This document shows, piece after piece, positions 1-64,000 of a stretch of 64,000 nt of DNA; the first letter of the stretch is position 1, and each line of letters starts with the position of its first letter. The stretch is from Oscillospiraceae bacterium (GTDB taxonomy: Bacteria > Bacillota > Clostridia > UMGS1840 > HGM11507). The stretch lies in assembly GCA_015068665.1 (NCBI GenBank), contig SVKB01000001.1, forward strand, positions 40,812-104,811, in the 5' to 3' direction. Both the position numbers and the translations under genes were made by a program. Below the pieces are notes generated by a model. The model did no database searches, had not been told where the DNA came from, and saw only the letters and a program-made list of their open reading frames with translations.

Positions 1-30
1 CATAATTTCGATTATGTTGCATAGCTATTT

Positions 31-74
31 TTTTTGCCATCGTATGTAATGACCATTACAAAAAATGGCAAAAA
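31..74. promoter_or_regulatory. Nested palindrome, probable operator upstream of the TetR-type gene
   Basis: A perfect 7-bp inverted repeat (TGTAATG at 45-51, CATTACA at 54-60, 2-bp centre) sits inside a perfect 10-bp inverted repeat (TTTTTGCCAT at 31-40, ATGGCAAAAA at 65-74). It lies 24 bp before the ATG of the regulator gene. TetR-family proteins commonly bind such 15-17 bp palindromes and repress themselves, so autoregulation is inferred. The same bases could also fold as an RNA hairpin. Confidence 0.5.
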
Positions 75-97
75 GTTTGTAAAAGGAGTTTGATAAA

Positions 98-673
98 ATG
101 GACAGGCTGAGTATGTCCGACAAAAAACAGGCAATTGTAAAAGCAACCTGGGATTATCTTCTTAAGGTGGGGCTTGCCAATGCCTCCATTGGGGATTTAT
201 GTAAGGAGGCAAAGCTGGCGCAAAGCAGTCTTTATTACTGGTTTGAGAATAAAGACGATATATGGATAAGTGCAGGAAAGTACGGTATATCAAGAGTTGT
301 AGGGGAGCTTTTGGATTTTACCTTTGCACATATTAACGATATCCGAAAGTATTTTGATACCCTTCTTAGCGAGGTTGAAAAATACAAATATGAGATTCGT
401 CTCGCAATTCAGATAACCACAAGTCCTGTATACGGCGAGCGTATGCGTGAAAAATCAAAGGATTTCAGGCTGCTTTATGAAAATTATGCCAAGCAGCTTA
501 TTTCCGTTTTCGGATGTACCCATCTTCAGGCGGAAACCTTTATCTATTCCATTATCGCCTATGTTATTGACTATGCGTTATGGGATGATCCGGATAAAAC
601 CCAGATGCTTCTTGATAAGCTGTATGTAAGAACAATCAAAGTGGTTGGTGAAGAAGTAACCATTCAAAATTAA
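98..673 (+). CDS. TetR/AcrR family transcriptional regulator
   Basis: A 191-residue protein with an N-terminal helix-turn-helix at about residues 12-55, including the family-typical stretch NASIGDLCKEAKLAQSSLYYWF where the recognition helix ends in S-L-Y-Y-W-F. The remaining 130 residues are helical, as expected of a ligand-binding and dimerisation domain, but its ligand cannot be predicted. The start is the ATG at 98, preceded by AAAAGGAG at 81-88. It ends 26 bp before the SLH-protein start and is co-directional with it, so it may control the surface-protein island downstream (inference from position). A palindrome just upstream suggests self-repression. Length is normal for the family. Confidence 0.9.
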   Translation: MDRLSMSDKKQAIVKATWDYLLKVGLANASIGDLCKEAKLAQSSLYYWFENKDDIWISAGKYGISRVVGELLDFTFAHINDIRKYFDTLLSEVEKYKYEIRLAIQITTSPVYGERMREKSKDFRLLYENYAKQLISVFGCTHLQAETFIYSIIAYVIDYALWDDPDKTQMLLDKLYVRTIKVVGEEVTIQN

Positions 674-699
674 ATTTGACAAACGGAGGAATTACTGAC

Positions 700-2721
700 A
701 TGTGTTTAAAAAGACTAAAGAAAGCTTTTGTATTTTTGCTGACTCTGACCTTTCTTGCAGGAATACTGCTTCCGTATTCCGTGCTTGCGGCGGCAAATAA
801 TATAGAACTTATACTGACCGACGTAACTGAGGACGACCAGACAACCCTTCAGGGGGAAGCGAAAATCAAGGTCAGCGTTAAGGGGGCCGGCGGTAATGTT
901 TCGGCAGTCCAGACTGCTCTTAAGTTTGAAGGAAAGCTTAAGTATAAATCAATAGATTTTCTGAAGGGGTCAAATAATCCGCCTTCGTGTGCACTTATTC
1001 CGCCAAATGCGGCACTTGCAAATGCAACGGGTAAAATTCTTCCCAGTATTGTCACCAATAATTCGGGTAAGCTTGCCTTTACCGATGATGAAACCGACCT
1101 GTTTGTTATTACCTTTTCGGGAAAAGAGGGCGACAGCGTAACCTTAAAGCTTGATAATGAGAGCGCAGCAAAAAGCTATGTTACCGTTGACGGTAAGGAT
1201 GTAAGTACAAAAAGCGGCGCATCCCTTTCAAAAACCGTTAAGGCAAGCAGTACGAAGAATGAAGGTATAAAGGCTACCGTCAAGCTTGTTATGGATAAGA
1301 TTGCAATTATGGCAGCAGATGAAAACGGCTATGCCGACAGTAAGATAGTGCTGACCGTAACCAATGAAAAAACAGGCTCTACAATAAATACTGTTCTTAA
1401 TAACATTCCCGTTTCCAAGGGCGGACATTACGATGCCACCTCCTCGGTTCCCACCTTTATTGTTGAGAATACCGTTGTTGAAGGCGGAAGCTACACTGTT
1501 GAGCTTAAGGGAAGCGGATATAAATCCTATGTTAAAAACGGTGTGGATTTCAGTGAAGCAATTGAAATCACCAATTCGGACTTTGTTCCCGGTGATGTAA
1601 ATATGGACGGCAAGGTTGACTCTACCGATAAAGCCCTGTTTGAGGAGCTTATGAAAAAGGGTGAGTATGAGGAATATGCAGACTTTGACCGTGACGGAAG
1701 CATCACAAATTATGATGATGTTTTCGATAAGATTGAAGAGGTAAAGAAGGAAGCACCCGCTAAAATGACTGCTCCTTCGGTAACCGGCGGTACGAAAAAA
1801 ATTACCGTAAGCTGGTCAGCTCCTGCAGACGGTGGCTCACCTGTTACAGGCTATACCATTAAATACGGAACAAGCAGTAATCTTCTTAATAAAACAGTAA
1901 ATATAACAAATCCATCCTCAAATAGCAGTGAAATTACCGGACTTAGTGACAGCACAACCTACTATGTGCAGATAGCGGCTGTTAACGAAATCGGTATCGG
2001 AGAATTTTCTGATATTGTATATGCGGTAACTGCAAGTGTTCTTCTCCCCGGTGCCGGTGGCGGCGGCGGAGGCGGAGGCGGCGGTGGAGGCGGCGGAGGT
2101 GGCTCCGCACCCGAAACACCTGTAACTCCAGTTACACCTGTTACTCCCTCCGAAACACCCGATACCTCCTCAGACGAAATCTTTAAGGACCTTGGTAATT
2201 ATGCATGGGCAAAGGATTCCATCTATACCTTAAAGGAAAAGGGAATCATAAGCGGTGTAAGTGAAACCGAGTTTGCTCCTGCAAATAATATTAAGCGTGG
2301 CGATTTCATTCTCATTTTAACAAGAATGCTTTCAATAAACGATCAGTTTACCGAAAACTTCTCAGACGTTCCTTCCTCAAGCTACTATTATAATGCAATA
2401 GGAAGCGCTAAGGCAAACGGAATTGCTCAGGGAAGCGGAGACCTCTTTATGCCGGAAAACACAATTACAAGACAGGATTTAATCACTCTTGCTTACCGTG
2501 CTTTTCTGAAAAAAGGCTATATATCCGAAACCGACGATATGACCTCCCTTGACGGATTTAAGGATAAGGGCAGTATTTCAGAGTATGCTCTTGCACCAAT
2601 GGCATCCATGGTTAAGGCAGGAATAATAAAGGGCTCCGACGGTAATGTTAACCCACTTGGCTATGCAACCCGTGCAGAGGTTGCCGTAATGTGTGCAAGG
2701 CTTGTACTTTTAATGGATTGA
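700..2721 (+). CDS. SLH-anchored surface protein with cohesin-like, dockerin-like and fibronectin III domains
   Basis: A secreted protein of 673 residues. Order: signal peptide (1-29, basic N-terminus, hydrophobic core, ends near LAAA); beta-rich cohesin-like domain (about 32-170); a poorly defined domain (about 185-295); a paired EF-hand dockerin-like segment (about 297-345, loops GDVNMDGKVDSTD and DFDRDGSITNYD); a fibronectin type III domain (about 350-447); a run of about 16 glycines and a Thr/Pro linker; three SLH repeats to the C-terminus. SLH domains bind pyruvylated secondary wall polymer, so this should sit on the cell wall and could dock partner proteins. The ATG at 700 is chosen because GGAGGA lies at 685-690 with good spacing; an in-frame TTG at 676 lies upstream of that site. 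Cohesin assignment is by sequence character only. Confidence 0.8.
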   Translation: MCLKRLKKAFVFLLTLTFLAGILLPYSVLAAANNIELILTDVTEDDQTTLQGEAKIKVSVKGAGGNVSAVQTALKFEGKLKYKSIDFLKGSNNPPSCALIPPNAALANATGKILPSIVTNNSGKLAFTDDETDLFVITFSGKEGDSVTLKLDNESAAKSYVTVDGKDVSTKSGASLSKTVKASSTKNEGIKATVKLVMDKIAIMAADENGYADSKIVLTVTNEKTGSTINTVLNNIPVSKGGHYDATSSVPTFIVENTVVEGGSYTVELKGSGYKSYVKNGVDFSEAIEITNSDFVPGDVNMDGKVDSTDKALFEELMKKGEYEEYADFDRDGSITNYDDVFDKIEEVKKEAPAKMTAPSVTGGTKKITVSWSAPADGGSPVTGYTIKYGTSSNLLNKTVNITNPSSNSSEITGLSDSTTYYVQIAAVNEIGIGEFSDIVYAVTASVLLPGAGGGGGGGGGGGGGGGGSAPETPVTPVTPVTPSETPDTSSDEIFKDLGNYAWAKDSIYTLKEKGIISGVSETEFAPANNIKRGDFILILTRMLSINDQFTENFSDVPSSSYYYNAIGSAKANGIAQGSGDLFMPENTITRQDLITLAYRAFLKKGYISETDDMTSLDGFKDKGSISEYALAPMASMVKAGIIKGSDGNVNPLGYATRAEVAVMCARLVLLMD

Positions 2722-2725
2722 TAAA

Positions 2726-2971
2726 ATGATTAATGGCGAAAACTCAAATGAAATTTTACTTATAATTTTAGTAGCGGTATTCTTTCTGATATTCTTCTCG
2801 GCGGTAATTTGCTTAAATCTTGTCCTTCCTCTTTTAAGGGAGAGAAGGTATATAAAAACCGAGATGAGGCGAAGCCGTAGTGAAGGGGAATACCTCTACT
2901 GGAAAAATGAGCTAAAAAAAATATATCTGCGACGGATACCAATAATCGGCAGATTTATTATAAAAAAATAA
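2726..2971 (+). CDS. Small single-pass membrane protein of unknown function
   Basis: An 81-residue protein with one hydrophobic segment at about residues 10-33, followed by a strongly basic cytoplasmic tail rich in Arg and Lys. It begins 4 bp after the stop of the SLH protein and ends 20 bp before the next gene, so it is probably translated by coupling within the same operon; the ribosome-binding site is weak. No recognisable domain. The tight spacing and clean single-pass topology argue for a real gene. Confidence 0.55.
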   Translation: MINGENSNEILLIILVAVFFLIFFSAVICLNLVLPLLRERRYIKTEMRRSRSEGEYLYWKNELKKIYLRRIPIIGRFIIKK

Positions 2972-2991
2972 AAGAAAGAAGGCGTTTTTAA

Positions 2992-5900
2992 GTGAATCTT
3001 AAAAGAATTTTAAGCACAGTGCTGGTTATTGCTCTTGTGCTTGGTACGATGAGCTTTACCGTAATGGCAGATAACTGCGATGTATGGGACGGCTCGGTTA
3101 ATACAGATTGGTATAATACAACTGATACCGAATTTGTAATTACAACAGGCGCTCAGCTTGCAGGTTTTGCAAAGCTGGTAAATGACGGCACTGACAGTTT
3201 TAAGGGAAAAACCGTTAAGCTGGCAGCAGACATTGACCTTAATCAGGTTGACTGGACTTCCATAGGTACCTCAGCCAATCCATTTCTTGGTACATTTGAC
3301 GGTGGAGAAAAAACAATATTCAACCTTTGGGGTGCTGCAGATGCAAACGGTCTTTTCGGCTATACAAGCTCAGGAAACCGTGCAGATAATACAGGTACCG
3401 AAGCGATTGTCAAAAACTTTACCATTAACGGTGCAGTTATAACCGACAACGCTCAGCTACACAACGGTGCTGCTGCTGTTATCGGATGCGGCAATATGCA
3501 CACTACTGTAAAGAATGTAACCGTAACCGGTGAAATTATCATTACAGGTGCAAGAAGCGGCGGCATACTCGGATATGCTTACAGCGGTGCCATAATTGAT
3601 GATTGCCATGTTGACGGTGCAAGTGAAAATATGGACAGCCATATAGATGCTCTTTACTGGGCTTGCGGCGGAATTATGGGCTTTACCTCCAATGAAGGTA
3701 CTGTGGAAATTACTAACAGTTCTGTTAAAAACGTAAATATAAATGCAGTTAACCACTACGGTGCAGGCGGTATTTTAGGAAACGGCTCCGGCGGTAAAGT
3801 TGAAAACGTACTTGTTTCAAACGTTACCTGCTCTGTTGCCTATGCAGAAGATGCTGTATATTATGTTTCCGGCGGACCTACCGCAACAGGCAGTGTTATT
3901 GTTTCCGGTGTAACAGCTAAGGTAAACGGAGTTGAGGTTGAAGTAACAGGTGAGAATTTATCAAATGCAACCTTAAATCCTCCCATTGAGGTTAATGGCG
4001 AATATTTCAATGACCTTGCTGCTGCTTTTAAAGCGGTTAACAGTGAAGCTGTAATCAATATATTATCCGATATCACAATTTCCACCAAATGGAATGCTAA
4101 TTTTGGCCGTGGTTCAGCTGCAGGAACCTTTAATAACAATCCTGTAACCATCAACGGTAACGATCACATAATTAAATTTACCGGTGAAATAAACGACGGA
4201 TATAACCAGATGGCAATTTTAAGAAATACAGCAGACCTTACCGTTAATGATCTTACTATTGATGCAAGTGAAGCAATATCGGCATGGAATAACAGAATCA
4301 ACGTGATTTCCGTAGATTCGGGAGATCTGACAGTTGACGGCTGTGAATTTATCGGTAATCCCAATTACACCAAGGGCTGGGCTATTATTTTCGGTGAAGG
4401 CACAGGTGATTTAAGTGATACAGAAATCAGTGTAACAAACAGCAGCTTCAAAAATTTCAAATACGGCGTATCCGACAGCCAGGCAGGCACAGAGGATGTT
4501 GCTTCTGTTGAAATTTCAAACTCTGTATTTGAAGCTGCAAGCATAAATGTAAGTGCTTCCGAGGAAGTAACAATCACAGACAATAAGATGGACGGCGGAT
4601 ATATCAAGGTTTCTTCATATACCCAGTCTCCACAGCAGAATCTTATTGTTACCGTTACAGGTAACACACTTGATGAAGACTTTGCTGCCGATAATCAGAT
4701 TCAGGCAGGTACAGTTATCAACGCTCAGGAGGGCTTTGTTCTTCCCGTTGCAACTGTAAGCGGTAAGAAATATATGACCTTAAAGTCAGCAGTTGCAGCT
4801 GCTAAGGATGGCGAGATTGTATATCTTATGCCGGGTACTTATGAGGATGAAATCACAGTAAACACCTCTATCACAATCACAGGTGATCCTAATTACGGCA
4901 TTTCCACTCCTTCCACAAAAGCAGCTATTGAAAAGCCGGTTATTAAAATCAGTGATGTAACAAACGGCGGTGTTGAATATCACGCTCCTAATGTTACATT
5001 TGACAACCTTGTATTTGAGGTTTCCGAAAATGCAACAGGCGCAGGCTGGAATATTTCCGCTCTTGGCTACTATTACGAAATCGTTAAGGACAGAGACGGT
5101 CTTACAGTAACAAACTGTGATTTCATAAATAAGAGCAAGCTTTCCTTAGGCGCAATTGCCGCAAACTTTGGCGAGTATACAGTTAAAAACAATACATTTA
5201 AAAACTTCACAACAGGCGTATGGTCCTTTGTTGACCACGGTGAAGCTAAAAATGTAGTAATTTCCGACAATACCTATGAGGGTGTTGAAAATCTTGTAAA
5301 TATATATTACGGTGCACCTGCCAACGGTACAGCAAGCGTTACCGTAACAGATAACAAGGTTACTGATGACGGCGAAGCTAAAATCTATGTGGGCGACTTC
5401 GGTCAGACAAAGGCTACACCTGCAACAGCTTATAATAATGTTGTTATTACAGGCAATGACGCAGAAATAATCCTTGGTAACTATGCAGAAGATTCCTTCA
5501 ATGATACAGTTGAAAACAATAAATCGGTAGTTTACGATTATGAAAACGAGGATGTTTTAAGAAATTTAGAGCAGGCAGGAGTTCCCGAAGGGGAAGTATA
5601 TGTTGGCTACGGTTCGGACAGTCAGATTGTATTCAAGGTAGTTGACGGCATAGTTTACGGTGCAGCTAAATTCCTTAAGGTTGAATTTGAAAAGGCTGAC
5701 ACTGATGCAGCAGGCAATGATACTGATGAAAACGCTGACCTTTATAATATTAATATCAAGGCAAACGATAAGGATATGATTAACAGACTTAACTCTGCTG
5801 ACCTTCAGTTTGTTTTAACTCAGGTACACGGTAAAAATGATTTTGAAATCATTGCTTCAAATAAAGAAGTTGCAGTTAACCCTGTTGATAACAGCAAGGT

Positions 5901-6744
5901 AAGATATGAATTCCACTATAACGGAAAAACCGGTGTTACAACAGATACCGATACAATTATCACCATCGGTCAGGTTAAAGTAACAGGCTACGGTACATAC
6001 AACTTTAAGGTAGACGGTAATGTTACAACAAATGCTGCTCACTCCACAAAAATGGAAAACAATATTGTTGATACATTTATTCCTGACGGTGATCTTACCG
6101 TTGCAAATCAGGGTGATCTTGATATCTCTGATGATACAATTACAAATGTTACAATCGCAGTTCCTGCAAGAGACCTTACAATCAAGGTAGACTTCCCGAA
6201 CAGTGTTGTAAAGAATGATGCAGAATATCAGGATATGACGGTTGTTGTATCAGGCGGCGACCTTGACAAGGATATTGAAATCAAGCTTGGTGATACCGAT
6301 CTGGATGTTGCACTTACCTATAATGAAAAGGCAGATGCAAAATATACAGTTGATGTAGAAACTGACGGCGGTTACACAATCCTTCTTTCAGATGTTCTTG
6401 CAGTAAACAATGCATACACCGTAACAGTTTCAGGTGCAGGTTACAGAACAGCTCGTTACACAGTAACAATGACTGAAGACAAGACCTTAAGATTCTGGAA
6501 CAACGTTATGGATGAGGCACAGTTCGTTGAAATCGGTAAGGAATCAAGCAAGGTAAATGTTACTTACTTAGCAGGTGATATCGTTAAGGATAACGTTATC
6601 AATATCTATGACCTATCGGCTGTAGTATCCTACTTCGGTTCAACATCTACTGTTGAAAATAAATATGCTAAGTACGATTTAAACCGTGACGGAATAATCG
6701 ATTCTAAAGACGTGGCATACGTACTTGTTTCCTGGGGTAAATAA
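2992..6744 (+). CDS. Gene A: secreted beta-helix protein with cohesin-like module and C-terminal dockerin
   Basis: A 1250-residue secreted protein. Signal peptide 1-26; a GLUG-like/parallel beta-helix region (about 30-310, including FKGKTVKLAADIDL); two further beta-helix blocks of the pectate-lyase-fold type (about 330-560 and 586-850, the latter with KDGEIVYLMPGTYEDEI); a subtype-A cohesin-like module (about 893-1033); a conserved Ig-like segment (about 1053-1163); and a dockerin (1195-1250). The first dockerin calcium loop (D-I-V-K-D-N...) lacks the usual Asn/Asp at position 3 and Gly at position 6; the second (DLNRDGIIDSKD) is canonical. No catalytic motif is evident, so an adhesin, glycan-binding or fibre role is as likely as enzymatic. 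GTG start at 2992, AAGAAGG at 2976-2982. First of five paralogues. Confidence 0.8.
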   Translation: MNLKRILSTVLVIALVLGTMSFTVMADNCDVWDGSVNTDWYNTTDTEFVITTGAQLAGFAKLVNDGTDSFKGKTVKLAADIDLNQVDWTSIGTSANPFLGTFDGGEKTIFNLWGAADANGLFGYTSSGNRADNTGTEAIVKNFTINGAVITDNAQLHNGAAAVIGCGNMHTTVKNVTVTGEIIITGARSGGILGYAYSGAIIDDCHVDGASENMDSHIDALYWACGGIMGFTSNEGTVEITNSSVKNVNINAVNHYGAGGILGNGSGGKVENVLVSNVTCSVAYAEDAVYYVSGGPTATGSVIVSGVTAKVNGVEVEVTGENLSNATLNPPIEVNGEYFNDLAAAFKAVNSEAVINILSDITISTKWNANFGRGSAAGTFNNNPVTINGNDHIIKFTGEINDGYNQMAILRNTADLTVNDLTIDASEAISAWNNRINVISVDSGDLTVDGCEFIGNPNYTKGWAIIFGEGTGDLSDTEISVTNSSFKNFKYGVSDSQAGTEDVASVEISNSVFEAASINVSASEEVTITDNKMDGGYIKVSSYTQSPQQNLIVTVTGNTLDEDFAADNQIQAGTVINAQEGFVLPVATVSGKKYMTLKSAVAAAKDGEIVYLMPGTYEDEITVNTSITITGDPNYGISTPSTKAAIEKPVIKISDVTNGGVEYHAPNVTFDNLVFEVSENATGAGWNISALGYYYEIVKDRDGLTVTNCDFINKSKLSLGAIAANFGEYTVKNNTFKNFTTGVWSFVDHGEAKNVVISDNTYEGVENLVNIYYGAPANGTASVTVTDNKVTDDGEAKIYVGDFGQTKATPATAYNNVVITGNDAEIILGNYAEDSFNDTVENNKSVVYDYENEDVLRNLEQAGVPEGEVYVGYGSDSQIVFKVVDGIVYGAAKFLKVEFEKADTDAAGNDTDENADLYNINIKANDKDMINRLNSADLQFVLTQVHGKNDFEIIASNKEVAVNPVDNSKVRYEFHYNGKTGVTTDTDTIITIGQVKVTGYGTYNFKVDGNVTTNAAHSTKMENNIVDTFIPDGDLTVANQGDLDISDDTITNVTIAVPARDLTIKVDFPNSVVKNDAEYQDMTVVVSGGDLDKDIEIKLGDTDLDVALTYNEKADAKYTVDVETDGGYTILLSDVLAVNNAYTVTVSGAGYRTARYTVTMTEDKTLRFWNNVMDEAQFVEIGKESSKVNVTYLAGDIVKDNVINIYDLSAVVSYFGSTSTVENKYAKYDLNRDGIIDSKDVAYVLVSWGK

Positions 6745-6829
6745 CAGGGAGATGTTAAAATTCTCCGGACCATGCAAAGCAAAGCGTATATAAAGTAGGG
6801 CGTGACGACCCCTGCACGCCGTTATTTGT

Positions 6830-6943
6830 AAATCCTTTGGATTTTCGATATGTTTTGCCAAGGCAAAACTCGATATGTGCTTCGCACTCGATATGTTCCT
6901 TTGGAACTCGATATGTTGCCTTCGGCAACGAGAGGAATAACAC
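6830..6943. repeat. Modular palindrome array 1 (TCGATATG linker, five stems)
   Basis: Five short perfect palindromes with unrelated stems (AAATCC..GGATTT, TTTTGCC..GGCAAAA, TGC..GCA, TTCC..GGAA, TTGCC..GGCAA), mostly with TTC or TTT centres, are separated by a constant (C)TCGATATG linker. The array ends in GAGAGGAATAACAC. It follows a shared 3' flank at 6745-6829 (AGGGAGATGTTAAAATTC..CGGA and a GGCGTG/CACGCC hairpin) that also follows genes D and E. No coding function. Confidence 0.8.
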
Positions 6944-6973
6944 TAATGTTAGAGGCGGGAAGAAAGCCTTCCT

Positions 6974-7034
6974 CCTCTTTCAAAGGACATAGGCTTTTTC
7001 CTGTGTCTTTTGAAAGAGGGCTTTTGTCCTTTTA
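6974..7034 (+). terminator. Conserved intergenic hairpin, copy 1 (terminator or attenuator)
   Basis: Arms at 6974-6993 and 7000-7019 pair over 20 positions (CCTCTTTCAAAGGACATAGG with CCTGTGTCTTTTGAAAGAGG, differences are wobble or one mismatch) and are followed by GGCTTTTGTCCTTTT. It has the form of an intrinsic terminator for gene A. Four related copies occur at 11696, 15600, 20739 and 24581. Confidence 0.65.
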
Positions 7035-7040
7035 AAAAAC

Positions 7041-7119
7041 ACGGTATCTGACCGGCAACAGAGAACGTCAGCTACCGTAACTAAAATCTCTGTCCGCAAA
7101 GCGAGAGCGGAAATTTCGC
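7041..7119 (+). ncRNA. Structured 5' leader RNA with two putative pseudoknots, copy 1
   Basis: A 12-position stem (7041-7052 with 7067-7078, one mismatch) closes a 14-nt loop whose ACAGAGA (7058-7064) is complementary to TCTCTGT at 7087-7093. Next, CCGC/GCGG (7094-7097 with 7107-7110) closes a loop whose GCGA can pair with TCGC at 7116-7119. The element ends about 16 nt before the AGAAGG of gene B. A divergent copy at 15828 keeps the same lengths with compensatory base changes. Function unknown; a cis-acting regulator is inferred. Confidence 0.55.
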
Positions 7120-7148
7120 AAAAACCAAAAAAGAAAGAAGGAAAAAAC

Positions 7149-10100
7149 ATGAGAGTAAAAAGATTACTCTGCTCAATTATTGCAATTGCAATGGTATTGA
7201 GTTCAATGGGAACCGTAATTTTTGCGGCTGAAGAGGAAACTGTGGCTCACCTGGCAAGTACAGGCGAAACCTTTACTACCCTTCAGGCTGCCTTTGATGC
7301 GGTTAAAACTATGACAGGTGAAAACCAGATAATTATGGACAAGGACGTAACCGAAAATCTTTTATTGGATGGAAAAGGTTTCAGTCTTTATATGGACGGT
7401 CACACATTAACCGGACAAATCAAGATTTTAAGCGGTGGTTTGACTCTTCGCGGTCATGGAACAAGCGTTCCAAGCAATCGCGGTAAGATTGTTGCTCCCG
7501 GTACAAGTGAGAGCACATATCCTATCTATTGCGTGTCCGATTATGCTAACTCTGCCCATGTATATTTTTCACAGGTAGACATTGAGGCTTCTGACTTAAA
7601 CGGAACAGCAATTTATATGGATAGTGAGGCGCTTGATGTTCAGCTTGTTTCTGATGTAGCTATAACCGGTAACATCCAGGTAAATAAAGGTGCTTTTGTT
7701 GTAAATGAAGCAGATGACGAAAATATCAATAAGGTAACCGGAACCATTACAAATAATGCTCCGGGGGCTGTAGATATAGACGGCGGTCTTTTCTCATCCG
7801 ATCCGTCAGCCTTCCTTGTAGCCGGATTTAAGGCAGAAGCTACTGCTGACGGCTGGAAGGTTGTAAGAGAAAATCTTATACAGACAATTGAGGATTTTGA
7901 TAAGGATGCTGACGGTGCATATCTTATTAAAAATGCAGAACAAATGGTTATTTTCCATACCGAGCTTTCAGCAGGCGGCACAGATACCTTCTTGGGAAAG
8001 GTTTTCAAAATCGCAAATAATATTGATTTATCAGGGAAGACCTTTGTAACGACAGGTAATAAGAATAACCGTTTTGCAGGTACTTTGGATGGTCAGAATT
8101 ATACCTTAAGCAACCTGACTGTTGACGGTGCAGGTAAGAATTACGCTGCTTTTATCGGTTCACTGGCAGCAGAAGGAACCGTAAAAAATATCAAGGTAAA
8201 TAATGCAACGGTAACAGGTTCTACTTACACCGCTGTGCTTGTAGGACAGAGCCGTGCAACTTCAAGCATCGAAAACTGTCATATATCCGGTGATATTAAT
8301 GTTACCGCTACAGGAAACTTCGTAGCAGGTATTGTCGGTGGGGCACAAAGTGCAGGTGTTAACGATTGCTCCGTTTCCGGAACAGGTACAATATCCGGCA
8401 GCTATGCAGTTGGCGGTATTATCGGTATCGTATCAGAGGGTATGGAAAGCATTAATAATAACTCTGTAAACGGTATTTCAGTAACAGGTGGTCAGCGTGT
8501 CGGCGGAATTGCAGGCAGCGTTCTTGTAGCTGCTACAGGACTTGAGGTTAAGAATAATGCAGTTGAGAATGTTACTGTCAGCGGTGACACTTCCGATGCA
8601 GGCTTGATTATCGGCCAGTACAATAAGGTAGTAGGTCAGGTAAAGGTTGCAGAAAATACCGCTGTAGACAGCTCTGCAACAGAAGCAGGTGTTCCTGTAA
8701 CCAACCTTTACGGTGATAATGTAACAGTGGACTACATTTCTTATGTTGCTAAAATCGGCAGTGAATATTTCACTTCCTTCAAGGATGCATTAAATGCTGT
8801 TAAAGCGTCAAAGGATAATGTCATTGTTTTGACTGATGATACTTCTATATCCGGTCAGAATGCTCTTGATGCACTTACAGGTGATACTCTTGATTTAAAC
8901 GGTTACACCTTAACAGTAAGCGGTAACTCGTACTTTAGTGACGGAACAACTACCTTTAAAAACGGTAATATTGTTGTTTCCGGCTATGCAACAGATTCAT
9001 TTTTCTGTGGTTACACTAAAGACGCTGTTATCGTATTTGACGATGTTGTATTAACAGGTGATAACTATAAAACCGGTTGTGCAATATTTAATGCAAATTT
9101 AGGTAAGGTAGAAATTAAAAATTCTGAAATCACAGTTTCGGGTGATACTGTGGGCGGTATTATTTACGGCGGTGAAGCAACAGTTGAAAATACTGATATA
9201 ACCGCAACAAATGTATGCCGCGGTATTACCAACTCTGTTGCAGAAATAAAAGACGGCTCTGCTTTGGATTTTGACGGCGGTGAAACCTGTCTTAACAATT
9301 CTGATGTTACAATTGACAACTCCGAAGTTAAAATTAAAAATGTAACAAAGAGAGCAGTTCGTCTTAATAATAATGAGCTTACTCTTACCAATAACGCTGT
9401 TCTTACCGCAGAAAACTGCGCAGAGGATATCGTTTCCTATAATGCTGAAAGCAAACCTACAGTAAATTGTGATTCATCCTCAACACTTGAAGCTGAATTT
9501 CCGGCTGCAGCGATGATTAACACAATCCGTTATTTAACAATACAGCAGGCCATTGAAGCTGCTGCAGACGGCGACACAATCACACTGTTTGCAGGCGAAT
9601 ATGAAGGCTTTGAAATTCCTGCAAGCAAGAACAATCTTACCATCGTTGGTGAAACAGGCTTGACAAGAAGTGCCGGAAACCTTGTAACCATCAAGACTCT
9701 TGAAGCCGGTATTGAAAGCCACAACGGCGGTATCTTTGTAGGTGCAGAAAACACTACAATTAAAAATATTAACTTCACAGCAGGTACCGTTCCCGGTGCA
9801 AGCTCCGGCTGGATGAGTGCATCAGTAGGTAACACAAACGGTGATACCGGTATGTCAAGCTCACTTAAGAATCTTACAATCGAAAACTGTAACTTCGTGG
9901 GCTCAGGTGCATATCAGGCAATCTGGACAAACCAGGGTAATGTTACAGTAAAGAACACAACAATTAAAAACTACGCAAACGGTATTGACAACTATGGAAT
10001 AGGTGCAGACCAGAAGGTGGTTATTGAAAACAGCAAAATCACAGATGTTCACAATGCATTCCACACAGGTGAAGCAGCTACAGGAGCTCAGATTATTGTT

Positions 10101-11471
10101 AATGAAACAGAAATAGATTCCGAAGTAATCAATGTCGGCGGCGGGGTAGCGGTTACTGTTACCGAAAGCGTAATTAACAATGCTGATGTTACAACCTATT
10201 CAAAATCAACCTTTACGGTTTCCGAATCAGAGCTTTATGACACAAGCTTTGCAGTGGATGAATATGCAACAGGCTCTGTTACACTGGAAGCTGTATATGC
10301 TAATAATGTAAACGAGCTTGCAAATGATGCAGCTGATGAAAAAGTTTCTTTTAATACATATTATGTTGAGAAAAAAGACCTTGGCACAGGAAATACAGTT
10401 GCAGTTCCAAAGGCAACCGACGTGGTTTATGTTACATTTGATTTAGATAAAAATGCTGAAGGCGAAAGAATATACGACATCAACCTTGTTGGCTCTAACG
10501 GAAAAATCATCAACAGACTTAACTCTGCAGACCTTACCTTCTCCTTTGATGTTACAGAAGGCAATGTAGACTATGAAATCATAGCTTCCAACAGCGAGGT
10601 TTCAGTTAACCCTGTTGATAACAGCAAAGTAAGATATGAATTCCATTATGACGGAAAAACCGGCGTTACAACCGACAGCAAAAACGAAATCACAATCGGT
10701 CAGGTTAAGTTTACCGGCTACGGTAAATTCAGCTTTGCAGTAGATACAAATGTAACTACAAATGTTGCACACGCAACAACAGTTGCAGATAATATTGTTG
10801 ACACCTTTATTCCTAATGATGATGCTACTACTGATGCAGACGGCGAGCTTGTAATCAATGACGAAACCATCAAAGATATTACTATCGCTGTTCCTGACAG
10901 AAATCTTACCATCAACATTGACTTCCCGAACAGCGTTGAAAATAAGGAAATTGCATATCAGGATATGCAGGCTGTAATCTCAGGCGGAGACCTTGCAAAG
11001 GATATAACAATTGACCTTGGTTCCGATGCAGCAGATACCGCTCTTGATATCTTCGGTAAGAAGGATGCTAAGTTCTCGGTTAAATTTGAAAACGGCTCTT
11101 ACGTAATAAACGTAACCGATGCTCTTACCCTTAACAATGCATACACCGTAACAATTTCAGGTGCAGGCTACAGAACAGCACGTTACACAGTAACAATGAC
11201 TGAAGACAAGACCTTAAGATTCTGGAATAACGTTATGGATGAGGCGCAGTTTGTTGAAATCGGTAAGGAATCAAGCAAGGTAAATGTTACCTACTTAGCT
11301 GGCGATATCGTTAAGGATAACAATATCAATATCTACGACTTATCAGCTGTAGTATCCTACTTCGGTTCAACAGCTACTGTTGCAAATAAATATGCTAAGT
11401 ACGATTTAAACCGTGACGGTATAATCGACTCTAAAGACGTGGCATATGTACTTGTTTCCTGGGGCAAATAA
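7149..11471 (+). CDS. Gene B: secreted beta-helix protein with cohesin-like module and C-terminal dockerin
   Basis: A 1440-residue paralogue of gene A and the longest of the set. Signal peptide 1-26 (MRVKRLLCSIIAIAMVLSS...), a short helix block (about 40-230), a GLUG-like region (about 248-525, with NRFAGTLDGQNYTLSNLTV), two further beta-helix blocks (about 530-785 and 789-1060), a subtype-A cohesin-like module (about 1090-1230), an Ig-like segment and a dockerin (1385-1440). Expected outside the cell; no wall anchor of its own, so attachment would rely on the dockerin. ATG at 7149 with AGAAGG 7 nt upstream. Preceded by a structured leader RNA, unlike genes A and C. Bases 10885-11471 are almost identical to the end of gene D. 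Confidence 0.8.
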   Translation: MRVKRLLCSIIAIAMVLSSMGTVIFAAEEETVAHLASTGETFTTLQAAFDAVKTMTGENQIIMDKDVTENLLLDGKGFSLYMDGHTLTGQIKILSGGLTLRGHGTSVPSNRGKIVAPGTSESTYPIYCVSDYANSAHVYFSQVDIEASDLNGTAIYMDSEALDVQLVSDVAITGNIQVNKGAFVVNEADDENINKVTGTITNNAPGAVDIDGGLFSSDPSAFLVAGFKAEATADGWKVVRENLIQTIEDFDKDADGAYLIKNAEQMVIFHTELSAGGTDTFLGKVFKIANNIDLSGKTFVTTGNKNNRFAGTLDGQNYTLSNLTVDGAGKNYAAFIGSLAAEGTVKNIKVNNATVTGSTYTAVLVGQSRATSSIENCHISGDINVTATGNFVAGIVGGAQSAGVNDCSVSGTGTISGSYAVGGIIGIVSEGMESINNNSVNGISVTGGQRVGGIAGSVLVAATGLEVKNNAVENVTVSGDTSDAGLIIGQYNKVVGQVKVAENTAVDSSATEAGVPVTNLYGDNVTVDYISYVAKIGSEYFTSFKDALNAVKASKDNVIVLTDDTSISGQNALDALTGDTLDLNGYTLTVSGNSYFSDGTTTFKNGNIVVSGYATDSFFCGYTKDAVIVFDDVVLTGDNYKTGCAIFNANLGKVEIKNSEITVSGDTVGGIIYGGEATVENTDITATNVCRGITNSVAEIKDGSALDFDGGETCLNNSDVTIDNSEVKIKNVTKRAVRLNNNELTLTNNAVLTAENCAEDIVSYNAESKPTVNCDSSSTLEAEFPAAAMINTIRYLTIQQAIEAAADGDTITLFAGEYEGFEIPASKNNLTIVGETGLTRSAGNLVTIKTLEAGIESHNGGIFVGAENTTIKNINFTAGTVPGASSGWMSASVGNTNGDTGMSSSLKNLTIENCNFVGSGAYQAIWTNQGNVTVKNTTIKNYANGIDNYGIGADQKVVIENSKITDVHNAFHTGEAATGAQIIVNETEIDSEVINVGGGVAVTVTESVINNADVTTYSKSTFTVSESELYDTSFAVDEYATGSVTLEAVYANNVNELANDAADEKVSFNTYYVEKKDLGTGNTVAVPKATDVVYVTFDLDKNAEGERIYDINLVGSNGKIINRLNSADLTFSFDVTEGNVDYEIIASNSEVSVNPVDNSKVRYEFHYDGKTGVTTDSKNEITIGQVKFTGYGKFSFAVDTNVTTNVAHATTVADNIVDTFIPNDDATTDADGELVINDETIKDITIAVPDRNLTINIDFPNSVENKEIAYQDMQAVISGGDLAKDITIDLGSDAADTALDIFGKKDAKFSVKFENGSYVINVTDALTLNNAYTVTISGAGYRTARYTVTMTEDKTLRFWNNVMDEAQFVEIGKESSKVNVTYLAGDIVKDNNINIYDLSAVVSYFGSTATVANKYAKYDLNRDGIIDSKDVAYVLVSWGK

Positions 11472-11662
11472 CAAAGCGAAGCTTTGTAGTTTTATTCGCC
11501 TTACGGCGAGTGGTATTACTTCGTAGTTTTATTTGCTTCGCAAGTGGTATTGTGCTTTGCACAGTTTAATAAAGGCGGATAAAATACCACTGAAACCGTC
11601 AGGTTTCAATAACACTTTTGATTTATCAAAAATATCACTCCGTACAAGGTACGGAATAACAC
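11472..11662. repeat. Palindrome array with alternating, inverted linkers, copy 1
   Basis: Nine short palindromes (for example CAAAGC..GCTTTG, TCGCC..GGCGA, TTGC..GCAA, GTGC..GCAC, TGAAAC..GTTTCA, TTTTGAT..ATCAAAA, TCCGTAC..GTACGGA). In the left half the linkers alternate AGTTTTAT and GTGGTATT; in the right half they are ATACCAC, ATAACAC, ATATCAC, ATAACAC. GTGGTAT is the reverse complement of ATACCAC, so the two halves are in opposite orientation around 11562-11583. It starts directly after the stop codon of gene B. A near-identical copy follows gene C. Confidence 0.8.
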
Positions 11663-11695
11663 TAAAAAAATTTGAGGCGGGAAGAAAGCCTTCCC

Positions 11696-11760
11696 CCTCT
11701 TTCAAAGGACATAGGCTTTTTCCTGTGCCTTTTGAAAGAGGGCTTTTGTCCTTTTTAAAA
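11696..11760 (+). terminator. Conserved intergenic hairpin, copy 2 (close to the gene C start)
   Basis: Arms 11696-11715 and 11722-11741 pair almost perfectly and are followed by GGCTTTTGTCCTTTTT. Only about 35 nt separate it from the ATG of gene C at 11785, too little for a promoter. Either gene C depends on read-through, or the hairpin acts as an attenuator or processing site. Confidence 0.6.
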
Positions 11761-11784
11761 ATAAAAAAGAAAGAAGGAAAAAAC

Positions 11785-14700
11785 ATGAGAGTAAAAAGAT
11801 TACTCTGCTCAATTATTACAATTGCAATGGTATTGAGCACAATGAGCTTTACAGCTCTTGCAGGAACATCCGAGTTAGGCGAAGCAGACTTCGATACTAA
11901 CAATGGTGTGGTTTTTGATGGTGCGAACTATTATGCATCATTAACCGAAGCACTTGCCGGTGTTCATGCACAAAAGGATGCAGTCCTTTACTGCAAGCCC
12001 GATGCAGATCTCGGTACTATGACGCATGGTCATGTATGCCAGAATCTTACTGTTTATGGTAATGGTGCATACTTATCCGGTGGTGAACAGGATTTTGAAG
12101 TTGACATGTACGAATGTCCCGGTATTGGTCCTGTTGGAAGTGGTCTCACTGAGGATGTAACACTTACAGTGTACAATCTTACAGGCGCAGGTGCTTGGGG
12201 AACCAGACAATCTGATTACACAGTAAACTTTGTTTTTGAAGACTGTCAGGATATGGGCAAGATTTATTTGACCGGTATAAACGGAAAAAATAACATTACC
12301 CTTACAGATTGTACATTTACAAGTAATGATGTGTCTGCTTGCAAGGTGTATTCAAATGCCGCAGGCGTAATAACACTTACAAATGTTGATTTTTCAAATG
12401 TTGATCAGCCTGTTGCTCTTAACAACAAATCGACAGGAACACAAACCATCTGTTTGACAGATTGTGATTTTAACACCTGCGGAGCTGCAACTTACGATTG
12501 GACAGTTCCGGTTAGCATTAAGTCCTCTGTGGATGGTGGTAATTCAGTTGTTACTGTTGATAATTGTACATTTGCTGGTACTGTTGCTAATAGTATCGGA
12601 CAAGATGCAGATATTCTTCTTGACTTCGGTGTTGGAGAAACTACTGCAACTATTCTTAATACAGCAGCAAAGGTTGGCGTGGAAACAGAAGCAAATGTTG
12701 CTGACTATGCAACACTTACAACAGAGGATGTTGCATCGATGACAAATGAAAGTGCTACTGTTAACGCTCTTGTTGCAAAAATCGGAGATGTATATTACAC
12801 AACACTTAAAGAGGCAATTAAAAATGCCGTAGAGGGGGATACAATTTACCTTATCGGAACAATCAACGAAGGTAGCATTAAACTCCCTGCAACAATCAGA
12901 AATCTTACAATAGACGGTCAGGGAATTGCTGTTGTTAAAGATACTGTAATCACTGCGGCTGATGGAAATCACGTTGATGTTCAGGGATTTACAGTTAAGA
13001 ACACAACCTTTGATAATTCAAGATTTGTTCTTGGCGGACAGAGAAGCGGCGATGTAATTTACAAGGACCTCGTATTTGAAGGCAATACCTTTACAAATAT
13101 TGTAAATACATCCAGTATGGCTGCAGTTCACATGAACATTGGTTCTGAAGATAATGAATATGTAGAGAACTTCAAATTCATTAACAACACAATTGACGGT
13201 GTGACAGGTTCTTCAAATTCAGGCGTTTTGATGAAAAATGCAAAGGGCGATGTTATTTTTGAAGGCAACACAATTTCTAATGTTGTAAACAATGCAATCC
13301 AGTGCATCAATGCAAAAGCAGATATTAACCTTGTTATCAAAAATAACAATCTTTCTGCTGATTTGGGTAGTGTTCTTAACCTTTACAATGTTCCTGCAGT
13401 TACACTTGAAAACAACACTTTCAATCTTAACGAAGGACAAAAAGACCTTGGTAACTTCTCTGCTATTGCTAAAATCGGCAATACATATTATGCAAATCTT
13501 CAGGCAGCTGTTGATGCAGCAGAAGAAGGCGATACAATCGTTCTTGCAAGTGACATCGAATATGAAGTTAATCCGACTGCTGACTCCACAAATACGGACA
13601 GCAACTGCTTAATTCATACCGATAAAGATGATGTGATTACACTTGACCTTAACGGAAAAACAATTTCTGTAAAAGGCAGTGACGAAGCAAAATATGATAC
13701 ACTTGCGATCCGCAACAACGGTAATCTTACCATTGTAGATAACGGCATTGCAAGAAGTGCAGGCACAATAACTCTTGCTTATGATGGTACTCAGGAGGTT
13801 GGTTCATCTCAGATTCATTCAACAATCCTTAACTTCGGTACTCTTACAGTTAATGGTGGTAATATTAAGAATACTGCAACATCGGGTAAAGCAAGATATG
13901 CTATCTACAACTATTCTTGGGGCGGCAACGCAAATGTTACCATAAATGGCGGTTCAATTGATTCGGATTCTACACTTGCACTGTACACATCTGCTTATGA
14001 TGATTTCTCTAAGAATACTTGCAATGTGACAATTAACGGTGGCGAAATTGATGGTGTATGGTATTCTAACACAGGTGCTACGGCAGGTGCTTCTCTTACT
14101 ATCAACGGCGGTGACTTTGGTGGTGACTACAACGGTGCAGCTGTAACAATCAAAGAACCTGCAGCCGGTAATACCACACTTGCAGTTACAGGCGGTAACT
14201 TTGTTAAATCCGAAAATGATTCTATCGTTTACTCAAGCACTGATGCTTCTGTTGCTGCATTTATTTCCGGTGGTACATTCTCTTCAAACGTATCTGCTTA
14301 TGCAGCAGATGGCTATGATGTTGTAAGAACTGCAGACAAATATGTAGTTGAACCTGAAAACGCACAGGCTGACAGTATCAGCGTTGAATATGTGGATGTA
14401 ACCGAAGCAGGCGTTGAAGGTGAAAAGACATACGAAATCGTTGTAAAAGCTAATCAAGGCGATGTAATCAATGAACTTGCATCTGTTGACCTTTCATTTG
14501 TATATACAACAGCTCCTGTGACAGGTGGTAATATTGAATTTACAGTTGCTCCTGCAGCAGATTTCACAATCTCAAGATACGAAAACACAAACAGATATAT
14601 GTTCAACTATAACGGCACAACTGCTTTTGAAGGCACATCCGATGCGATTACAGTTGGTACAATCAAAGTAGTTGGTTATGGTAAATTCACAATTGCAACA

Positions 14701-15378
14701 GATACTGCTGATACAAACATTGTAAATGCAACAACTTTAAATGACAACCTCGTTGATTCTTATACAGTGGCAGGTGCAACAGATAATGACGCTACAACTG
14801 GTGCTCTTGATATCACCGGTAATGTTGATACAGAAATCGCAGTTCCTACAAGAACACTTACAATCAACCTCGACTTCCCGAACGCTGTAAAAGATAACGC
14901 TAAAGCATATCAGGATATGAAAGTTGAAATCACGGGTAACATTGATGGTGTTAATAAGACTGTTGTTTACAACCTTGGTGAAGACGAAGTAGCTATGGAT
15001 AATGGTTCTTATGTTGTTACAGAAGGCAAACTCGTTCTCAATAATGCATATACAGTAACAGTTTCAGGTGCAGGCTACAGAACAGCTCGTTACACAGTAA
15101 CAATGACTGAAGACAAGACCTTAAGATTCTGGAATAACGTTATGGATGAGGCGCAGTTCGTTGAAATCGGTAAGGAATCAAGCAAGGTAAATGTTACTTA
15201 CTTAGCAGGTGATATCGTTAAGGATAACGTTATCAATATCTACGACTTATCAGCTGTAGTATCTTACTTCGGTTCAACATCTACTGTTGAAAATAAATAT
15301 GCTAAGTACGATTTAAACCGTGACGGAATAATCGACTCTAAGGATGTAGCTTATGTACTTGTTTCTTGGGGTAAATAA
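11785..15378 (+). CDS. Gene C: secreted beta-helix protein with cohesin-like module and C-terminal dockerin
   Basis: A 1197-residue paralogue. Signal peptide 1-26, nearly identical to gene B; three beta-helix blocks (about 45-305, 328-553, 556-856; the last has the repeated LTINGG/VTINGG pattern); a subtype-B cohesin-like module (about 861-1010, shared with gene E rather than A, B or D); an Ig-like segment; a dockerin (1142-1197). The open frame continues upstream to 11533, but that part is palindrome array and hairpin; the ATG at 11785 has AAGAAGG at 11771-11776 and opens a proper signal peptide. N-terminus matches gene B while the cohesin-like module matches gene E, so the protein looks mosaic. 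No catalytic residues recognised. Confidence 0.8.
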   Translation: MRVKRLLCSIITIAMVLSTMSFTALAGTSELGEADFDTNNGVVFDGANYYASLTEALAGVHAQKDAVLYCKPDADLGTMTHGHVCQNLTVYGNGAYLSGGEQDFEVDMYECPGIGPVGSGLTEDVTLTVYNLTGAGAWGTRQSDYTVNFVFEDCQDMGKIYLTGINGKNNITLTDCTFTSNDVSACKVYSNAAGVITLTNVDFSNVDQPVALNNKSTGTQTICLTDCDFNTCGAATYDWTVPVSIKSSVDGGNSVVTVDNCTFAGTVANSIGQDADILLDFGVGETTATILNTAAKVGVETEANVADYATLTTEDVASMTNESATVNALVAKIGDVYYTTLKEAIKNAVEGDTIYLIGTINEGSIKLPATIRNLTIDGQGIAVVKDTVITAADGNHVDVQGFTVKNTTFDNSRFVLGGQRSGDVIYKDLVFEGNTFTNIVNTSSMAAVHMNIGSEDNEYVENFKFINNTIDGVTGSSNSGVLMKNAKGDVIFEGNTISNVVNNAIQCINAKADINLVIKNNNLSADLGSVLNLYNVPAVTLENNTFNLNEGQKDLGNFSAIAKIGNTYYANLQAAVDAAEEGDTIVLASDIEYEVNPTADSTNTDSNCLIHTDKDDVITLDLNGKTISVKGSDEAKYDTLAIRNNGNLTIVDNGIARSAGTITLAYDGTQEVGSSQIHSTILNFGTLTVNGGNIKNTATSGKARYAIYNYSWGGNANVTINGGSIDSDSTLALYTSAYDDFSKNTCNVTINGGEIDGVWYSNTGATAGASLTINGGDFGGDYNGAAVTIKEPAAGNTTLAVTGGNFVKSENDSIVYSSTDASVAAFISGGTFSSNVSAYAADGYDVVRTADKYVVEPENAQADSISVEYVDVTEAGVEGEKTYEIVVKANQGDVINELASVDLSFVYTTAPVTGGNIEFTVAPAADFTISRYENTNRYMFNYNGTTAFEGTSDAITVGTIKVVGYGKFTIATDTADTNIVNATTLNDNLVDSYTVAGATDNDATTGALDITGNVDTEIAVPTRTLTINLDFPNAVKDNAKAYQDMKVEITGNIDGVNKTVVYNLGEDEVAMDNGSYVVTEGKLVLNNAYTVTVSGAGYRTARYTVTMTEDKTLRFWNNVMDEAQFVEIGKESSKVNVTYLAGDIVKDNVINIYDLSAVVSYFGSTSTVENKYAKYDLNRDGIIDSKDVAYVLVSWGK

Positions 15379-15569
15379 CAAAGCGAAGCTTTGTAGTTTT
15401 ATTCGCCTTACGGCGAGTGGTATTACTTCGTAGTTTTATTTGCTTCGCAAGTGGTATTGTGCTTCGCACAGTTTAATAAAGGCGGATAAAATACCACTGA
15501 AACCGTCAGGTTTCAATAACACTTTTGATTTATCAAAAATATCACTCCGTACAAGGTACGGAATACCAC
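15379..15569. repeat. Palindrome array with alternating, inverted linkers, copy 2
   Basis: Nearly identical to the array at 11472-11662 and placed the same way, directly after a dockerin-gene stop codon. The differences seen are GTGCTTTGCAC becoming GTGCTTCGCAC (centre only) and the last linker ATAACAC becoming ATACCAC. Stems are unchanged. Confidence 0.8.
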
Positions 15570-15599
15570 TAATGTTAGAGGTGGGAAGCACCGCTTCCC

Positions 15600-15647
15600 C
15601 CTCTTTCAAAAGGCATAGATGAAACATGCTGTGCCTTTTGAAAGAGG
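15600..15647 (+). terminator. Conserved intergenic hairpin, copy 3
   Basis: Arms 15600-15615 and 15632-15647 (CCTCTTTCAAAAGGCA with TGCCTTTTGAAAGAGG) pair perfectly over 16 bp. AATATTTCTTCTTATT follows, a weak U-rich tract. The arm sequence differs from the other copies in a paired way (AAGGCA/TGCCTT). Confidence 0.6.
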
Positions 15648-15663
15648 AATATTTCTTCTTATT

Positions 15664-15798
15664 GATAAATACTCAGCATAACTGAGTTATTTATAAAGGG
15701 CGGCGAGCAGCAAATTCCTTGCTCGGTGCTTTATGTGGCAGTTGCTTTTATGAGCAACGTCCAATAACAATTTATTAAACATGAGAACTGCCACATGG
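15664..15798 (+). other. Hairpin-rich 5' region upstream of gene D
   Basis: Non-coding stretch with several possible stems: ATAAATAcTCAG with CTGAgTTATTTAT (about 15664-15694), CGAGCA with TGCTCG (about 15701-15725), and ATGTGGCAGTT with AACTGCCACAT at about 15734-15797 enclosing GTTGCT/AGCAAC. It separates hairpin copy 3 from leader RNA copy 3. No repeat family recognised. Confidence 0.4.
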
Positions 15799-15827
15799 CA
15801 CTATGGAGGTGAGGAAATCAATTAACA

Positions 15828-15906
15828 CATTGTTCAGCCAGGTTACAGAGGACGGGTGAATGATGATGCTCAAACTCTCTGTTCGTGGGCGAAAGCGATA
15901 ATTTCG
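15828..15906 (+). ncRNA. Structured 5' leader RNA with two putative pseudoknots, copy 3 (divergent)
   Basis: CATTGTTCAGCC (15828-15839) pairs with GGGTGAATGATG (15854-15865) except one G-G mismatch. The stem is 12 positions and the loop 14 nt, as in copy 1, but the stem sequence is unrelated. Loop ACAGAG plus a wobble G pairs with TCTCTGT at 15876-15882. A second stem TCGT/GCGA replaces CCGC/GCGG, and loop CGAAA can pair with downstream TTTCG. Conserved bases include GG..ACAGAG.AC and GCGARAGCGRWAATTTCG. It ends about 16 nt before AAAAGAGG of gene D. Confidence 0.55.
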
Positions 15907-15940
15907 TGAAAATTTAATAAAGAAAAGAGGTAATTTTTAA

Positions 15941-16621
15941 GTGAAACTTAAAAGACTTTTGGCTTCAATCCTTGCACTGACTATGATGTTTAGTATGATG
16001 AGCTTTTCTGTATCTGCTGAAAACACAGTAAGTGTATGGGATGGAACGATTGACAGAACATGGTATGATGCTAACCCGACAGCGGATTCATATACCATTA
16101 CAACAGCAGCACAGTTTGCAGGTATAGCAGATATTTGTAATACCGTTGCTTCAAACACAGGTGTTCACCCTTTCAAGGGACAGACCATTTATCTTGGTGT
16201 AGATATCAATCTTAATGGTAATAATTTTTCTCCTATTGGAGATGCTTCAGTCGACCATAGATATTTCTACGGTTCTTTTGACGGTCAGGGACACACTATT
16301 TCAAATATAAAAATTGAAAGTGGATCTGCTAAGTATGTAGGTTTGTTTGGTAAAACAGGAAATCCAAGCTATAACCAGACTTTTGAAAATGTTACACTTG
16401 AGAATGTAACAGTTTTAGCAGATGGTGCACAGTTTGTCGGCGGATTAATCGGCCGTGCTGATAAATCAATTGTTACCAATGTTAATGTTATAGGTGAAAT
16501 CAAAATTTCAGGAGATCGTTTCGTAGGCGGTGTTCTTGGACATTCTTATGCACAGATTTCGGATTGCTCAGTTGAAGCTTCAGGTACAATCAATGCTAAC
16601 ACTTGGCAGGCGGTCTTGTAG
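15941..16621 (+). CDS. Gene D, N-terminal fragment (frameshifted beta-helix/dockerin paralogue)
   Basis: A 226-residue fragment: signal peptide (1-26), then a GLUG-like repeat region resembling the N-terminus of gene A (VWDGTIDRTWYD..., FKGQTIYLGVDINL, YFYGSFDGQGHTI). The frame closes at a TAG at 16619-16621, while the same fold resumes in another frame from about 16606. Conceptually it joins the fragment at 16603-20523 into one protein of about 1527 residues. GTG start at 15941 with AAAAGAGG at 15923-15930, matching the start of gene A. The break is at TGGCAGGCGGTC; one extra base, or a lost 4-bp copy of the GGCA repeat, would restore the frame. It may be a true mutation or an assembly error. 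Confidence 0.65.
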   Translation: MKLKRLLASILALTMMFSMMSFSVSAENTVSVWDGTIDRTWYDANPTADSYTITTAAQFAGIADICNTVASNTGVHPFKGQTIYLGVDINLNGNNFSPIGDASVDHRYFYGSFDGQGHTISNIKIESGSAKYVGLFGKTGNPSYNQTFENVTLENVTVLADGAQFVGGLIGRADKSIVTNVNVIGEIKISGDRFVGGVLGHSYAQISDCSVEASGTINANTWQAVL

Positions 16622-19600
16622 GTGCACATTATGCCGCAGATGGTGCAAGCGTTTCTAACTGTTCAGTAAACGGTGGTGCAAGCGACCTTACAGTTACCAG
16701 CTATTATGCAGCAGCTGGTGGTGTTATAGGTACAGTAAACCTTGTTGATGGTGTAGAACCGGTTATTGATGGCATCACTGTTTCAAATGTTACAGTTAAA
16801 GCTGATTCTACCGACTACGGCGCAGGTGTTGCTCTTGTTGCAAGCGGCTACAGTGCAACCAACACAACCGTAAGCAATGTTGAAACAACCCTTGCAGGTG
16901 AAGCTAATGCTCCCGCTGATGCTGAAGCAACCGTTAACGGTAAATACTGCTTATCCTTCTATGATGCAGTAAAGAACGCTCAGACCGGTGATAAAATAGA
17001 ATTACTTGCTGATGTTACCTGCGATTTATGGAAATCTGTTTGGAATAAGACAGATCTTACAATCAACGGTAATGGACATACAGTTACTGTTAAAGCAATT
17101 GATTCCGATGTTAATGGTGGTGCAATGCTGAGAAGTGCTACAAATCTTACCATCAAAAATATAAAGATTGCTCTTCCTTCTCCTGCAACCGGAGAAATGG
17201 AAAGAGTTGCAACTATGAACGGCGGTACTTTTGAAAATGTAAGTGTAACAGGCGGTTCCTTTGCATTTTCTGTTCTTGGTGACAATAATGTAGTTATCAA
17301 TAACTGTAATTTCGCAGACATCAACGAATGGGCAATTGAAACTGAAGGTAAAGCAAAGGATGCTTCACTTACAATTTCTAACAGCACATTTGATGACAAA
17401 GCAGTTATTATAAGAGGTAATAACACAGTATTTACCGATAACACAATCAAAAATGCCGGTGAAGGCGTAAACGTTCTTGGTAACGCTGTAATCAAGGGTA
17501 ATGACTTTGGTGAAAGTACACTTGGTATTGACAAGGGCGTTGATGTTACTATAGAAGAAAACGTTATCAACAATGTTAAATTCACCTCCTGGCTTTCCGG
17601 TGACTATTCAAAAGTAACAGTTGAAAACAATACTTTAAGTGATGAAGCTGTTACCGAAATGAACAACACTCTTGAAGAAGAAATCGTAAGTGTTGATCCT
17701 GTTGCCAAGGTTAACGGCAAGGGCTATTACAGCTTCGGTGATGCAGTTAAAAATGCCAAGGATACAGACGGTGACGGTGTGGTTACCATCGAAGTTTACG
17801 GTAAGGCAGTAATCGGTGCAACCTTCCAGCTTAATGTTTCCTGTGACACATTAAACATTGTCGGCATGAATGCCGCTGCTGAAATTTGTGTAGAAACTAA
17901 TATTCCTTCGGATAACGGTATTTTATATGTAGCAAACAATGCTATCGAAGCTCTTAACTTCAAGGATATTAAGTTATCAAGACCTAACGGTGAATGGAGA
18001 GGTAACGAAGGTCACCACAATCGTTTCTTCACTGTCTGGGATAATGACGGAAGCGCAGACATCACATATACAAACTGTGTATTCCCTAACGGCGCAGGTA
18101 ACAACCAGTACGGAAAAACAACTTATACAGGCTGTACCTTCAACAATCCTTCATACTATGCATTATGGATTTACGGAAGCGCTGACAAGGGCGTTGTAGA
18201 AGTTACAGACTGTACATTTGATGCTGACAGAGGTGTTAAAATCTACTCTGAAGACGGCGCAGCTAAAGTAAAAACAACAATTACAGATTCTACATTTGCT
18301 ATCGACAGCAAGCCTGCAATTGTTTCTTCAATCGCCGGTGAGCTTGTTATAGAGGATGTTGATACATCAGCTTGTAAGTACGGTCTTTTAGCTTCCGAGC
18401 CTAAGGACGGCAGAGCTGATTTGGAATTTGCAGAAATTACCGTTGACGGTGAAGAACCTGTATATGTTGCTCAGGTTGGTAATATGGTTTGCACAGATAT
18501 GGATTATGCAGAAGCAGAAAAAACTGATGCTAAACCTATTGAAGCTCCTGTAGCAAAGGTTGGCACAAAATACTATGCAAATCTTCAGAAGGCTGTTGAT
18601 TCAGCAAATGAAAACGATGTAATCAGAGTTTTTGCAGGCACCTATGATGCTACAAATCTTAAGATTACAAAGAATGTTATCATTACAGGTGATCCTTCCT
18701 ACGGTATTTCAACCTTCGCAGCTTCAGCTAATATAGAAAAACCTGTTTTCCTTATCAAAGAGGTTGCTGACGGCGGTATTAAATATCAGGCTACAAATGT
18801 AACCTTTGATAATATTGTATTCAAGGTTACAGAGGATGCAACAAGAACAGGCGGATATTACCCTTGTGCACTTGGTTATTTTGTAGAAGATAACAAAACA
18901 AGAAATACTCTTACAGTTACAGACTGTGATTTTGTAAATAACAGCTCTGTACCGGGTTTGATTGCCATTATGGCTCACATTCCTAACTACACAGTAACAG
19001 GCTGTACCTTTGAAAACTTCAGTACTGTTATCTACACAGCTCTTGATAACAGCGCTTTGGGAACAGTAAATGTTTCTGATAATACCTTCGCCAAGGTAGC
19101 TGAGCTTTACACCGGTTACTGGGGCAAGGAAAACGCTAATGCAGTTCTTACTATCAGCAATAACAAAGCAACTGATGACAGCACAACTGTAATTAACGTA
19201 TATGACTACGCAAAAGAAACAATCGGTGCAACAGCTACTGCATTTAATAAGGTTACAGTAACTGATAACGATGCAAAGGTTATTCTTACAAACTATGATA
19301 CAAATGACTTTGACTCAACCATCAGCGGTAATGACAGTGTAGTTTACACATATAAATCAAAAGCTCTTCTTGATTCTGTTGATTATCCGAAAACCAAGGT
19401 TTATGTAGGCTATAACTCAGATAATGAAGTTGCATATCTTTACATCGACGGAAACCTTGTTACTGTTCCTGATGCAATTAAAGTAGAGTTTGAAGCTGCC
19501 GGTGAAGAAGAAGGCGAAAAGACTTACAACATCAATCTTACAGCTGACAGCGATAAAATCATCAACAGACTTAACTCGGTTGATTTAACCTTCGTTCTTA

Positions 19601-20523
19601 CTCAGATAAAGGGTGCAAATGAATTTGAAATCATTGCTTCAAATAAAGAAGTTGCAATCAATCCTGTTGATAACAGCAAGGTAAGATATGAATTCCACTA
19701 TAACGGAAAAGACGGAGTAAAGACTGACAGTGCAAACACTATCACAATCGGCCAGGTTAAATTTACCGGCTACGGTGAATTCAGCTTTGCGGTAAATAAA
19801 GATGTAACTACAAATGCTGCTCATGCAACTACTATTGATGATAATATTGTTGATACATTTATTCCTGACGGTGATACAACAGTTATTTCAAACGGCGAGC
19901 TTGTTATTGACAATGCAACAACAGGTAAAATTGAAATCGCTGTTCCTGACAGAAATCTTACCATCAACATTGACTTCCCGAACGGCATTGAAAACAAGGA
20001 AATTGCATATCAGGATATGCAGGCAGTAATCTCCGGCGGAGACCTTGCAGAGGATATAACAATTGACCTTGGTTCCGATGCAGCAGATACCGCTCTTGAT
20101 ATCTTCGGTAAGAAGGATGCTAAGTTCTCGGTTAAATTTGAAAACGGCTCTTATGTAATTAACGTAACCGATGCTCTTACCCTTAACAATGCATACACCG
20201 TAACAATTTCAGGTGCAGGCTACAGAACAGCTCGTTACACAGTAACAATGACTGAAGACAAGACCTTAAGATTCTGGAATAACGTTATGGATGAGGTGCA
20301 GTTTGTTGAAATCGGTAAGGAATCAAGCAAAGTAAATGTTACTTACTTAGCAGGTGATATCGTTAAGGATAACAATATCAATATCTATGACTTATCAGCT
20401 GTAGTATCTTACTTCGGTTCAACAGCTACTGTTGCAAATAAATATGCTAAGTACGATTTAAACCGTGACGGCGTAATTGATTCTAAGGACGTAGCTTATG
20501 TACTTGTTTCTTGGGACAACTAA
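16603..20523 (+). CDS. Gene D, main fragment: beta-helix protein with cohesin-like module and dockerin
   Basis: A 1306-codon open frame that continues gene D. It starts within the GLUG-like repeat (AGGLVGAHY directly continues the upstream repeat), then has beta-helix blocks (about nt 16890-17680, 17690-18540 and 18545-19420), a subtype-A cohesin-like module (about nt 19470-19900), an Ig-like segment and a dockerin (nt 20356-20523). There is no signal peptide in this fragment, and the nominal start is an internal TTG without a ribosome site, so it is unlikely to be made as an independent secreted protein unless the frame is intact in vivo. The last 580 bp or so are almost identical to gene B; the final residues are DN rather than GK. 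Confidence 0.65.
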   Translation: MAGGLVGAHYAADGASVSNCSVNGGASDLTVTSYYAAAGGVIGTVNLVDGVEPVIDGITVSNVTVKADSTDYGAGVALVASGYSATNTTVSNVETTLAGEANAPADAEATVNGKYCLSFYDAVKNAQTGDKIELLADVTCDLWKSVWNKTDLTINGNGHTVTVKAIDSDVNGGAMLRSATNLTIKNIKIALPSPATGEMERVATMNGGTFENVSVTGGSFAFSVLGDNNVVINNCNFADINEWAIETEGKAKDASLTISNSTFDDKAVIIRGNNTVFTDNTIKNAGEGVNVLGNAVIKGNDFGESTLGIDKGVDVTIEENVINNVKFTSWLSGDYSKVTVENNTLSDEAVTEMNNTLEEEIVSVDPVAKVNGKGYYSFGDAVKNAKDTDGDGVVTIEVYGKAVIGATFQLNVSCDTLNIVGMNAAAEICVETNIPSDNGILYVANNAIEALNFKDIKLSRPNGEWRGNEGHHNRFFTVWDNDGSADITYTNCVFPNGAGNNQYGKTTYTGCTFNNPSYYALWIYGSADKGVVEVTDCTFDADRGVKIYSEDGAAKVKTTITDSTFAIDSKPAIVSSIAGELVIEDVDTSACKYGLLASEPKDGRADLEFAEITVDGEEPVYVAQVGNMVCTDMDYAEAEKTDAKPIEAPVAKVGTKYYANLQKAVDSANENDVIRVFAGTYDATNLKITKNVIITGDPSYGISTFAASANIEKPVFLIKEVADGGIKYQATNVTFDNIVFKVTEDATRTGGYYPCALGYFVEDNKTRNTLTVTDCDFVNNSSVPGLIAIMAHIPNYTVTGCTFENFSTVIYTALDNSALGTVNVSDNTFAKVAELYTGYWGKENANAVLTISNNKATDDSTTVINVYDYAKETIGATATAFNKVTVTDNDAKVILTNYDTNDFDSTISGNDSVVYTYKSKALLDSVDYPKTKVYVGYNSDNEVAYLYIDGNLVTVPDAIKVEFEAAGEEEGEKTYNINLTADSDKIINRLNSVDLTFVLTQIKGANEFEIIASNKEVAINPVDNSKVRYEFHYNGKDGVKTDSANTITIGQVKFTGYGEFSFAVNKDVTTNAAHATTIDDNIVDTFIPDGDTTVISNGELVIDNATTGKIEIAVPDRNLTINIDFPNGIENKEIAYQDMQAVISGGDLAEDITIDLGSDAADTALDIFGKKDAKFSVKFENGSYVINVTDALTLNNAYTVTISGAGYRTARYTVTMTEDKTLRFWNNVMDEVQFVEIGKESSKVNVTYLAGDIVKDNNINIYDLSAVVSYFGSTATVANKYAKYDLNRDGVIDSKDVAYVLVSWDN

Positions 20524-20599
20524 CAGGGAGATGTTAAAATTCCCCGGATCATGCAAAGCAAAGCGTATATAAAGTAGGGCGTGACGACCCCGGCACGCC

Positions 20600-20708
20600 A
20601 AGCCCTCCTTGCCTAAAGGAGGGGGGACCGCTTTAGCGGTGGGAGGATTTCCGATATAAATCCTTCGGATTTTCGATATGTTGCCTTCGGCAACGAGAGG
20701 AATAACAC
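20600..20708. repeat. Intergenic repeat and modular palindrome array 2 (two stems)
   Basis: The spacer after gene D opens with the same 3' flank as gene A (20524 onward). It continues with two stems, CCCTCC/GGAGGG and CCGCT/AGCGG (about 20600-20648). The TCGATATG array at 20658-20708 has only the first and last stems of array 1 (AAATCC TTC GGATTT, and TTGCC TTC GGCAA), ending in the same GAGAGGAATAACAC. Confidence 0.75.
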
Positions 20709-20738
20709 TAATGTTAGAGGCGGGAAGCCAAGCTTCCC

Positions 20739-20798
20739 CCTCTTTCAAAGGGCATAGGCTTTTTCCTGTGTCTTTTGAAAGAGGGTTTTTGTCCTTTT
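20739..20798 (+). terminator. Conserved intergenic hairpin, copy 4
   Basis: Arms 20739-20758 and 20765-20784 pair over about 20 positions (wobbles and one mismatch) and are followed by GGTTTTTGTCCTTTT. Typical intrinsic-terminator form; probably ends gene D transcription or attenuates gene E. Confidence 0.65.
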
Positions 20799-20804
20799 AA
20801 AAAC

Positions 20805-20883
20805 ACGGTATCTGACCGGCAACAGAGAACGTCAGCTACCGTAACTAAAATCTCTGTCCGCAAAGCGAGAGCGGAAATTTCGC
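20805..20883 (+). ncRNA. Structured 5' leader RNA with two putative pseudoknots, copy 2
   Basis: Base-for-base the same as copy 1 over the whole 79-nt element, and similarly placed: it follows hairpin copy 4 and ends 12 nt before GAAAGAAGG of gene E. The sequence after the element differs between copies, so identity stops close to the proposed structural boundary. Confidence 0.55.
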
Positions 20884-20911
20884 AAATACAAAATGAAAGA
20901 AGGCGTTTTTA

Positions 20912-23900
20912 TTGACACTTAAAAAACTATTTGCTGTTGTGCTTTGCTTAACAATGCTGATAAGCACAATGGGAACACTCACATTCGCACAGGAAAACGG
21001 TGCAGTTGCAAAGGTTGGAGATGTGGAATATGCTACAATTGACGAAGCAATTTCGGCATGGACTAATAATTCAACGCTGACACTTCTTGCAGATGTTCAG
21101 CTTTCGGATGTGATTACATTAAAATCAACAGAACATCATATTTTGAATCTTGGCACATATACAATGACAGCCGCATCCGGTAAAAATGTATTTGAAGTCA
21201 CCGCATGCGGAACCGGTGCTTCAGAAAGAGGATGCATCACAATTAATGCAGATGCAGATAATCTCGGTACAATTGATGCAGGCAGCAAGTCCATAGTATA
21301 CTACGATTACTCAAAGGGCACAGCTACCGGAGATGACCGTCCTATCGTGTATGTTAAAGGCGGACATTTCATTGGTTCAACCGCCGCATTTGGAACTGCC
21401 GGATTTTATTTCAAAGGTGGCTCTAAAGCAAGATATGCAATGACACTTAATATATCCGGCGGTATATTTGACTGCACCATCAACGGACAGGGTAAATCAA
21501 AATTAATCATATCCGGCGGTATCTTCAATTATTCGGTTGGTTCTCAGGGGGATTCGACTGCAAACAGACTGATTTACGGAGGAAGATTTAAAACCTTCGG
21601 ATTTATGACAGCCGACTCAAACAATACTAAATTCTGGATTGGTACAAAAATGGCAGTATCTGATGTAGGTGTTTGTATCGACGATGAAGGCTATATAGTT
21701 ATTGGCGGACCTGTAATAGAAGCTAATGACGGACGGTTTGAAGCATATACAACCAGCTATGGAAAATGGAGCAATCTTCTTCAGTACAGCAGTGCTGCAG
21801 AAAAGGGAGTGTATATTGAAACTCTTGAAAGCGCTATGAAAAAAGCATCTTCTTCTACAATAATAAAGGTAGTTGCAGACATCAAGGATGCTGATCTTAA
21901 AACAACAAGTACTACGATATTGGATATGACAGACGATTCAGCCGATTTTGAAGGTACAATAAAATTAGGCGGTTCAAGTCATAAATTAACTGTTATAACA
22001 ACAGCTGATAAAGCATTTGAAGGCAGGGTAATTGCTGCTGACGGTTATGCTCTTACTAAATCAATAGATGAAACCGGAAAAATTGTTTATCAGAATGACA
22101 AGGATGAAAACGCCGTTGCTGTGATAAATGACGAATTTAAATATACAAGTATTAATGAAGCAATCAATGCTGCACAGGATGGTGACACCATCAAAATTCT
22201 TTTGGATGTTGAGCTTTCTGCTCAGGACGCTAACGCAGCTTTGAAACCTGTATACAATCGTGAGTCATACGCAGGTCTTATCATCCCTGATGATAAGGAA
22301 CTCACGATCGACCTGAACGGTAAAACAATTTCTTATGTTGATGAATATTTTGAATGTGATAACCTGGCAATTATTAACTTGGGTAATCTGACAATTAACG
22401 ATAGTGTCGGCAGTGGTAAGATTACATACAAGCCTGTTGCCGGTAGTTCAACTTATTCAAAATTCTATTCAACAATTTTCAACTGCGGTACTTTAACTAT
22501 AAATGGCGGTATTATAGAAAATACTTGCGATACTGCTACTGACGTTTCAAATGCAGTGGATAACCATTCAAGACTCAGCCACGAATACGGAAATGATTGT
22601 ATTCTTGTTGTAAACGGCGGTACACTTATCGGTTCTGAATACAGAGCAATCAGACAGTACACACATTATTTGGAAGGTGTTCAGAACAGAGTTACCATCA
22701 ATGATGGTGTTATCAAAGGCGGCATTTACCAACAGCACGGTGATAGCTGGTATTATCCGAATCCTGCTGATAACCGATTGAATGTTGACTGCTATCTCAC
22801 CATTAACGGTGGAACAATCACATCTCTTGACGATGGCTATGGTCACGTCAGAATGGCTTTGAGCAATCCTGACAACAATGCTTTCGGCTTAGAAATAAAT
22901 GGTGGTGCAATTGAGGTTCCTGTTCAGGTTTATGTTCAGAGAGGTTATCGTTATGGTGATGATGGTCTTGGCGGAAGCCTCGTTTCCGGAGATGACAGCA
23001 ATGCAAGAACTGCTGAATGGCTTGAAAAAAACGGTGGTTTTATTTCCGGCGGTACATTTACCGAACTTGGAAATGCAGATGATAGCAAAACAAATCTTCA
23101 TGGTTTCTTAGCAGAAAATTTTGAACTCCAGAGAACGGGTGCAGATCTTTATACTGTTGTTGCAGCTGATGGAGCAGAAGATGCATTGACTGCTGATACA
23201 ATTAGTATCGAATACAAAGATATTACTGCTGCAGATGCTGAAGGTGAAAAGGTTTATGAAATTGTTGTTAAAGCTAATGGTGACGATGAAATTCACGAAT
23301 TGGCGTCGGTTGACCTTTCATTTGCATTCAGTACAACACCTGTTGTTGATGGAAATATGGAAATCGTAGTCCTTCCTGCTACTGATTTCACAATGACTCG
23401 CTATGAAAATTCTGACAGATATATGTTCAACTATAATGGAACAACTGCTTTTGAAGGAACTGGCAACGCAATTTCTGTGGGAACAATAACCGTTACCGGC
23501 TACGGCGCTTATACAATATCAACAGATGACGCTGATACAAATATTGTAAACGCAACTACCCTTCAGGACAACCTTGTTGACTTCTATGTTGCAAATGGTG
23601 CTGAAGATGCTGACTTAACTACCGGCGGTCTTGTTATCAATGAAGATACCGTTGCAGGTGACGGTTTGGTTGGTAAAGTTGAAAGTGATGTTATCGCGGT
23701 ACCTGTAAGAAATCTTGCTGTAACTATCGACTTCCCGAATGCAGTTGAAAACAAGGAAATTGCATACCAGGATATGAAGGCAGTAATCTCCGGCGGAGAC
23801 CTTGCAAAGGATATAACAATTGACCTTGGTTCTGACGCTGTTGAAACACCGATCGTTATTGATGGTAAAGTTGATGCAAAATATACTGCAGCAATGGTTG

Positions 23901-24280
23901 ACGGCTCTTACGTAATAAACGTAACCGATGCTCTTACTCTTAACAATGCATACACCGTAACAATTTCAGGAGCAGGCTACAGAACAGCTCGTTACACAGT
24001 AACAATGACTGAAGACAAGACCTTAAGATTCTGGAATAACGTTATGGATGAGCAGCAGTTCGTTGAAATCGGTAAGGAATCAAGCAAAGTAAATGTTACC
24101 TTCCTTGCAGGCGATATCGTTAAGGATAACAATATCAATATCTATGACTTATCAGCTGTAGTATCCTACTTCGGTTCAACAGCTACTGTTGCAAATAAAT
24201 ATGCTAAGTACGATTTAAACCGTGACGGCGTAATTGATTCTAAGGACGTAGCTTACGTACTTGTTTCTTGGAACAACTAA
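20912..24280 (+). CDS. Gene E: secreted beta-helix protein with cohesin-like module and C-terminal dockerin
   Basis: A 1122-residue paralogue, the shortest intact one. Signal peptide 1-26; beta-helix blocks with the VGDVEYATIDEAISAW start and repeated ISGGIF/INGGT turns (about 30-750); a subtype-B cohesin-like module (about 762-910) close to gene C; an Ig-like segment; a dockerin (1067-1122) with first calcium loop degenerate and second canonical. The start is a TTG at 20912, 9 nt after GAAAGAAGGCG, the same spacing as the GTG of gene A; the only nearby ATG overlaps the ribosome site in another frame. Preceded by leader RNA copy 2. No enzymatic motif recognised. Confidence 0.8.
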   Translation: MTLKKLFAVVLCLTMLISTMGTLTFAQENGAVAKVGDVEYATIDEAISAWTNNSTLTLLADVQLSDVITLKSTEHHILNLGTYTMTAASGKNVFEVTACGTGASERGCITINADADNLGTIDAGSKSIVYYDYSKGTATGDDRPIVYVKGGHFIGSTAAFGTAGFYFKGGSKARYAMTLNISGGIFDCTINGQGKSKLIISGGIFNYSVGSQGDSTANRLIYGGRFKTFGFMTADSNNTKFWIGTKMAVSDVGVCIDDEGYIVIGGPVIEANDGRFEAYTTSYGKWSNLLQYSSAAEKGVYIETLESAMKKASSSTIIKVVADIKDADLKTTSTTILDMTDDSADFEGTIKLGGSSHKLTVITTADKAFEGRVIAADGYALTKSIDETGKIVYQNDKDENAVAVINDEFKYTSINEAINAAQDGDTIKILLDVELSAQDANAALKPVYNRESYAGLIIPDDKELTIDLNGKTISYVDEYFECDNLAIINLGNLTINDSVGSGKITYKPVAGSSTYSKFYSTIFNCGTLTINGGIIENTCDTATDVSNAVDNHSRLSHEYGNDCILVVNGGTLIGSEYRAIRQYTHYLEGVQNRVTINDGVIKGGIYQQHGDSWYYPNPADNRLNVDCYLTINGGTITSLDDGYGHVRMALSNPDNNAFGLEINGGAIEVPVQVYVQRGYRYGDDGLGGSLVSGDDSNARTAEWLEKNGGFISGGTFTELGNADDSKTNLHGFLAENFELQRTGADLYTVVAADGAEDALTADTISIEYKDITAADAEGEKVYEIVVKANGDDEIHELASVDLSFAFSTTPVVDGNMEIVVLPATDFTMTRYENSDRYMFNYNGTTAFEGTGNAISVGTITVTGYGAYTISTDDADTNIVNATTLQDNLVDFYVANGAEDADLTTGGLVINEDTVAGDGLVGKVESDVIAVPVRNLAVTIDFPNAVENKEIAYQDMKAVISGGDLAKDITIDLGSDAVETPIVIDGKVDAKYTAAMVDGSYVINVTDALTLNNAYTVTISGAGYRTARYTVTMTEDKTLRFWNNVMDEQQFVEIGKESSKVNVTFLAGDIVKDNNINIYDLSAVVSYFGSTATVANKYAKYDLNRDGVIDSKDVAYVLVSWNN

Positions 24281-24357
24281 CAGGGAGATGTTAAAATTCC
24301 CCGGACCATTTGCGAAGCTTTGTAGATATCGGTAGGGCGTGACGACCCCGGCACGCC

Positions 24358-24529
24358 AAGCCCTCCTTGCCTAAAGGAGGGGGGACCGCTTTAGCGGTGG
24401 GAGGATTTCCGATATAAATCCTTCGGATTTTCGATATGTTTTGCCAAGGCAAAACTCGATATGTGCTTCGCACTCGATATATTCCTTTGGAACTCGATAT
24501 GTTGCCTTCGGCAACGAGAGGAATAACAC
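24358..24529. repeat. Intergenic repeat and modular palindrome array 3 (five stems)
   Basis: After the flank shared with genes A and D (24281 onward), the CCCTCC/GGAGGG and CCGCT/AGCGG repeat occurs at about 24358-24405. At 24416-24529 a TCGATATG array carries the same five stems in the same order as array 1, with AAATCC TTC GGATTT in place of the TTT centre and one linker changed to TCGATATA. A degenerate copy of a CGTTGGA..TCCGACG stem follows at about 24530-24560. Confidence 0.75.
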
Positions 24530-24580
24530 TTAGGCGTTGGAGAGCTATCCGACGGCTGGAGGCGGGAAGCCTTGCTTCCC

Positions 24581-24621
24581 CCTCTTTCAAAGTGCATAAA
24601 ATTTATGTGCTTTGAAAGGGG
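24581..24621 (+). terminator. Conserved intergenic hairpin, copy 5 (most divergent)
   Basis: Arms 24581-24600 and 24602-24621 (CCTCTTTCAAAGTGCATAAA with TTTATGTGCTTTGAAAGGGG) pair along their full length with one T-G wobble and almost no loop. GTGCATAAA/TTTATGTGC replaces GGACATAGG/CCTGTGTC of copy 1, a compensatory change. No U-run follows, so termination is doubtful. It lies about 40 nt before the next gene. Confidence 0.55.
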
Positions 24622-24663
24622 AATGCACCTCTGCACAATACACTAAAAAAAGGAGCAAAACTT

Positions 24664-27600
24664 ATGACACGCAAAATCCTATCAATAATACTGAGTATGG
24701 TTATAATTATCGGTCTTTTTCCGTGCGGTATTTCGGCAGCCGGTAATGAAAAAACTTTACGTACTGTTTATCTGCACGCACAGGGGGAAAATCCGCAGGT
24801 AACAACAAATAACAGTACGGTATATATGGGTGAGAATGCCGATATATATTTCTCGGTTGATGATCCCAATAAAGGTATTTTTGAAAATGATATACATAAA
24901 GAGCCTCAATATGATATGAACGGATATACTCTTCGTATCTGCTTTGACTCTGATTATTTTGATTTTGCAGGAAGTGATAACAGCGCTCCTATAGACTATG
25001 AAATTCCCGATAAAAATTTCGGAACCACCGATAAGGATGATGAATCCTTAGGTGATGACACGGGCACCGATGTTCCCCAGTCGGTAGGATATTTTGTTTA
25101 TAAGCATGGAAGCGGAACCTATAAGTTCGGTACCAAGACCTATAAGACTGCATATATAACCGTTTTCTTCAGCGGAGGATATGTTCCTCAGAAGGAACCT
25201 ACTAAGCTCTGGTATAATCTTGCAAAGCTATCCTTAACTCCCAAGAAAACAGGAAGCACCGATGTGTTTATTGATATAGACAGCGGTGATGAGAATTACG
25301 CTCTTGAGCTGTTTGCAAAAAATATGACCGATGAGCTTTCGGAACAGACCTTTGATTTTGATGCTGTAAACGGTGGATATCACCATATTTTAATAAAGGA
25401 CAAATCAAAGCCTGCTCCTCCGATTGCAACACCAACCTCGGGAAGCTATATAGAAAAGGTAACCGTAGAGCTTACCCATGACAATAATCTTCCCATTTAT
25501 TATACCGATGACGGAAGCGAGCCTTCCTTAAGCTCCTCAAGAATTCTTTATACAGGTCCCATAGAAATTACCCGGGATATGGAAATTAAATGCTGTGCAT
25601 ACCGTGCATCAGACGAAAAATATTCAAATTCCGTAAGCTATGAATATAAAATCCTGCCCGAAAGACCTTATCTTTTTACGGAAGCTGACGGCAGTACGGA
25701 CAAGACCCTGTTGCCCGATATAAACAGTATTTCCTCGAAAATTTCAGCTTATGTTTCGGATAATAAGACCTTCAGGGAAATTGCTGACGGAAGCGAGGTT
25801 TACTATACCTTCTCCGATGCAGTGCTTCCCGATGATAAAACCTTAATTACAGATGATGCTTCCGGGGCATATACCGAATGGGTTAAGGTAACCAAGCTTC
25901 ACCCGGTTATTGAGATTGATGAAAACTGCACCGTAAGACTGGTGACCGACAAGGGCGGACATATAAGTGAAGAAGCGTACTATTATTTTAAGGTAAAGCC
26001 GCTTCCTCCTGTAGCCAGCCACGCTTCGGGCGAGTATACCAAAAAAATCGACGTTACTCTTACCTGTGAAACTCAGAATGCAAAAATTTTCTATACAACC
26101 GACGGCTCTGACCCTCAGACCAACGGAATTGAATACAAGGGTATTCCCATAACCCTTGCAAAGGACACCACTTTACGTGCCGTAAGTCAATATGATTCCG
26201 AGTGGAGTGATAAAGCTTCCTACTATTATCTTTTCAGCTTCTACGACGATTTCGGTGTGGATGCCTTCTATCCGTCGGGTGTTTACGAGGGAAGCGTTAA
26301 CGTAACCCTTACACCCAATAACCCTGCTTATACCGTAATGTATCAGCTGGATAACGGCAGCTGGCAGGTTTATGACGGCGTTCTTACCATTGATAAGGAT
26401 ACCGACATAACCGCAAAGGCGGTAGAATTTGAAGCCGACGGAGTAACCGTAAAGGCGGAAGGGGAGCCTTATACATTTACCTATAAAATCAAGCCCCTGC
26501 CTCCCGAATTTGCTCCCGAGAGTACTCAGTTTACCAATGCAAACAGAATTACCGTTTATACTCCCGAAAGTACAAGCGCTACAACAAGCCGTTTCAAGCT
26601 TTACTATACTCTTGACGGAACCGACCCCATAACCAGCCCTACTGCAATTCTTGCAAATGAGGCTTCGGACTCAGCGATTATCAATATAACGAAATATACC
26701 GTTGTTACAGCGGTGGTATTAAAGGATGATACCAGCTATTCGAATGTTGTTAAGCATTCCTACGACATTGTAACCTTAAAGCCGGTTAAGCCCCTTACCA
26801 CTTTGCTTCCGGGCTATTATACCCATGAAATCGGTAATGACCCTTATTCCACTCAGTTTATGCCGGTGGCGCAGGGAACTTACATATACTATACAATAAG
26901 CCGTGACGGTTCACTTTGTCCCGACCCTGTTCCCAATACCCCGGGAACTGTTCAGTACAATCCGGGCGATTATATACCTGTTACCGGAAATACCGTTATA
27001 AAGGCGGTGGCTGTAAATGCCTTCGGCGTTAAAAGTGATGTTGGTATATTCTCTTATACAGTAACTCCCGAAGCACCAAAGGCGGCACCCTCCGCAACAA
27101 TTGACGGAGAACTGCCGGTTGTTCCTGTTGATGCAGTTAAGGGAAGTAAGGTTAAATACAAAATCGGAGGCTTTGAGAACGAATTTTTAAATTCTGCTGA
27201 CGAAAGATTTTATATAGACACAAAAACAGGTATGGCATACCGTGACAAGGCATGCACCGAGCAGCTGGGATATCTTAATACCTCTGTTAATTCGGGAAGC
27301 GTAACCCTGGAAATTTCGGCAACCCTTGACGGTGTTGAAAGTGATACCAATAGATATACTTATTCCGCTGCAAGCGGAGCTTTACCTGCACCTCCTTATG
27401 CAGATAAGGAAACAGGCACCTATGAGGAAATAAAGATTGACGATAACAATAATCTTTTAAAGGTTATGCTTTATTCCTTAAATAACGGCGGTAAAATCCA
27501 GTACCGACTTGATAATAAGGGAAACTGGAACGATTACACCGATGGAAGCGGACTTTTACTTAAGCCCGAAAATAAAAATCAGGATACTATAGTGCTTCAG

Positions 27601-29319
27601 CTTCGTTATGAAAAGGACGGAAAATACAGCCCTGTAGTCAGCTATGTTTATAATTTTGTTCCCGTAGCGCCTATTATCGAGCTGCCTTCAGGTACTTATC
27701 TTTCAAGTGACGATATATACACAAAAATCGCTTTTAATAAGGATATCCCCACCGATAAAAGATACACTATCTTCTATAGAAGAAACGGTGATGCCACAGA
27801 CCGAAGATATAACTTCTCTGAAATTGAACCGGAGGATCTTGATATCGACCATACTATGACCATCAAGGCATACGTACTTAACGAGGATACAGGCCGTGTA
27901 AGTGAAAACACCATTCACTACTACATTATCGAAAACGGTAATGCGGCAAGCGGAAGCGTATATATTGCTTATCCTTACGATGTTGAAAGAATAAGCGCAC
28001 ATTTGCTTGGCACCGGCGATTATGCCGAGGGTATCAAGCTTCTTTCCCAGAATAAAACTGCGGATATTCACTATTACTATTCCTATACAAAAAAGGCTGA
28101 CGGACAAACCATAACCACCAATACTGCCGTTTACGATATATCTCGTCCCATTATTCCTACCGAACTTATGGACGATATCACCGTTGTAGCATCTTTATAT
28201 GATGAAAACGGAAAGATTGACGGCAGTGACGGAGTTTTCGTAATTGACTTTGTTCACCTTGAGGTTCCCGTTACATCTTTAGAAGCAAGCGGCAAGGTTG
28301 AATTCCCCAAAGGCACCAAGTATACAATTATAAACGATTACCCGGGGGATGAAAATATAATTCTATATTATACCCTTGACGGCTCCGACCCTCAGAATGA
28401 AAGCAATCCGAACCGAAAAATCTATAACGGTGAAGAGCTTCAGTTAAACGGGTCAACAACCGTTAAATGTGTATATTTCAGCGCCTGCGGAAAATGTGTT
28501 GAGTGTAAGGTTCCCAACAAAGCAGGATGCTGGCACGGAGTTTACGGAGAAACCGGAAGCTACAAATACACCGTTCCTACCGTTATTTCAGGCGGCGGAG
28601 GCGGTGGCGGAGGCGGAGGCGGCTCTGTCACCATTGATAAAACAAGAAAATACACCAAGGATATTTTCGGAAACGAGCATCCTACACACATCGGGTATAT
28701 AAACGGATATCCTGACGGAAGTGTTAAGCCCGAAGGGGATATTACCCGTGAGGAGATCACATCAATTCTTTACCGTATAACCAACCATCAGTATGAAAAG
28801 CCATTTGTGGCAACAGGTGAGGTATTCCCTGATGTTGAGCTTGGCAGATGGTCAAATCAGGAAATTGAATACATGGCTGACAAGGAGATTGTTCTCGGTT
28901 ATCCCGACGGTGAGTTCAAGCCTACAAAGCATCTTACACGTGCGGAATTTGCGGCACTGATATTCCGATTTACCGGAATTGAAAAGGTAAAAATAAGAAA
29001 TCCGTTTAAGGATGTTGAGGCTGACCACTGGGCATATAATGAAATACTTGCTCTTGTGAACAGCTCTCTTATGGAGGGCTATCCCGACAACACCTTTAAG
29101 CCGGAAAATAATATTACACGTGCAGAGGTTATGACTGTTATTAATAAGTTGCTTGGCAGAAAGCCTTATGAAAGCTATGTTAAATCTTTGCATTTCAACC
29201 CATATAATGACCTGTCAGAGGATGAATGGTATTATGTAACAGTTCTTGAAGCAACCATAACCCATAACTACTGGCTGGATGCTAAGGGCTTTGAATATAA
29301 GTGGGAAGATTGGAAGTAA
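24664..29319 (+). CDS. Giant SLH-anchored surface protein with cohesin-like domain and chitobiase-C-terminal-like repeats
   Basis: A 1551-residue protein. Signal peptide 1-26; a cohesin-like beta domain (about 35-240, TLRICFDSDYFDF...); a long run of repeats resembling the chitobiase/beta-hexosaminidase C-terminal domain (about 250-1300), each with the signature YYTLDGSDP or similar and a following alanine/valine-rich strand; a glycine linker (about 1309-1320); three SLH repeats (about 1335-1510) and a short tail. A four-cysteine cluster (ACGKCVECK...AGCWH, about 1275-1290) is unusual for a secreted Firmicute protein. SLH anchoring implies a wall location; a cohesin-like tip could present dockerin proteins A-E. 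ATG at 24664 with AAAGGAG 8 nt upstream. No enzyme domain seen. Confidence 0.8.
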   Translation: MTRKILSIILSMVIIIGLFPCGISAAGNEKTLRTVYLHAQGENPQVTTNNSTVYMGENADIYFSVDDPNKGIFENDIHKEPQYDMNGYTLRICFDSDYFDFAGSDNSAPIDYEIPDKNFGTTDKDDESLGDDTGTDVPQSVGYFVYKHGSGTYKFGTKTYKTAYITVFFSGGYVPQKEPTKLWYNLAKLSLTPKKTGSTDVFIDIDSGDENYALELFAKNMTDELSEQTFDFDAVNGGYHHILIKDKSKPAPPIATPTSGSYIEKVTVELTHDNNLPIYYTDDGSEPSLSSSRILYTGPIEITRDMEIKCCAYRASDEKYSNSVSYEYKILPERPYLFTEADGSTDKTLLPDINSISSKISAYVSDNKTFREIADGSEVYYTFSDAVLPDDKTLITDDASGAYTEWVKVTKLHPVIEIDENCTVRLVTDKGGHISEEAYYYFKVKPLPPVASHASGEYTKKIDVTLTCETQNAKIFYTTDGSDPQTNGIEYKGIPITLAKDTTLRAVSQYDSEWSDKASYYYLFSFYDDFGVDAFYPSGVYEGSVNVTLTPNNPAYTVMYQLDNGSWQVYDGVLTIDKDTDITAKAVEFEADGVTVKAEGEPYTFTYKIKPLPPEFAPESTQFTNANRITVYTPESTSATTSRFKLYYTLDGTDPITSPTAILANEASDSAIINITKYTVVTAVVLKDDTSYSNVVKHSYDIVTLKPVKPLTTLLPGYYTHEIGNDPYSTQFMPVAQGTYIYYTISRDGSLCPDPVPNTPGTVQYNPGDYIPVTGNTVIKAVAVNAFGVKSDVGIFSYTVTPEAPKAAPSATIDGELPVVPVDAVKGSKVKYKIGGFENEFLNSADERFYIDTKTGMAYRDKACTEQLGYLNTSVNSGSVTLEISATLDGVESDTNRYTYSAASGALPAPPYADKETGTYEEIKIDDNNNLLKVMLYSLNNGGKIQYRLDNKGNWNDYTDGSGLLLKPENKNQDTIVLQLRYEKDGKYSPVVSYVYNFVPVAPIIELPSGTYLSSDDIYTKIAFNKDIPTDKRYTIFYRRNGDATDRRYNFSEIEPEDLDIDHTMTIKAYVLNEDTGRVSENTIHYYIIENGNAASGSVYIAYPYDVERISAHLLGTGDYAEGIKLLSQNKTADIHYYYSYTKKADGQTITTNTAVYDISRPIIPTELMDDITVVASLYDENGKIDGSDGVFVIDFVHLEVPVTSLEASGKVEFPKGTKYTIINDYPGDENIILYYTLDGSDPQNESNPNRKIYNGEELQLNGSTTVKCVYFSACGKCVECKVPNKAGCWHGVYGETGSYKYTVPTVISGGGGGGGGGGGSVTIDKTRKYTKDIFGNEHPTHIGYINGYPDGSVKPEGDITREEITSILYRITNHQYEKPFVATGEVFPDVELGRWSNQEIEYMADKEIVLGYPDGEFKPTKHLTRAEFAALIFRFTGIEKVKIRNPFKDVEADHWAYNEILALVNSSLMEGYPDNTFKPENNITRAEVMTVINKLLGRKPYESYVKSLHFNPYNDLSEDEWYYVTVLEATITHNYWLDAKGFEYKWEDWK

Positions 29320-29342
29320 ACTGAAAAAGGGGGCTGATTACA

Positions 29343-29600
29343 TTGGAAATAATTATAATTATGGCAACAATTTTAATTCTTGCCCTTGTTTTCCTTGTAA
29401 TCGGCAATCTTAACAGCTTTTTTAAAAAGAAATTAAAAAAGACGGTACCGCAAGTAAATTTGTGTACCAACTGTAAAACGGGCAGGGAAAGCTACATACT
29501 GGATCCTGCCTCGGGAGTATGCCCGAATATTTCCGCTTGGGAAAACGGTAAATGTCCGTTTTTTGAGCCCGTTGACGATCCGACAAACACCGACATTTAA
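29343..29600 (+). CDS. Small membrane protein with four-cysteine C-terminal region
   Basis: An 85-residue protein with one membrane segment (about 3-22), a Lys-rich stretch, and four cysteines in the pattern CTNC...C...C, which could bind a metal or form disulphides. Start taken as TTG at 29343 because AAAGGGGG lies about 10 nt upstream; an in-frame ATG at 29361 would remove part of the membrane segment. It begins 23 bp after the giant SLH protein and probably shares its transcript. Family not recognised. Confidence 0.55.
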   Translation: MEIIIIMATILILALVFLVIGNLNSFFKKKLKKTVPQVNLCTNCKTGRESYILDPASGVCPNISAWENGKCPFFEPVDDPTNTDI

Positions 29601-29663
29601 AAAATGTCGGATGATTCCTTCCTGATACCGCCTTATGCCAATGAGAGGCGGTATCTTTTATTT
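29590..29663 (+). terminator. Two hairpins ending the surface-protein island
   Basis: CCGACATTT/AAATGTCGG overlaps the stop codon at 29590-29610. GATACCGCCT (29624-29633) pairs with AGGCGGTATC (29646-29655), followed by TTTTATTT. The second is a good intrinsic terminator between this island and the next promoter. Confidence 0.75.
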
Positions 29664-29686
29664 AAATTAAAATATTATGTAAACTA

Positions 29687-29715
29687 TTGACAAAAAATCT
29701 GTATGATGATATTCT
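29687..29715 (+). promoter_or_regulatory. Sigma-A promoter for the phosphatase/metalloprotease operon
   Basis: TTGACA at 29687-29692, a 17-bp spacer, and TATTCT at 29710-29715. It lies 42 bp before the ATG at 29757 and just after a terminator. Confidence 0.7.
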
Positions 29716-29756
29716 TATATCACTTACAGAGCTTTCCGAAAGCTAAGGAGAATAAT

Positions 29757-30251
29757 ATGAGACTGGCAAAGGGAAAAGAGATTACCGTTCTTTCCGCAAG
29801 AGAGCTATCCTTAAAATTTACGGGGCAATTCTTGACGGAGGATACAATTGTAATTCTTCTTTCTATGGAAAATTATGATTACCCTGTATTTAAAGAGCAG
29901 GATAATGTTTTAAAAATAGAGGTTCAGGACACTCTTATGAAGGATAGCCCCTATGCGTTTACTGCGGAACATGGCTTGCAGGTAAAGGATTTCTTAGCAA
30001 AAACCTGTTTTAAGAAGCTTTTTGTGTGCTGTGACAGCGGAGAATCACGAAGCGCTGCCCTGGCGGCGGCTATTATGGTTTATTACGGAAATCCGGATAT
30101 GGAAATATGGAAAAACCCTTATTTTCACCCGAATCTATTGGTATATGCCGCTCAGCTTAAAGCCTTCGGGATTAAGTGTACCCCTCTTAAGCTTAAGTTC
30201 CTGCATTTTATAAATAACAGGAATTTTAAAAAGGCCATTAAAGGAAACTGA
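29757..30251 (+). CDS. Small tyrosine/dual-specificity phosphatase-like protein
   Basis: A 164-residue cytoplasmic protein. The motif VCCDSGESRSAA contains C-X5-R (Cys92 to Arg98), the phosphate-binding loop of cysteine-based protein tyrosine phosphatases; the following AALAAAIMVYYG helix is typical of small dual-specificity-like enzymes. A general-acid Asp may lie near residues 55-65 but is not certain. The ATG at 29757 has AAGGAG upstream; an in-frame ATG at 29703 lies between the promoter -35 and -10, so is excluded. It ends 2 bp before the membrane metalloprotease-like gene, so the two are cotranscribed. Substrate unknown. Confidence 0.7.
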   Translation: MRLAKGKEITVLSARELSLKFTGQFLTEDTIVILLSMENYDYPVFKEQDNVLKIEVQDTLMKDSPYAFTAEHGLQVKDFLAKTCFKKLFVCCDSGESRSAALAAAIMVYYGNPDMEIWKNPYFHPNLLVYAAQLKAFGIKCTPLKLKFLHFINNRNFKKAIKGN

Positions 30252-30253
30252 TT

Positions 30254-31279
30254 ATGAGAAAAGAAAACATTAAGGTGGCATTGGCATATATTTTAAAATA
30301 CGCCTTTTGGAGCTTTATTGCCATGCCTTACTTTGAGAAAATTTTTGTATCAATGCCCGGGCTTGACTACAGAACATCGAAATTAATACTGATACTTATT
30401 CTCACAGCGGGCGCTGTACCGGGGCTTGTATATACCTTAAGAAGAGGGCTTTATGATATCGCCTTTATAGCAGGTATTATAAATTCCTTTGGAGTATATA
30501 CGCTTATTATATGCGTTTTTTTTGACCGGGAGATATTTATGTCGATTATCATCCAGCTTATTACAATAGTGCTCGCTTTTTCCTATCTTGTTTTTTCAGA
30601 TATAACAGAGGATGATGAAGATAAAAAGACAGTTTTTAAAAGACGCTTTAAAAAGCTTATTAAAAGCCTCTACGTTATTACTGCCCTGTGCTTTGTTTTA
30701 AATATTGCTGTCTTAGGGATAACACTCGGTAAAAACGGGCCGATTATTAAAGCTCCCGTTGATGCTTTAAGTCTTAAGACCGATGAAGCTTTAAGTATTG
30801 CAAATAACCGGGAGGCTCTTCTTGATTTTAAAGCTGACAGATGGGAAAAGCTTACCATTAAAGAGCGTCTTGAGGTTTTACGGCTTGTTATAAAAATAGA
30901 GTCAGAGCATCTGGGTATAGGCTATGTGCCATCCCTTGCGTTGGAGGATCTGGAGGGAAATCAGGCAGGTGTATTTACAAGCGGAGAAAAAATAATTAAG
31001 CTTGATACCGAACATTTTGAAAAGGCAAGCCCGGAGGCGGTTTTAAAAAGTCTGCTTCACGAGTGCCGTCACAGCTACCAGCACGAATGTGTAGACATTG
31101 CGCAGGAAATTAATGAAAAGTATAAAAAGCTTTTTATTTACCGACAGCTTGCAGGATATCAGTACGGATTTGATAATTATGAGACTGTCGATTATAAAAC
31201 CAATCCGGTTGAAGTGGATGCAAGAGAATATGCCGACAGGCGCATAGTAAAATACCTTGAAGAAATATACGGAGGGTAA
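30254..31279 (+). CDS. Membrane protein with C-terminal HExxH metalloprotease-like domain
   Basis: A 341-residue protein. About five hydrophobic segments lie in the first 165 residues (roughly 10-30, 42-60, 66-86, 92-112, 135-158), then a soluble domain with LLHECRHSYQHE, giving HExxH at His269-Glu270-x-x-His273. This is the zinc-binding and catalytic motif of many metallopeptidases. The third ligand may be in the later segment NPVEVDAREYADRR (Glu or Asp). No family can be named with confidence. It follows the phosphatase gene by 2 bp and shares its promoter. Either partner of a signalling pair or unrelated housekeeping is possible. Confidence 0.65.
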   Translation: MRKENIKVALAYILKYAFWSFIAMPYFEKIFVSMPGLDYRTSKLILILILTAGAVPGLVYTLRRGLYDIAFIAGIINSFGVYTLIICVFFDREIFMSIIIQLITIVLAFSYLVFSDITEDDEDKKTVFKRRFKKLIKSLYVITALCFVLNIAVLGITLGKNGPIIKAPVDALSLKTDEALSIANNREALLDFKADRWEKLTIKERLEVLRLVIKIESEHLGIGYVPSLALEDLEGNQAGVFTSGEKIIKLDTEHFEKASPEAVLKSLLHECRHSYQHECVDIAQEINEKYKKLFIYRQLAGYQYGFDNYETVDYKTNPVEVDAREYADRRIVKYLEEIYGG

Positions 31280-31329
31280 AAAGCGTAAAAATTCCCCGGA
31301 CCACGCAAAGCAAAATAATATAAATAGAA

Positions 31330-31362
31330 AATGTGTCTGTATCATATACAGGCACATTTTTT
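31330..31362 (+). terminator. Terminator after the metalloprotease-like gene
   Basis: AATGTG.CTGTAT (31330-31342) pairs with ATACAG.CACATT (31346-31358), followed by TTTTTTG. Strong intrinsic-terminator form 50 bp past the stop codon. Confidence 0.75.
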
Positions 31363-31419
31363 GTAGTGTACATTACTATATTAAGGTATAAATTTGCAAG
31401 CAAATTTATGAATTAAATG

Positions 31420-31645
31420 CTTTGCGTTTTGAACGAAAATCCCCTCTCGATGTATTTAATACACCTTCGGGTGATTTTCGTTCAATCCAAGAAATTTTTC
31501 CTGCTTTTCGTTTGATATTGACGGCATCGAGCCACCAATATCAAAAAAAGCGTAAAATCAACAAACCACGCAAAGCAGGGGGATAGATAAAAAATAATGT
31601 GCTTACCGAAAGGCAGGCACATTTTTTGTACGCTTTTTTATGAGG
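31420..31645. repeat. Intergenic repeat region with AGCGTA-type ends
   Basis: Contains GAACGAAAATC/GATTTTCGTTC (about 31429-31484) and a 140-bp block (31483-31622) repeated almost exactly at 35372-35511. The block has a TGATATTG/CAATATCA hairpin, the AAAAAGCGTAAAATC segment, and AATGTGC/GCACATT. A TACGCTTTTTTA end at about 31629-31640 is the inverse of AAAAAGCGTA. No coding potential. Confidence 0.65.
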
Positions 31646-31679
31646 TGTTGTATAAAAATCCTGTACGAAATAAAAAAAA

Positions 31680-31716
31680 TTAGTCGTCGGACAGCTCTCC
31701 GACGGCTAACTTTTTT
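31680..31716. terminator. Bidirectional terminator between convergent genes
   Basis: TTAGTCGTCGGA (31680-31691) pairs with TCCGACGGCTAA (31698-31709) with one T-G wobble. It is flanked by an A-run on the left and a T-run on the right, so it can terminate both the + strand operon and the minus-strand esterase gene. Confidence 0.75.
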
Positions 31717-31761
31717 ATAATTTGTAAAATCTAAATTATCGCTTTTATTTAATACTACTTC

Positions 31762-34062
31762 TTACTTTAAAGTAATTGAAGCTGTTTTTGTAGCATCGTT
31801 CCAGTCAACTGTAGCGCCAAGGCCTTCGGAAACGAAACGAACGGGAACCAATGTTCTTGATTCAACAATCATAGGAGCAAGCCCCATAGAAATCTGCTGA
31901 CCGTTAACATAAACATTTTCGTCACCTATGGTCATAATAACTGTTCTGTCACCACGGATACCTGTAACGGTCTTGGTAGCGTCATCCCAGTTAACAGTTG
32001 CATTAAGTGCTTCGAAAATAGCTCTTAAAGGAACGAATAAACGTCCGCCTGCATTGATAGGCTGAACATCCATTGTAAGCTTATTGCCGTTTATCAGAAT
32101 AGTGTACTGAATATTATCGGGCTGTGTCTGAGGCTGTTGAACGCCCTTATAAATTTCGTTGTACATATCATCAGCTGAAGCCTTTATTCCGTAAACCTTA
32201 TCAAGAACTGTTTCAGCCATTCTCAAGCCCAATTTTCTCTGAGAATCAACATCAAAGTGGATACTGTCAAAAATTGTAAGGCCTTCGGTGGAAATTACAT
32301 AACTGTTTTCAATATGCTGTGGAGCTGTTCTTAAAGTTGCTACACATGCAGGTCTTATCTGAGGAACCTCACTTACTATGAAAGGAACGTCGGAATTTTT
32401 AACGCCGATTTCTTCTCTTAAGCCGTTGGCAACCTTAACAAGCTTTTCCATATAGCCTGCCTTGGAGGCACAGGATTCGCCCTGAAGCCAGATAATACCC
32501 TTAAGCACACCGCCCTTTGCAAGAGCCTCTTTTGTTCTTGCAACTGCGCTTTCGTAAAGGTCCTTGTCAGGTCTTGTGGAAGTAGCCTCAAAGCCCTTGG
32601 ACCACTGTTCAATAGTTGTTCCGCCGATAGCATTGGAGATAATACCTATTTTAACACCTGCAGGAACTTTTGCTGCCATACCTCTTGAAAATCCGATTGT
32701 CGGACCCATTCTGCCTGAACCGGGGGAAACTGTTGAATATCTGTTATATCCCATATATTCTCCTGTAGGACCGTTTACAGGATATGGCTGAGCAACTTCC
32801 CATTTGCTATCTTTATTGTACAGGTAAGCACCATCTACAACAATGAAATCGCTTTGCGGAATAGTGTCAGCACCAACCATGTTGGACTGACCGATACATA
32901 AATAAATATGGAATTTATCGCTATCTGCAGGAATACCCTCAATTACTTTTGGTGGGTCTAACTGACCTTTTTTCATTTCTTCTATTGCTGCTGTGGACGG
33001 TTTTATAATTTTAATACCGTCTATGTAAGATTCGCCGACATTCTTATTATTTCCTGTTAACCAAACCTGAACATTTACAGCACCCTCGGGAGCGGTATAC
33101 ATATTTTCCTGATAGGTCCATTCTGTTGAGGTAGGTGCAAATGAGCCATTGAAAATCTGCTTATTATTTGCGTCAAAGAATTTAACCCATACTTTAAATG
33201 CTGTCCCCGATACTTTTTTAAAGTAAGCTGAAACCATATATGTATCTCCAACATTTACAGGAATCATTGGAGATTTGATAATAGGTGATTTATCTGAAGC
33301 ATCATCTGTAAGATGAACGCTGCTCTTGCCGTCATTTGCCTGTTCCTGTGAAATTTTTATATTTGTTTCGGCATAAGAGTTCGCAAAGGTCCATTTTGAA
33401 AGACCGTTTTCAAAATCATCGGAGAATAACGTATCACCGTCACGTGTAACTGTTGCAGCCGGTTTAGACGGAGTAGCTGTTGATGGAGTAGTTGTTGATG
33501 GAGTAGTTGATGGGGTTGCAGCTGAGCCTGAGCCGCCTGCTGTTCTTACAACCTTAACATTGTCAACATAGCATTTTCCCAGGGTTTTGATGCTTCCTGT
33601 AATCCATAACTGAAGCTTAACTGTTCCGGCAGGAGCGGTAACTGTTTTTGAAGCATTTGTCCATTCGGTAGCCTTGGATGCAACCGAACCGCTTCCTGAA
33701 AGCTGTTTATTTGATGCATCGTAGAATTTGTAGAAAACACTGACAGCAGCACCTTCTAAAAGCTTGATGTCTGCAGATATTACGAATACATCGCCTTCCT
33801 TTGAATCCATATATTTGGATTTGAAAATAGGTGATGTGGTATCGGTATCGTCATCAAATAACAAAGATGTTTTGCCATCCGATGCCGTAGAAGTGTCTGC
33901 CTTGATGTGTGATTTTGCATAATCGTTTGCGTATGTCCATTCACCGATTCCGTTTTCAAAGGAATCATTGATAAGCACTTCATCAGCCGCAAAGCCAACT
34001 GACCATAAGCTCATCGAAAGAATAAGTGAAAGAACAATTGCCACAGATAAAATTTTCTTCAT
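31762..34062 (-). CDS. Secreted carbohydrate esterase (SGNH/sialate O-acetylesterase-like) with two CBMs and copper-amine-oxidase-type domain
   Basis: A 766-residue secreted protein. Signal peptide 1-25; two CenC-like (CBM4/9-type) carbohydrate-binding modules (about 27-170 and 208-355) joined by a Thr/Pro/Ser linker; an SGNH-hydrolase catalytic domain of the sialate O-acetylesterase (SASA) type (about 380-625); a C-terminal copper-amine-oxidase N1-like domain (about 650-766), usually a wall- or surface-associated module. Catalytic features: GQSNM with Ser393, GGTTIEQW, WLQGESCA, and Asp599-x-x-His602. It would remove acyl groups, probably acetyl, from glycans outside the cell; the exact substrate is not predictable. 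ATG at 34062 with AAAAGGAG upstream on the minus strand. Divergent from an AraC regulator that may control it. Confidence 0.85.
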   Translation of the reverse strand: MKKILSVAIVLSLILSMSLWSVGFAADEVLINDSFENGIGEWTYANDYAKSHIKADTSTASDGKTSLLFDDDTDTTSPIFKSKYMDSKEGDVFVISADIKLLEGAAVSVFYKFYDASNKQLSGSGSVASKATEWTNASKTVTAPAGTVKLQLWITGSIKTLGKCYVDNVKVVRTAGGSGSAATPSTTPSTTTPSTATPSKPAATVTRDGDTLFSDDFENGLSKWTFANSYAETNIKISQEQANDGKSSVHLTDDASDKSPIIKSPMIPVNVGDTYMVSAYFKKVSGTAFKVWVKFFDANNKQIFNGSFAPTSTEWTYQENMYTAPEGAVNVQVWLTGNNKNVGESYIDGIKIIKPSTAAIEEMKKGQLDPPKVIEGIPADSDKFHIYLCIGQSNMVGADTIPQSDFIVVDGAYLYNKDSKWEVAQPYPVNGPTGEYMGYNRYSTVSPGSGRMGPTIGFSRGMAAKVPAGVKIGIISNAIGGTTIEQWSKGFEATSTRPDKDLYESAVARTKEALAKGGVLKGIIWLQGESCASKAGYMEKLVKVANGLREEIGVKNSDVPFIVSEVPQIRPACVATLRTAPQHIENSYVISTEGLTIFDSIHFDVDSQRKLGLRMAETVLDKVYGIKASADDMYNEIYKGVQQPQTQPDNIQYTILINGNKLTMDVQPINAGGRLFVPLRAIFEALNATVNWDDATKTVTGIRGDRTVIMTIGDENVYVNGQQISMGLAPMIVESRTLVPVRFVSEGLGATVDWNDATKTASITLK

Positions 34063-34092
34063 GTGAAAAAACTCCTTTTCTTTTTTTTATAT

Positions 34093-34121
34093 ATTTTAAC
34101 ATCTTTTTTAACCTTAGTAAA
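34093..34121 (-). promoter_or_regulatory. Candidate promoter of the esterase gene
   Basis: On the minus strand, TTTACT (34116-34121), a 17-bp spacer and TAAAAT (34093-34098) lie 31 bp before the ATG. The -35 match is weak, as expected for an activator-dependent promoter. The rest of the divergent interval to 34206 is AT-rich with no other signal noted. Confidence 0.4.
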
Positions 34122-34206
34122 TAGTTATTTTGAATTTTTTTTCTTTACATCTATAACGGTATACACTGCGGAAAAAAGCTTCCGGTATAAAGTTTATGTG
34201 TATACC

Positions 34207-34235
34207 TTGACAATGAAAAAGGAGTATAGTATAAT
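34207..34235 (+). promoter_or_regulatory. Consensus sigma-A promoter of the first AraC-family gene
   Basis: TTGACA (34207-34212), a 17-bp spacer, TATAAT (34230-34235). Both hexamers are perfect, so the regulator is probably expressed constitutively unless repressed. Confidence 0.85.
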
Positions 34236-34327
34236 AGTACAAGGAAATATTTCAAATTCTTTAAAAACAAAAGAAAAATCTTACGAAATTTAGTGGAAAA
34301 GTCCAAGTTTTGAAGGGTGGGAATTTT

Positions 34328-35215
34328 GTGCCAAAGGATAAAGTGATATATTGTACTGCTGAACAGTGGTTCAAGGGATATCCCTTTCAGGTTATAAGAA
34401 TTGCAAACCGCAAATATATTCAGCAATGGCATTATCATGACTATGTGCAGATCTGGTATGTGAAAAAGGGGCAATGCCTTCATTATTTCAACGGCAGTGA
34501 ATATACCCTTTCGAAAGGGGATATTTTTATCCTTCCGCCCATGATGCAGCATAAAATCATTTCCGAGGATGAGGAAAACACCGTGCTTTTAGAATGTGGA
34601 TTTTTAAAGGATTTTATAAGTGCGGATGAGAACAGCGGCTACGAGCATTTTTTAAGCCCCTTCCTTATTGAGCAGGATATTGTAAAGCCTTTGTTCAGTC
34701 TTGACGGTGATGCGGTAAAGGAAATTGAAAAAATATTTGACGAGCTTATGTATGAATATGAATATAAGGAAAAGTATTTTGATTCTTATATAAAGGCGGA
34801 TATTCTGAAAATTCTTTCCATTATTGCAAGGAAATATAATAAGAGCATAGGTACGGACAAAAGTAGCATTCTTGATAAGCATAAGGAAGCAATTCTGGGA
34901 ATTATCGATCATCTTTCCGAAAACCCCGATAAGCGTATGTATATCGAGGAGGCGTGTAAAAAGACGAATATGTCTTCCACTCATTTTTCCTATGTTTTCA
35001 AGCAGATTACAGGAAGAACCTTTATGGAGTATGTAAGGTTTCTGAAAATTTCAAAGGCAAAGGAACTTCTTCTTGAAACCGATAAGGTAGTAAGGGATAT
35101 AGCCTCAGACCTTGGCTTTGACGATGCGGCGTATTTTGACCGTGTGTTTAAAAAAGAGGTTGGAATTACGCCGGTGCAGTTCAGGAATGTACAGAAAAAT
35201 AAAATCGAAATCTGA
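34328..35215 (+). CDS. AraC-family transcriptional regulator
   Basis: A 295-residue regulator. The N-terminal part (about 20-110) is cupin-like (WHYHDYVQIWYVKKG, then GDIFILPP), the usual sugar-sensing domain; the C-terminal 100 residues carry the paired helix-turn-helix with the signature DIASDLGFDDAAYFDRVFKK. Start taken as GTG at 34328 because GGGTGGG lies 6 nt upstream; a TTG at 34310 in frame lacks a comparable site. Divergent from the secreted esterase at 31762-34062, so it is a likely activator of that gene. Effector unknown; a sugar is inferred from the family. Confidence 0.9.
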   Translation: MPKDKVIYCTAEQWFKGYPFQVIRIANRKYIQQWHYHDYVQIWYVKKGQCLHYFNGSEYTLSKGDIFILPPMMQHKIISEDEENTVLLECGFLKDFISADENSGYEHFLSPFLIEQDIVKPLFSLDGDAVKEIEKIFDELMYEYEYKEKYFDSYIKADILKILSIIARKYNKSIGTDKSSILDKHKEAILGIIDHLSENPDKRMYIEEACKKTNMSSTHFSYVFKQITGRTFMEYVRFLKISKAKELLLETDKVVRDIASDLGFDDAAYFDRVFKKEVGITPVQFRNVQKNKIEI

Positions 35216-35224
35216 TGAAAAGCG

Positions 35225-35366
35225 TAAAAAAAGCGTAAAAAAAGCGTATATTGAACCTAAAAAACCCTTGACGTATCTTAATACGCCTGCGGGCTTACGG
35301 GCACTAAACGATTTTCGTTTAGTGCCTTTTTTATGTCCAATCTACATCTTTTTTGTACGCTTTTTT
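35225..35366. repeat. 142-bp intergenic repeat with inverted ends, copy 1
   Basis: Begins with AAAAAAGCGTA repeats and ends with TACGCTTTTTTA, so the ends are inverted. Inside are CGTAT/ATACG and a strong GGCACTAAACG/CGTTTAGTGCC hairpin followed by TTTTTTAT (about 35310-35332), which serves as terminator of the AraC gene. Copy 2 is at 63600-63742; the only notable difference is in the CGTAT/ATACG loop. Confidence 0.75.
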
Positions 35367-35371
35367 ATGTC

Positions 35372-35511
35372 CAATCCAAGAAATTTTTTCTGCTTTTCGT
35401 TTGATATTGGCGGCATTGAGCCACCAATATCAAAAAAGCGTAAAATCAACAAACCATGCAAAGCAGGGGATAGATAAAAAAATAATGTGCTTACCGAAAG
35501 GCAGGCACATT
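35372..35511. repeat. 140-bp intergenic repeat block, second copy
   Basis: Almost identical to 31483-31622: TGATATTG/CAATATCA hairpin, AAAAAAGCGTAAAATC, AAGCAGGGGATAGATA, then AATGTGC/GCACATT. Here it abuts the 142-bp repeat, whereas at 31.5 kb it does not. Confidence 0.7.
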
Positions 35512-35543
35512 CATTTATAGTTTACATTACTATATTAAGGTAT

Positions 35544-35604
35544 AAATTCTTCGGATTGTCGATATGTTCCTTCTAAACTCGATATGTTGCCTTACGGCAA
35601 CGAG
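35544..35604. repeat. Modular palindrome array 4 (degenerate TCGATATG type)
   Basis: Three decayed stems (AAATTC TTC GGATT, TTCC..AAA, TTGCC TTAC GGCAA) separated by TCGATATG linkers. The last stem is intact with TTAC in place of TTC. An older or weakly selected member of the arrays at 6830, 20658 and 24416. Confidence 0.65.
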
Positions 35605-35795
35605 AAAAGGACGGATGCCGAATGGCATATCCGTCCTATCCTTAATGTTGACATAAGTCAACAATTCATGATTTTTTAAAAATCAATTCATGTTATCGAA
35701 TAGATAACAATTCATGCACCGTAAGGTGCAATTCACTATGCCGCTTGCGGCATATCATTTTGCATTCTGCATTCTGAATTCTGCATTCTGCATTT
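35605..35795. repeat. Palindrome array with AATTCATG linker plus TGCATTC microrepeat
   Basis: A long hairpin (AAGGACGGATGCC with GGCATATCCGTCCTATCCTT, about 35606-35642) is followed by GTTGAC/GTCAAC, GATTTTT/AAAAATC, GTTATC/GATAAC, GCACC/GGTGC and ATGCCG/CGGCAT. The middle stems are separated by AATTCATG at 35663, 35685 and 35709 and a variant at 35730. It ends with TGCATTC heptamers (35760-35795) around a GAATTC. It lies between two convergent AraC genes. Confidence 0.75.
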
Positions 35796-35832
35796 ATATG
35801 GCCTTCCATCCTGATTTTAAATAGCTTTACCT

Positions 35833-36717
35833 TTACTTTGCACCGGTTTTTTTAGTTTCTATTCTGAGCCATTTTCTATCTCTGTCAAACTGTAGCTTTC
35901 TGTATTCAGAGGGAGTAAGCATCATAATGCTTTTAAATACTCTGTTAAAATATGTCTGGGAGGAAAAGCCCAGAAGTTGAGCTATTTCCATAATTGATTT
36001 ATCGGTGGATGTTAAGAAAAGCTCAGCGTTTTTAACTCTTATCTGATTTAAGTATTCTACTATGGTTGAATTCATAACCTCTTTAAAAAGTCTGCAAAGG
36101 TAGGAGGGATTGATATAGAACATGTGGCTTAAGCTTTCAAGAGTAATATCACTTGTGTAGTTTTCCTGAATATATTCGGTTATTTTCTGGATTTTATCAT
36201 AGCCCTTTTTGGAGGTATCAACAGTCTGAGGTTCCATAAAACCTATTTTCTGAAAAAAAGCATAAAGCTGATAGAAATACCCCTTTACATAGTTGGTAGA
36301 CCAGGGGGTGTTTGTATTTGCCTTATAAATATTCTTTACGTAGAAGGCAAGCTCGTCATAATTATCATCCCCCTTTTTTAAAATCATATAGGGCATTTTA
36401 TAGTTGAGGGCATATATTTTTTTAACATCTTTTTCGTCAAGAATAGTGGGAAAGGTAAACTGAATAAGATACTGCTGATGATTAAGCTTTGCAAGAGTGC
36501 TGTGAACCACCTGGGGATTTATTATAACTATGTCTTCTTCATTTAAAATAAACTCTTCTCCCTGAATGTTTATAAAAAGAGGATACTTTTTTACCATCAG
36601 AACTTCAAATTCTTTATGGATATGTGATGGTGTAAAAAGATCCTCCTCATTACTGTATAATACAAGATCGATTTTGGTTTTATGATAGTGAGTAAGCTTT
36701 AAAAATTCGGTTAACAT
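35833..36717 (-). CDS. AraC-family transcriptional regulator (second)
   Basis: A 294-residue regulator with a cupin-like N-terminus (about 10-110, HIHKEFEVLMVKKY then IVIINPQVVH) and a C-terminal paired helix-turn-helix ending in EIAQLLGFSSQTYFNRVFK. ATG at 36717, with AAGGAG 8 nt upstream on the minus strand. It diverges from the large surface/glycan operon beginning at 37091, with the two promoters about 30 bp apart, so it is the natural candidate regulator of that operon. Overall similarity to the 34328 regulator is low; probably different inducers. Confidence 0.9.
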   Translation of the reverse strand: MLTEFLKLTHYHKTKIDLVLYSNEEDLFTPSHIHKEFEVLMVKKYPLFINIQGEEFILNEEDIVIINPQVVHSTLAKLNHQQYLIQFTFPTILDEKDVKKIYALNYKMPYMILKKGDDNYDELAFYVKNIYKANTNTPWSTNYVKGYFYQLYAFFQKIGFMEPQTVDTSKKGYDKIQKITEYIQENYTSDITLESLSHMFYINPSYLCRLFKEVMNSTIVEYLNQIRVKNAELFLTSTDKSIMEIAQLLGFSSQTYFNRVFKSIMMLTPSEYRKLQFDRDRKWLRIETKKTGAK

Positions 36718-36746
36718 GGCAAAAACTCCTTATATCATTTTTATAA

Positions 36747-36775
36747 ATCATAGCACGAATAAAAATAAATGTCAA
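36747..36775 (-). promoter_or_regulatory. Promoter of the second AraC-family gene
   Basis: Minus strand: TTGACA (36770-36775), 17-bp spacer, TATGAT (36747-36752). It is 30 bp before the ATG. Confidence 0.75.
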
Positions 36776-36805
36776 GATTGTACTAAAAAGATACAAAGAT
36801 ATGAG

Positions 36806-36834
36806 TTGAATGTTTTTAGTATATGTTCTACAAT
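36806..36834 (+). promoter_or_regulatory. Promoter of the glycan/surface operon
   Basis: TTGAAT (36806-36811), 17-bp spacer, TACAAT (36829-36834). It is divergent from the AraC promoter, leaving only 30 bp between the two -35 boxes for a shared regulator. The transcript would have a leader of about 250 nt. Confidence 0.65.
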
Positions 36835-36964
36835 TTAGATAAAGGGAGGGGTATCTTGCCTCTAAAAATAATGAAAAATGTACATATTTTTCCTGAAAAA
36901 CAAGATTAAATTTCAAAAATAAAAAGTAAAAATAATGAAAAAAATGGAAATTTAAAAAATTGTC

Positions 36965-37052
36965 TCAAGGGTATACCCTTGATTAATGTATGAACATACA
37001 TTAATTAGGAACCTTAACCAATAAATTAAGGTGATGGGGTTTTTGCCCCGAT
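36965..37052 (+). other. Four consecutive hairpins in the operon leader
   Basis: An 18-nt perfect palindrome TCAAGGGTATACCCTTGA (36965-36982), TTAATGTATG/CATACATTAA (36983-37004), ACCTTAA/TTAAGGT (37011-37032) and GGGG/CCCC (37036-37049). They fill the second half of the 5' leader. Function unknown; attenuation or stability control is possible. Confidence 0.5.
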
Positions 37053-37090
37053 TACCTGACAATAAAAATAAAAAAAGAAAGGTGATTCAA

Positions 37091-38071
37091 ATGGCAAAAA
37101 AACTAACAAGTATATGCGTAGTGTTAAGTATGCTTATGGCTTTAAGCTTAACCGGTATGGCATATACACTACCTGCCGATGCAGGTGCGGTTACCGTTTC
37201 CCAGGAAAACGGCGTTTATACAGTTACGGTTTCAAACCCTGTATATGCCAATGCGGAAGTAACAGTAACAGCAGTTGCTAACGGCGAAGCTATTCCCGAA
37301 AGTATGACTGATTCTTCAGTTGCTTATTTTAGCGGAAAAGAAGCTGATGCAAACGGTGAGGCTACTTTCACATTTGAGCCCAAGGAGGGCTTTAATAATG
37401 AAAACGGCTTATATGTTGCAGTTTCCACCGAAAGAGGTGTTGATACCGTTATTGCAAAGGCTGAATATTCAGTAGCAAGCATTACTTCGGCTCACGGTCA
37501 GGTTTCGGCTGACAGAGAGGTTATCAAAGAAGGCGACACAGTAAGCTTCTATATTGATGCTGATTTCGGCTATGTTGCAACCGACATTTCGGTTACCGGC
37601 GGTGTTCTTACCGAAAGCAATGAAGGCGGATTTGTTGTGGCAAAGGTTAAAGATAATCTTGAAATCACAGTTTTATATGATGTGGCTGCTGCAGAAATCG
37701 GTGCACCGGGTGTGTTTAATTCCGTAATCAAGCCTTCTGAATTTGCTGAGAAATACGGTGAGGATTTCAGCGGTGATGCATTAACTGCTAAATATGCGGC
37801 AGTTATCTTCTCTAAGGTTTCAGCTGATTTATATGAATGCGGTATCGTTTATTCAAAAGAAAATAACAATCCTACCGTTGGCGGTGAAAACTGTATAGTA
37901 AGACCTGCTGCCAATATCGGCGCAAAGGGTGCCTTCGGAATATATCTTTACTCCGATGAAGCTAATGATTCTACTTATTACGTAAAATCCTATGTTAAGT
38001 CAGGAGATTCATATATTTACGGTAACGCAACAACCTTCAGCTTAAGTGAAGTTGACACTACTGTGGAATAG
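37091..38071 (+). CDS. Secreted protein of unknown function
   Basis: A 326-residue protein. Signal peptide 1-24 (AKKLTSICVVLSMLMALSL...), an Ig-like beta domain (about 30-130), a small domain resembling bacterial repeat folds (about 135-205, GQVSADREVIKEGDTVSFYI), and a C-terminal beta domain (about 220-326, AAVIFSK..ECGIVYSKE..) that resembles the C-terminus of the cohesin-like protein at 55991. The ATG at 37091 follows GAAAGGTGAT; an in-frame ATG at 37031 lies in the leader hairpins and lacks a site. First gene of the operon after the divergent promoter. Family not recognised. Confidence 0.7.
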   Translation: MAKKLTSICVVLSMLMALSLTGMAYTLPADAGAVTVSQENGVYTVTVSNPVYANAEVTVTAVANGEAIPESMTDSSVAYFSGKEADANGEATFTFEPKEGFNNENGLYVAVSTERGVDTVIAKAEYSVASITSAHGQVSADREVIKEGDTVSFYIDADFGYVATDISVTGGVLTESNEGGFVVAKVKDNLEITVLYDVAAAEIGAPGVFNSVIKPSEFAEKYGEDFSGDALTAKYAAVIFSKVSADLYECGIVYSKENNNPTVGGENCIVRPAANIGAKGAFGIYLYSDEANDSTYYVKSYVKSGDSYIYGNATTFSLSEVDTTVE

Positions 38072-38081
38072 GAGGAAGAAA

Positions 38082-38228
38082 ATGAAAAAGTATATTAAAA
38101 TGGATATGACCTTAATATCCGTAGCTGCAAATGAAAACATCTCTTCCAACGGACTTTCTGACTGGCTGGAAGGCTCCGGTGATGAATATTTCGATGCCGG
38201 AATTACAACCTACATTATAGAATCTTAG
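38082..38228 (+). CDS. 48-residue peptide of unknown function
   Basis: A short gene with an excellent ribosome site (GGAGGAAG at 38071-38078, ATG at 38082), 10 bp after the previous stop and 16 bp before the next gene. The peptide (MKKYIKMDMTLISVAANENI at its start) has no signal peptide, no cysteine and an acidic second half (SDWLEGSGDEYFDAG). In my recollection, many Clostridia and Bacteroidota carry small unassigned MKKYxKP-type peptides; this resembles them, with an M for the P. Whether it is a regulator, precursor peptide or decaying gene cannot be told. No peptide-modifying enzyme lies nearby. Confidence 0.6.
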   Translation: MKKYIKMDMTLISVAANENISSNGLSDWLEGSGDEYFDAGITTYIIES

Positions 38229-38244
38229 AAAGGAGCTTAAAGAA

Positions 38245-40497
38245 ATGAAAAGAATTTTATCCTTATTACTTTCAGTAACAGTAATTCTTTCAGCTTTTTC
38301 ATTTGTACTGCCTGCTTATGCATCCGGTGAAGAAGCACTTATAGATTACCTTTACTACGATGACTTTTCAACTACTGATAAAATGACAAATTATTTTACA
38401 AGCTATAATCCCACAGTTAAAATCTGGGATGCCGAAGCGAATGCTATGGCTGATGCTTATAAATCCAATTTCTCACTTACTGATAATACATTAAAAGTTA
38501 CGAACACAACTACAGGTGGTGTAACAAGAGTTGGTTTCCGTACACCTACACCGGTAGATAAGCCTAAATTAATAATATCTCTTGATGTTAAACCTAATTT
38601 TACTACTACTGCAGGCTATGGTTTTGGAAGCCGAGATTTATATGGTTCGGGTACTTTTCATATATTAGATAAAGGTAATATAACTGCTCATACTGCTGGA
38701 ACTGCTCAAAATACAGGTGCAACATATGCAAAGGGCGAATGGATTAATATTACTTTAGTATATGACAATGATAATACAAAAAATAATAACAGGGATATAT
38801 ATGTTAACGGTGTAAACTGTGGTGCTTATACTAATCCAAGTGCATCATGGCAATATGCTGATAAAGGCTTTGTTGAATTCTTGCCTCAGTTTTATTCAAA
38901 AGCAGGAGACAGCGTTCAACTTGATAATATAGAAGTGTATGCATATCCGACTGAATTAAAATATGAACTTGAATCAGCTACAGTGAGTGAAGTTAAAATT
39001 AATTTTAATATGATTCCAGATAGTACAACACTTATTCCTGCTAACTTTATTGTTAAGGAAGGTAATACAACTATTACACCTGCTAATGTAACTTTATCAA
39101 AAGAAAACGAAAGGCAGGCTGTTCTTACATTTAATGAAGCATTAATACCTGGTACAGTTTACACGGTATCTGCTCAGAATGTAACAGCAGGTGCAAGTAA
39201 AACTGATGACGTTTCTGATACTATAGCATTAGCATCAAGTCCTGAATTAAGTTTTAAAGTCGCACCCGCTAAAGTTGAGTGGAAAGAAACAAATGAATTT
39301 TGGTGCTATAATTATGAAAATCTTACACCCGTTACAGGGCTTGGTAAGGACGAGGCTGCTAACGGAGTTTATGAATTCGGTACTGGTGGATTATATAATA
39401 TAGAAGAGGTTGACGGTCAAAAAGCGTTAACAATGCAACAGAACAGTACTTCAGCAACAGATACTTATGCATTTATAAGACCGAATAAATCAAACTACGC
39501 TTCAGTTGATGCTTATGCAGTTGAAATGAAAGTAAAAGTTGATTTTTCTAAAAATCCTGAAAATGCAATGTTCGATGCCAGATCTAATCCCGGATATGGG
39601 CTGAAATTTACCGCTATGCATAATGGAGGCATATATACGGATGATGGTTTAACAGATAGTATAGGCATATATAAGGATGGAGAATGGATAACTCTAAAAA
39701 ATGTTTATTACAATTCTCCTGTAAATATTGACGGCACAGATTATTTAAGAAGAGATATTTATATAAACGGTCAATTTGCAAAAACTGTATATGATGATTG
39801 GAATGCATATAAAGGATTTATTGACGGTCAAACATGGCATTCTTACTTTAGATTCAGAGTAAGAGACAGATATAGCAAAATAAATACAGAAGGTAAAGTT
39901 TATATTGATTATATAAGAATTTATAAAACTTCCGATTCCTTTGCTGCAAAATTAACAGCAGTGGAAAATGTTGATACAAGCTTTGTTAACGTTCAGTTTA
40001 ACAGCACACCGGTTCTTTCTGACTTGACGGATAAGATTTATATTGCTGATGAAAACGGTGTGAAGGTATCTGATATAGCAGTTCCGGAATTTGTAAACGA
40101 ATTCAATGCTGACGGATATGCTGCAAAAGTTAATTTGTGGTTTGCAAATGGACTTGAATTGGGAAAAACCTATAAATTATGCATAGACGGTATCAGCGAT
40201 ATCGCGGGAAACAAACTTTATCAGGAAGAATCCTTTACAACAAAGGCTGCTCCCGAGGCTGAAGGTCTAACACTTTCAGGAGGTATAGCAACAGTTACCG
40301 TAAATGAATATACCGAGCCTCTTACTTTAATTGTAGCAGGCTATGAAGTTACAGACGGTGTTGAAAAGATGGTAAAGGTTGTTGAAAAAACAATTACAGC
40401 TACCGGCACCTTCTCAACCGAAGAGGCTGTAGAGGCAGATGTGGTTAAAGCCTTCTTATGGAAGGGAACAAAGCCTGTAGTTTCTGCAGCTCAGTAA
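38245..40497 (+). CDS. Secreted protein with LamG-like and Ig-like domains
   Basis: A 750-residue protein. Signal peptide 1-26; a concanavalin-like (LamG-type) domain (about 35-230, YYDDFSTTDKMTNYF), a bacterial Ig/SbsA-like domain (about 238-335), a second LamG-like domain (about 350-560), a second Ig-like domain (about 565-665) and a short beta C-terminus (about 672-750). LamG-like folds often bind glycans; no catalytic site or wall anchor seen. ATG at 38245 with AAAGGAG upstream. The next gene is a close paralogue in its N-terminal half but adds SLH repeats, so this one looks like the released partner. Confidence 0.75.
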   Translation: MKRILSLLLSVTVILSAFSFVLPAYASGEEALIDYLYYDDFSTTDKMTNYFTSYNPTVKIWDAEANAMADAYKSNFSLTDNTLKVTNTTTGGVTRVGFRTPTPVDKPKLIISLDVKPNFTTTAGYGFGSRDLYGSGTFHILDKGNITAHTAGTAQNTGATYAKGEWINITLVYDNDNTKNNNRDIYVNGVNCGAYTNPSASWQYADKGFVEFLPQFYSKAGDSVQLDNIEVYAYPTELKYELESATVSEVKINFNMIPDSTTLIPANFIVKEGNTTITPANVTLSKENERQAVLTFNEALIPGTVYTVSAQNVTAGASKTDDVSDTIALASSPELSFKVAPAKVEWKETNEFWCYNYENLTPVTGLGKDEAANGVYEFGTGGLYNIEEVDGQKALTMQQNSTSATDTYAFIRPNKSNYASVDAYAVEMKVKVDFSKNPENAMFDARSNPGYGLKFTAMHNGGIYTDDGLTDSIGIYKDGEWITLKNVYYNSPVNIDGTDYLRRDIYINGQFAKTVYDDWNAYKGFIDGQTWHSYFRFRVRDRYSKINTEGKVYIDYIRIYKTSDSFAAKLTAVENVDTSFVNVQFNSTPVLSDLTDKIYIADENGVKVSDIAVPEFVNEFNADGYAAKVNLWFANGLELGKTYKLCIDGISDIAGNKLYQEESFTTKAAPEAEGLTLSGGIATVTVNEYTEPLTLIVAGYEVTDGVEKMVKVVEKTITATGTFSTEEAVEADVVKAFLWKGTKPVVSAAQ

Positions 40498-40511
40498 TTT
40501 GAATTAATATT

Positions 40512-40607
40512 TTGCAGTGGGGCGGTTTTTACCGCCCCGGGACTGCAATATCTGATATAAACAAGTTAATTTTTAAAAATTAATTTATTTATGTCTGATA
40601 TAGACAA
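40512..40607 (+). other. Nested hairpin and TGATATA repeats in the gene gap
   Basis: TTGCAGT/ACTGCAA encloses GGGGCGGT/ACCGCCCC (40512-40548), with no U-run, so probably not a terminator. A similarly built hairpin follows the next gene (43692). After it, TGATATAAACAA (40553-40564) and TGATATAGACAA (40596-40607) form a direct repeat with a 43-bp period, resembling half-sites at 57910 and 63852. No obvious promoter follows before the ATG. Confidence 0.45.
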
Positions 40608-40647
40608 AAATTAAAAATGTTTAACCCAAGGAGAAAGGATGATTTTT

Positions 40648-43600
40648 ATGAAACTAAAAAGAAGTTTAAGTGTATTGCTTATGTTTACAGTTATGCTGTC
40701 AACCATAACTTTTGCAATACCAACTTATGCTGCAGATGTCGAAGAACCATTTATAGATTATGTTTACTATGACGATTTTTCGACAACCGAAAAAATGAAC
40801 AATTATGCTACCAGTATTAATTTTTCTAATTGGAATAATATTTATGATGAGGGAGCAGGAACCTTTGCTTCAAATTATTCTTTAACAAGTGATAAAACCT
40901 TGGAGGTTAAAGGCACAGGAGTTGCCAATCAATTCATATATACTAAATTGCAAGTGACTGCTTCCGGTAAACCTAAACTTATAGTATCGTTTGATGTAAA
41001 ACCTAAATTTACCTCTTCATCCGGATACAGATTCGGAACAAGAAATGATAATTACGGTACAAGTACAATAGGTATATATGATAATAGTACTGCGGTTTAT
41101 GCGGCTTTTTATAATAATGAAACCACAGATAAAACATATACAAAAGGTCAGTGGATGAATGTAACATTAATATATGATAATGATTCGGAAAAAGCAAATA
41201 ACCGTGATATATATATAAACGGTCAGTATGCAGGAACCTATATAAGTACCGCAACACAGGCATCATCAAATTATAATTATTCAAAAAATGGAACTTTATG
41301 GTTCGCCCCGGGTCTTTACGGTAAAACCGCAGATGCAATAGAGTATGATAATATAGAAATTTATGGTTATCCTACCCAATTAAAATATGAAGTTGATTCT
41401 GCTTCGGGAAAAGAAATCAAGGTTAATTTTAATATGATTCCGAATGCCGATACCATCCTTCCTGAAAACTTTACTGTTTTTAACGGAGAAAATGAACTTA
41501 CCGTATCTAAAGCGGAAATTTCACCTGTAAAGCCAAAACAGATTGTATTAACACTTAATGAAAATCTTCAGCCGGGAAATACATATTCGGTAACTGCAGA
41601 AGGCTTGACGGCAGGAACTCTTACAAGTACAGTTTCAGATTTAATAAACATAGAATCAAAAGAACTTATATTTGAAACAAAACCGTTAAAAATATATGCT
41701 GAAAATTTAAAGCTTTATGATGATAACGGCGAGGTTTCGACACTTTCTGACGGAACATATAAGGTTAAAACAACCTTTATAAATGAAAGTGAAGAAGTTT
41801 TATCTCCTGTTATTGCAGCAGGCTTATATGATGAAAATAATGAGCTTAAAAGCTTACAGCTTATTCCTGTTACCGATCCCACACAGCCGATAGAAGAGGA
41901 TATAACACTTTCAAATACAACCGGTCTTACCTTGAAACTCTTTATGTTAAAGAGTAAAACTTCACCCGAAACTGTATCGGCAGTATCGGTATATACAGAA
42001 ACTTCAAAAGATACTGACAAAGTATTCGACCCTGAAGTTAAAATGCTAAGAGATAATTTTGATATTGAAACTGTTGTAAACGGTGATACACAGGTTATCA
42101 CAACAAAAGTTGACACCTTTACAAATGATATGGCAAGGCCTGCAACTCTTATCGTTCTTAAAAAAGGTAAAACTCTTAGTGATATAGACTTAACAAACCC
42201 TATGGCAACTGTTGTTGCACTTGATTCTGCCGTTCTTACCGAGGATGGTATATCCTATAAGATTCCTGATGTAAAGGATGATTACGAAGCATATATCTAC
42301 TTAAAGAACAGTGATAACTTCGGTTATAAAACATTTATATATTACGGCAAAGCATTTATTGATGAAGGAAAAGAAATCGTAAAGGATATAGTAGCCTCCG
42401 AGGTTGACTCCTTTATCCAAAACTATAAGGATGCAATAAGTCTTGATACTTCCGTTTATGATACACTTACAGGAAGTGATGCAACCGATAATGACGATAA
42501 GGATATAGTTGCAAAGTCTATTGAAGCTCAGAGAAAGGAAAAATCCACTAAGAAATTTGCAAGCTTTGAAGAGTTTATTTCAGCTTTTAATCAGGCAATT
42601 GAATTTGCTCAGATGAAAACAAATGCAGATGTAAAGGAAATGATAAATAAGCTTCCCGAAAGCGATTGTACTGCATTATATGAGGATACAATTTCAGATG
42701 ATGCAATAAATGCAGTTCATCAGGAGTTAATTTCTAAAAAGCCTCTTACAATGAATGAGTTTGAAAAAGAGTTTAATAAAAATGTTATCTTAAAGGGTAT
42801 TGAAAAATCAGAAAACTATACCCAGGCTCAGACAATAATGGAAAATACTGATGAAATCACCAATGTTGATTTATCGGTTTATAACATACTAAAGGATAAA
42901 AAGCCCGTAAACGTAGCGATAAATAAAAAGGCTTTTGCTGACTATACACTACTTAACAATGCTTTCGAAAGTGCGGCAAAGGCACAACGTGCAAAGGAAC
43001 TGGCAGGCGGCTTACCCTCCGGCTCAGTTGGCGGCGGCGGTGGCGGTAAAGGAACCGCAGTTGTTCCTTCACCTATGGATAAAACCGAAATCGCAATCGA
43101 ACCTGAAATTAAAGAAGAACCAATAGTTCCGGTTATTCCGTCTGCATCGGCAAAAGAATTCAAGGACCTTTCAGGATTCGACTGGGCAAAAGATGCAATT
43201 AATAATCTTGCAAGTAAGGGTATAGTAAACGGTGTGTCCGACTCCTCCTTTAATCCCGGTGGTGAGGTTAAGAGAGAAGAATTTGTAAAAATGATAGATA
43301 CTCTTTATACAGCAAATGCAGAAGTTTCTGAGTTTACCGATGTAAACCAGAATGAATGGTATGCACCGTTTATAAACAAATCAGTTTCAGCAGGAATAGT
43401 AAAGGGTATGAGTGATACCGTATTCGGTTTAGGCAAAGGTGTTACAAGAGAGGATATGGCAGTTATGATTTTAAGAGCCTTAAAGCTTGAAGCAAATACC
43501 TCGGGTGATGCCTTCTCGGACGATTCTGAAATTTCATCTTATGCAAAAGAAGCAGTATACATTTTAAGAAGTAAAGGAATTATCTCAGGCACAGGCAACG

Positions 43601-43680
43601 GAAACTTTGAGCCAAAGAGAATAATGACAAGAGCGGAAGCGGCAGTATTAATCAACAATATTTTAAATATTAAAGATTAA
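40648..43680 (+). CDS. SLH-anchored protein with LamG-like and Ig-like domains
   Basis: A 1010-residue protein. Signal peptide 1-28; a LamG-like domain (about 32-245, YYDDFSTTEKMNNYA) close to that of the upstream gene; an SbsA-like Ig domain (about 248-345); further beta domains (to about 570); a charged, mainly helical region (about 575-790); a Gly-rich linker (about 790-802); and three SLH repeats (about 836-1010). It is therefore a wall-anchored version of the 38245 product. Start taken as ATG 40648 with AAAGGA 8 nt upstream and MKLKR signal start; an in-frame ATG at 40639 is possible because AAGGAG also precedes it. Confidence 0.8.
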   Translation: MKLKRSLSVLLMFTVMLSTITFAIPTYAADVEEPFIDYVYYDDFSTTEKMNNYATSINFSNWNNIYDEGAGTFASNYSLTSDKTLEVKGTGVANQFIYTKLQVTASGKPKLIVSFDVKPKFTSSSGYRFGTRNDNYGTSTIGIYDNSTAVYAAFYNNETTDKTYTKGQWMNVTLIYDNDSEKANNRDIYINGQYAGTYISTATQASSNYNYSKNGTLWFAPGLYGKTADAIEYDNIEIYGYPTQLKYEVDSASGKEIKVNFNMIPNADTILPENFTVFNGENELTVSKAEISPVKPKQIVLTLNENLQPGNTYSVTAEGLTAGTLTSTVSDLINIESKELIFETKPLKIYAENLKLYDDNGEVSTLSDGTYKVKTTFINESEEVLSPVIAAGLYDENNELKSLQLIPVTDPTQPIEEDITLSNTTGLTLKLFMLKSKTSPETVSAVSVYTETSKDTDKVFDPEVKMLRDNFDIETVVNGDTQVITTKVDTFTNDMARPATLIVLKKGKTLSDIDLTNPMATVVALDSAVLTEDGISYKIPDVKDDYEAYIYLKNSDNFGYKTFIYYGKAFIDEGKEIVKDIVASEVDSFIQNYKDAISLDTSVYDTLTGSDATDNDDKDIVAKSIEAQRKEKSTKKFASFEEFISAFNQAIEFAQMKTNADVKEMINKLPESDCTALYEDTISDDAINAVHQELISKKPLTMNEFEKEFNKNVILKGIEKSENYTQAQTIMENTDEITNVDLSVYNILKDKKPVNVAINKKAFADYTLLNNAFESAAKAQRAKELAGGLPSGSVGGGGGGKGTAVVPSPMDKTEIAIEPEIKEEPIVPVIPSASAKEFKDLSGFDWAKDAINNLASKGIVNGVSDSSFNPGGEVKREEFVKMIDTLYTANAEVSEFTDVNQNEWYAPFINKSVSAGIVKGMSDTVFGLGKGVTREDMAVMILRALKLEANTSGDAFSDDSEISSYAKEAVYILRSKGIISGTGNGNFEPKRIMTRAEAAVLINNILNIKD

Positions 43681-43691
43681 AAAATTTAAAA

Positions 43692-43796
43692 TGCAATGTA
43701 GGGCAGGGGCTTGCTCCTGCCGTAGATTGCACGAAATGATATTGATATTGTCAATTCGATATGCCTGACGGCTCGATATGTTTGCCTTCGGCAAAC
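43692..43796 (+). repeat. Nested hairpin and short TCGATATG palindrome array 5
   Basis: TGCAAT/ATTGCA encloses a stem GGCAGG.GC with GC.CCTGCC (43692-43731). Then ATTGA/TCAAT, GCC/GGC and GTTTGCC/GGCAAAC stems are separated by TCGATATG and CTCGATATG linkers (43741-43796). It ends 20 bp before the next start. Confidence 0.65.
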
Positions 43797-43815
43797 AGGG
43801 AAGGAGAAAAAAGAT

Positions 43816-46800
43816 ATGAAGAGAATACTTTCATTGTTTATTGCAGTATCTGTTATTTTGTCTATGACGGCAGTAATGCCTGCATTTGCAGAAGAATCAG
43901 AAGAACTAAAAGTTTATTTATACGAAGATTTTGTTACGGGATATGAGTTAGATGAAACAAAGGTAAAAAGTTTTCCAAGTATGAACCGTTCTATAATAAA
44001 CGGGGAATATGTATTGGAACCGACTCATTCTGACACAGGAAATTATCAGATCGTAAATTTTTCAACTAATATTAACGTACCCGAAGAAACTAAAGTTGTT
44101 TTGGAATATTACTTAAAAGGGACGGTTGATGGAGGAAGTAACCATTTTGGTTATAGTATTTCATCAGGACTTCCTACTGTAATAGTAAAGAATACAGGTG
44201 TTAATGCATATACACATAATGATAAAGAATATATTGTTTCAACAGAATTAAAAAGCGGACTTACCGTTACAATAGTATATGATAATGAAAAACCTTTAAG
44301 AGATATATTTATTGACGGTACATTTATAGGGACTTATGATATGGGTACATCATCGGTTGGTAACCAGTTCTGTGATGATAATATTATGTCTCTTGTTTTT
44401 GAAAACCATATTAAACCTGAGACAAATGTTTACTATAATTATATAAAAGTATACCAGGCACCGTCAGATTACTCCCCTGAAACTTTTGTTCCCGGACTAT
44501 ATAATAATATAGGGAAACCTGAAACACAAGTTGCAGGCGTTATAAACTATGACGATAATTTTTACTTTAATGTTATAAACGGTCTTGGCTTTTATGAAAA
44601 AGGAAATATTGGCGAATATAAGCCTGAAGAACCTATGACAAGACTTCAATTTGCAGGAATTCTTGCAAAGATCATGAATGTATCACCTGTTACCGAGCCT
44701 GCACAGATTTATACTGATATTGCAAGACGCCACTTTATGTCGGGAACTTTAGAATCCTTAAATAAACTGGGGCTTATGAAGGGTATCGGTGCAAATGAAT
44801 TCGGAAAAGATGTTGAAATTACACTTCCTATGGTTTCCGCGGCACTTTGCCGTGCTTTGGGATACAAGGAATTTGCCGAATACTATTCAGGCTATGAAGC
44901 AGGCTATTTAACCATGGCTGACCAGGCAGGTCTTTTTAAGGGTATTTCCCAGGGGGAAAGCTTAAAAGCAAAGGATGTAATCCGTATTCTTTATAACTTT
45001 ATGAATTCGGAAATATATGCGACTGTTGGTGTAAGTGACGGTAATTACATTAAGGAAGCAACTTCAGGAAATACAATTTTAAAGGTTTATCATAATATTG
45101 CAAGTATAAGAGATATTTTAAATACAAATCAGGTAACCTCCCTTACCTCCAAAAACGGAACAGGGGACACCTCGGTTGTTATAGGCAATATCAGACTTGA
45201 TACCAACGGCGCATCTTTAAATCAGTATCTTGGGTATGCGGTTGAGGCTTATTACAATATTGAAAGTGAAAAAATTCTTTTTGCGGGAATAACAAACAAA
45301 AATGAAGCCCTTACAATAAGCTCGGAAGCTTTTTCAAGCTATTCAAGTGAAAGAATATTCTATTTTAAGGATTCAAATGAATATAAGGTTACTCTTTCTT
45401 CAACTGCAGATATAATCTATAACGGTAAATTTGAGCCCTTCTCAAAGAAGCTTTTCGATACCTTGGTTAACGGAAATATTTCCTTAATAGATAATAACGG
45501 AGACTCTAAATTTGATGTAGCCTTTATAAACAGTTATGTAAACGGTGTTGTTGATACAAAATCATCAGATGGTATGGTTATAAGATTTAAAAATAATGTA
45601 GCAAGTATTACTCTTGAAGACTACGAAGCTTTCGATATTAGGGATGCTGCTGGTAAAAATCTTCCGTTTGAAACAATTTCACAGAATAATATTTTATCAA
45701 TTTGTGAATCCAAGGATAAATCTTATATCCTTATAACTGTAGGAACTGCATCTCATATCGGTTCTCTTTCAGAAATATATAATGATGAAAATGTTACAAG
45801 GCTTAACATAGGCGGAAAGCTTGTTCCTGCGGACCCTGTGTTCGTTAACACCAACTCCTTCCTAAAGCCGGGTATAACAGGCGAATTCTTTACCGATGCT
45901 TACGGAAAAGTTGCATATTACAGTGAAATGGCAACAAGAAGTGCAGGTTATGCATACTTTATCGGTTTATGGGATGAAGGCGAATCCTATGATTATGTTA
46001 ATGTTAAAATGTATACCGAGGGTAAGCAGTTAGTTGAGCTTAAGACCGCTAAAAAAGTTACAATTGACGGTGTTTCCGGTCAAAGCTGTAAAGAGCTTAT
46101 TAATAATAAGCAGCTCTTTAACTGGACTAAAGAGGAAGATCCTAACAATCCGGGAACTTTAATTGAAACCAAAGGAAAGGCAAAGCCTCAGCTTATTTCA
46201 TATAAACTTAATTCCGACGGAGATATTATAAAAATTGATACTCCTTACTACAATGTTGGTGTAGAAAATCCTCAAAATACTATTATGCTTGTTACAAGTG
46301 GAAGCTTGAGATATGACGGTATTGATATAGCATTCGGAGAAGATGTATATCTTAACGGGGGATGCAGAGTATTTACTATTCCAAATGAGAATATAGCTTT
46401 TGCAGAAGATGAAGAGTTTGACATTAAAGCACCTTCTTCACTATTCAGAGATGAGTCTTATTATAATATAACTGCATATAAAACTTCTTTGGATACACTT
46501 GGTGCAGACATCTTAATCACTAAGAGGGGAACAGGCGGTAGCTTTGACTCTTATGACCATGCTTATATAGTATCTGATATTACCGAAGTATGGGATGAAA
46601 AGGAAGAGACAGCCGTTAAAAAGTTAAGTTATTTCTTCCAGGGTAAGGAAAGAAGCTGTATAGCTCCTGAACCTGCATACCTTAATGGGATTGAAAAAGG
46701 CGACGTTGTAATTTTGAGCATAAATTCAGATAACGAGCTTACTCAGGCGCCTAAATTAAGATATGACCTTGATGCAGATACTGACGGAGATGACGAAACA

Positions 46801-47115
46801 GTTCAGGTTGCAGAAGGTAACAGAGGAACGATTCATAGAGTTACTTATGGCGCTATTTATGAAATGAAGGGTGATTTATTTACTATAACAAAGGATCCTT
46901 CACCTGCACCTGATGCAAACGGTAACCCTACACCTGTAACAAAAGAACTTCATAAAATTCCTAATTATATCTATATTGTTGATACAAGTATAGGAAAGGT
47001 AAGCGTGGGAGATAAAACTTCTATAACAGATTATGTAAGAGATAGTATTAACTATTCAAAGGCAGTATTCTATGAAACAAAAGGATATGATTATGACCTT
47101 GTAATTATAAAATAG
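43816..47115 (+). CDS. Large secreted protein with LamG-like and SLH-like domains
   Basis: A 1099-residue protein. Signal peptide 1-25; LamG-like domain (about 30-220); an internal region with SLH-like repeats (about 250-402, for example MTRLQFAGILAKIMNV); then about 700 residues of beta-rich sequence not recognised. Unlike the other SLH proteins here, the SLH-like repeats sit in the first half and there is no glycine linker, so anchoring geometry would differ or the repeats may have another role. ATG at 43816 with AAGGAG upstream. 13 bp precede the next gene, so cotranscribed. Function unknown; a wall-associated glycan-binding role is inferred. Confidence 0.65.
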   Translation: MKRILSLFIAVSVILSMTAVMPAFAEESEELKVYLYEDFVTGYELDETKVKSFPSMNRSIINGEYVLEPTHSDTGNYQIVNFSTNINVPEETKVVLEYYLKGTVDGGSNHFGYSISSGLPTVIVKNTGVNAYTHNDKEYIVSTELKSGLTVTIVYDNEKPLRDIFIDGTFIGTYDMGTSSVGNQFCDDNIMSLVFENHIKPETNVYYNYIKVYQAPSDYSPETFVPGLYNNIGKPETQVAGVINYDDNFYFNVINGLGFYEKGNIGEYKPEEPMTRLQFAGILAKIMNVSPVTEPAQIYTDIARRHFMSGTLESLNKLGLMKGIGANEFGKDVEITLPMVSAALCRALGYKEFAEYYSGYEAGYLTMADQAGLFKGISQGESLKAKDVIRILYNFMNSEIYATVGVSDGNYIKEATSGNTILKVYHNIASIRDILNTNQVTSLTSKNGTGDTSVVIGNIRLDTNGASLNQYLGYAVEAYYNIESEKILFAGITNKNEALTISSEAFSSYSSERIFYFKDSNEYKVTLSSTADIIYNGKFEPFSKKLFDTLVNGNISLIDNNGDSKFDVAFINSYVNGVVDTKSSDGMVIRFKNNVASITLEDYEAFDIRDAAGKNLPFETISQNNILSICESKDKSYILITVGTASHIGSLSEIYNDENVTRLNIGGKLVPADPVFVNTNSFLKPGITGEFFTDAYGKVAYYSEMATRSAGYAYFIGLWDEGESYDYVNVKMYTEGKQLVELKTAKKVTIDGVSGQSCKELINNKQLFNWTKEEDPNNPGTLIETKGKAKPQLISYKLNSDGDIIKIDTPYYNVGVENPQNTIMLVTSGSLRYDGIDIAFGEDVYLNGGCRVFTIPNENIAFAEDEEFDIKAPSSLFRDESYYNITAYKTSLDTLGADILITKRGTGGSFDSYDHAYIVSDITEVWDEKEETAVKKLSYFFQGKERSCIAPEPAYLNGIEKGDVVILSINSDNELTQAPKLRYDLDADTDGDDETVQVAEGNRGTIHRVTYGAIYEMKGDLFTITKDPSPAPDANGNPTPVTKELHKIPNYIYIVDTSIGKVSVGDKTSITDYVRDSINYSKAVFYETKGYDYDLVIIK

Positions 47116-47128
47116 GAGGTATTAGACA

Positions 47129-49723
47129 ATGAAAAGGATTATTAGTTTTTTCTTAGCAATTGTTATATGTTTTTCGTCTATGTCAGTCTTTGCATTGGAT
47201 TCTAAAGGACTTCCTGATTATAAATCGTCGGTAAAATTAGGAAGGTCAAGCTGGTCTGCAGAAACTCATAATGGTACGATTTGCTATGATAGAGAAGGCA
47301 ATCCTCTTATGTGTTATTCAACTCAGGGCGGTTTCTTTTGGGTAATAGATCTTCTTACCGGGCATGTAAAAGAGAGGCATAATATCATAGGGGATTACAC
47401 TATGGCACATCTTGTTACAACTGCACCTAACGGAAGTGTTTATATATGGTTTTATCCCGGAAACTGTCTTAATGTTTATGACCCGATAGCAGGAACCATA
47501 GAAGCCTTACCTCTTGATCCGACGTTTCACACTCAGGATGGAGGTTGCATTACTGAGGATGAAATAGTTTACGGAGGCAGTTACGAAGAAAAAGGAGCAA
47601 GAGTATTAGCGTATGACATTAAAAAAGGCGATTATAAATATTATGGTCCTTTTGAACCTAACTGTACTTATGTTAAAGGTATCACCTATGACGATAAGTA
47701 TATATATGCGGGTACGGGATACGGTGTTGAAAATTGCAAAATGTTCAGAATTGACAAAGAAACCGGTGAACGAACGGTTTTCCTTACTGATACCGGAAGT
47801 AATATAATTTATACTGCATATATGATCAATAATAAGATTATTGCTCACACAAACGGAAATCTCCATATTGTTGATCCAAAAACACTGGAAAAAGAAAATA
47901 CAATTCGTACCGGTCATTCCAGACAGGGAGAACTATATCCGTCTCCATATAATGATAAAGAGTTTTATCATTTCTATGCTGATGCTTTATGGAAATATAA
48001 TACCGAAACTCAAGAAAACATAAGAATGGTAGACTGCTTACTTGATAACACACTTGACTGGGCTGAACTTCCAAACGGGGACTTGGTATTATCTTTAAGG
48101 ACAAATACTATGGAGAAGATTGGATATTATAATCCAAAAACCAATGCAGTTACAGTTGTTGAATTAGACCAACTTGCCGATGCAGGTCCCAGTGCTCAGA
48201 CAATTGAAGTTTCACCGGAAGGTGTTTTATACTGCGGAGGTTATCAGTCCTCAATGGGTGTATATAATATCAATACCAATGAATTTATTGCATCAATGCC
48301 TAAATGGCATCAGAATGAAGGTACAGGATTTTTAAATGGAAAAGTTTATTTTGGAACATATACAGATGCTGTTATGTTCCGTTATGACCCTGAAAGACCT
48401 TTGACAACTTATAATCCAAACTATAGTTTTAAAAAAACATATCAGGGATATGATGCTAATCCTTCAATGGTATATGATATAGAGAAAGGGCAGGATAGAC
48501 CATTTGTAATTACACCTTATAATAACAAACTGTATATAGGTACAATTTCGGGATATAATGTACAAGGCGGTGCATTTACAATTCTCGAAGAAGAGAATGG
48601 AGTTAATCCACCAAAAGCTGAAACTTATCATAATATTATTCCCAATCAGTCGATAAGCGGTGTTGCAGTAAAGGGAAATCTTGCATATATAGGTTCAACA
48701 ATCAAAAACGGTCTTGGTACAGAAAACACAGAAAAAGAAGCGAAAATTGCTGTGTTTGACCTTGAAAAAAAAGAAGTTGTAGATATGATAACACCCGATC
48801 TTCCGGGCATAGGAACAAACTCTGCAATGATTGGTGAATTAACATTCGGGTCTGACGGACTTTTATGGGGTGTCTCGGATAAAGACGGGCTTGTATTTGC
48901 TCTTGACCCTGAAACCTTTGAGGTTAAAAAGTCAGTTGCAACTGTACCGGGTGCAACTGATATGTCGTTCAGACCATACAGATTAAGATGGGGCGACGAC
49001 GGACTTTTATATACTACAGCAGGATGGAAGATAAGTGTAATAGACCCTGAAACAATGGAATACAAACGAATTCTTGACAATGGTGTGCAGATTATGACAC
49101 TTGACCATAATGGAAATATATGGTATGCAAGAGGCGAACCTGTATTTCATATAGATATAAATCAATATGATAGACTGACAAGATTTTTAAAAACATTGGA
49201 AAAACTTAATAAAGCAGATTATACCGAAGAAGAATGGATAGTTCTACAAAATGCAATAAATGAAGCAAAGAAACTTACAAAGGATACAGACGATAAGACT
49301 ATTCAATATGCTATCCGCGATATAAAAGGATTAAGAGATAAGACTCCGTTTGTTAAGCCTCAGAATGCAATGAAAATTATACTTGACGGAGAAGAACTTC
49401 CACTTGATTATGATACTACAGGTGTTACAAAAGTTTATAACGGAAGAACGCTTATTCCATATAGAGCGTTTTTAGAAACCTTAGGATATAAAGTAACATG
49501 GGATGTTCATAAAGCGTCAATAAAAGCAGAAAAAGAAGGAAGTAACATACAGATGGCGTTAAATGATAAAGTTATAACATTTAACGGAGTAAAAAAGGAA
49601 ACTGATGTTCCGCCGGTTCTTTTAAGTGGCAGACAATATGTACCAATTCGTTTTATAGCAGAAGAATTGGGATATGAGGTAATATGGAATGAAAAAGAAA
49701 ATGCAGTTGAAATTACTAAGTAA
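47129..49723 (+). CDS. Secreted beta-propeller-like protein with C-terminal copper-amine-oxidase-type domain
   Basis: An 864-residue protein. Signal peptide 1-22; a long series of beta-propeller-like blades (about 30-665, repeated PxG..YVG..GVYDxxT-type strands); a helical stretch (about 685-745); and a copper-amine-oxidase N1-like domain (about 750-864, GRTLIPYRAFLETLGYKV and VPIRFIAEELGYEV). Similar propellers serve as protein or ligand platforms, and some are lyases; no catalytic residues identified. ATG at 47129 after TAGGAGG. Its C-terminus overlaps the start of a paralogue. Confidence 0.65.
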   Translation: MKRIISFFLAIVICFSSMSVFALDSKGLPDYKSSVKLGRSSWSAETHNGTICYDREGNPLMCYSTQGGFFWVIDLLTGHVKERHNIIGDYTMAHLVTTAPNGSVYIWFYPGNCLNVYDPIAGTIEALPLDPTFHTQDGGCITEDEIVYGGSYEEKGARVLAYDIKKGDYKYYGPFEPNCTYVKGITYDDKYIYAGTGYGVENCKMFRIDKETGERTVFLTDTGSNIIYTAYMINNKIIAHTNGNLHIVDPKTLEKENTIRTGHSRQGELYPSPYNDKEFYHFYADALWKYNTETQENIRMVDCLLDNTLDWAELPNGDLVLSLRTNTMEKIGYYNPKTNAVTVVELDQLADAGPSAQTIEVSPEGVLYCGGYQSSMGVYNINTNEFIASMPKWHQNEGTGFLNGKVYFGTYTDAVMFRYDPERPLTTYNPNYSFKKTYQGYDANPSMVYDIEKGQDRPFVITPYNNKLYIGTISGYNVQGGAFTILEEENGVNPPKAETYHNIIPNQSISGVAVKGNLAYIGSTIKNGLGTENTEKEAKIAVFDLEKKEVVDMITPDLPGIGTNSAMIGELTFGSDGLLWGVSDKDGLVFALDPETFEVKKSVATVPGATDMSFRPYRLRWGDDGLLYTTAGWKISVIDPETMEYKRILDNGVQIMTLDHNGNIWYARGEPVFHIDINQYDRLTRFLKTLEKLNKADYTEEEWIVLQNAINEAKKLTKDTDDKTIQYAIRDIKGLRDKTPFVKPQNAMKIILDGEELPLDYDTTGVTKVYNGRTLIPYRAFLETLGYKVTWDVHKASIKAEKEGSNIQMALNDKVITFNGVKKETDVPPVLLSGRQYVPIRFIAEELGYEVIWNEKENAVEITK

Positions 49724-52499
49724 AATTTTAATATTTACGCTTTTAATAAGTAATCTATACTTTCCGATGGAGGCGCTTGCCGCCTCTTCGGTAACTGATT
49801 TTCCCGGTTACAGTGCATCTAAAGATTATGGAAGAGGAGTATTTTCTGCTGCGGTAAACGGTGGAGCAATCTGCTATGATAAGGATGGAAATCCTCTTAT
49901 GTGCTTTGCTACTCAGGGTGGAAAATTCTTTGCCTGTGACCTTCTTACAGGAAAAGTTGTTTTTGAAAAGAAAACAACCAAAAGCTATATAATGGCTCAT
50001 CTTGTCAAAACTGCTTCAGACGGTAAGGTATGGATTCAATATTATCCGGGTAACACATTTGATGTGTATGACCCTAAAACGGGAGAATATAAAGAAGTAT
50101 ATCCCGGTGTAAGTATTCGCTCACAGGATGGCGGTAATGTAACGGATGACGGTAAAATTCTACTCGGAAGTTATTATGATACAGGTGCCTGTGCTTACGA
50201 ATATGATATAGCTACAAATACTGTTCAAACTTATGGCCCTTTAAATGTTAATTCACATTATGTAAAAGGTGTGGATTCCGATGAAAATTATATTTATGCA
50301 GGGACAGGTATTGGCGAAGGTAATGCAAAACTTTACCGTATTAATAAATCTACCGGTGAGCAAAGTGTTATTTACGATTTTGGCGGTTCAATTGTATATA
50401 ATGTAAAAGTAAATTCCGATTATATTATTGCTCAGACGGGTTCAGGCTGCTATGTTATAGATAAAAATAATTACAGTAACGCCAAATTAGTCGGAGGTTC
50501 GGAACCTTCAGATCCTTCTCCTTATCCTTATGATGAAAATATATTTTACATTATTGATTACAGCAAATGGATTTATGAACTGAACGCAGAAACAAAAAAA
50601 TTAACTGCACTTAATGTAAGCATTCCTCTGGATGCTTATGAAGAGGCTGAGTTTACTCAGTGGACAACGCTATCGACAGGAGAAAAAGTATTGGGATTTC
50701 GAACCAATATGATGAATAAAATAGGATATTTTAATCCGAAAACCAAAGAGGTTGTTACTCATCAGCTTGACAGAATTGCTGATGAAGGACCAAACATTCA
50801 GTCTATTGAGATTTCTCCCGAAGGCGTTATATATATGGGAGGATATCAGACTGCAATGGCAGCTTATGATATTAACAAAAATGAATTTGTATATAAGCTT
50901 CCATATTGGAAACAAAATGAAGGCGTTGGCTTTTTAAACGGTAAAACTTATTTCGGAGTTTATACAGATGCAAGGCTCTGGAGATATGATCCTAAAAAGA
51001 ACTGGAACTATAAGGAATATTCAGGAGACGGTAAATATCAGGGGTCAAGCTATAATCCCGTAATGGTTTATGATATTGAAGAATCTCAGGACAGACCCTT
51101 CGTTTTAAAAGGCTATAATAACAAGCTTTATGTTGGAACCATGTCAGGCTATAATGAGCTTGGAGGCGCTCTTACAATATATTCTGAAACCTCATCGGGA
51201 TATCCTTCGGCTGAGACTTTCAGAAATGTTATCCCCAATCAGTCAATCACAGGTATTGCGGTTAAAGATAATCTTGTTTACTTAAGCGGAACAATAAGAG
51301 GCGGTCTTGGTATTGAACCTATAGAAACTCAGGCAAAAATTGCAGTATTTGATACCAATACCAATACTGTTGTAACCGAAGCATTTGCCCCTGATTTACC
51401 TATAGTTGGGAAAACTTCACAAACTATTGGTGAGCTTTCCTTCGGTCCTGACGGACTTTTATGGGGCTGCTCGGAAAAAGAGGGACTGGTTTTTGCCATG
51501 GATCCTGAAACCTTTGAGGTTAAAAAATATGTATCTGTAAATCCGGGGGATGACAGGGGTGCACTTGCAAGACCACTATATTTAAGATGGGGTTCTGACG
51601 GACTTTTATATACAACAGCAGGATGGAATGTTACTGCTGTAAATCCTGACACAATGACTTACAAAACTATTGTAGAAAGCTGTTCACTTATGACTCTTGA
51701 CCCCTATGGTGATATATGGATTGCAAGAGGCAGTAATTTCTATAAAATAGAGGTAAGCTGGTTTGCAAGGTTAAAAGAAATTTTAGATACCACTGATTTT
51801 AACGACTATGAATCATCAACCGCTCTTGGTGAGTTAAAGGTACTTTGTGCTTCGGCAAGTTTACTTACCGAGGAGTCGGAGGATTCTGAAATAATTTCGG
51901 CAATCGATGCGATAAATGCAAAGAAGAAGGAGCTTAATGATACCTCGAAATATGTTTCGGGATTTGGCGCAGAGCTTGATTATTTAACTCAGACTGTTAC
52001 GATTACGGGTAATTTGAAAACAGGGGAAGAGGTATCGGTAAGAATTTTATCTCCTGAAGGAAAAGTGGTTTTACTTGACCAACTGTCAAAAAATGAAAAA
52101 AGCTTTGAAAAAACCTACCGAATAAGTCCGCTTGAGGTTGGCGAATATAAGATTTATCTTGATGCTAAATCCTATGTAAAGCCGGTTATGAGGTCGGTAA
52201 ATTCCATTCCGCCTGACAGAAGAATTATTGTTAATAACAAGGCAGATGAAGATAGCAGCGGAATTGTTACTACAAGACTTTCAAACTACTTTGATGTACC
52301 GATGAAGCTTAATTTCTTTACTGCTGAGTATTATAAGCAAACAGATATTTTGAAACAGGCAACATTTGAAACCTACACAGTTAATCCGGGTGATTTCGCA
52401 ATATTTAAAAGTCAGCTTGGAGAAGGTTCAGATACTGATTTTAAACTGTTTATATGGGATGAAAATATGGCACCTGTAACAGCGCCCTTTGAAAATTAG
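49689..52499 (+). CDS. Secreted beta-propeller-like paralogue without the stalk domain
   Basis: A 936-residue protein, paralogous to the 47129 product through most of its length (same GAICYDKDGNPLMCFATQGG region, compared with GTICYDREGNPLMCY). Signal peptide about 1-32; propeller region (about 36-690); helices (about 695-755); then beta-rich C-terminal domains (about 760-936) instead of the copper-amine-oxidase-like domain. It overlaps the preceding gene by 35 nt, so translation is probably coupled; GAGG lies at 49676-49679. ATG 49689 preferred; ATG 49701 also possible. Suggests a duplicated pair that diverged in the attachment domain. Confidence 0.65.
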   Translation: MKKKMQLKLLSKILIFTLLISNLYFPMEALAASSVTDFPGYSASKDYGRGVFSAAVNGGAICYDKDGNPLMCFATQGGKFFACDLLTGKVVFEKKTTKSYIMAHLVKTASDGKVWIQYYPGNTFDVYDPKTGEYKEVYPGVSIRSQDGGNVTDDGKILLGSYYDTGACAYEYDIATNTVQTYGPLNVNSHYVKGVDSDENYIYAGTGIGEGNAKLYRINKSTGEQSVIYDFGGSIVYNVKVNSDYIIAQTGSGCYVIDKNNYSNAKLVGGSEPSDPSPYPYDENIFYIIDYSKWIYELNAETKKLTALNVSIPLDAYEEAEFTQWTTLSTGEKVLGFRTNMMNKIGYFNPKTKEVVTHQLDRIADEGPNIQSIEISPEGVIYMGGYQTAMAAYDINKNEFVYKLPYWKQNEGVGFLNGKTYFGVYTDARLWRYDPKKNWNYKEYSGDGKYQGSSYNPVMVYDIEESQDRPFVLKGYNNKLYVGTMSGYNELGGALTIYSETSSGYPSAETFRNVIPNQSITGIAVKDNLVYLSGTIRGGLGIEPIETQAKIAVFDTNTNTVVTEAFAPDLPIVGKTSQTIGELSFGPDGLLWGCSEKEGLVFAMDPETFEVKKYVSVNPGDDRGALARPLYLRWGSDGLLYTTAGWNVTAVNPDTMTYKTIVESCSLMTLDPYGDIWIARGSNFYKIEVSWFARLKEILDTTDFNDYESSTALGELKVLCASASLLTEESEDSEIISAIDAINAKKKELNDTSKYVSGFGAELDYLTQTVTITGNLKTGEEVSVRILSPEGKVVLLDQLSKNEKSFEKTYRISPLEVGEYKIYLDAKSYVKPVMRSVNSIPPDRRIIVNNKADEDSSGIVTTRLSNYFDVPMKLNFFTAEYYKQTDILKQATFETYTVNPGDFAIFKSQLGEGSDTDFKLFIWDENMAPVTAPFEN

Positions 52500-52518
52500 T
52501 TAATGCGAGGTTAAATGA

Positions 52519-54351
52519 ATGATACTTGATATAGAGTTTCAGAATATAAAAGATAAAATTTTTAAATTATATGATTTTAAAAGTGATACTTTATTTGAGC
52601 TTGTGGAAAGAGAGGATGTATTCGTTTCTTTTGACGGTAATAAAGCGCTTATATGCGGCAGCGTAAAAACAAATACTGCCCGTGCTCTTACACTTTTTAT
52701 TAAAAATATAAAAGAGGGTAAGACTACCTTTGAAATATCCGAAACAAAGCATTTTGAAAGTTTAGGATTTTCCCTTGATGTATCAAGAAATGCAGTCATG
52801 AAGGTTGAAAAGGTTAAAACTTATATCGATATTTTAGCTTCTCTTGGCTTTGATTCCATGATGCTTTATATGGAGGATACCTTTGAGCTTCCGGGCTATT
52901 CCTATTTCGGATACCGCCGCGGAAGATACACACTTTCCGAGCTTAAGGAGATTGATGATTACGGCTTTTCCATGGGAGTTGAAATAGTTCCCTCTATCCA
53001 GACCTTAGGTCATCTTGAGCAGTACTTAAGATGGAGAGAGGCTGATGACATCAAAGAAAATTCAAAGGTTCTTTTATGCGGAGAGGATAAAACCTATCAG
53101 TTTATAGAAGCCAGCTTAAAAACAATAAGCAGTGTATTAAGAAGTAGACGCATAAATATCGGCTGTGATGAGGCTTCGGGTGTAGGCTGCGGTAACTATC
53201 TTATCAATAATCCTTACCGCAACCGTTTTGAAATTATATCCGAGCATCTTAACAGGGTTTATGATATATGCAAAAAATATAATTTTAAGCCTATGATATG
53301 CGGAGATTTATATCTTCCCTATTATGATTTTAATGCGGAGATTAAAACCCGGGAAACAGAAGCTATTCCCGATGCTGATATTTTATTCTGGGATTATTAT
53401 CATACAAGTGAAGATGATTACAGGTATTTGCTTGAGCTTCATAAAAAACTTAAGAAAAATATAATTTTCTACGGTGGAATATGGACCTGGTGCGGAATTC
53501 TTCCCAATCCTTACCATACATACCGTACAATGGCTCCCGCGCTTTCGGTAATGCTTGAAAATAATATAAAAGAGGTATGGGCGGCAACCTATGGTGATGA
53601 CGGTACCGAAACAAATATGTTCTTTGCTGTTCCTTCCCTTACCGTATTTTCCGAAAAATGCTTTAAAGGTACAAACTGCACCGATAAAGATATTGAAGAT
53701 ATGAGTAAGTTTGTTACCAAAGTTGATTTAAAGGATTTTTATGCATTATCAGAATTCCACTATCCTTTTATTGAAAAGCTGGAAAGAAAGGAATATATCT
53801 GGCCTAATTATATGGGTAAGAAAATATTCTATACCGATATTTTATATAATTTTGCCAATACATACAATTTTAAAGAAATAAAGGAGCATAATCTTAAGGG
53901 ACTGGCGGCGATTGAAAATGCCGGCAAGGGAACAAAATGGGAAATTCCCTTTGATTATGCAAGACTTGCTTATGAAATAGTTCTTTTAAAGATTGATATT
54001 ATAACAGGTATAAGAGAGGCTTATGATAAAAAAGACCTTGCCTCACTTAAGAAAATTATAAGCGAAGATATTGGTAAGCTTGACGGTTTGTATGAGGCTA
54101 TGCATACTCTTTCCGAGAAAATGTGGCTTTCTGCAAACAAGGTTTTCGGTTGGGAGGAGCTTGACTCAAGATTCGGTGCCATTAAGGCAAGACTTAAATA
54201 TGCTGTAAGAACTGTGGAAGCTTACATAAACGGAAAGCTTCCTGAAATCGAAGAGCTTGAATACGAGTTTATCGACGATGTTAACGGCAGCGCTTATCAG
54301 TGCGGCGGAGTCGCAAAATATGCTGAAATTAAAGCAACCGCTTTAATATAA
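52519..54351 (+). CDS. Cytoplasmic beta-N-acetylhexosaminidase-like glycosidase (GH20)
   Basis: A 610-residue protein with no signal peptide. Features are those of a GH20 TIM barrel: strand GFDSMMLYMEDTF near 115-130, GHLEQYLRW near 170, and INIGCDEASGVG with Asp217-Glu218, the polarizer/acid pair of this family. It would cleave terminal GlcNAc or GalNAc from short oligosaccharides inside the cell. A helical C-terminal domain (about 450-610) follows. ATG at 52519 with GAGG 8 nt upstream. Position after secreted propellers and before a solute-binding lipoprotein fits a scheme in which imported glycan fragments are hydrolysed intracellularly. Substrate is inferred from the family. Confidence 0.75.
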   Translation: MILDIEFQNIKDKIFKLYDFKSDTLFELVEREDVFVSFDGNKALICGSVKTNTARALTLFIKNIKEGKTTFEISETKHFESLGFSLDVSRNAVMKVEKVKTYIDILASLGFDSMMLYMEDTFELPGYSYFGYRRGRYTLSELKEIDDYGFSMGVEIVPSIQTLGHLEQYLRWREADDIKENSKVLLCGEDKTYQFIEASLKTISSVLRSRRINIGCDEASGVGCGNYLINNPYRNRFEIISEHLNRVYDICKKYNFKPMICGDLYLPYYDFNAEIKTRETEAIPDADILFWDYYHTSEDDYRYLLELHKKLKKNIIFYGGIWTWCGILPNPYHTYRTMAPALSVMLENNIKEVWAATYGDDGTETNMFFAVPSLTVFSEKCFKGTNCTDKDIEDMSKFVTKVDLKDFYALSEFHYPFIEKLERKEYIWPNYMGKKIFYTDILYNFANTYNFKEIKEHNLKGLAAIENAGKGTKWEIPFDYARLAYEIVLLKIDIITGIREAYDKKDLASLKKIISEDIGKLDGLYEAMHTLSEKMWLSANKVFGWEELDSRFGAIKARLKYAVRTVEAYINGKLPEIEELEYEFIDDVNGSAYQCGGVAKYAEIKATALI

Positions 54352-54369
54352 AAAAAGGAGGAAACAAAA

Positions 54370-55920
54370 ATGAAAAAGACACTATGTTTACTAATGGCAA
54401 TAATGATGGTAGCATCCTTACTTGCAGGCTGTGCAGGTGAAGAAATTACCTCCGAGGTTTATGACCCCGACATTAAGGTGGGGGATACCGGCGGACTTAA
54501 ATTGCCTCTTACCAAAGAACCTATGACATTGACATGGCAGGTTGTATCAACTGAAACTGAAATCAATGACAGTTGGTTTATGGAAAAATTAAGAGGTATA
54601 ACAGGTGTTGATGTTCAGCTTAATATTATGCAGTCATCAACAATTAATGAAAAACTTTCAGCACTAATTGCAGGTGGTAATATTCCTGATATCATAGGGG
54701 AATTCCCAACTGAAGAACAGGGGATTGACCTTGCAATGCAGGGTGCATTCGCATCTGTTGAGGATTATATGGATAAGCTTCCTAACTTCAAAAAGACCTT
54801 TGTTGAAAATGAAGACAACAACTGGATTTTTGATGCTTATAAGGCTCCTGACGGAAAATTATACGGCTATTACGGATATGATTGGAACAGAGATGTAAAC
54901 CACACCTTTATGTACCGTAAGGATATCTTTGATAAGCACGGAATAAAAATGTGGAATAATCCTGATGAATTCTATCAGGCTCTTAAAAAGCTAAAAGAGC
55001 TTTATCCTGCTTCCACACCTTATGTATCCAAGGTTACAGACCAGATATTCGCAAAATGGGCACCCGGCTGGGGAATTGCTGCTCACACTCCGTATTATGA
55101 TGAAGAAGAGAAGGTATGGAAATATACAGATACCGATCCGAAATACAAGGAAATGCTTGACTTTATGAAAAAGCTTTACAGCGAAGGTCTTATTGACCCT
55201 GAATTCTTAACAGCAACTCAGCAGGCATGGACTCAGAGAATGACTCAGGCTGACAAGGCGTTTGTTACCTTTGACTGGATTGACAGAATGACAATGTTTA
55301 AAGAACAGTCAGCCGAAACTGTACCCGGTTACGATTTAAGATTTGCAAATCCCGTAGGACCAAACCAGACTTATGCTGAAGCTAATCAGCTTTGCTGGGC
55401 AAGATATGTTAAAAAGCAGGATCCGAAAAGAGAAGAGGTTGCATTTAAGCTTCTTGACTTCTGCTTATCTCCTGCAGGTAAAGAGCTTATGACAATGGGA
55501 ATAGAGGGCGAAACCTACGAAATAGACGAAAACGGAATGGCAAAATATATAGGTTTTGATAAAACTCCTGCAATGAACGACCTTGTTGAAAAATACGGTA
55601 TGTTCACCGAAGGTATGTACTTATCCTTTGACAGAAGAAGCTGTTACTTTAACTTTGCACCGCAGCTTAAAGAGGCTCAGGAATATATGAAGGATGAAAA
55701 GAATGTTGATCCTATGGATCCCGTACTTTCCTTCACAACCGAAGAAACCGAAAAGAAGAATGAGTATCTTTTAAATCTTCAGAAGGCAGGCAAAGAATTT
55801 GCAGTTAAGTATATTCTTGGCGATGCTTCCTGGGATGAATGGGTTAAAAAGGCAAACTCTCTTGGGGCAGAGGATTTAACAAAGCTTTATAACGATGCTC
55901 ACTCGAGAATGGGTAAATAA
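54370..55920 (+). CDS. Extracellular solute-binding lipoprotein (LplA-type, family 1)
   Basis: A 516-residue lipoprotein. Signal with lipobox LLAGC (Cys at residue 21), then a long two-lobe binding protein containing DVNHTFMYRKDIFDKHGI and the conserved AWTQRMTQADKAFVT strand. Family-1-like proteins of this length (LplA/YtcQ group) bind oligosaccharides for ABC import; no permease or ATPase gene lies in the window, so partners are elsewhere. The 61993 product is a paralogue. ATG at 54370 with AAAAGGAGG upstream. Ligand is likely a hexosamine- or pectin-derived oligosaccharide (inference from neighbours). Confidence 0.85.
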   Translation: MKKTLCLLMAIMMVASLLAGCAGEEITSEVYDPDIKVGDTGGLKLPLTKEPMTLTWQVVSTETEINDSWFMEKLRGITGVDVQLNIMQSSTINEKLSALIAGGNIPDIIGEFPTEEQGIDLAMQGAFASVEDYMDKLPNFKKTFVENEDNNWIFDAYKAPDGKLYGYYGYDWNRDVNHTFMYRKDIFDKHGIKMWNNPDEFYQALKKLKELYPASTPYVSKVTDQIFAKWAPGWGIAAHTPYYDEEEKVWKYTDTDPKYKEMLDFMKKLYSEGLIDPEFLTATQQAWTQRMTQADKAFVTFDWIDRMTMFKEQSAETVPGYDLRFANPVGPNQTYAEANQLCWARYVKKQDPKREEVAFKLLDFCLSPAGKELMTMGIEGETYEIDENGMAKYIGFDKTPAMNDLVEKYGMFTEGMYLSFDRRSCYFNFAPQLKEAQEYMKDEKNVDPMDPVLSFTTEETEKKNEYLLNLQKAGKEFAVKYILGDASWDEWVKKANSLGAEDLTKLYNDAHSRMGK

Positions 55921-55947
55921 TTGCTACTTTTACAAATAAGGTTAACA

Positions 55948-55978
55948 GATACAGGGCAGCCTGTCGGCTGCCTGTATC
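55948..55978 (+). other. Stable hairpin abutting the next ribosome-binding site
   Basis: GATACAGG.CAGCC pairs with GGCTGCCTGTATC (55948-55978; one bulged G), and GGAGG starts at the next base (55979). No U-run follows. It may set a lower translation level for the cohesin-like gene or protect the 3' end of the highly expressed lipoprotein message. Confidence 0.5.
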
Positions 55979-55990
55979 GGAGGATATAAT

Positions 55991-56956
55991 ATGAGAAAAA
56001 TATGGTATATCGTGCTTGCTGTATTGATATTTATAAGCTGTCCTGTGGCTTTGCCTGCCCTTGCCGAAGGCTATGATACAGCCTGGACGATGACAATTAA
56101 AGGTGCTGATAATACTACCGGTTCCTTCAGGGCAGGAGATACTCTGGTAATCGATATTATAAATAACAGCGCGCTGACATCCGTAACCGATGCGGTTATC
56201 AAATTTACTTATAACGCTGACCTTTTAGAATATACTAAAATAGGCGGCACATCTGCATTGTGCGGGCTTAAAAGCTCAGACACCCAAAGAGACGCCTTCT
56301 ATGAGGAGCTTAATACTCCGGGGCTTTTCCGTGGTGCTTTTGCTACTGCCACCAAGGCTGAAATCGGTGAAGGGCAGTCTATGTATCAGGTGTATTTTAC
56401 GGTTAAAACCGATATCCCAAAAGGGGTAAATGCACTTAACTTCAGATGGATTCATACCGGTGCGGATAAAAGCTATGTTGCAAACGGCAGTGCCGATTAC
56501 AACATAGAATTTGTTGATGGGGCTACCTCGGTAACAGGAGATGCTTTAACTGAAAATCCCGATAAGCTTCCCGATTCCTGGGAGTCGGGTACTAACTATA
56601 TCTTTGCGCCTTTCAGAAATCCAACATCCGAAAATCCTGAAATTATAAATTTAAACGGTAAGAAAATTACAGTTACAACTCCTTATGTTGTTGTATTTTC
56701 AAAGCTTCTTCCGGCTACCTCACCCTATATAGAGGCAGGTATTCTTCTTTCAGAGGAAGCAAATGAAAATATGGACAAGGGCTCAACGGGTGTGCACTAT
56801 GCGAAGGCTGAGAAATTCACCTCGGATAATCACTTCGGCGTTCTTTTCTACGGCGACGGCGTTAAAGCAAATGCCGATTACTATGCAAGAGCGCGTGTGG
56901 AATATGCGGATGGGGTACTGTTTTCCGATATGCTTTCGGTAAAAACCGCAGAATAA
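55991..56956 (+). CDS. Secreted cohesin-like protein
   Basis: A 321-residue protein. Signal peptide 1-26; a cohesin-type beta-sandwich (about 30-175, FRAGDTLVIDIINNSALTSV..VIKFTYNADLLEYTKI); and a C-terminal beta domain (about 200-321) similar in part to the C-terminus of the 37091 product (SPYIEAGILLS.. and GVLFYGD..). No dockerin and no wall anchor are visible. Next to a small dockerin protein, a cohesin-dockerin pair is a natural inference. ATG at 55991 with GGAGG 7 nt upstream. Confidence 0.65.
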   Translation: MRKIWYIVLAVLIFISCPVALPALAEGYDTAWTMTIKGADNTTGSFRAGDTLVIDIINNSALTSVTDAVIKFTYNADLLEYTKIGGTSALCGLKSSDTQRDAFYEELNTPGLFRGAFATATKAEIGEGQSMYQVYFTVKTDIPKGVNALNFRWIHTGADKSYVANGSADYNIEFVDGATSVTGDALTENPDKLPDSWESGTNYIFAPFRNPTSENPEIINLNGKKITVTTPYVVVFSKLLPATSPYIEAGILLSEEANENMDKGSTGVHYAKAEKFTSDNHFGVLFYGDGVKANADYYARARVEYADGVLFSDMLSVKTAE

Positions 56957-56970
56957 GGGAGGAAAGTGAT

Positions 56971-57519
56971 ATGAAGAATATTTTTAAAATAATTATTGCT
57001 TGTACGCTTTTGCTTTCCTTAATGTCTATGGGAGTATGTGCCGCAAATACCATTGAAATTTCAGACGATACCATTTCCAAAAAGGACGGCGTGGTTACGG
57101 TTAACTTTACCGCCTCGGGCTTTATGGAGGGGGATGCAATTACAATCCTTGTATTTAAGGTTACCGATACTGTTAAAGAGCCTGATAATTCAAATATAGT
57201 TTATATGGGCCAGCCCGAATATAAGGATGAAATGTCCGCCGTAACCTTTAAGCTTCCCGAAGAGGAAACCGAGGGCATCTACGAGGTGCGTGTGGGCGGA
57301 ACAGGTGTTGAAGCCTATTCCCTGGGACAGTTTTCAGCAAAAGAGCTTATAATCGGCGATCTTGATAATAACGGTGTTATTGATAAGGGAGATGTTGTTA
57401 TTATTTTAAAGCTTTTCTTTGGTGAAAAGGTGGATGTAAGCGCCACCGACTGCGACCTTACCAATGACGGCATTGTCAATGTGAAGGATGCGGTTAAATT
57501 GCTTAAGATGATAGAATAA
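56971..57519 (+). CDS. Small secreted dockerin protein
   Basis: A 182-residue protein. Signal peptide 1-24; Ig-like beta domain (about 27-122); then a type I dockerin (about 126-182) with two well-formed calcium loops, DLDNNGVIDKGD and DLTNDGIVNVKD, and typical helices. The loops are better preserved than those in genes A-E. Begins 14 bp after the cohesin-like gene. It could bind that protein's cohesin-like domain; the Ig-like part would then be the cargo. ATG at 56971 after GGGAGG. Confidence 0.75.
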   Translation: MKNIFKIIIACTLLLSLMSMGVCAANTIEISDDTISKKDGVVTVNFTASGFMEGDAITILVFKVTDTVKEPDNSNIVYMGQPEYKDEMSAVTFKLPEEETEGIYEVRVGGTGVEAYSLGQFSAKELIIGDLDNNGVIDKGDVVIILKLFFGEKVDVSATDCDLTNDGIVNVKDAVKLLKMIE

Positions 57520-57533
57520 TACATAGTTTTTTT

Positions 57534-57582
57534 AAAAAAAGAGATGTAATCAAACCATTTTCGGTTTGTTACATCTCTTTTT
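57534..57582 (+). terminator. Terminator of the large operon
   Basis: AAAGAGATGTAA.CAAACC pairs with GGTTTG.TACATCTCTTT, flanked by A- and T-runs, so it works in both directions. A second near-identical copy is at 57826-57873. Confidence 0.85.
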
Positions 57583-57873
57583 GCAGACTGTCGAAAAAGT
57601 CGGTCTACCGCAAAAAAATAAAAAAAACTCTATAATGTCGATAAATAAAAATATTTATAATTCTTAGTGAAATGGCAAGGGAATCATCGAGAAACCCTTG
57701 CCATTCTTTGCTTTTCACCAAAATGAGCCTTGCCGTACCTTTGTACTGTCTGCATTCATTTTGGTGAAATATCCCTTCCTTTTATCGAAGTCTGCCAGCG
57801 TGTCGATAGGTTTATCGACACGCTGAAAAAAGAGATGTAATCAAACCATTTTTGGTTTGTTACATCTCTTTTT
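57583..57873. repeat. Hairpin-rich spacer bounded by duplicated hairpins
   Basis: Between the two copies of the AAAGAGATGTAA hairpin (57534 and 57826) lie AATGGCAAGGG/CCCTTGCCATT (57671-57705), TTTCACCAAAATG/CATTTTGGTGAAA (57713-57769) and CAGCGTGTCGATA/TATCGACACGCTG (57796-57825). GACTGTCGAAAAAGTCG near 57586 looks like an insertion-sequence end in my recollection, but no transposase is present. Possibly the remnant of a non-autonomous element; no coding. Confidence 0.5.
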
Positions 57874-57909
57874 GAATTGTAATTTGTCATCGGACATTTT
57901 TTAAAATTG

Positions 57910-57970
57910 TGATATAAACAATAAAAAAATGATAAAGACAATTGAAAAAGAGTTTGTTATATGTTATAAT
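57910..57970 (+). promoter_or_regulatory. Direct-repeat activator site and promoter
   Basis: TGATATAAACAAT (57910-57922) and TGATAAAGACAAT (57930-57942) form a direct repeat of 20-bp period. The second touches TTGAAA (57942-57947); after a 17-bp spacer comes TATAAT (57965-57970). AraC-type activators often bind direct repeats two helical turns apart next to the -35. A nearly identical arrangement precedes the gene at 63941. Confidence 0.65.
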
Positions 57971-57997
57971 CTTTAAAAAATAAGGAGGTAAGTAAAA

Positions 57998-60900
57998 ATG
58001 CTTAAAAAAGTCATTTCCTTAATGGTTATTTCAGCGCTTATGCTTTCGGTACTTTCCTTTGTACCGGTGCTTGGTGCTGAAGAAATTTTCACGATTGATT
58101 TTGAAAAAGAAGGAGGTTGGACTCCCTGGAGTGCTACAGGGGCGGATCTAAATATTATTTCCTCTGACGCATACTCCGAGGGTGGAAAGTCTATGTATTT
58201 TGCGGATGACTCAGGTGAGCTTACCGCAGGTATAAAGACAGACAGAGTTAATATCACTCCCGGCGAAAGCTATACCGCTGTCTGCGATTTTTATCTGGTT
58301 TCGGGAAATATTTCCGTTAACCTAAGATTTTATGACGGCTCAGGTAAACAGCTTTCCTCAAAAGGGGCAAAGGGTACTCAGAAAAAATGGGTTAACCTTG
58401 CAATCACTGATACTGCTCCCGAAGGGGCGGTAACCTGCGATGTGGTTATAGCCTCCGTAAAGGCAAGTAAATCCTACGGATATCTTGATAATTTAAAGCT
58501 TTATAAGGGTCAGGTGCAGGCAGGAACAGTTTCCTCCTCTGCCAAAGTGCCCGAGGGTGCAGCTTCATCCTCATCCTCTTCAGCAACCACCGGTTCTTCC
58601 GCTGCTGTTGCACCAAAGGATGACGGTGTTAAAGACGGAACCCTTATTTACTCCTACGGCTTTGAAAACGGTCTTTCCCCCTGGAAATATCAGACCGAAA
58701 CCTCGGAACCTTATGTAAAAGAGATTACCGATACTGCTTCAGAAGGTAAAAAGGCTTTTTCGGTTAACGATTCGGTTGATAATGGAGGACCGGGTATCGT
58801 AAGTGAGATGATTCCCGTATCCGAGGGCAACGATTATTCCACCGTTGCTGATTTTATCGGAAAAAGCGGAGTTGTTAAGCTTTTCAATAAATATTACGAT
58901 GCAAACGGCAAGCTTATTACCAGTTTTGCCGTAACCATTCCTTCATCCCAGTCCTGGACACCGTATTTGTATATAACAAGGGCACCTGCAGGTGCAACCT
59001 CCATGGAGGTGCTTGTATGCGGTATCAAGGCATCTCTTGGAGAGGTTTATGTGGATAATGTCCGTGTATATAAGGGAAAGATAAAAATTGAAATTCCCGA
59101 AACCGAATTTATCGAGCCAAAGCAGGCAGTTCCCGTTAATGCACATATTGTTGCACCGGTAAATAACAAGCTTGTATACAATACATATAATGAATACGGC
59201 GATACACTTGGTGACTACTCCTACGGTGGCTTTACCGCAGGTAAATATAACCTTCCCGAAAATGCAAATATCCCTGTTGCCCTTGAAATTTCTCCTTCCG
59301 GCACCAAGGATGACACAAAGCATATTCAGGATGCTATTGACAAGGTGTATAACGAAGCAAGCAACGATAATTTTAAAATTTTAAAATTAAAAGCTGGTAC
59401 ATATTATATCAATAAAACCGGTTTAAGACTTAAAAACGGAATAATTCTTTCCGGTGAAGGTCAGGGCCCCACAGGTACAATCCTTTATGCCTATGAGTCG
59501 GTTAAGAATACCCCTGTTAATATATCAGGTATTGCACCGTCTTACGGAAACGATAAATACTACATCACAGATTCCTATGTGAAATCGGGAAGTAAAACCA
59601 TAAATCTTTCCGCAGAGGATGTAAAAAACTTTAAAGTGGGCGATTTAATCGCAATTACTCATCCATCAACTCAAAAATGGGTTGAAGCTATAAGAATGGT
59701 TAATATGGAAAGCAGCTCCAAGGGAGATAACTCCTGGAAGGAAGGCGCGGTAGATATGACTACCGAAAGAACCGTAACAGCTATAAACGGCACTGAAATC
59801 ACTCTTGATTTTGCACTGTTTGTTCCGTATAATAAGGAATATTCCGATAGCTTTATCCGTAAGGCAGACGATTCTCAGACTATAAGATATGCAGGTGTTC
59901 AGAATTTAAGAATTGAATCCTACTATAACGGAGATGCAACCGATGAAAATCACGGTAATACCGCTATTTCCTTTACAAATGCAAAGGACTGCTTTGTAAG
60001 GGATGTATCCGTTAAGCACTTTGTTCTTTCCGCTGTTGCCTGCGGTTCATATTCCAAGCAGATAACCGTGCTTAATGTTTCCTCCTTAGAGCCTGTTTCA
60101 ACAGTTCAGGGCGGAAGAAGATATGCATTTGCAAACTCAACCTCTGCACAGCAGACCTTGTTTGCAGGCTGTTATTCTTTTGATGGCAGACATGACTATG
60201 AAGCAAGCTTTACCGTTACCGGACCTATTGTTTTTGTTGACAGCGTAATAGATAAATCGAATTCTTCTGCAGAAACTCACGGTACCTGGTCAACAGGAGT
60301 TTTATATGATAATATCTATCAGGTGCCAAACGATACACCGGGTTATCTTTGTCTTGCAAACCGCGGTATTTACGGCTCCGCCAAATCCCAGGGCTGGACA
60401 GCTGCAGGCTCGGTAATGTGGAATACATTATCAAACCTTGTAATTGTTCATAAGCCTCCTATGACCTACCAGAACTTCTCGGTTGGTAACTGGGGAACCT
60501 ACTCAGACCCTGCCGCTTTGGCTCTTAAGAGTACAAAATCTGCAGTTTACAGAAAATATTTCAGAACAACCGATTTCTATAATGCCCAGGATTCTCACTA
60601 TGCAACAAAAGAGGGCACATCCTTTATCGGTGATGCATATAAGGAAGCGGAATTCACTCCCGTTGAGCCCCGTTCCTTATTTAAAGCACAGCTTGCCGAA
60701 AGAATTACAGGGGATATAAGAAATGCAAGACCTAATGCTCCGATAATTCTTTACCCGAGACCCGATAAGGAAACAAAGGAAGCAGTTGTGGAAATTTCGG
60801 GTATTTATCAGCTTGGGGCAACCGATGTAACAGTATATGTAGATAACAGCCCGCATAAAGCTGAGCTTAATCCGACTGACAATTCCTTTAAGCTTTCTCT

Positions 60901-61903
60901 TGTTTTGTCCGAGGGTGTTCATAAAATCTATGCAACCCAGACAATCGGCGGTGCGGAAAGCACCAAGACTGCCGACAGATTTATTACAGTCGGCAAAGCA
61001 AACGGTAATCCTGAATATTTACAGAGTATTTATTCCAACGATAAAACAACTCTTTTATTAAACGATCCGAGACCATCCTTTGATGTTTATGAAAAGCAGA
61101 TTGCAGAGATAAATAAGGACAAGGTTACCGTTATGGTAAACGGCAGACTTTTACAGTCAGATGTTGAACCCTTTATTGAAAACGGAAGAACCTTAGTTCC
61201 CATGCGTGCAATTTTTGAAGCACTGAAGGCAGAGGTTTTATGGGATGCGGCAACCGAAACCGCAACTGCAACCTTAAGAGGAACCGAGGTAAAAATAACC
61301 AAGAATCAGACTGTTGCTTATGTAAGCGGTAATCCTGTTACCCTTGACGTGCCCGCAGCTATCAAGGACGGACGTTTCGTTGTTCCGGTAAGATTCATTT
61401 CCGAATCCTTTGGCGCAAAGGTTGAGTGGATTGAGGCAAGAAGAACTGCTATGATTGACGGTGGACTTAAATTCCCGGCATGTCACGGGCTTCCCAATGA
61501 GCTTGATGTTTACGATATGATTCAGTCAGGTGATGACGGAGCAGGCTCGGTAATTACCAATCTTATGGATAACAACATTTCTACAAAATGGGGCGTTGCC
61601 TATGATGAAGCAAAGCCTGACAATGCGTGGGGTATATTCGATTTAGGTGGAGTAACCGATGTGGCAAGTATGTTTATATCCTTCTATAAGGGAACCTCGA
61701 GAGTATATACTCTTGACTTCTATATTTCAGATGACGGTGTGAACTTTACTCCGTTTAAGCCGGGCTTCAAGTCTTCCGGTACTATAGAAGATTTTGAAGA
61801 AATTCCGCTTAATGTAAAGACACGCTTTATAAAAATTGTAGGTAAAGCAAATTCTGAAAATCAGTGGACTAATCTGCAGGATGTAGCTTTTACAGGTAAA
61901 TAA
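57998..61903 (+). CDS. Large secreted pectate-lyase-fold protein with CBMs, copper-amine-oxidase-type and F5/8-type domains
   Basis: A 1301-residue protein. Signal peptide 1-25; two CenC-like (CBM4/9-type) modules (about 27-168 and 210-365) joined by a Ser-rich linker; a right-handed beta-helix of the pectate-lyase superfamily (about 425-905, starting with SPSGTKDDTKHIQDAID); an Ig-like segment (about 915-1000); a copper-amine-oxidase N1-like domain (about 1036-1152); and a C-terminal F5/8-type (CBM32-like) domain (about 1155-1301). It would bind and depolymerise or modify an extracellular polysaccharide, with pectin-like substrates favoured, but catalytic residues were not assigned and it could be a non-enzymatic binder. 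ATG at 57998 after AAGGAGG; expression driven by the promoter at 57942-57970. Confidence 0.8.
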   Translation: MLKKVISLMVISALMLSVLSFVPVLGAEEIFTIDFEKEGGWTPWSATGADLNIISSDAYSEGGKSMYFADDSGELTAGIKTDRVNITPGESYTAVCDFYLVSGNISVNLRFYDGSGKQLSSKGAKGTQKKWVNLAITDTAPEGAVTCDVVIASVKASKSYGYLDNLKLYKGQVQAGTVSSSAKVPEGAASSSSSSATTGSSAAVAPKDDGVKDGTLIYSYGFENGLSPWKYQTETSEPYVKEITDTASEGKKAFSVNDSVDNGGPGIVSEMIPVSEGNDYSTVADFIGKSGVVKLFNKYYDANGKLITSFAVTIPSSQSWTPYLYITRAPAGATSMEVLVCGIKASLGEVYVDNVRVYKGKIKIEIPETEFIEPKQAVPVNAHIVAPVNNKLVYNTYNEYGDTLGDYSYGGFTAGKYNLPENANIPVALEISPSGTKDDTKHIQDAIDKVYNEASNDNFKILKLKAGTYYINKTGLRLKNGIILSGEGQGPTGTILYAYESVKNTPVNISGIAPSYGNDKYYITDSYVKSGSKTINLSAEDVKNFKVGDLIAITHPSTQKWVEAIRMVNMESSSKGDNSWKEGAVDMTTERTVTAINGTEITLDFALFVPYNKEYSDSFIRKADDSQTIRYAGVQNLRIESYYNGDATDENHGNTAISFTNAKDCFVRDVSVKHFVLSAVACGSYSKQITVLNVSSLEPVSTVQGGRRYAFANSTSAQQTLFAGCYSFDGRHDYEASFTVTGPIVFVDSVIDKSNSSAETHGTWSTGVLYDNIYQVPNDTPGYLCLANRGIYGSAKSQGWTAAGSVMWNTLSNLVIVHKPPMTYQNFSVGNWGTYSDPAALALKSTKSAVYRKYFRTTDFYNAQDSHYATKEGTSFIGDAYKEAEFTPVEPRSLFKAQLAERITGDIRNARPNAPIILYPRPDKETKEAVVEISGIYQLGATDVTVYVDNSPHKAELNPTDNSFKLSLVLSEGVHKIYATQTIGGAESTKTADRFITVGKANGNPEYLQSIYSNDKTTLLLNDPRPSFDVYEKQIAEINKDKVTVMVNGRLLQSDVEPFIENGRTLVPMRAIFEALKAEVLWDAATETATATLRGTEVKITKNQTVAYVSGNPVTLDVPAAIKDGRFVVPVRFISESFGAKVEWIEARRTAMIDGGLKFPACHGLPNELDVYDMIQSGDDGAGSVITNLMDNNISTKWGVAYDEAKPDNAWGIFDLGGVTDVASMFISFYKGTSRVYTLDFYISDDGVNFTPFKPGFKSSGTIEDFEEIPLNVKTRFIKIVGKANSENQWTNLQDVAFTGK

Positions 61904-61910
61904 AAAAACT

Positions 61911-61934
61911 AAAAAAAGTATTTTACTTTTTTAA
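61911..61934 (+). terminator. Weak terminator before the second lipoprotein gene
   Basis: AAAAAAGTA pairs with TACTTTTTT over a 3-nt loop, just after the stop codon. AT-only except one G-C pair, so read-through into the lipoprotein gene is likely. Confidence 0.5.
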
Positions 61935-61992
61935 ATATATGTTTTATAATTTACATGTGAATTATATTAATTAATTTTAAGGAGGAGTAAAA

Positions 61993-63600
61993 ATGAAAAA
62001 ATTCACTAAAATCACGGCATTACTTTTAAGCCTTTTAATGCTGTGCTCTATGTTCGCAGGCTGTGGCAATGACGAGGAATATGCGGAAATCGAAATTGCT
62101 TCCCCGGAAGAGCTGGATCCTGCAAAAATCGGCGATTACAGCACACTTAAATTACCGCTTGACACGAAGGGCACAACTATTGAAGCATTGGTTAATACCG
62201 ATGTTACAACCAATAATGACAGTTTATTCGTTAAGGAATTAAGAAGAAGAACAGGTCTTAATGTTCAGATAATATCAGTTCCACTATCTGCATATAAGGA
62301 AAAGGTTAAGATTCTTATAGCTTCCCAGGATGATATGCCCGACATGATGGCATCCAGCGGTCTTTCCACCGACGAGGTTAACGACCTTGGTAACCAGGGC
62401 GCATTTGCTGAGGTTTTACAGTATCAGGATAAGCTTCCCAACTTCAAAAAGATTTATGTTGATGAAGCTGAGGAAAGAGGCGTTGCAGGTAACTTAAAGA
62501 ACATTATGTCTGCTGACGGTAACCTTTATTACTTCCCCATATACGATATCAGCCGTGATGTTAACCACGGTATGCTTTACAGAAAGGATATCTTTGACAA
62601 GCACGGTATCGAAATGTGGCACGATAAGGATTCCTTCTTAGATGTTTTAAGACAGTTAAAGAAGCTTTACCCCAACTCGGTTCCTTACGCTTCAAAGACA
62701 GGCTCAACCATCTTCAGAGATTTAGGCTACAGCTGGGGACTTAACTACTTTGGTCCTTATTACGATGAAGAAAGCAGATTATGGAAATACTCCTGCGAGG
62801 ATCCTAAATTCAAGGAGTTAATTGATTTCTTAAAGACAATGTATAAAGAAGGTCTTGTTGACCCTGAATTCTTAACCTGTACACAGGCTGCATGGACTCA
62901 GAAGATGACTCAGAGAGATAAAGCCTTCGTTACCTGGGACTGGATTGGCAGACTTGATATGTTCAAGGATCAGACTGCTTCCACCGTTCCCGAATATGAT
63001 TTAAGATATGCTTATCCTATCGGCGGTAAGGTTATAACTCTTGCAAGAACAGGCGGCGGTCCTGTTATCAAGAAGGGTAAGAATGAATTGCTTACACTTC
63101 AGCTTAACGACTATCTTCTTTCCGACTCGGGCGCACAGCTTACCACAATGGGTGTTGAAGGTGTTTCCTATACATTAAGAGAAGACGGTAAGGCTGATTA
63201 CATCGGCTTTGAAGGTCAGAAGGGTGTTGGTATCAATCCTCTTGAATCTAAGTACGGTCTGTATATAGCAGGTATGTACAGAAGATTTGACAGAAGAAGC
63301 TCTTACTATGACTTTACCGAAAGAGAACAGGAAGCACAGGATATGATGCTTAATAAAGAGGGCGGCGGATTTATGCCCCTTGATCCTGTACTTTCCTTCA
63401 CTGAGGAAGAAAGAGAAGTTCGCAGTAAGTACGAAACAGGTATCACAAAGGCTGCAGAAGAATTTGCAGTTAAATATGTTCTTGACGATTCCTACGGCGA
63501 TAAGCAGTGGAATGAATGGCTGGAAAAGGCTAAAAAGCTTGGCACAGAAGAAGTGTTAAAGCAGTATAATGCAGCTCAGGAACGCTACAACAAGCTATAA
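61993..63600 (+). CDS. Extracellular solute-binding lipoprotein (LplA-type), paralogue of 54370
   Basis: A 535-residue lipoprotein. Lipobox MFAGC (Cys at residue 24). Core matches the 54370 product (DVNHGMLYRKDIFDKHGI, AWTQKMTQRDKAFVTWDW, RFDRRSSYYDFT), so both are family-1-like ABC binding proteins for oligosaccharides. ATG at 61993 with AAGGAGGAG upstream. It follows the pectate-lyase-fold gene by 89 bp, a natural uptake partner for its products (inference). No permease in the window. Ends at the start of the 142-bp repeat. Confidence 0.85.
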   Translation: MKKFTKITALLLSLLMLCSMFAGCGNDEEYAEIEIASPEELDPAKIGDYSTLKLPLDTKGTTIEALVNTDVTTNNDSLFVKELRRRTGLNVQIISVPLSAYKEKVKILIASQDDMPDMMASSGLSTDEVNDLGNQGAFAEVLQYQDKLPNFKKIYVDEAEERGVAGNLKNIMSADGNLYYFPIYDISRDVNHGMLYRKDIFDKHGIEMWHDKDSFLDVLRQLKKLYPNSVPYASKTGSTIFRDLGYSWGLNYFGPYYDEESRLWKYSCEDPKFKELIDFLKTMYKEGLVDPEFLTCTQAAWTQKMTQRDKAFVTWDWIGRLDMFKDQTASTVPEYDLRYAYPIGGKVITLARTGGGPVIKKGKNELLTLQLNDYLLSDSGAQLTTMGVEGVSYTLREDGKADYIGFEGQKGVGINPLESKYGLYIAGMYRRFDRRSSYYDFTEREQEAQDMMLNKEGGGFMPLDPVLSFTEEEREVRSKYETGITKAAEEFAVKYVLDDSYGDKQWNEWLEKAKKLGTEEVLKQYNAAQERYNKL

Positions 63601-63742
63601 AAAGCGTAAAAAAAGCGTATATTGAACCTAAAAAACCCTTGACGTATCTATTATACGCCTGCGGGCTTACGGGCACTAAACGATTTTCGTTTAGTGCCTT
63701 TTTTATGTCCAATCTACATCTTTTTTGTACGCTTTTTTATGG
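63600..63742. repeat. 142-bp intergenic repeat with inverted ends, copy 2
   Basis: Near-identical to 35225-35366, differing mainly in the CGTAT/ATACG loop (CTATT for CTTA). Its GGCACTAAACG/CGTTTAGTGCC stem with TTTTTTAT serves as terminator of the lipoprotein gene. After it, ATGCTTTGCGTTTTGAA matches the region at about 31417. Confidence 0.75.
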
Positions 63743-63851
63743 GAATAGGGAAATGCTTTGCGTTTTGAATGAAAAATCGACAAGCGCCGAATGGTATGCT
63801 TATCTTCTTTCATTCCTGATTTCTCATTTTTAAATGTCTTTCATTTAATTG

Positions 63852-63913
63852 TGATATAAACAATATAAAAAGTGATAAAGGTAATTGAAAAAGTATTTGC
63901 CGTGTGATATAGT
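63852..63913 (+). promoter_or_regulatory. Direct-repeat activator site and promoter (second copy)
   Basis: TGATATAAACAAT (63852-63864) and TGATAAAGGTAAT (63873-63885), 21-bp period, then TTGAAA (63885-63890), a 17-bp spacer and TATAGT (63908-63913). Distance from second half-site to -35 is the same as at 57930-57942. The first half-site is shifted by one base. Likely the same regulator controls both. Confidence 0.65.
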
Positions 63914-63940
63914 GAAAATATAGAGAAAGGGTGATGAGAG

Positions 63941-64000
63941 ATGTTCAAAAGAGCTTTATCATTTATTGTCTTATTGGCTTTAGTATTTTCGTTTAGCATA
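63941..64000 (+). CDS. N-terminus of a secreted protein (partial, cut by window end)
   Basis: Twenty codons beginning MFKRALSFIVLLALVFSFSI, which form a signal peptide. ATG at 63941 after AAAGGGTGATGAG, and preceded by a good promoter at 63885-63913. The rest lies beyond the window, so the function is unknown. By analogy with the gene at 57998, which shares the regulatory box, a glycan-active secreted protein is plausible. Confidence 0.55.
   Translation, partial: MFKRALSFIVLLALVFSFSI

Follow-up and report, generated by a model that had tools for sequence, protein, structure and literature searches.

PF05635 proteins are common and functionally uncharacterised (PMC11270868). The 23S rRNA IVSs, in which the S23p ORF belongs to this family, have been discussed as mobile since the 1990s without a mechanism, and in the Coxiella IVS tandem GACAGAT heptamers lie just upstream of the S23p ORF (PMC4990558). 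TAACTGA and other heptamer repeats of cyanobacteria, Beggiatoaceae and Bacteroidetes have been described as possible regulatory sites, in a paper whose text does not contain 23S IVP, S23 or four-helix protein (PMC4679880). While the PF05635 family and the IVSs are thus already known, the element described here is apparently undescribed: in the open-access literature other than preprints, we found no description of PF05635 genes linked to word arrays, nor of these elements. Here we analyze arrays of short words and hairpins that are likely, judging from their sequence, to be gene-less (non-autonomous) copies of a small mobile element, whose PF05635 protein would bind the words and, in complex with them, direct insertion at hairpin loops.

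The window, that is, the whole stretch of 64,000 nucleotides analyzed, carries two such arrays (11471-11663 and 15378-15570), each consisting of four AGTKNTATT words, a fifth degenerate word, a centre and four inverted AATANMACT words, with small hairpins between them (Table 1). Both follow protein genes and have no PF05635 gene of their own. Copy 1 opens with a 5' hairpin that begins on the last stop-codon base of gene B. Its forward words are AGTTTTATT (11488), AGTGGTATT (11509), AGTTTTATT (11525), AGTGGTATT (11543) and the degenerate AGTTTAATA (11563), with the hairpins TCGCC-TTAC-GGCGA, AC-TTC-GT, TTGC-TTC-GCAA and TGTGC-TTT-GCACA; its inverted words are AATACCACT (11583), AATAACACT (11608), AATATCACT (11631) and again AATAACACT (11655), with the hairpins TGAAACC-GTCA-GGTTTCA, TTTTGAT-TTAT-CAAAA and TCCGTAC-AAG-GTACGGA. 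The original prediction of two half-arrays placed head to head about a centre, the second built of reverse-complement words, was borne out: the switch falls at 11563-11584, as claimed, and the seven strict words of the 191-nt stretch come in the order FFFFRRR, whereas 20,000 Markov shuffles average 0.07 such words and never give more than 3. Across the whole window there are 36 occurrences of AGTKKTAT where 14.8 would be expected, a count reached in none of 100 shuffles.

The two copies are also as nearly identical as had been proposed, with a single base different in a loop and another in a word. Because their similarity includes the upstream coding sequence (95% over 300 nt, 92.3% over 506 nt), however, they represent one duplication event and not two separate witnesses. 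The predicted alternation of two linkers is present in both copies but does not hold elsewhere, being a chance local feature within one word family: the 2.2-Mb genome has no further instance of the exact AGTGGTAT...AGTTTTAT, and in the rest of the family the four forward positions are occupied by a mixture of AGTTTTATT, AGTGGTATT, AGTGATATT and AGTTATATT. The exact 24-nt pattern gave one chance match in GTDB contigs, within a coding gene. Searched with a 269-nt query, the array belongs to a dispersed repeat of about 175 bp, with eight matches in its own genome and present in 14 of 99 related genomes; the alignments typically run from AGTTTTATT to AATANCACT (about 11488-11670), and the layout of 4(+1) forward and 4 reverse words is general in this AGTKNTATT repeat family. 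Many copies in the genomes G086 and G050 lie at contig ends, where multi-copy sequence is expected to fall.

Table 1. Word arrays and their parts in the window (positions of the window, forward strand).
Feature	Positions	Strand	Basis
TCGATATG-family forward half-array after gene A, ending in the AGTKNTATT-family right-hand word GGAATAACACT (read as chimeric junction)	6845..6944	+	sequence reading
5' hairpin, copy 1, ACAAAGC-GAA-GCTTTGT	11471..11487	+	direct reading
Forward half-array, copy 1	11488..11571	+	word reading and word-order tests
Centre, copy 1	11572..11584	+	27-copy alignment
Reverse half-array, copy 1	11583..11663	+	27-copy alignment and word reading
Copy 2, organised like copy 1, offset +3907	15378..15570	+	sequence comparison
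TCGATATG/AGTKNTATT chimera, shortened, after gene D	20673..20709	+	sequence reading
TCGATATG/AGTKNTATT chimera after gene E	24431..24530	+	sequence reading
TCGATATG half-array remnant	35559..35600	+	sequence reading
Array of AATTCATG words and hairpins	35647..35750	+	direct reading; word also at PF05635 loci L163, L159
CATTCTG heptamer array, 5.6 copies	35756..35794	+	word (CAGAATG) also in arrays flanking PF05635 locus L129

Altogether, four word families are represented in the window, by copies or by remnants: AGTKNTATT twice, TCGATATG at five places, and AATTCATG and CATTCTG. The TCGATATG arrays had been considered to follow a different grammar; they form instead a sister family with the same grammar. 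The AATAACAC end found at genes A, D and E is the right end of the AGTKNTATT array, as at 11650-11663 and at loci L058-L060, and these three arrays are best read as a TCGATATG half-array joined at GGAAT to that right end. Such a chimeric junction accounts for the ATAACAC common to both families, the link that had been noticed between them. Genome-wide counts were obtained by pattern searches, which yielded 194 adjacent TCGATATG pairs and none in the reversed pattern. Since the whole genome has seven PF05635 matches, gene-less copies dominate.

The unit of the arrays is a module composed of a conserved word of 7-9 nt and a freely varying, covarying hairpin of 10-18 nt with a GNA or GNNA loop. 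Column conservation is 91% in the words, 85% in the inner stems and 73% in the rest. In 27 aligned arrays, the local hairpins are paired in 95.9% of cells, with two-sided changes at 17 pairs (0/500 shuffles), and the stems show 66 double-change cells versus 15.4 (0/500); helices 3-5, in the reverse half, are 96-99% paired, with two-sided changes at 14 pairs. There is also a long-range stem, P1, in which the first word and first arm pair with the centre (TTTTATTCGCC at 11490-11500 and GGCGGATAAAA at 11574-11584 in copy 1): 97.3% of its cells are paired in the 27 copies, 15 changed on both sides, and again no shuffle in 500 matched this. P1 competes with hairpin 1. Covarying stems with a competing long-range alternative would suit an RNA element whose spread would be incidental, either a transcript stabiliser or a structure of the leader or 3' UTR to which the PF05635 protein binds; the latter would resemble autoregulation by TRAP, a ring protein on repeated (G/U)AG short words in RNA. 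The same reading is favoured by two families, AATTTAGC and ATATCGM, in which the array is preceded by a -10-like box and followed by the gene, and in several families the array lies within the likely 5' leader of the gene. Stem cells with G-T exceed those with A-C (25 vs 7, and 7 to 1 in a separate hairpin set), an excess which is suggestive, with too few independent events for more, and which might indicate a transcript rather than DNA.

The loops argue against an RNA element. Across ten word families, loops of the reverse half are G..A in 35 cases to 0, and those of the forward half are T..C in 28 to 1 (p 2.6e-17), a mirroring that is unexpected if only one transcript strand matters. Loops flip with the words, so that each word and its hairpin turn round jointly, as a single module. 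In the frame of the word, most loops are 3-4 nt long; of 130 such loops, 104 have a C-G closing pair, with GNA and GNNA the commonest types, and position 3 of GNNA is a purine in 14 of 30, i.e., without purine bias. Ultra-stable DNA mini-hairpins are of the GNA/GNNA class (PMC4686876), and by loop type, closure and lack of bias at position 3 our loops fit this class rather than RNA GNRA, which is mild evidence for a function at the DNA level. Furthermore, most copies have no gene; in the AGTKNTATT family the promoter sits between array and gene, placing the array outside the mRNA leader; and the Rfam 15 covariance models gave no match in the window at gathering thresholds. We regard it as rather unlikely that the arrays are RNA elements.

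Complete relatives place the array within a putative mobile unit. Locus L057 (G000:C10) has, downstream of the array, a TTGAAA-TATAAT promoter and then an intact gene; the gene product matches 23S_rRNA_IVP (PF05635, E 1.5e-28) and TIGR02436, four helix bundle protein. The order in complete elements is inverted repeat/hairpin, 4(+1) forward modules, centre, 4 inverted modules, promoter, PF05635 gene (a four-helix-bundle protein of about 115 aa, and the only gene of the cognate full element), terminator and inverted repeat. The 5' hairpin of window copy 1 matches in position their GCCGAGTG...CACTCGGC hairpin, and the outer ends of the complete elements are inverted repeats of about 20 nt (GCCGAGTGTYCTTAAGGACA at L080). 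The complete elements lie inside the loop of a host rho-independent terminator hairpin. At L057 the context reads AAAAAGCCACTC-GTAT-(element)-GTAT-GAGTGGCTTTTT, and the flanks, once rejoined, fold as terminator hairpins here (-19.5 kcal/mol) as well as at L063 (-20.1), L066 (-12.1) and L076 (-21.3), and more weakly at L080. In the sister genome G001, the orthologous host gene (95% identical protein) keeps its terminator, AAAAAAGGTTTTGCG...CGCAAAACCTTTTTT, unbroken at the same place, a short way past the stop codon; for the gene upstream of L063, no orthologue was found in nine relatives. Direct repeats at the insertions are short and uneven, about 2-7 nt. A MITE would be short and gene-less, with terminal inverted repeats and a target duplication; the element at L066, which has no gene, lies within a terminator and has inverted repeats of about 21 nt (about 16/21).

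These elements share with the 23S rRNA IVS and its S23p ORF a PF05635 protein (encoded in the complete relatives, absent from the window copies), terminal inverted repeats and insertion in a hairpin. Unlike IVSs, they are found outside rRNA, in terminators of protein genes or after tRNA genes, their modules carry hairpins and invert halfway, and many copies have no gene. The hairpin-loop insertion, which recalls the 23S IVS sites, and a weak similarity of the L057 protein to Avd (NF033474, E 0.0012) would be consistent with retro-mobility, in which the element moves via an RNA copy and the four-helix protein acts like Avd of diversity-generating retroelements. In contrast to those retroelements, there is no reverse transcriptase beside the Avd-like gene here, and RVT_1 had no match in G000, G001, G005, G007, G017, G050, G086 and G097, all carriers of PF05635 elements. 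A PF05635-related gene that does lie beside a reverse transcriptase (L182) did not pass our array test at the cut-off applied (p 0.03). Retro-mobility thus appears highly improbable.

The same grammar recurs at other PF05635 genes. We inspected 60 stretches around PF05635 genes of related genomes, and found like-built upstream arrays, typically in the order ----++++, with the words AATTTAGC, ATATCGA, ATATCGC, ATATCATT, ATTTCAC, ACATCATT, ACATCACT, ACTTCACT, AATTCATG and ATTTCATT. At least ten other words occur at PF05635 genes, including TCGATATG and AATTCATG, both of which are also in the window. The orientation switch is therefore not peculiar to the copies in which it was first noticed: at least ten word families show the inversion, with the loops flipping along. 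Cognate genes are present in the same genome as the window (L057; L130 and L132 for TCGATATG; also L127 and L128). In an exact-7-mer test, 29 of 61 clostridial PF05635 loci were significant versus 1 of 200 random placements in the 36-64 kb of the window; an earlier small control of 12 gene flanks had 1 significant. The test is sound for homogeneous words and blind to degenerate families such as AGTKNTATT; since the window's own family fails it, 29/61 is a floor for visible arrays. About half of the clostridial loci have no exact-word array, and many in more distant clostridia show none. The test was passed by 9 of 12 plasmid or phage records, with heptamer or hairpin-word arrays at the PF05635 genes of Bernardetia, Treponema, Nostoc, Planktothrix, Dolichospermum, Euhalothece and two phage bins. 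The arrays of cyanobacteria, Bacteroidota and spirochaetes are plain heptamer arrays, on both sides of the gene at several loci, and as arrays of 7-nt words they resemble the previously described heptamer repeats (PMC4679880).

Mapped on the protein tree, the word changes 13 times (minimum 11, shuffled mean 30.1, 0/200), across host families, a match that could arise by co-inheritance alone given that word and protein are physically linked. This association bears on whether the arrays are ordinary repeats of the REP/BIME or MITE kind, which an unrelated transposase moves and in which the PF05635 gene is a passenger. REP/BIME sequences with RAYT (Y1 HUH) are likewise small palindromes dispersed outside genes, with copies set head to head and a partner gene; dispersal, short inverted repeats and many gene-less copies are common ground, and G000 has one Y1 transposase (249-aa frame). 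However, the protein clades track the words, at least ten word families keep a PF05635 gene beside like grammar, and G001 has arrays and PF05635 genes with no Y1_Tnp or RVT_1 match. Y1_Tnp had no match either in G097, also an array carrier. Unlike in REP/BIME, here the words are conserved and the stems vary, there is no GTAG/CGTC foot, and the partner is PF05635, with the Y1 gene absent in G001 and G097. We find movement by an unrelated transposase distinctly unlikely. As obligatory partners, both reverse transcriptase and Y1 transposase are rejected on the basis of element-carrying genomes without them, with the caveat that these assemblies are fragmented.

The best reading of the sequences is that the PF05635 protein of the element family recognises the words, probably as DNA. 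To our knowledge, PF05635 has no catalytic domain or activity. The protein would bind several words at once, as a TRAP-like ring on the repeat array; the hairpins would be spacers looped out between bound words, and the opposed half-arrays would be bound as opposite DNA strands. The protein-array complex would then direct insertion at single-stranded hairpin loops. A cognate protein made elsewhere in the genome may act in trans on gene-less copies, including the two arrays of the window. TRAP is a working analogy only: it shares a ring protein on a repeated word, and differs in being an unrelated protein on RNA, without inversion and without mobility. A ring reading several words is plausible since 2RLD, the closest solved relative, has five chains, and the Xcc0516 relative is described, in a reference cited in PMC3936711, as five four-helix bundles.

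More tentatively, PF05635 proteins in general might be the sequence-specific DNA-binding, possibly recombining, proteins of a pan-bacterial set of minimal mobile elements whose insertion sites are single-stranded hairpin loops. The 23S rRNA IVSs, the cyanobacterial heptamer repeats and the clostridial palindrome arrays may then be faces of one class, with the word as a variable address code read by the protein ring; we hold this broader view as possible, at somewhat less than even chances. If true, this unified reading of IVSs, heptamer repeats and palindrome arrays would be categorically new, and many short bacterial palindrome and heptamer repeats would constitute one mobile-element class, with terminators as safe landing sites. 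The arrays also point to the probable ligand of each PF05635 protein, and more than ten natural protein/word pairs are at hand for recognition.

Outside the window, loci L131, L142, L147, L149, L152, L158 and L164 have a tRNA gene and its terminator followed immediately by the start of an element carrying a PF05635 gene (23S rRNA intervening-sequence protein family); at L131, L149 and L158, the 3' arm of the terminator (GTCGATTTTT) recurs in the element centre. Restriction-modification and other defence genes enclose or adjoin PF05635 genes at L190, L193, L194 and L195: hsdS and hsdR flank the gene in Monoglobus, and drmD and MmeI adjoin it in Planktothrix. L130 and L139 read reverse half-array, gene, forward half-array, which is the usual arrangement (forward half-array, reverse half-array, gene) circularly permuted.

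Another dispersed repeat, AAAATTCCCCGGACCAYGCAAAGC, was found at loci L058-L060 and at four window sites. Arrays are inserted into or beside it, and several repeat families form mosaics there. Three array word families also lie consecutively at one window site, which suggests nested or neighbouring insertions.

Repeat and gene features of the window
Feature	Positions
Long secreted-type genes in tandem	7149-24280
Gene 3' ends compared	11130-11429; 15037-15336
AAAATTCCCCGGACCAYGCAAAGC repeat	6744-6800; 20523-20580; 24280-24330; 31284-31345
Consecutive TCGATATG, AATTCATG and CATTCTG arrays	35559-35794

Within the tandem of long genes, two 3' ends are near-identical (95%), and an array remnant lies 3' of each gene. 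The duplications may have been aided by the arrays.
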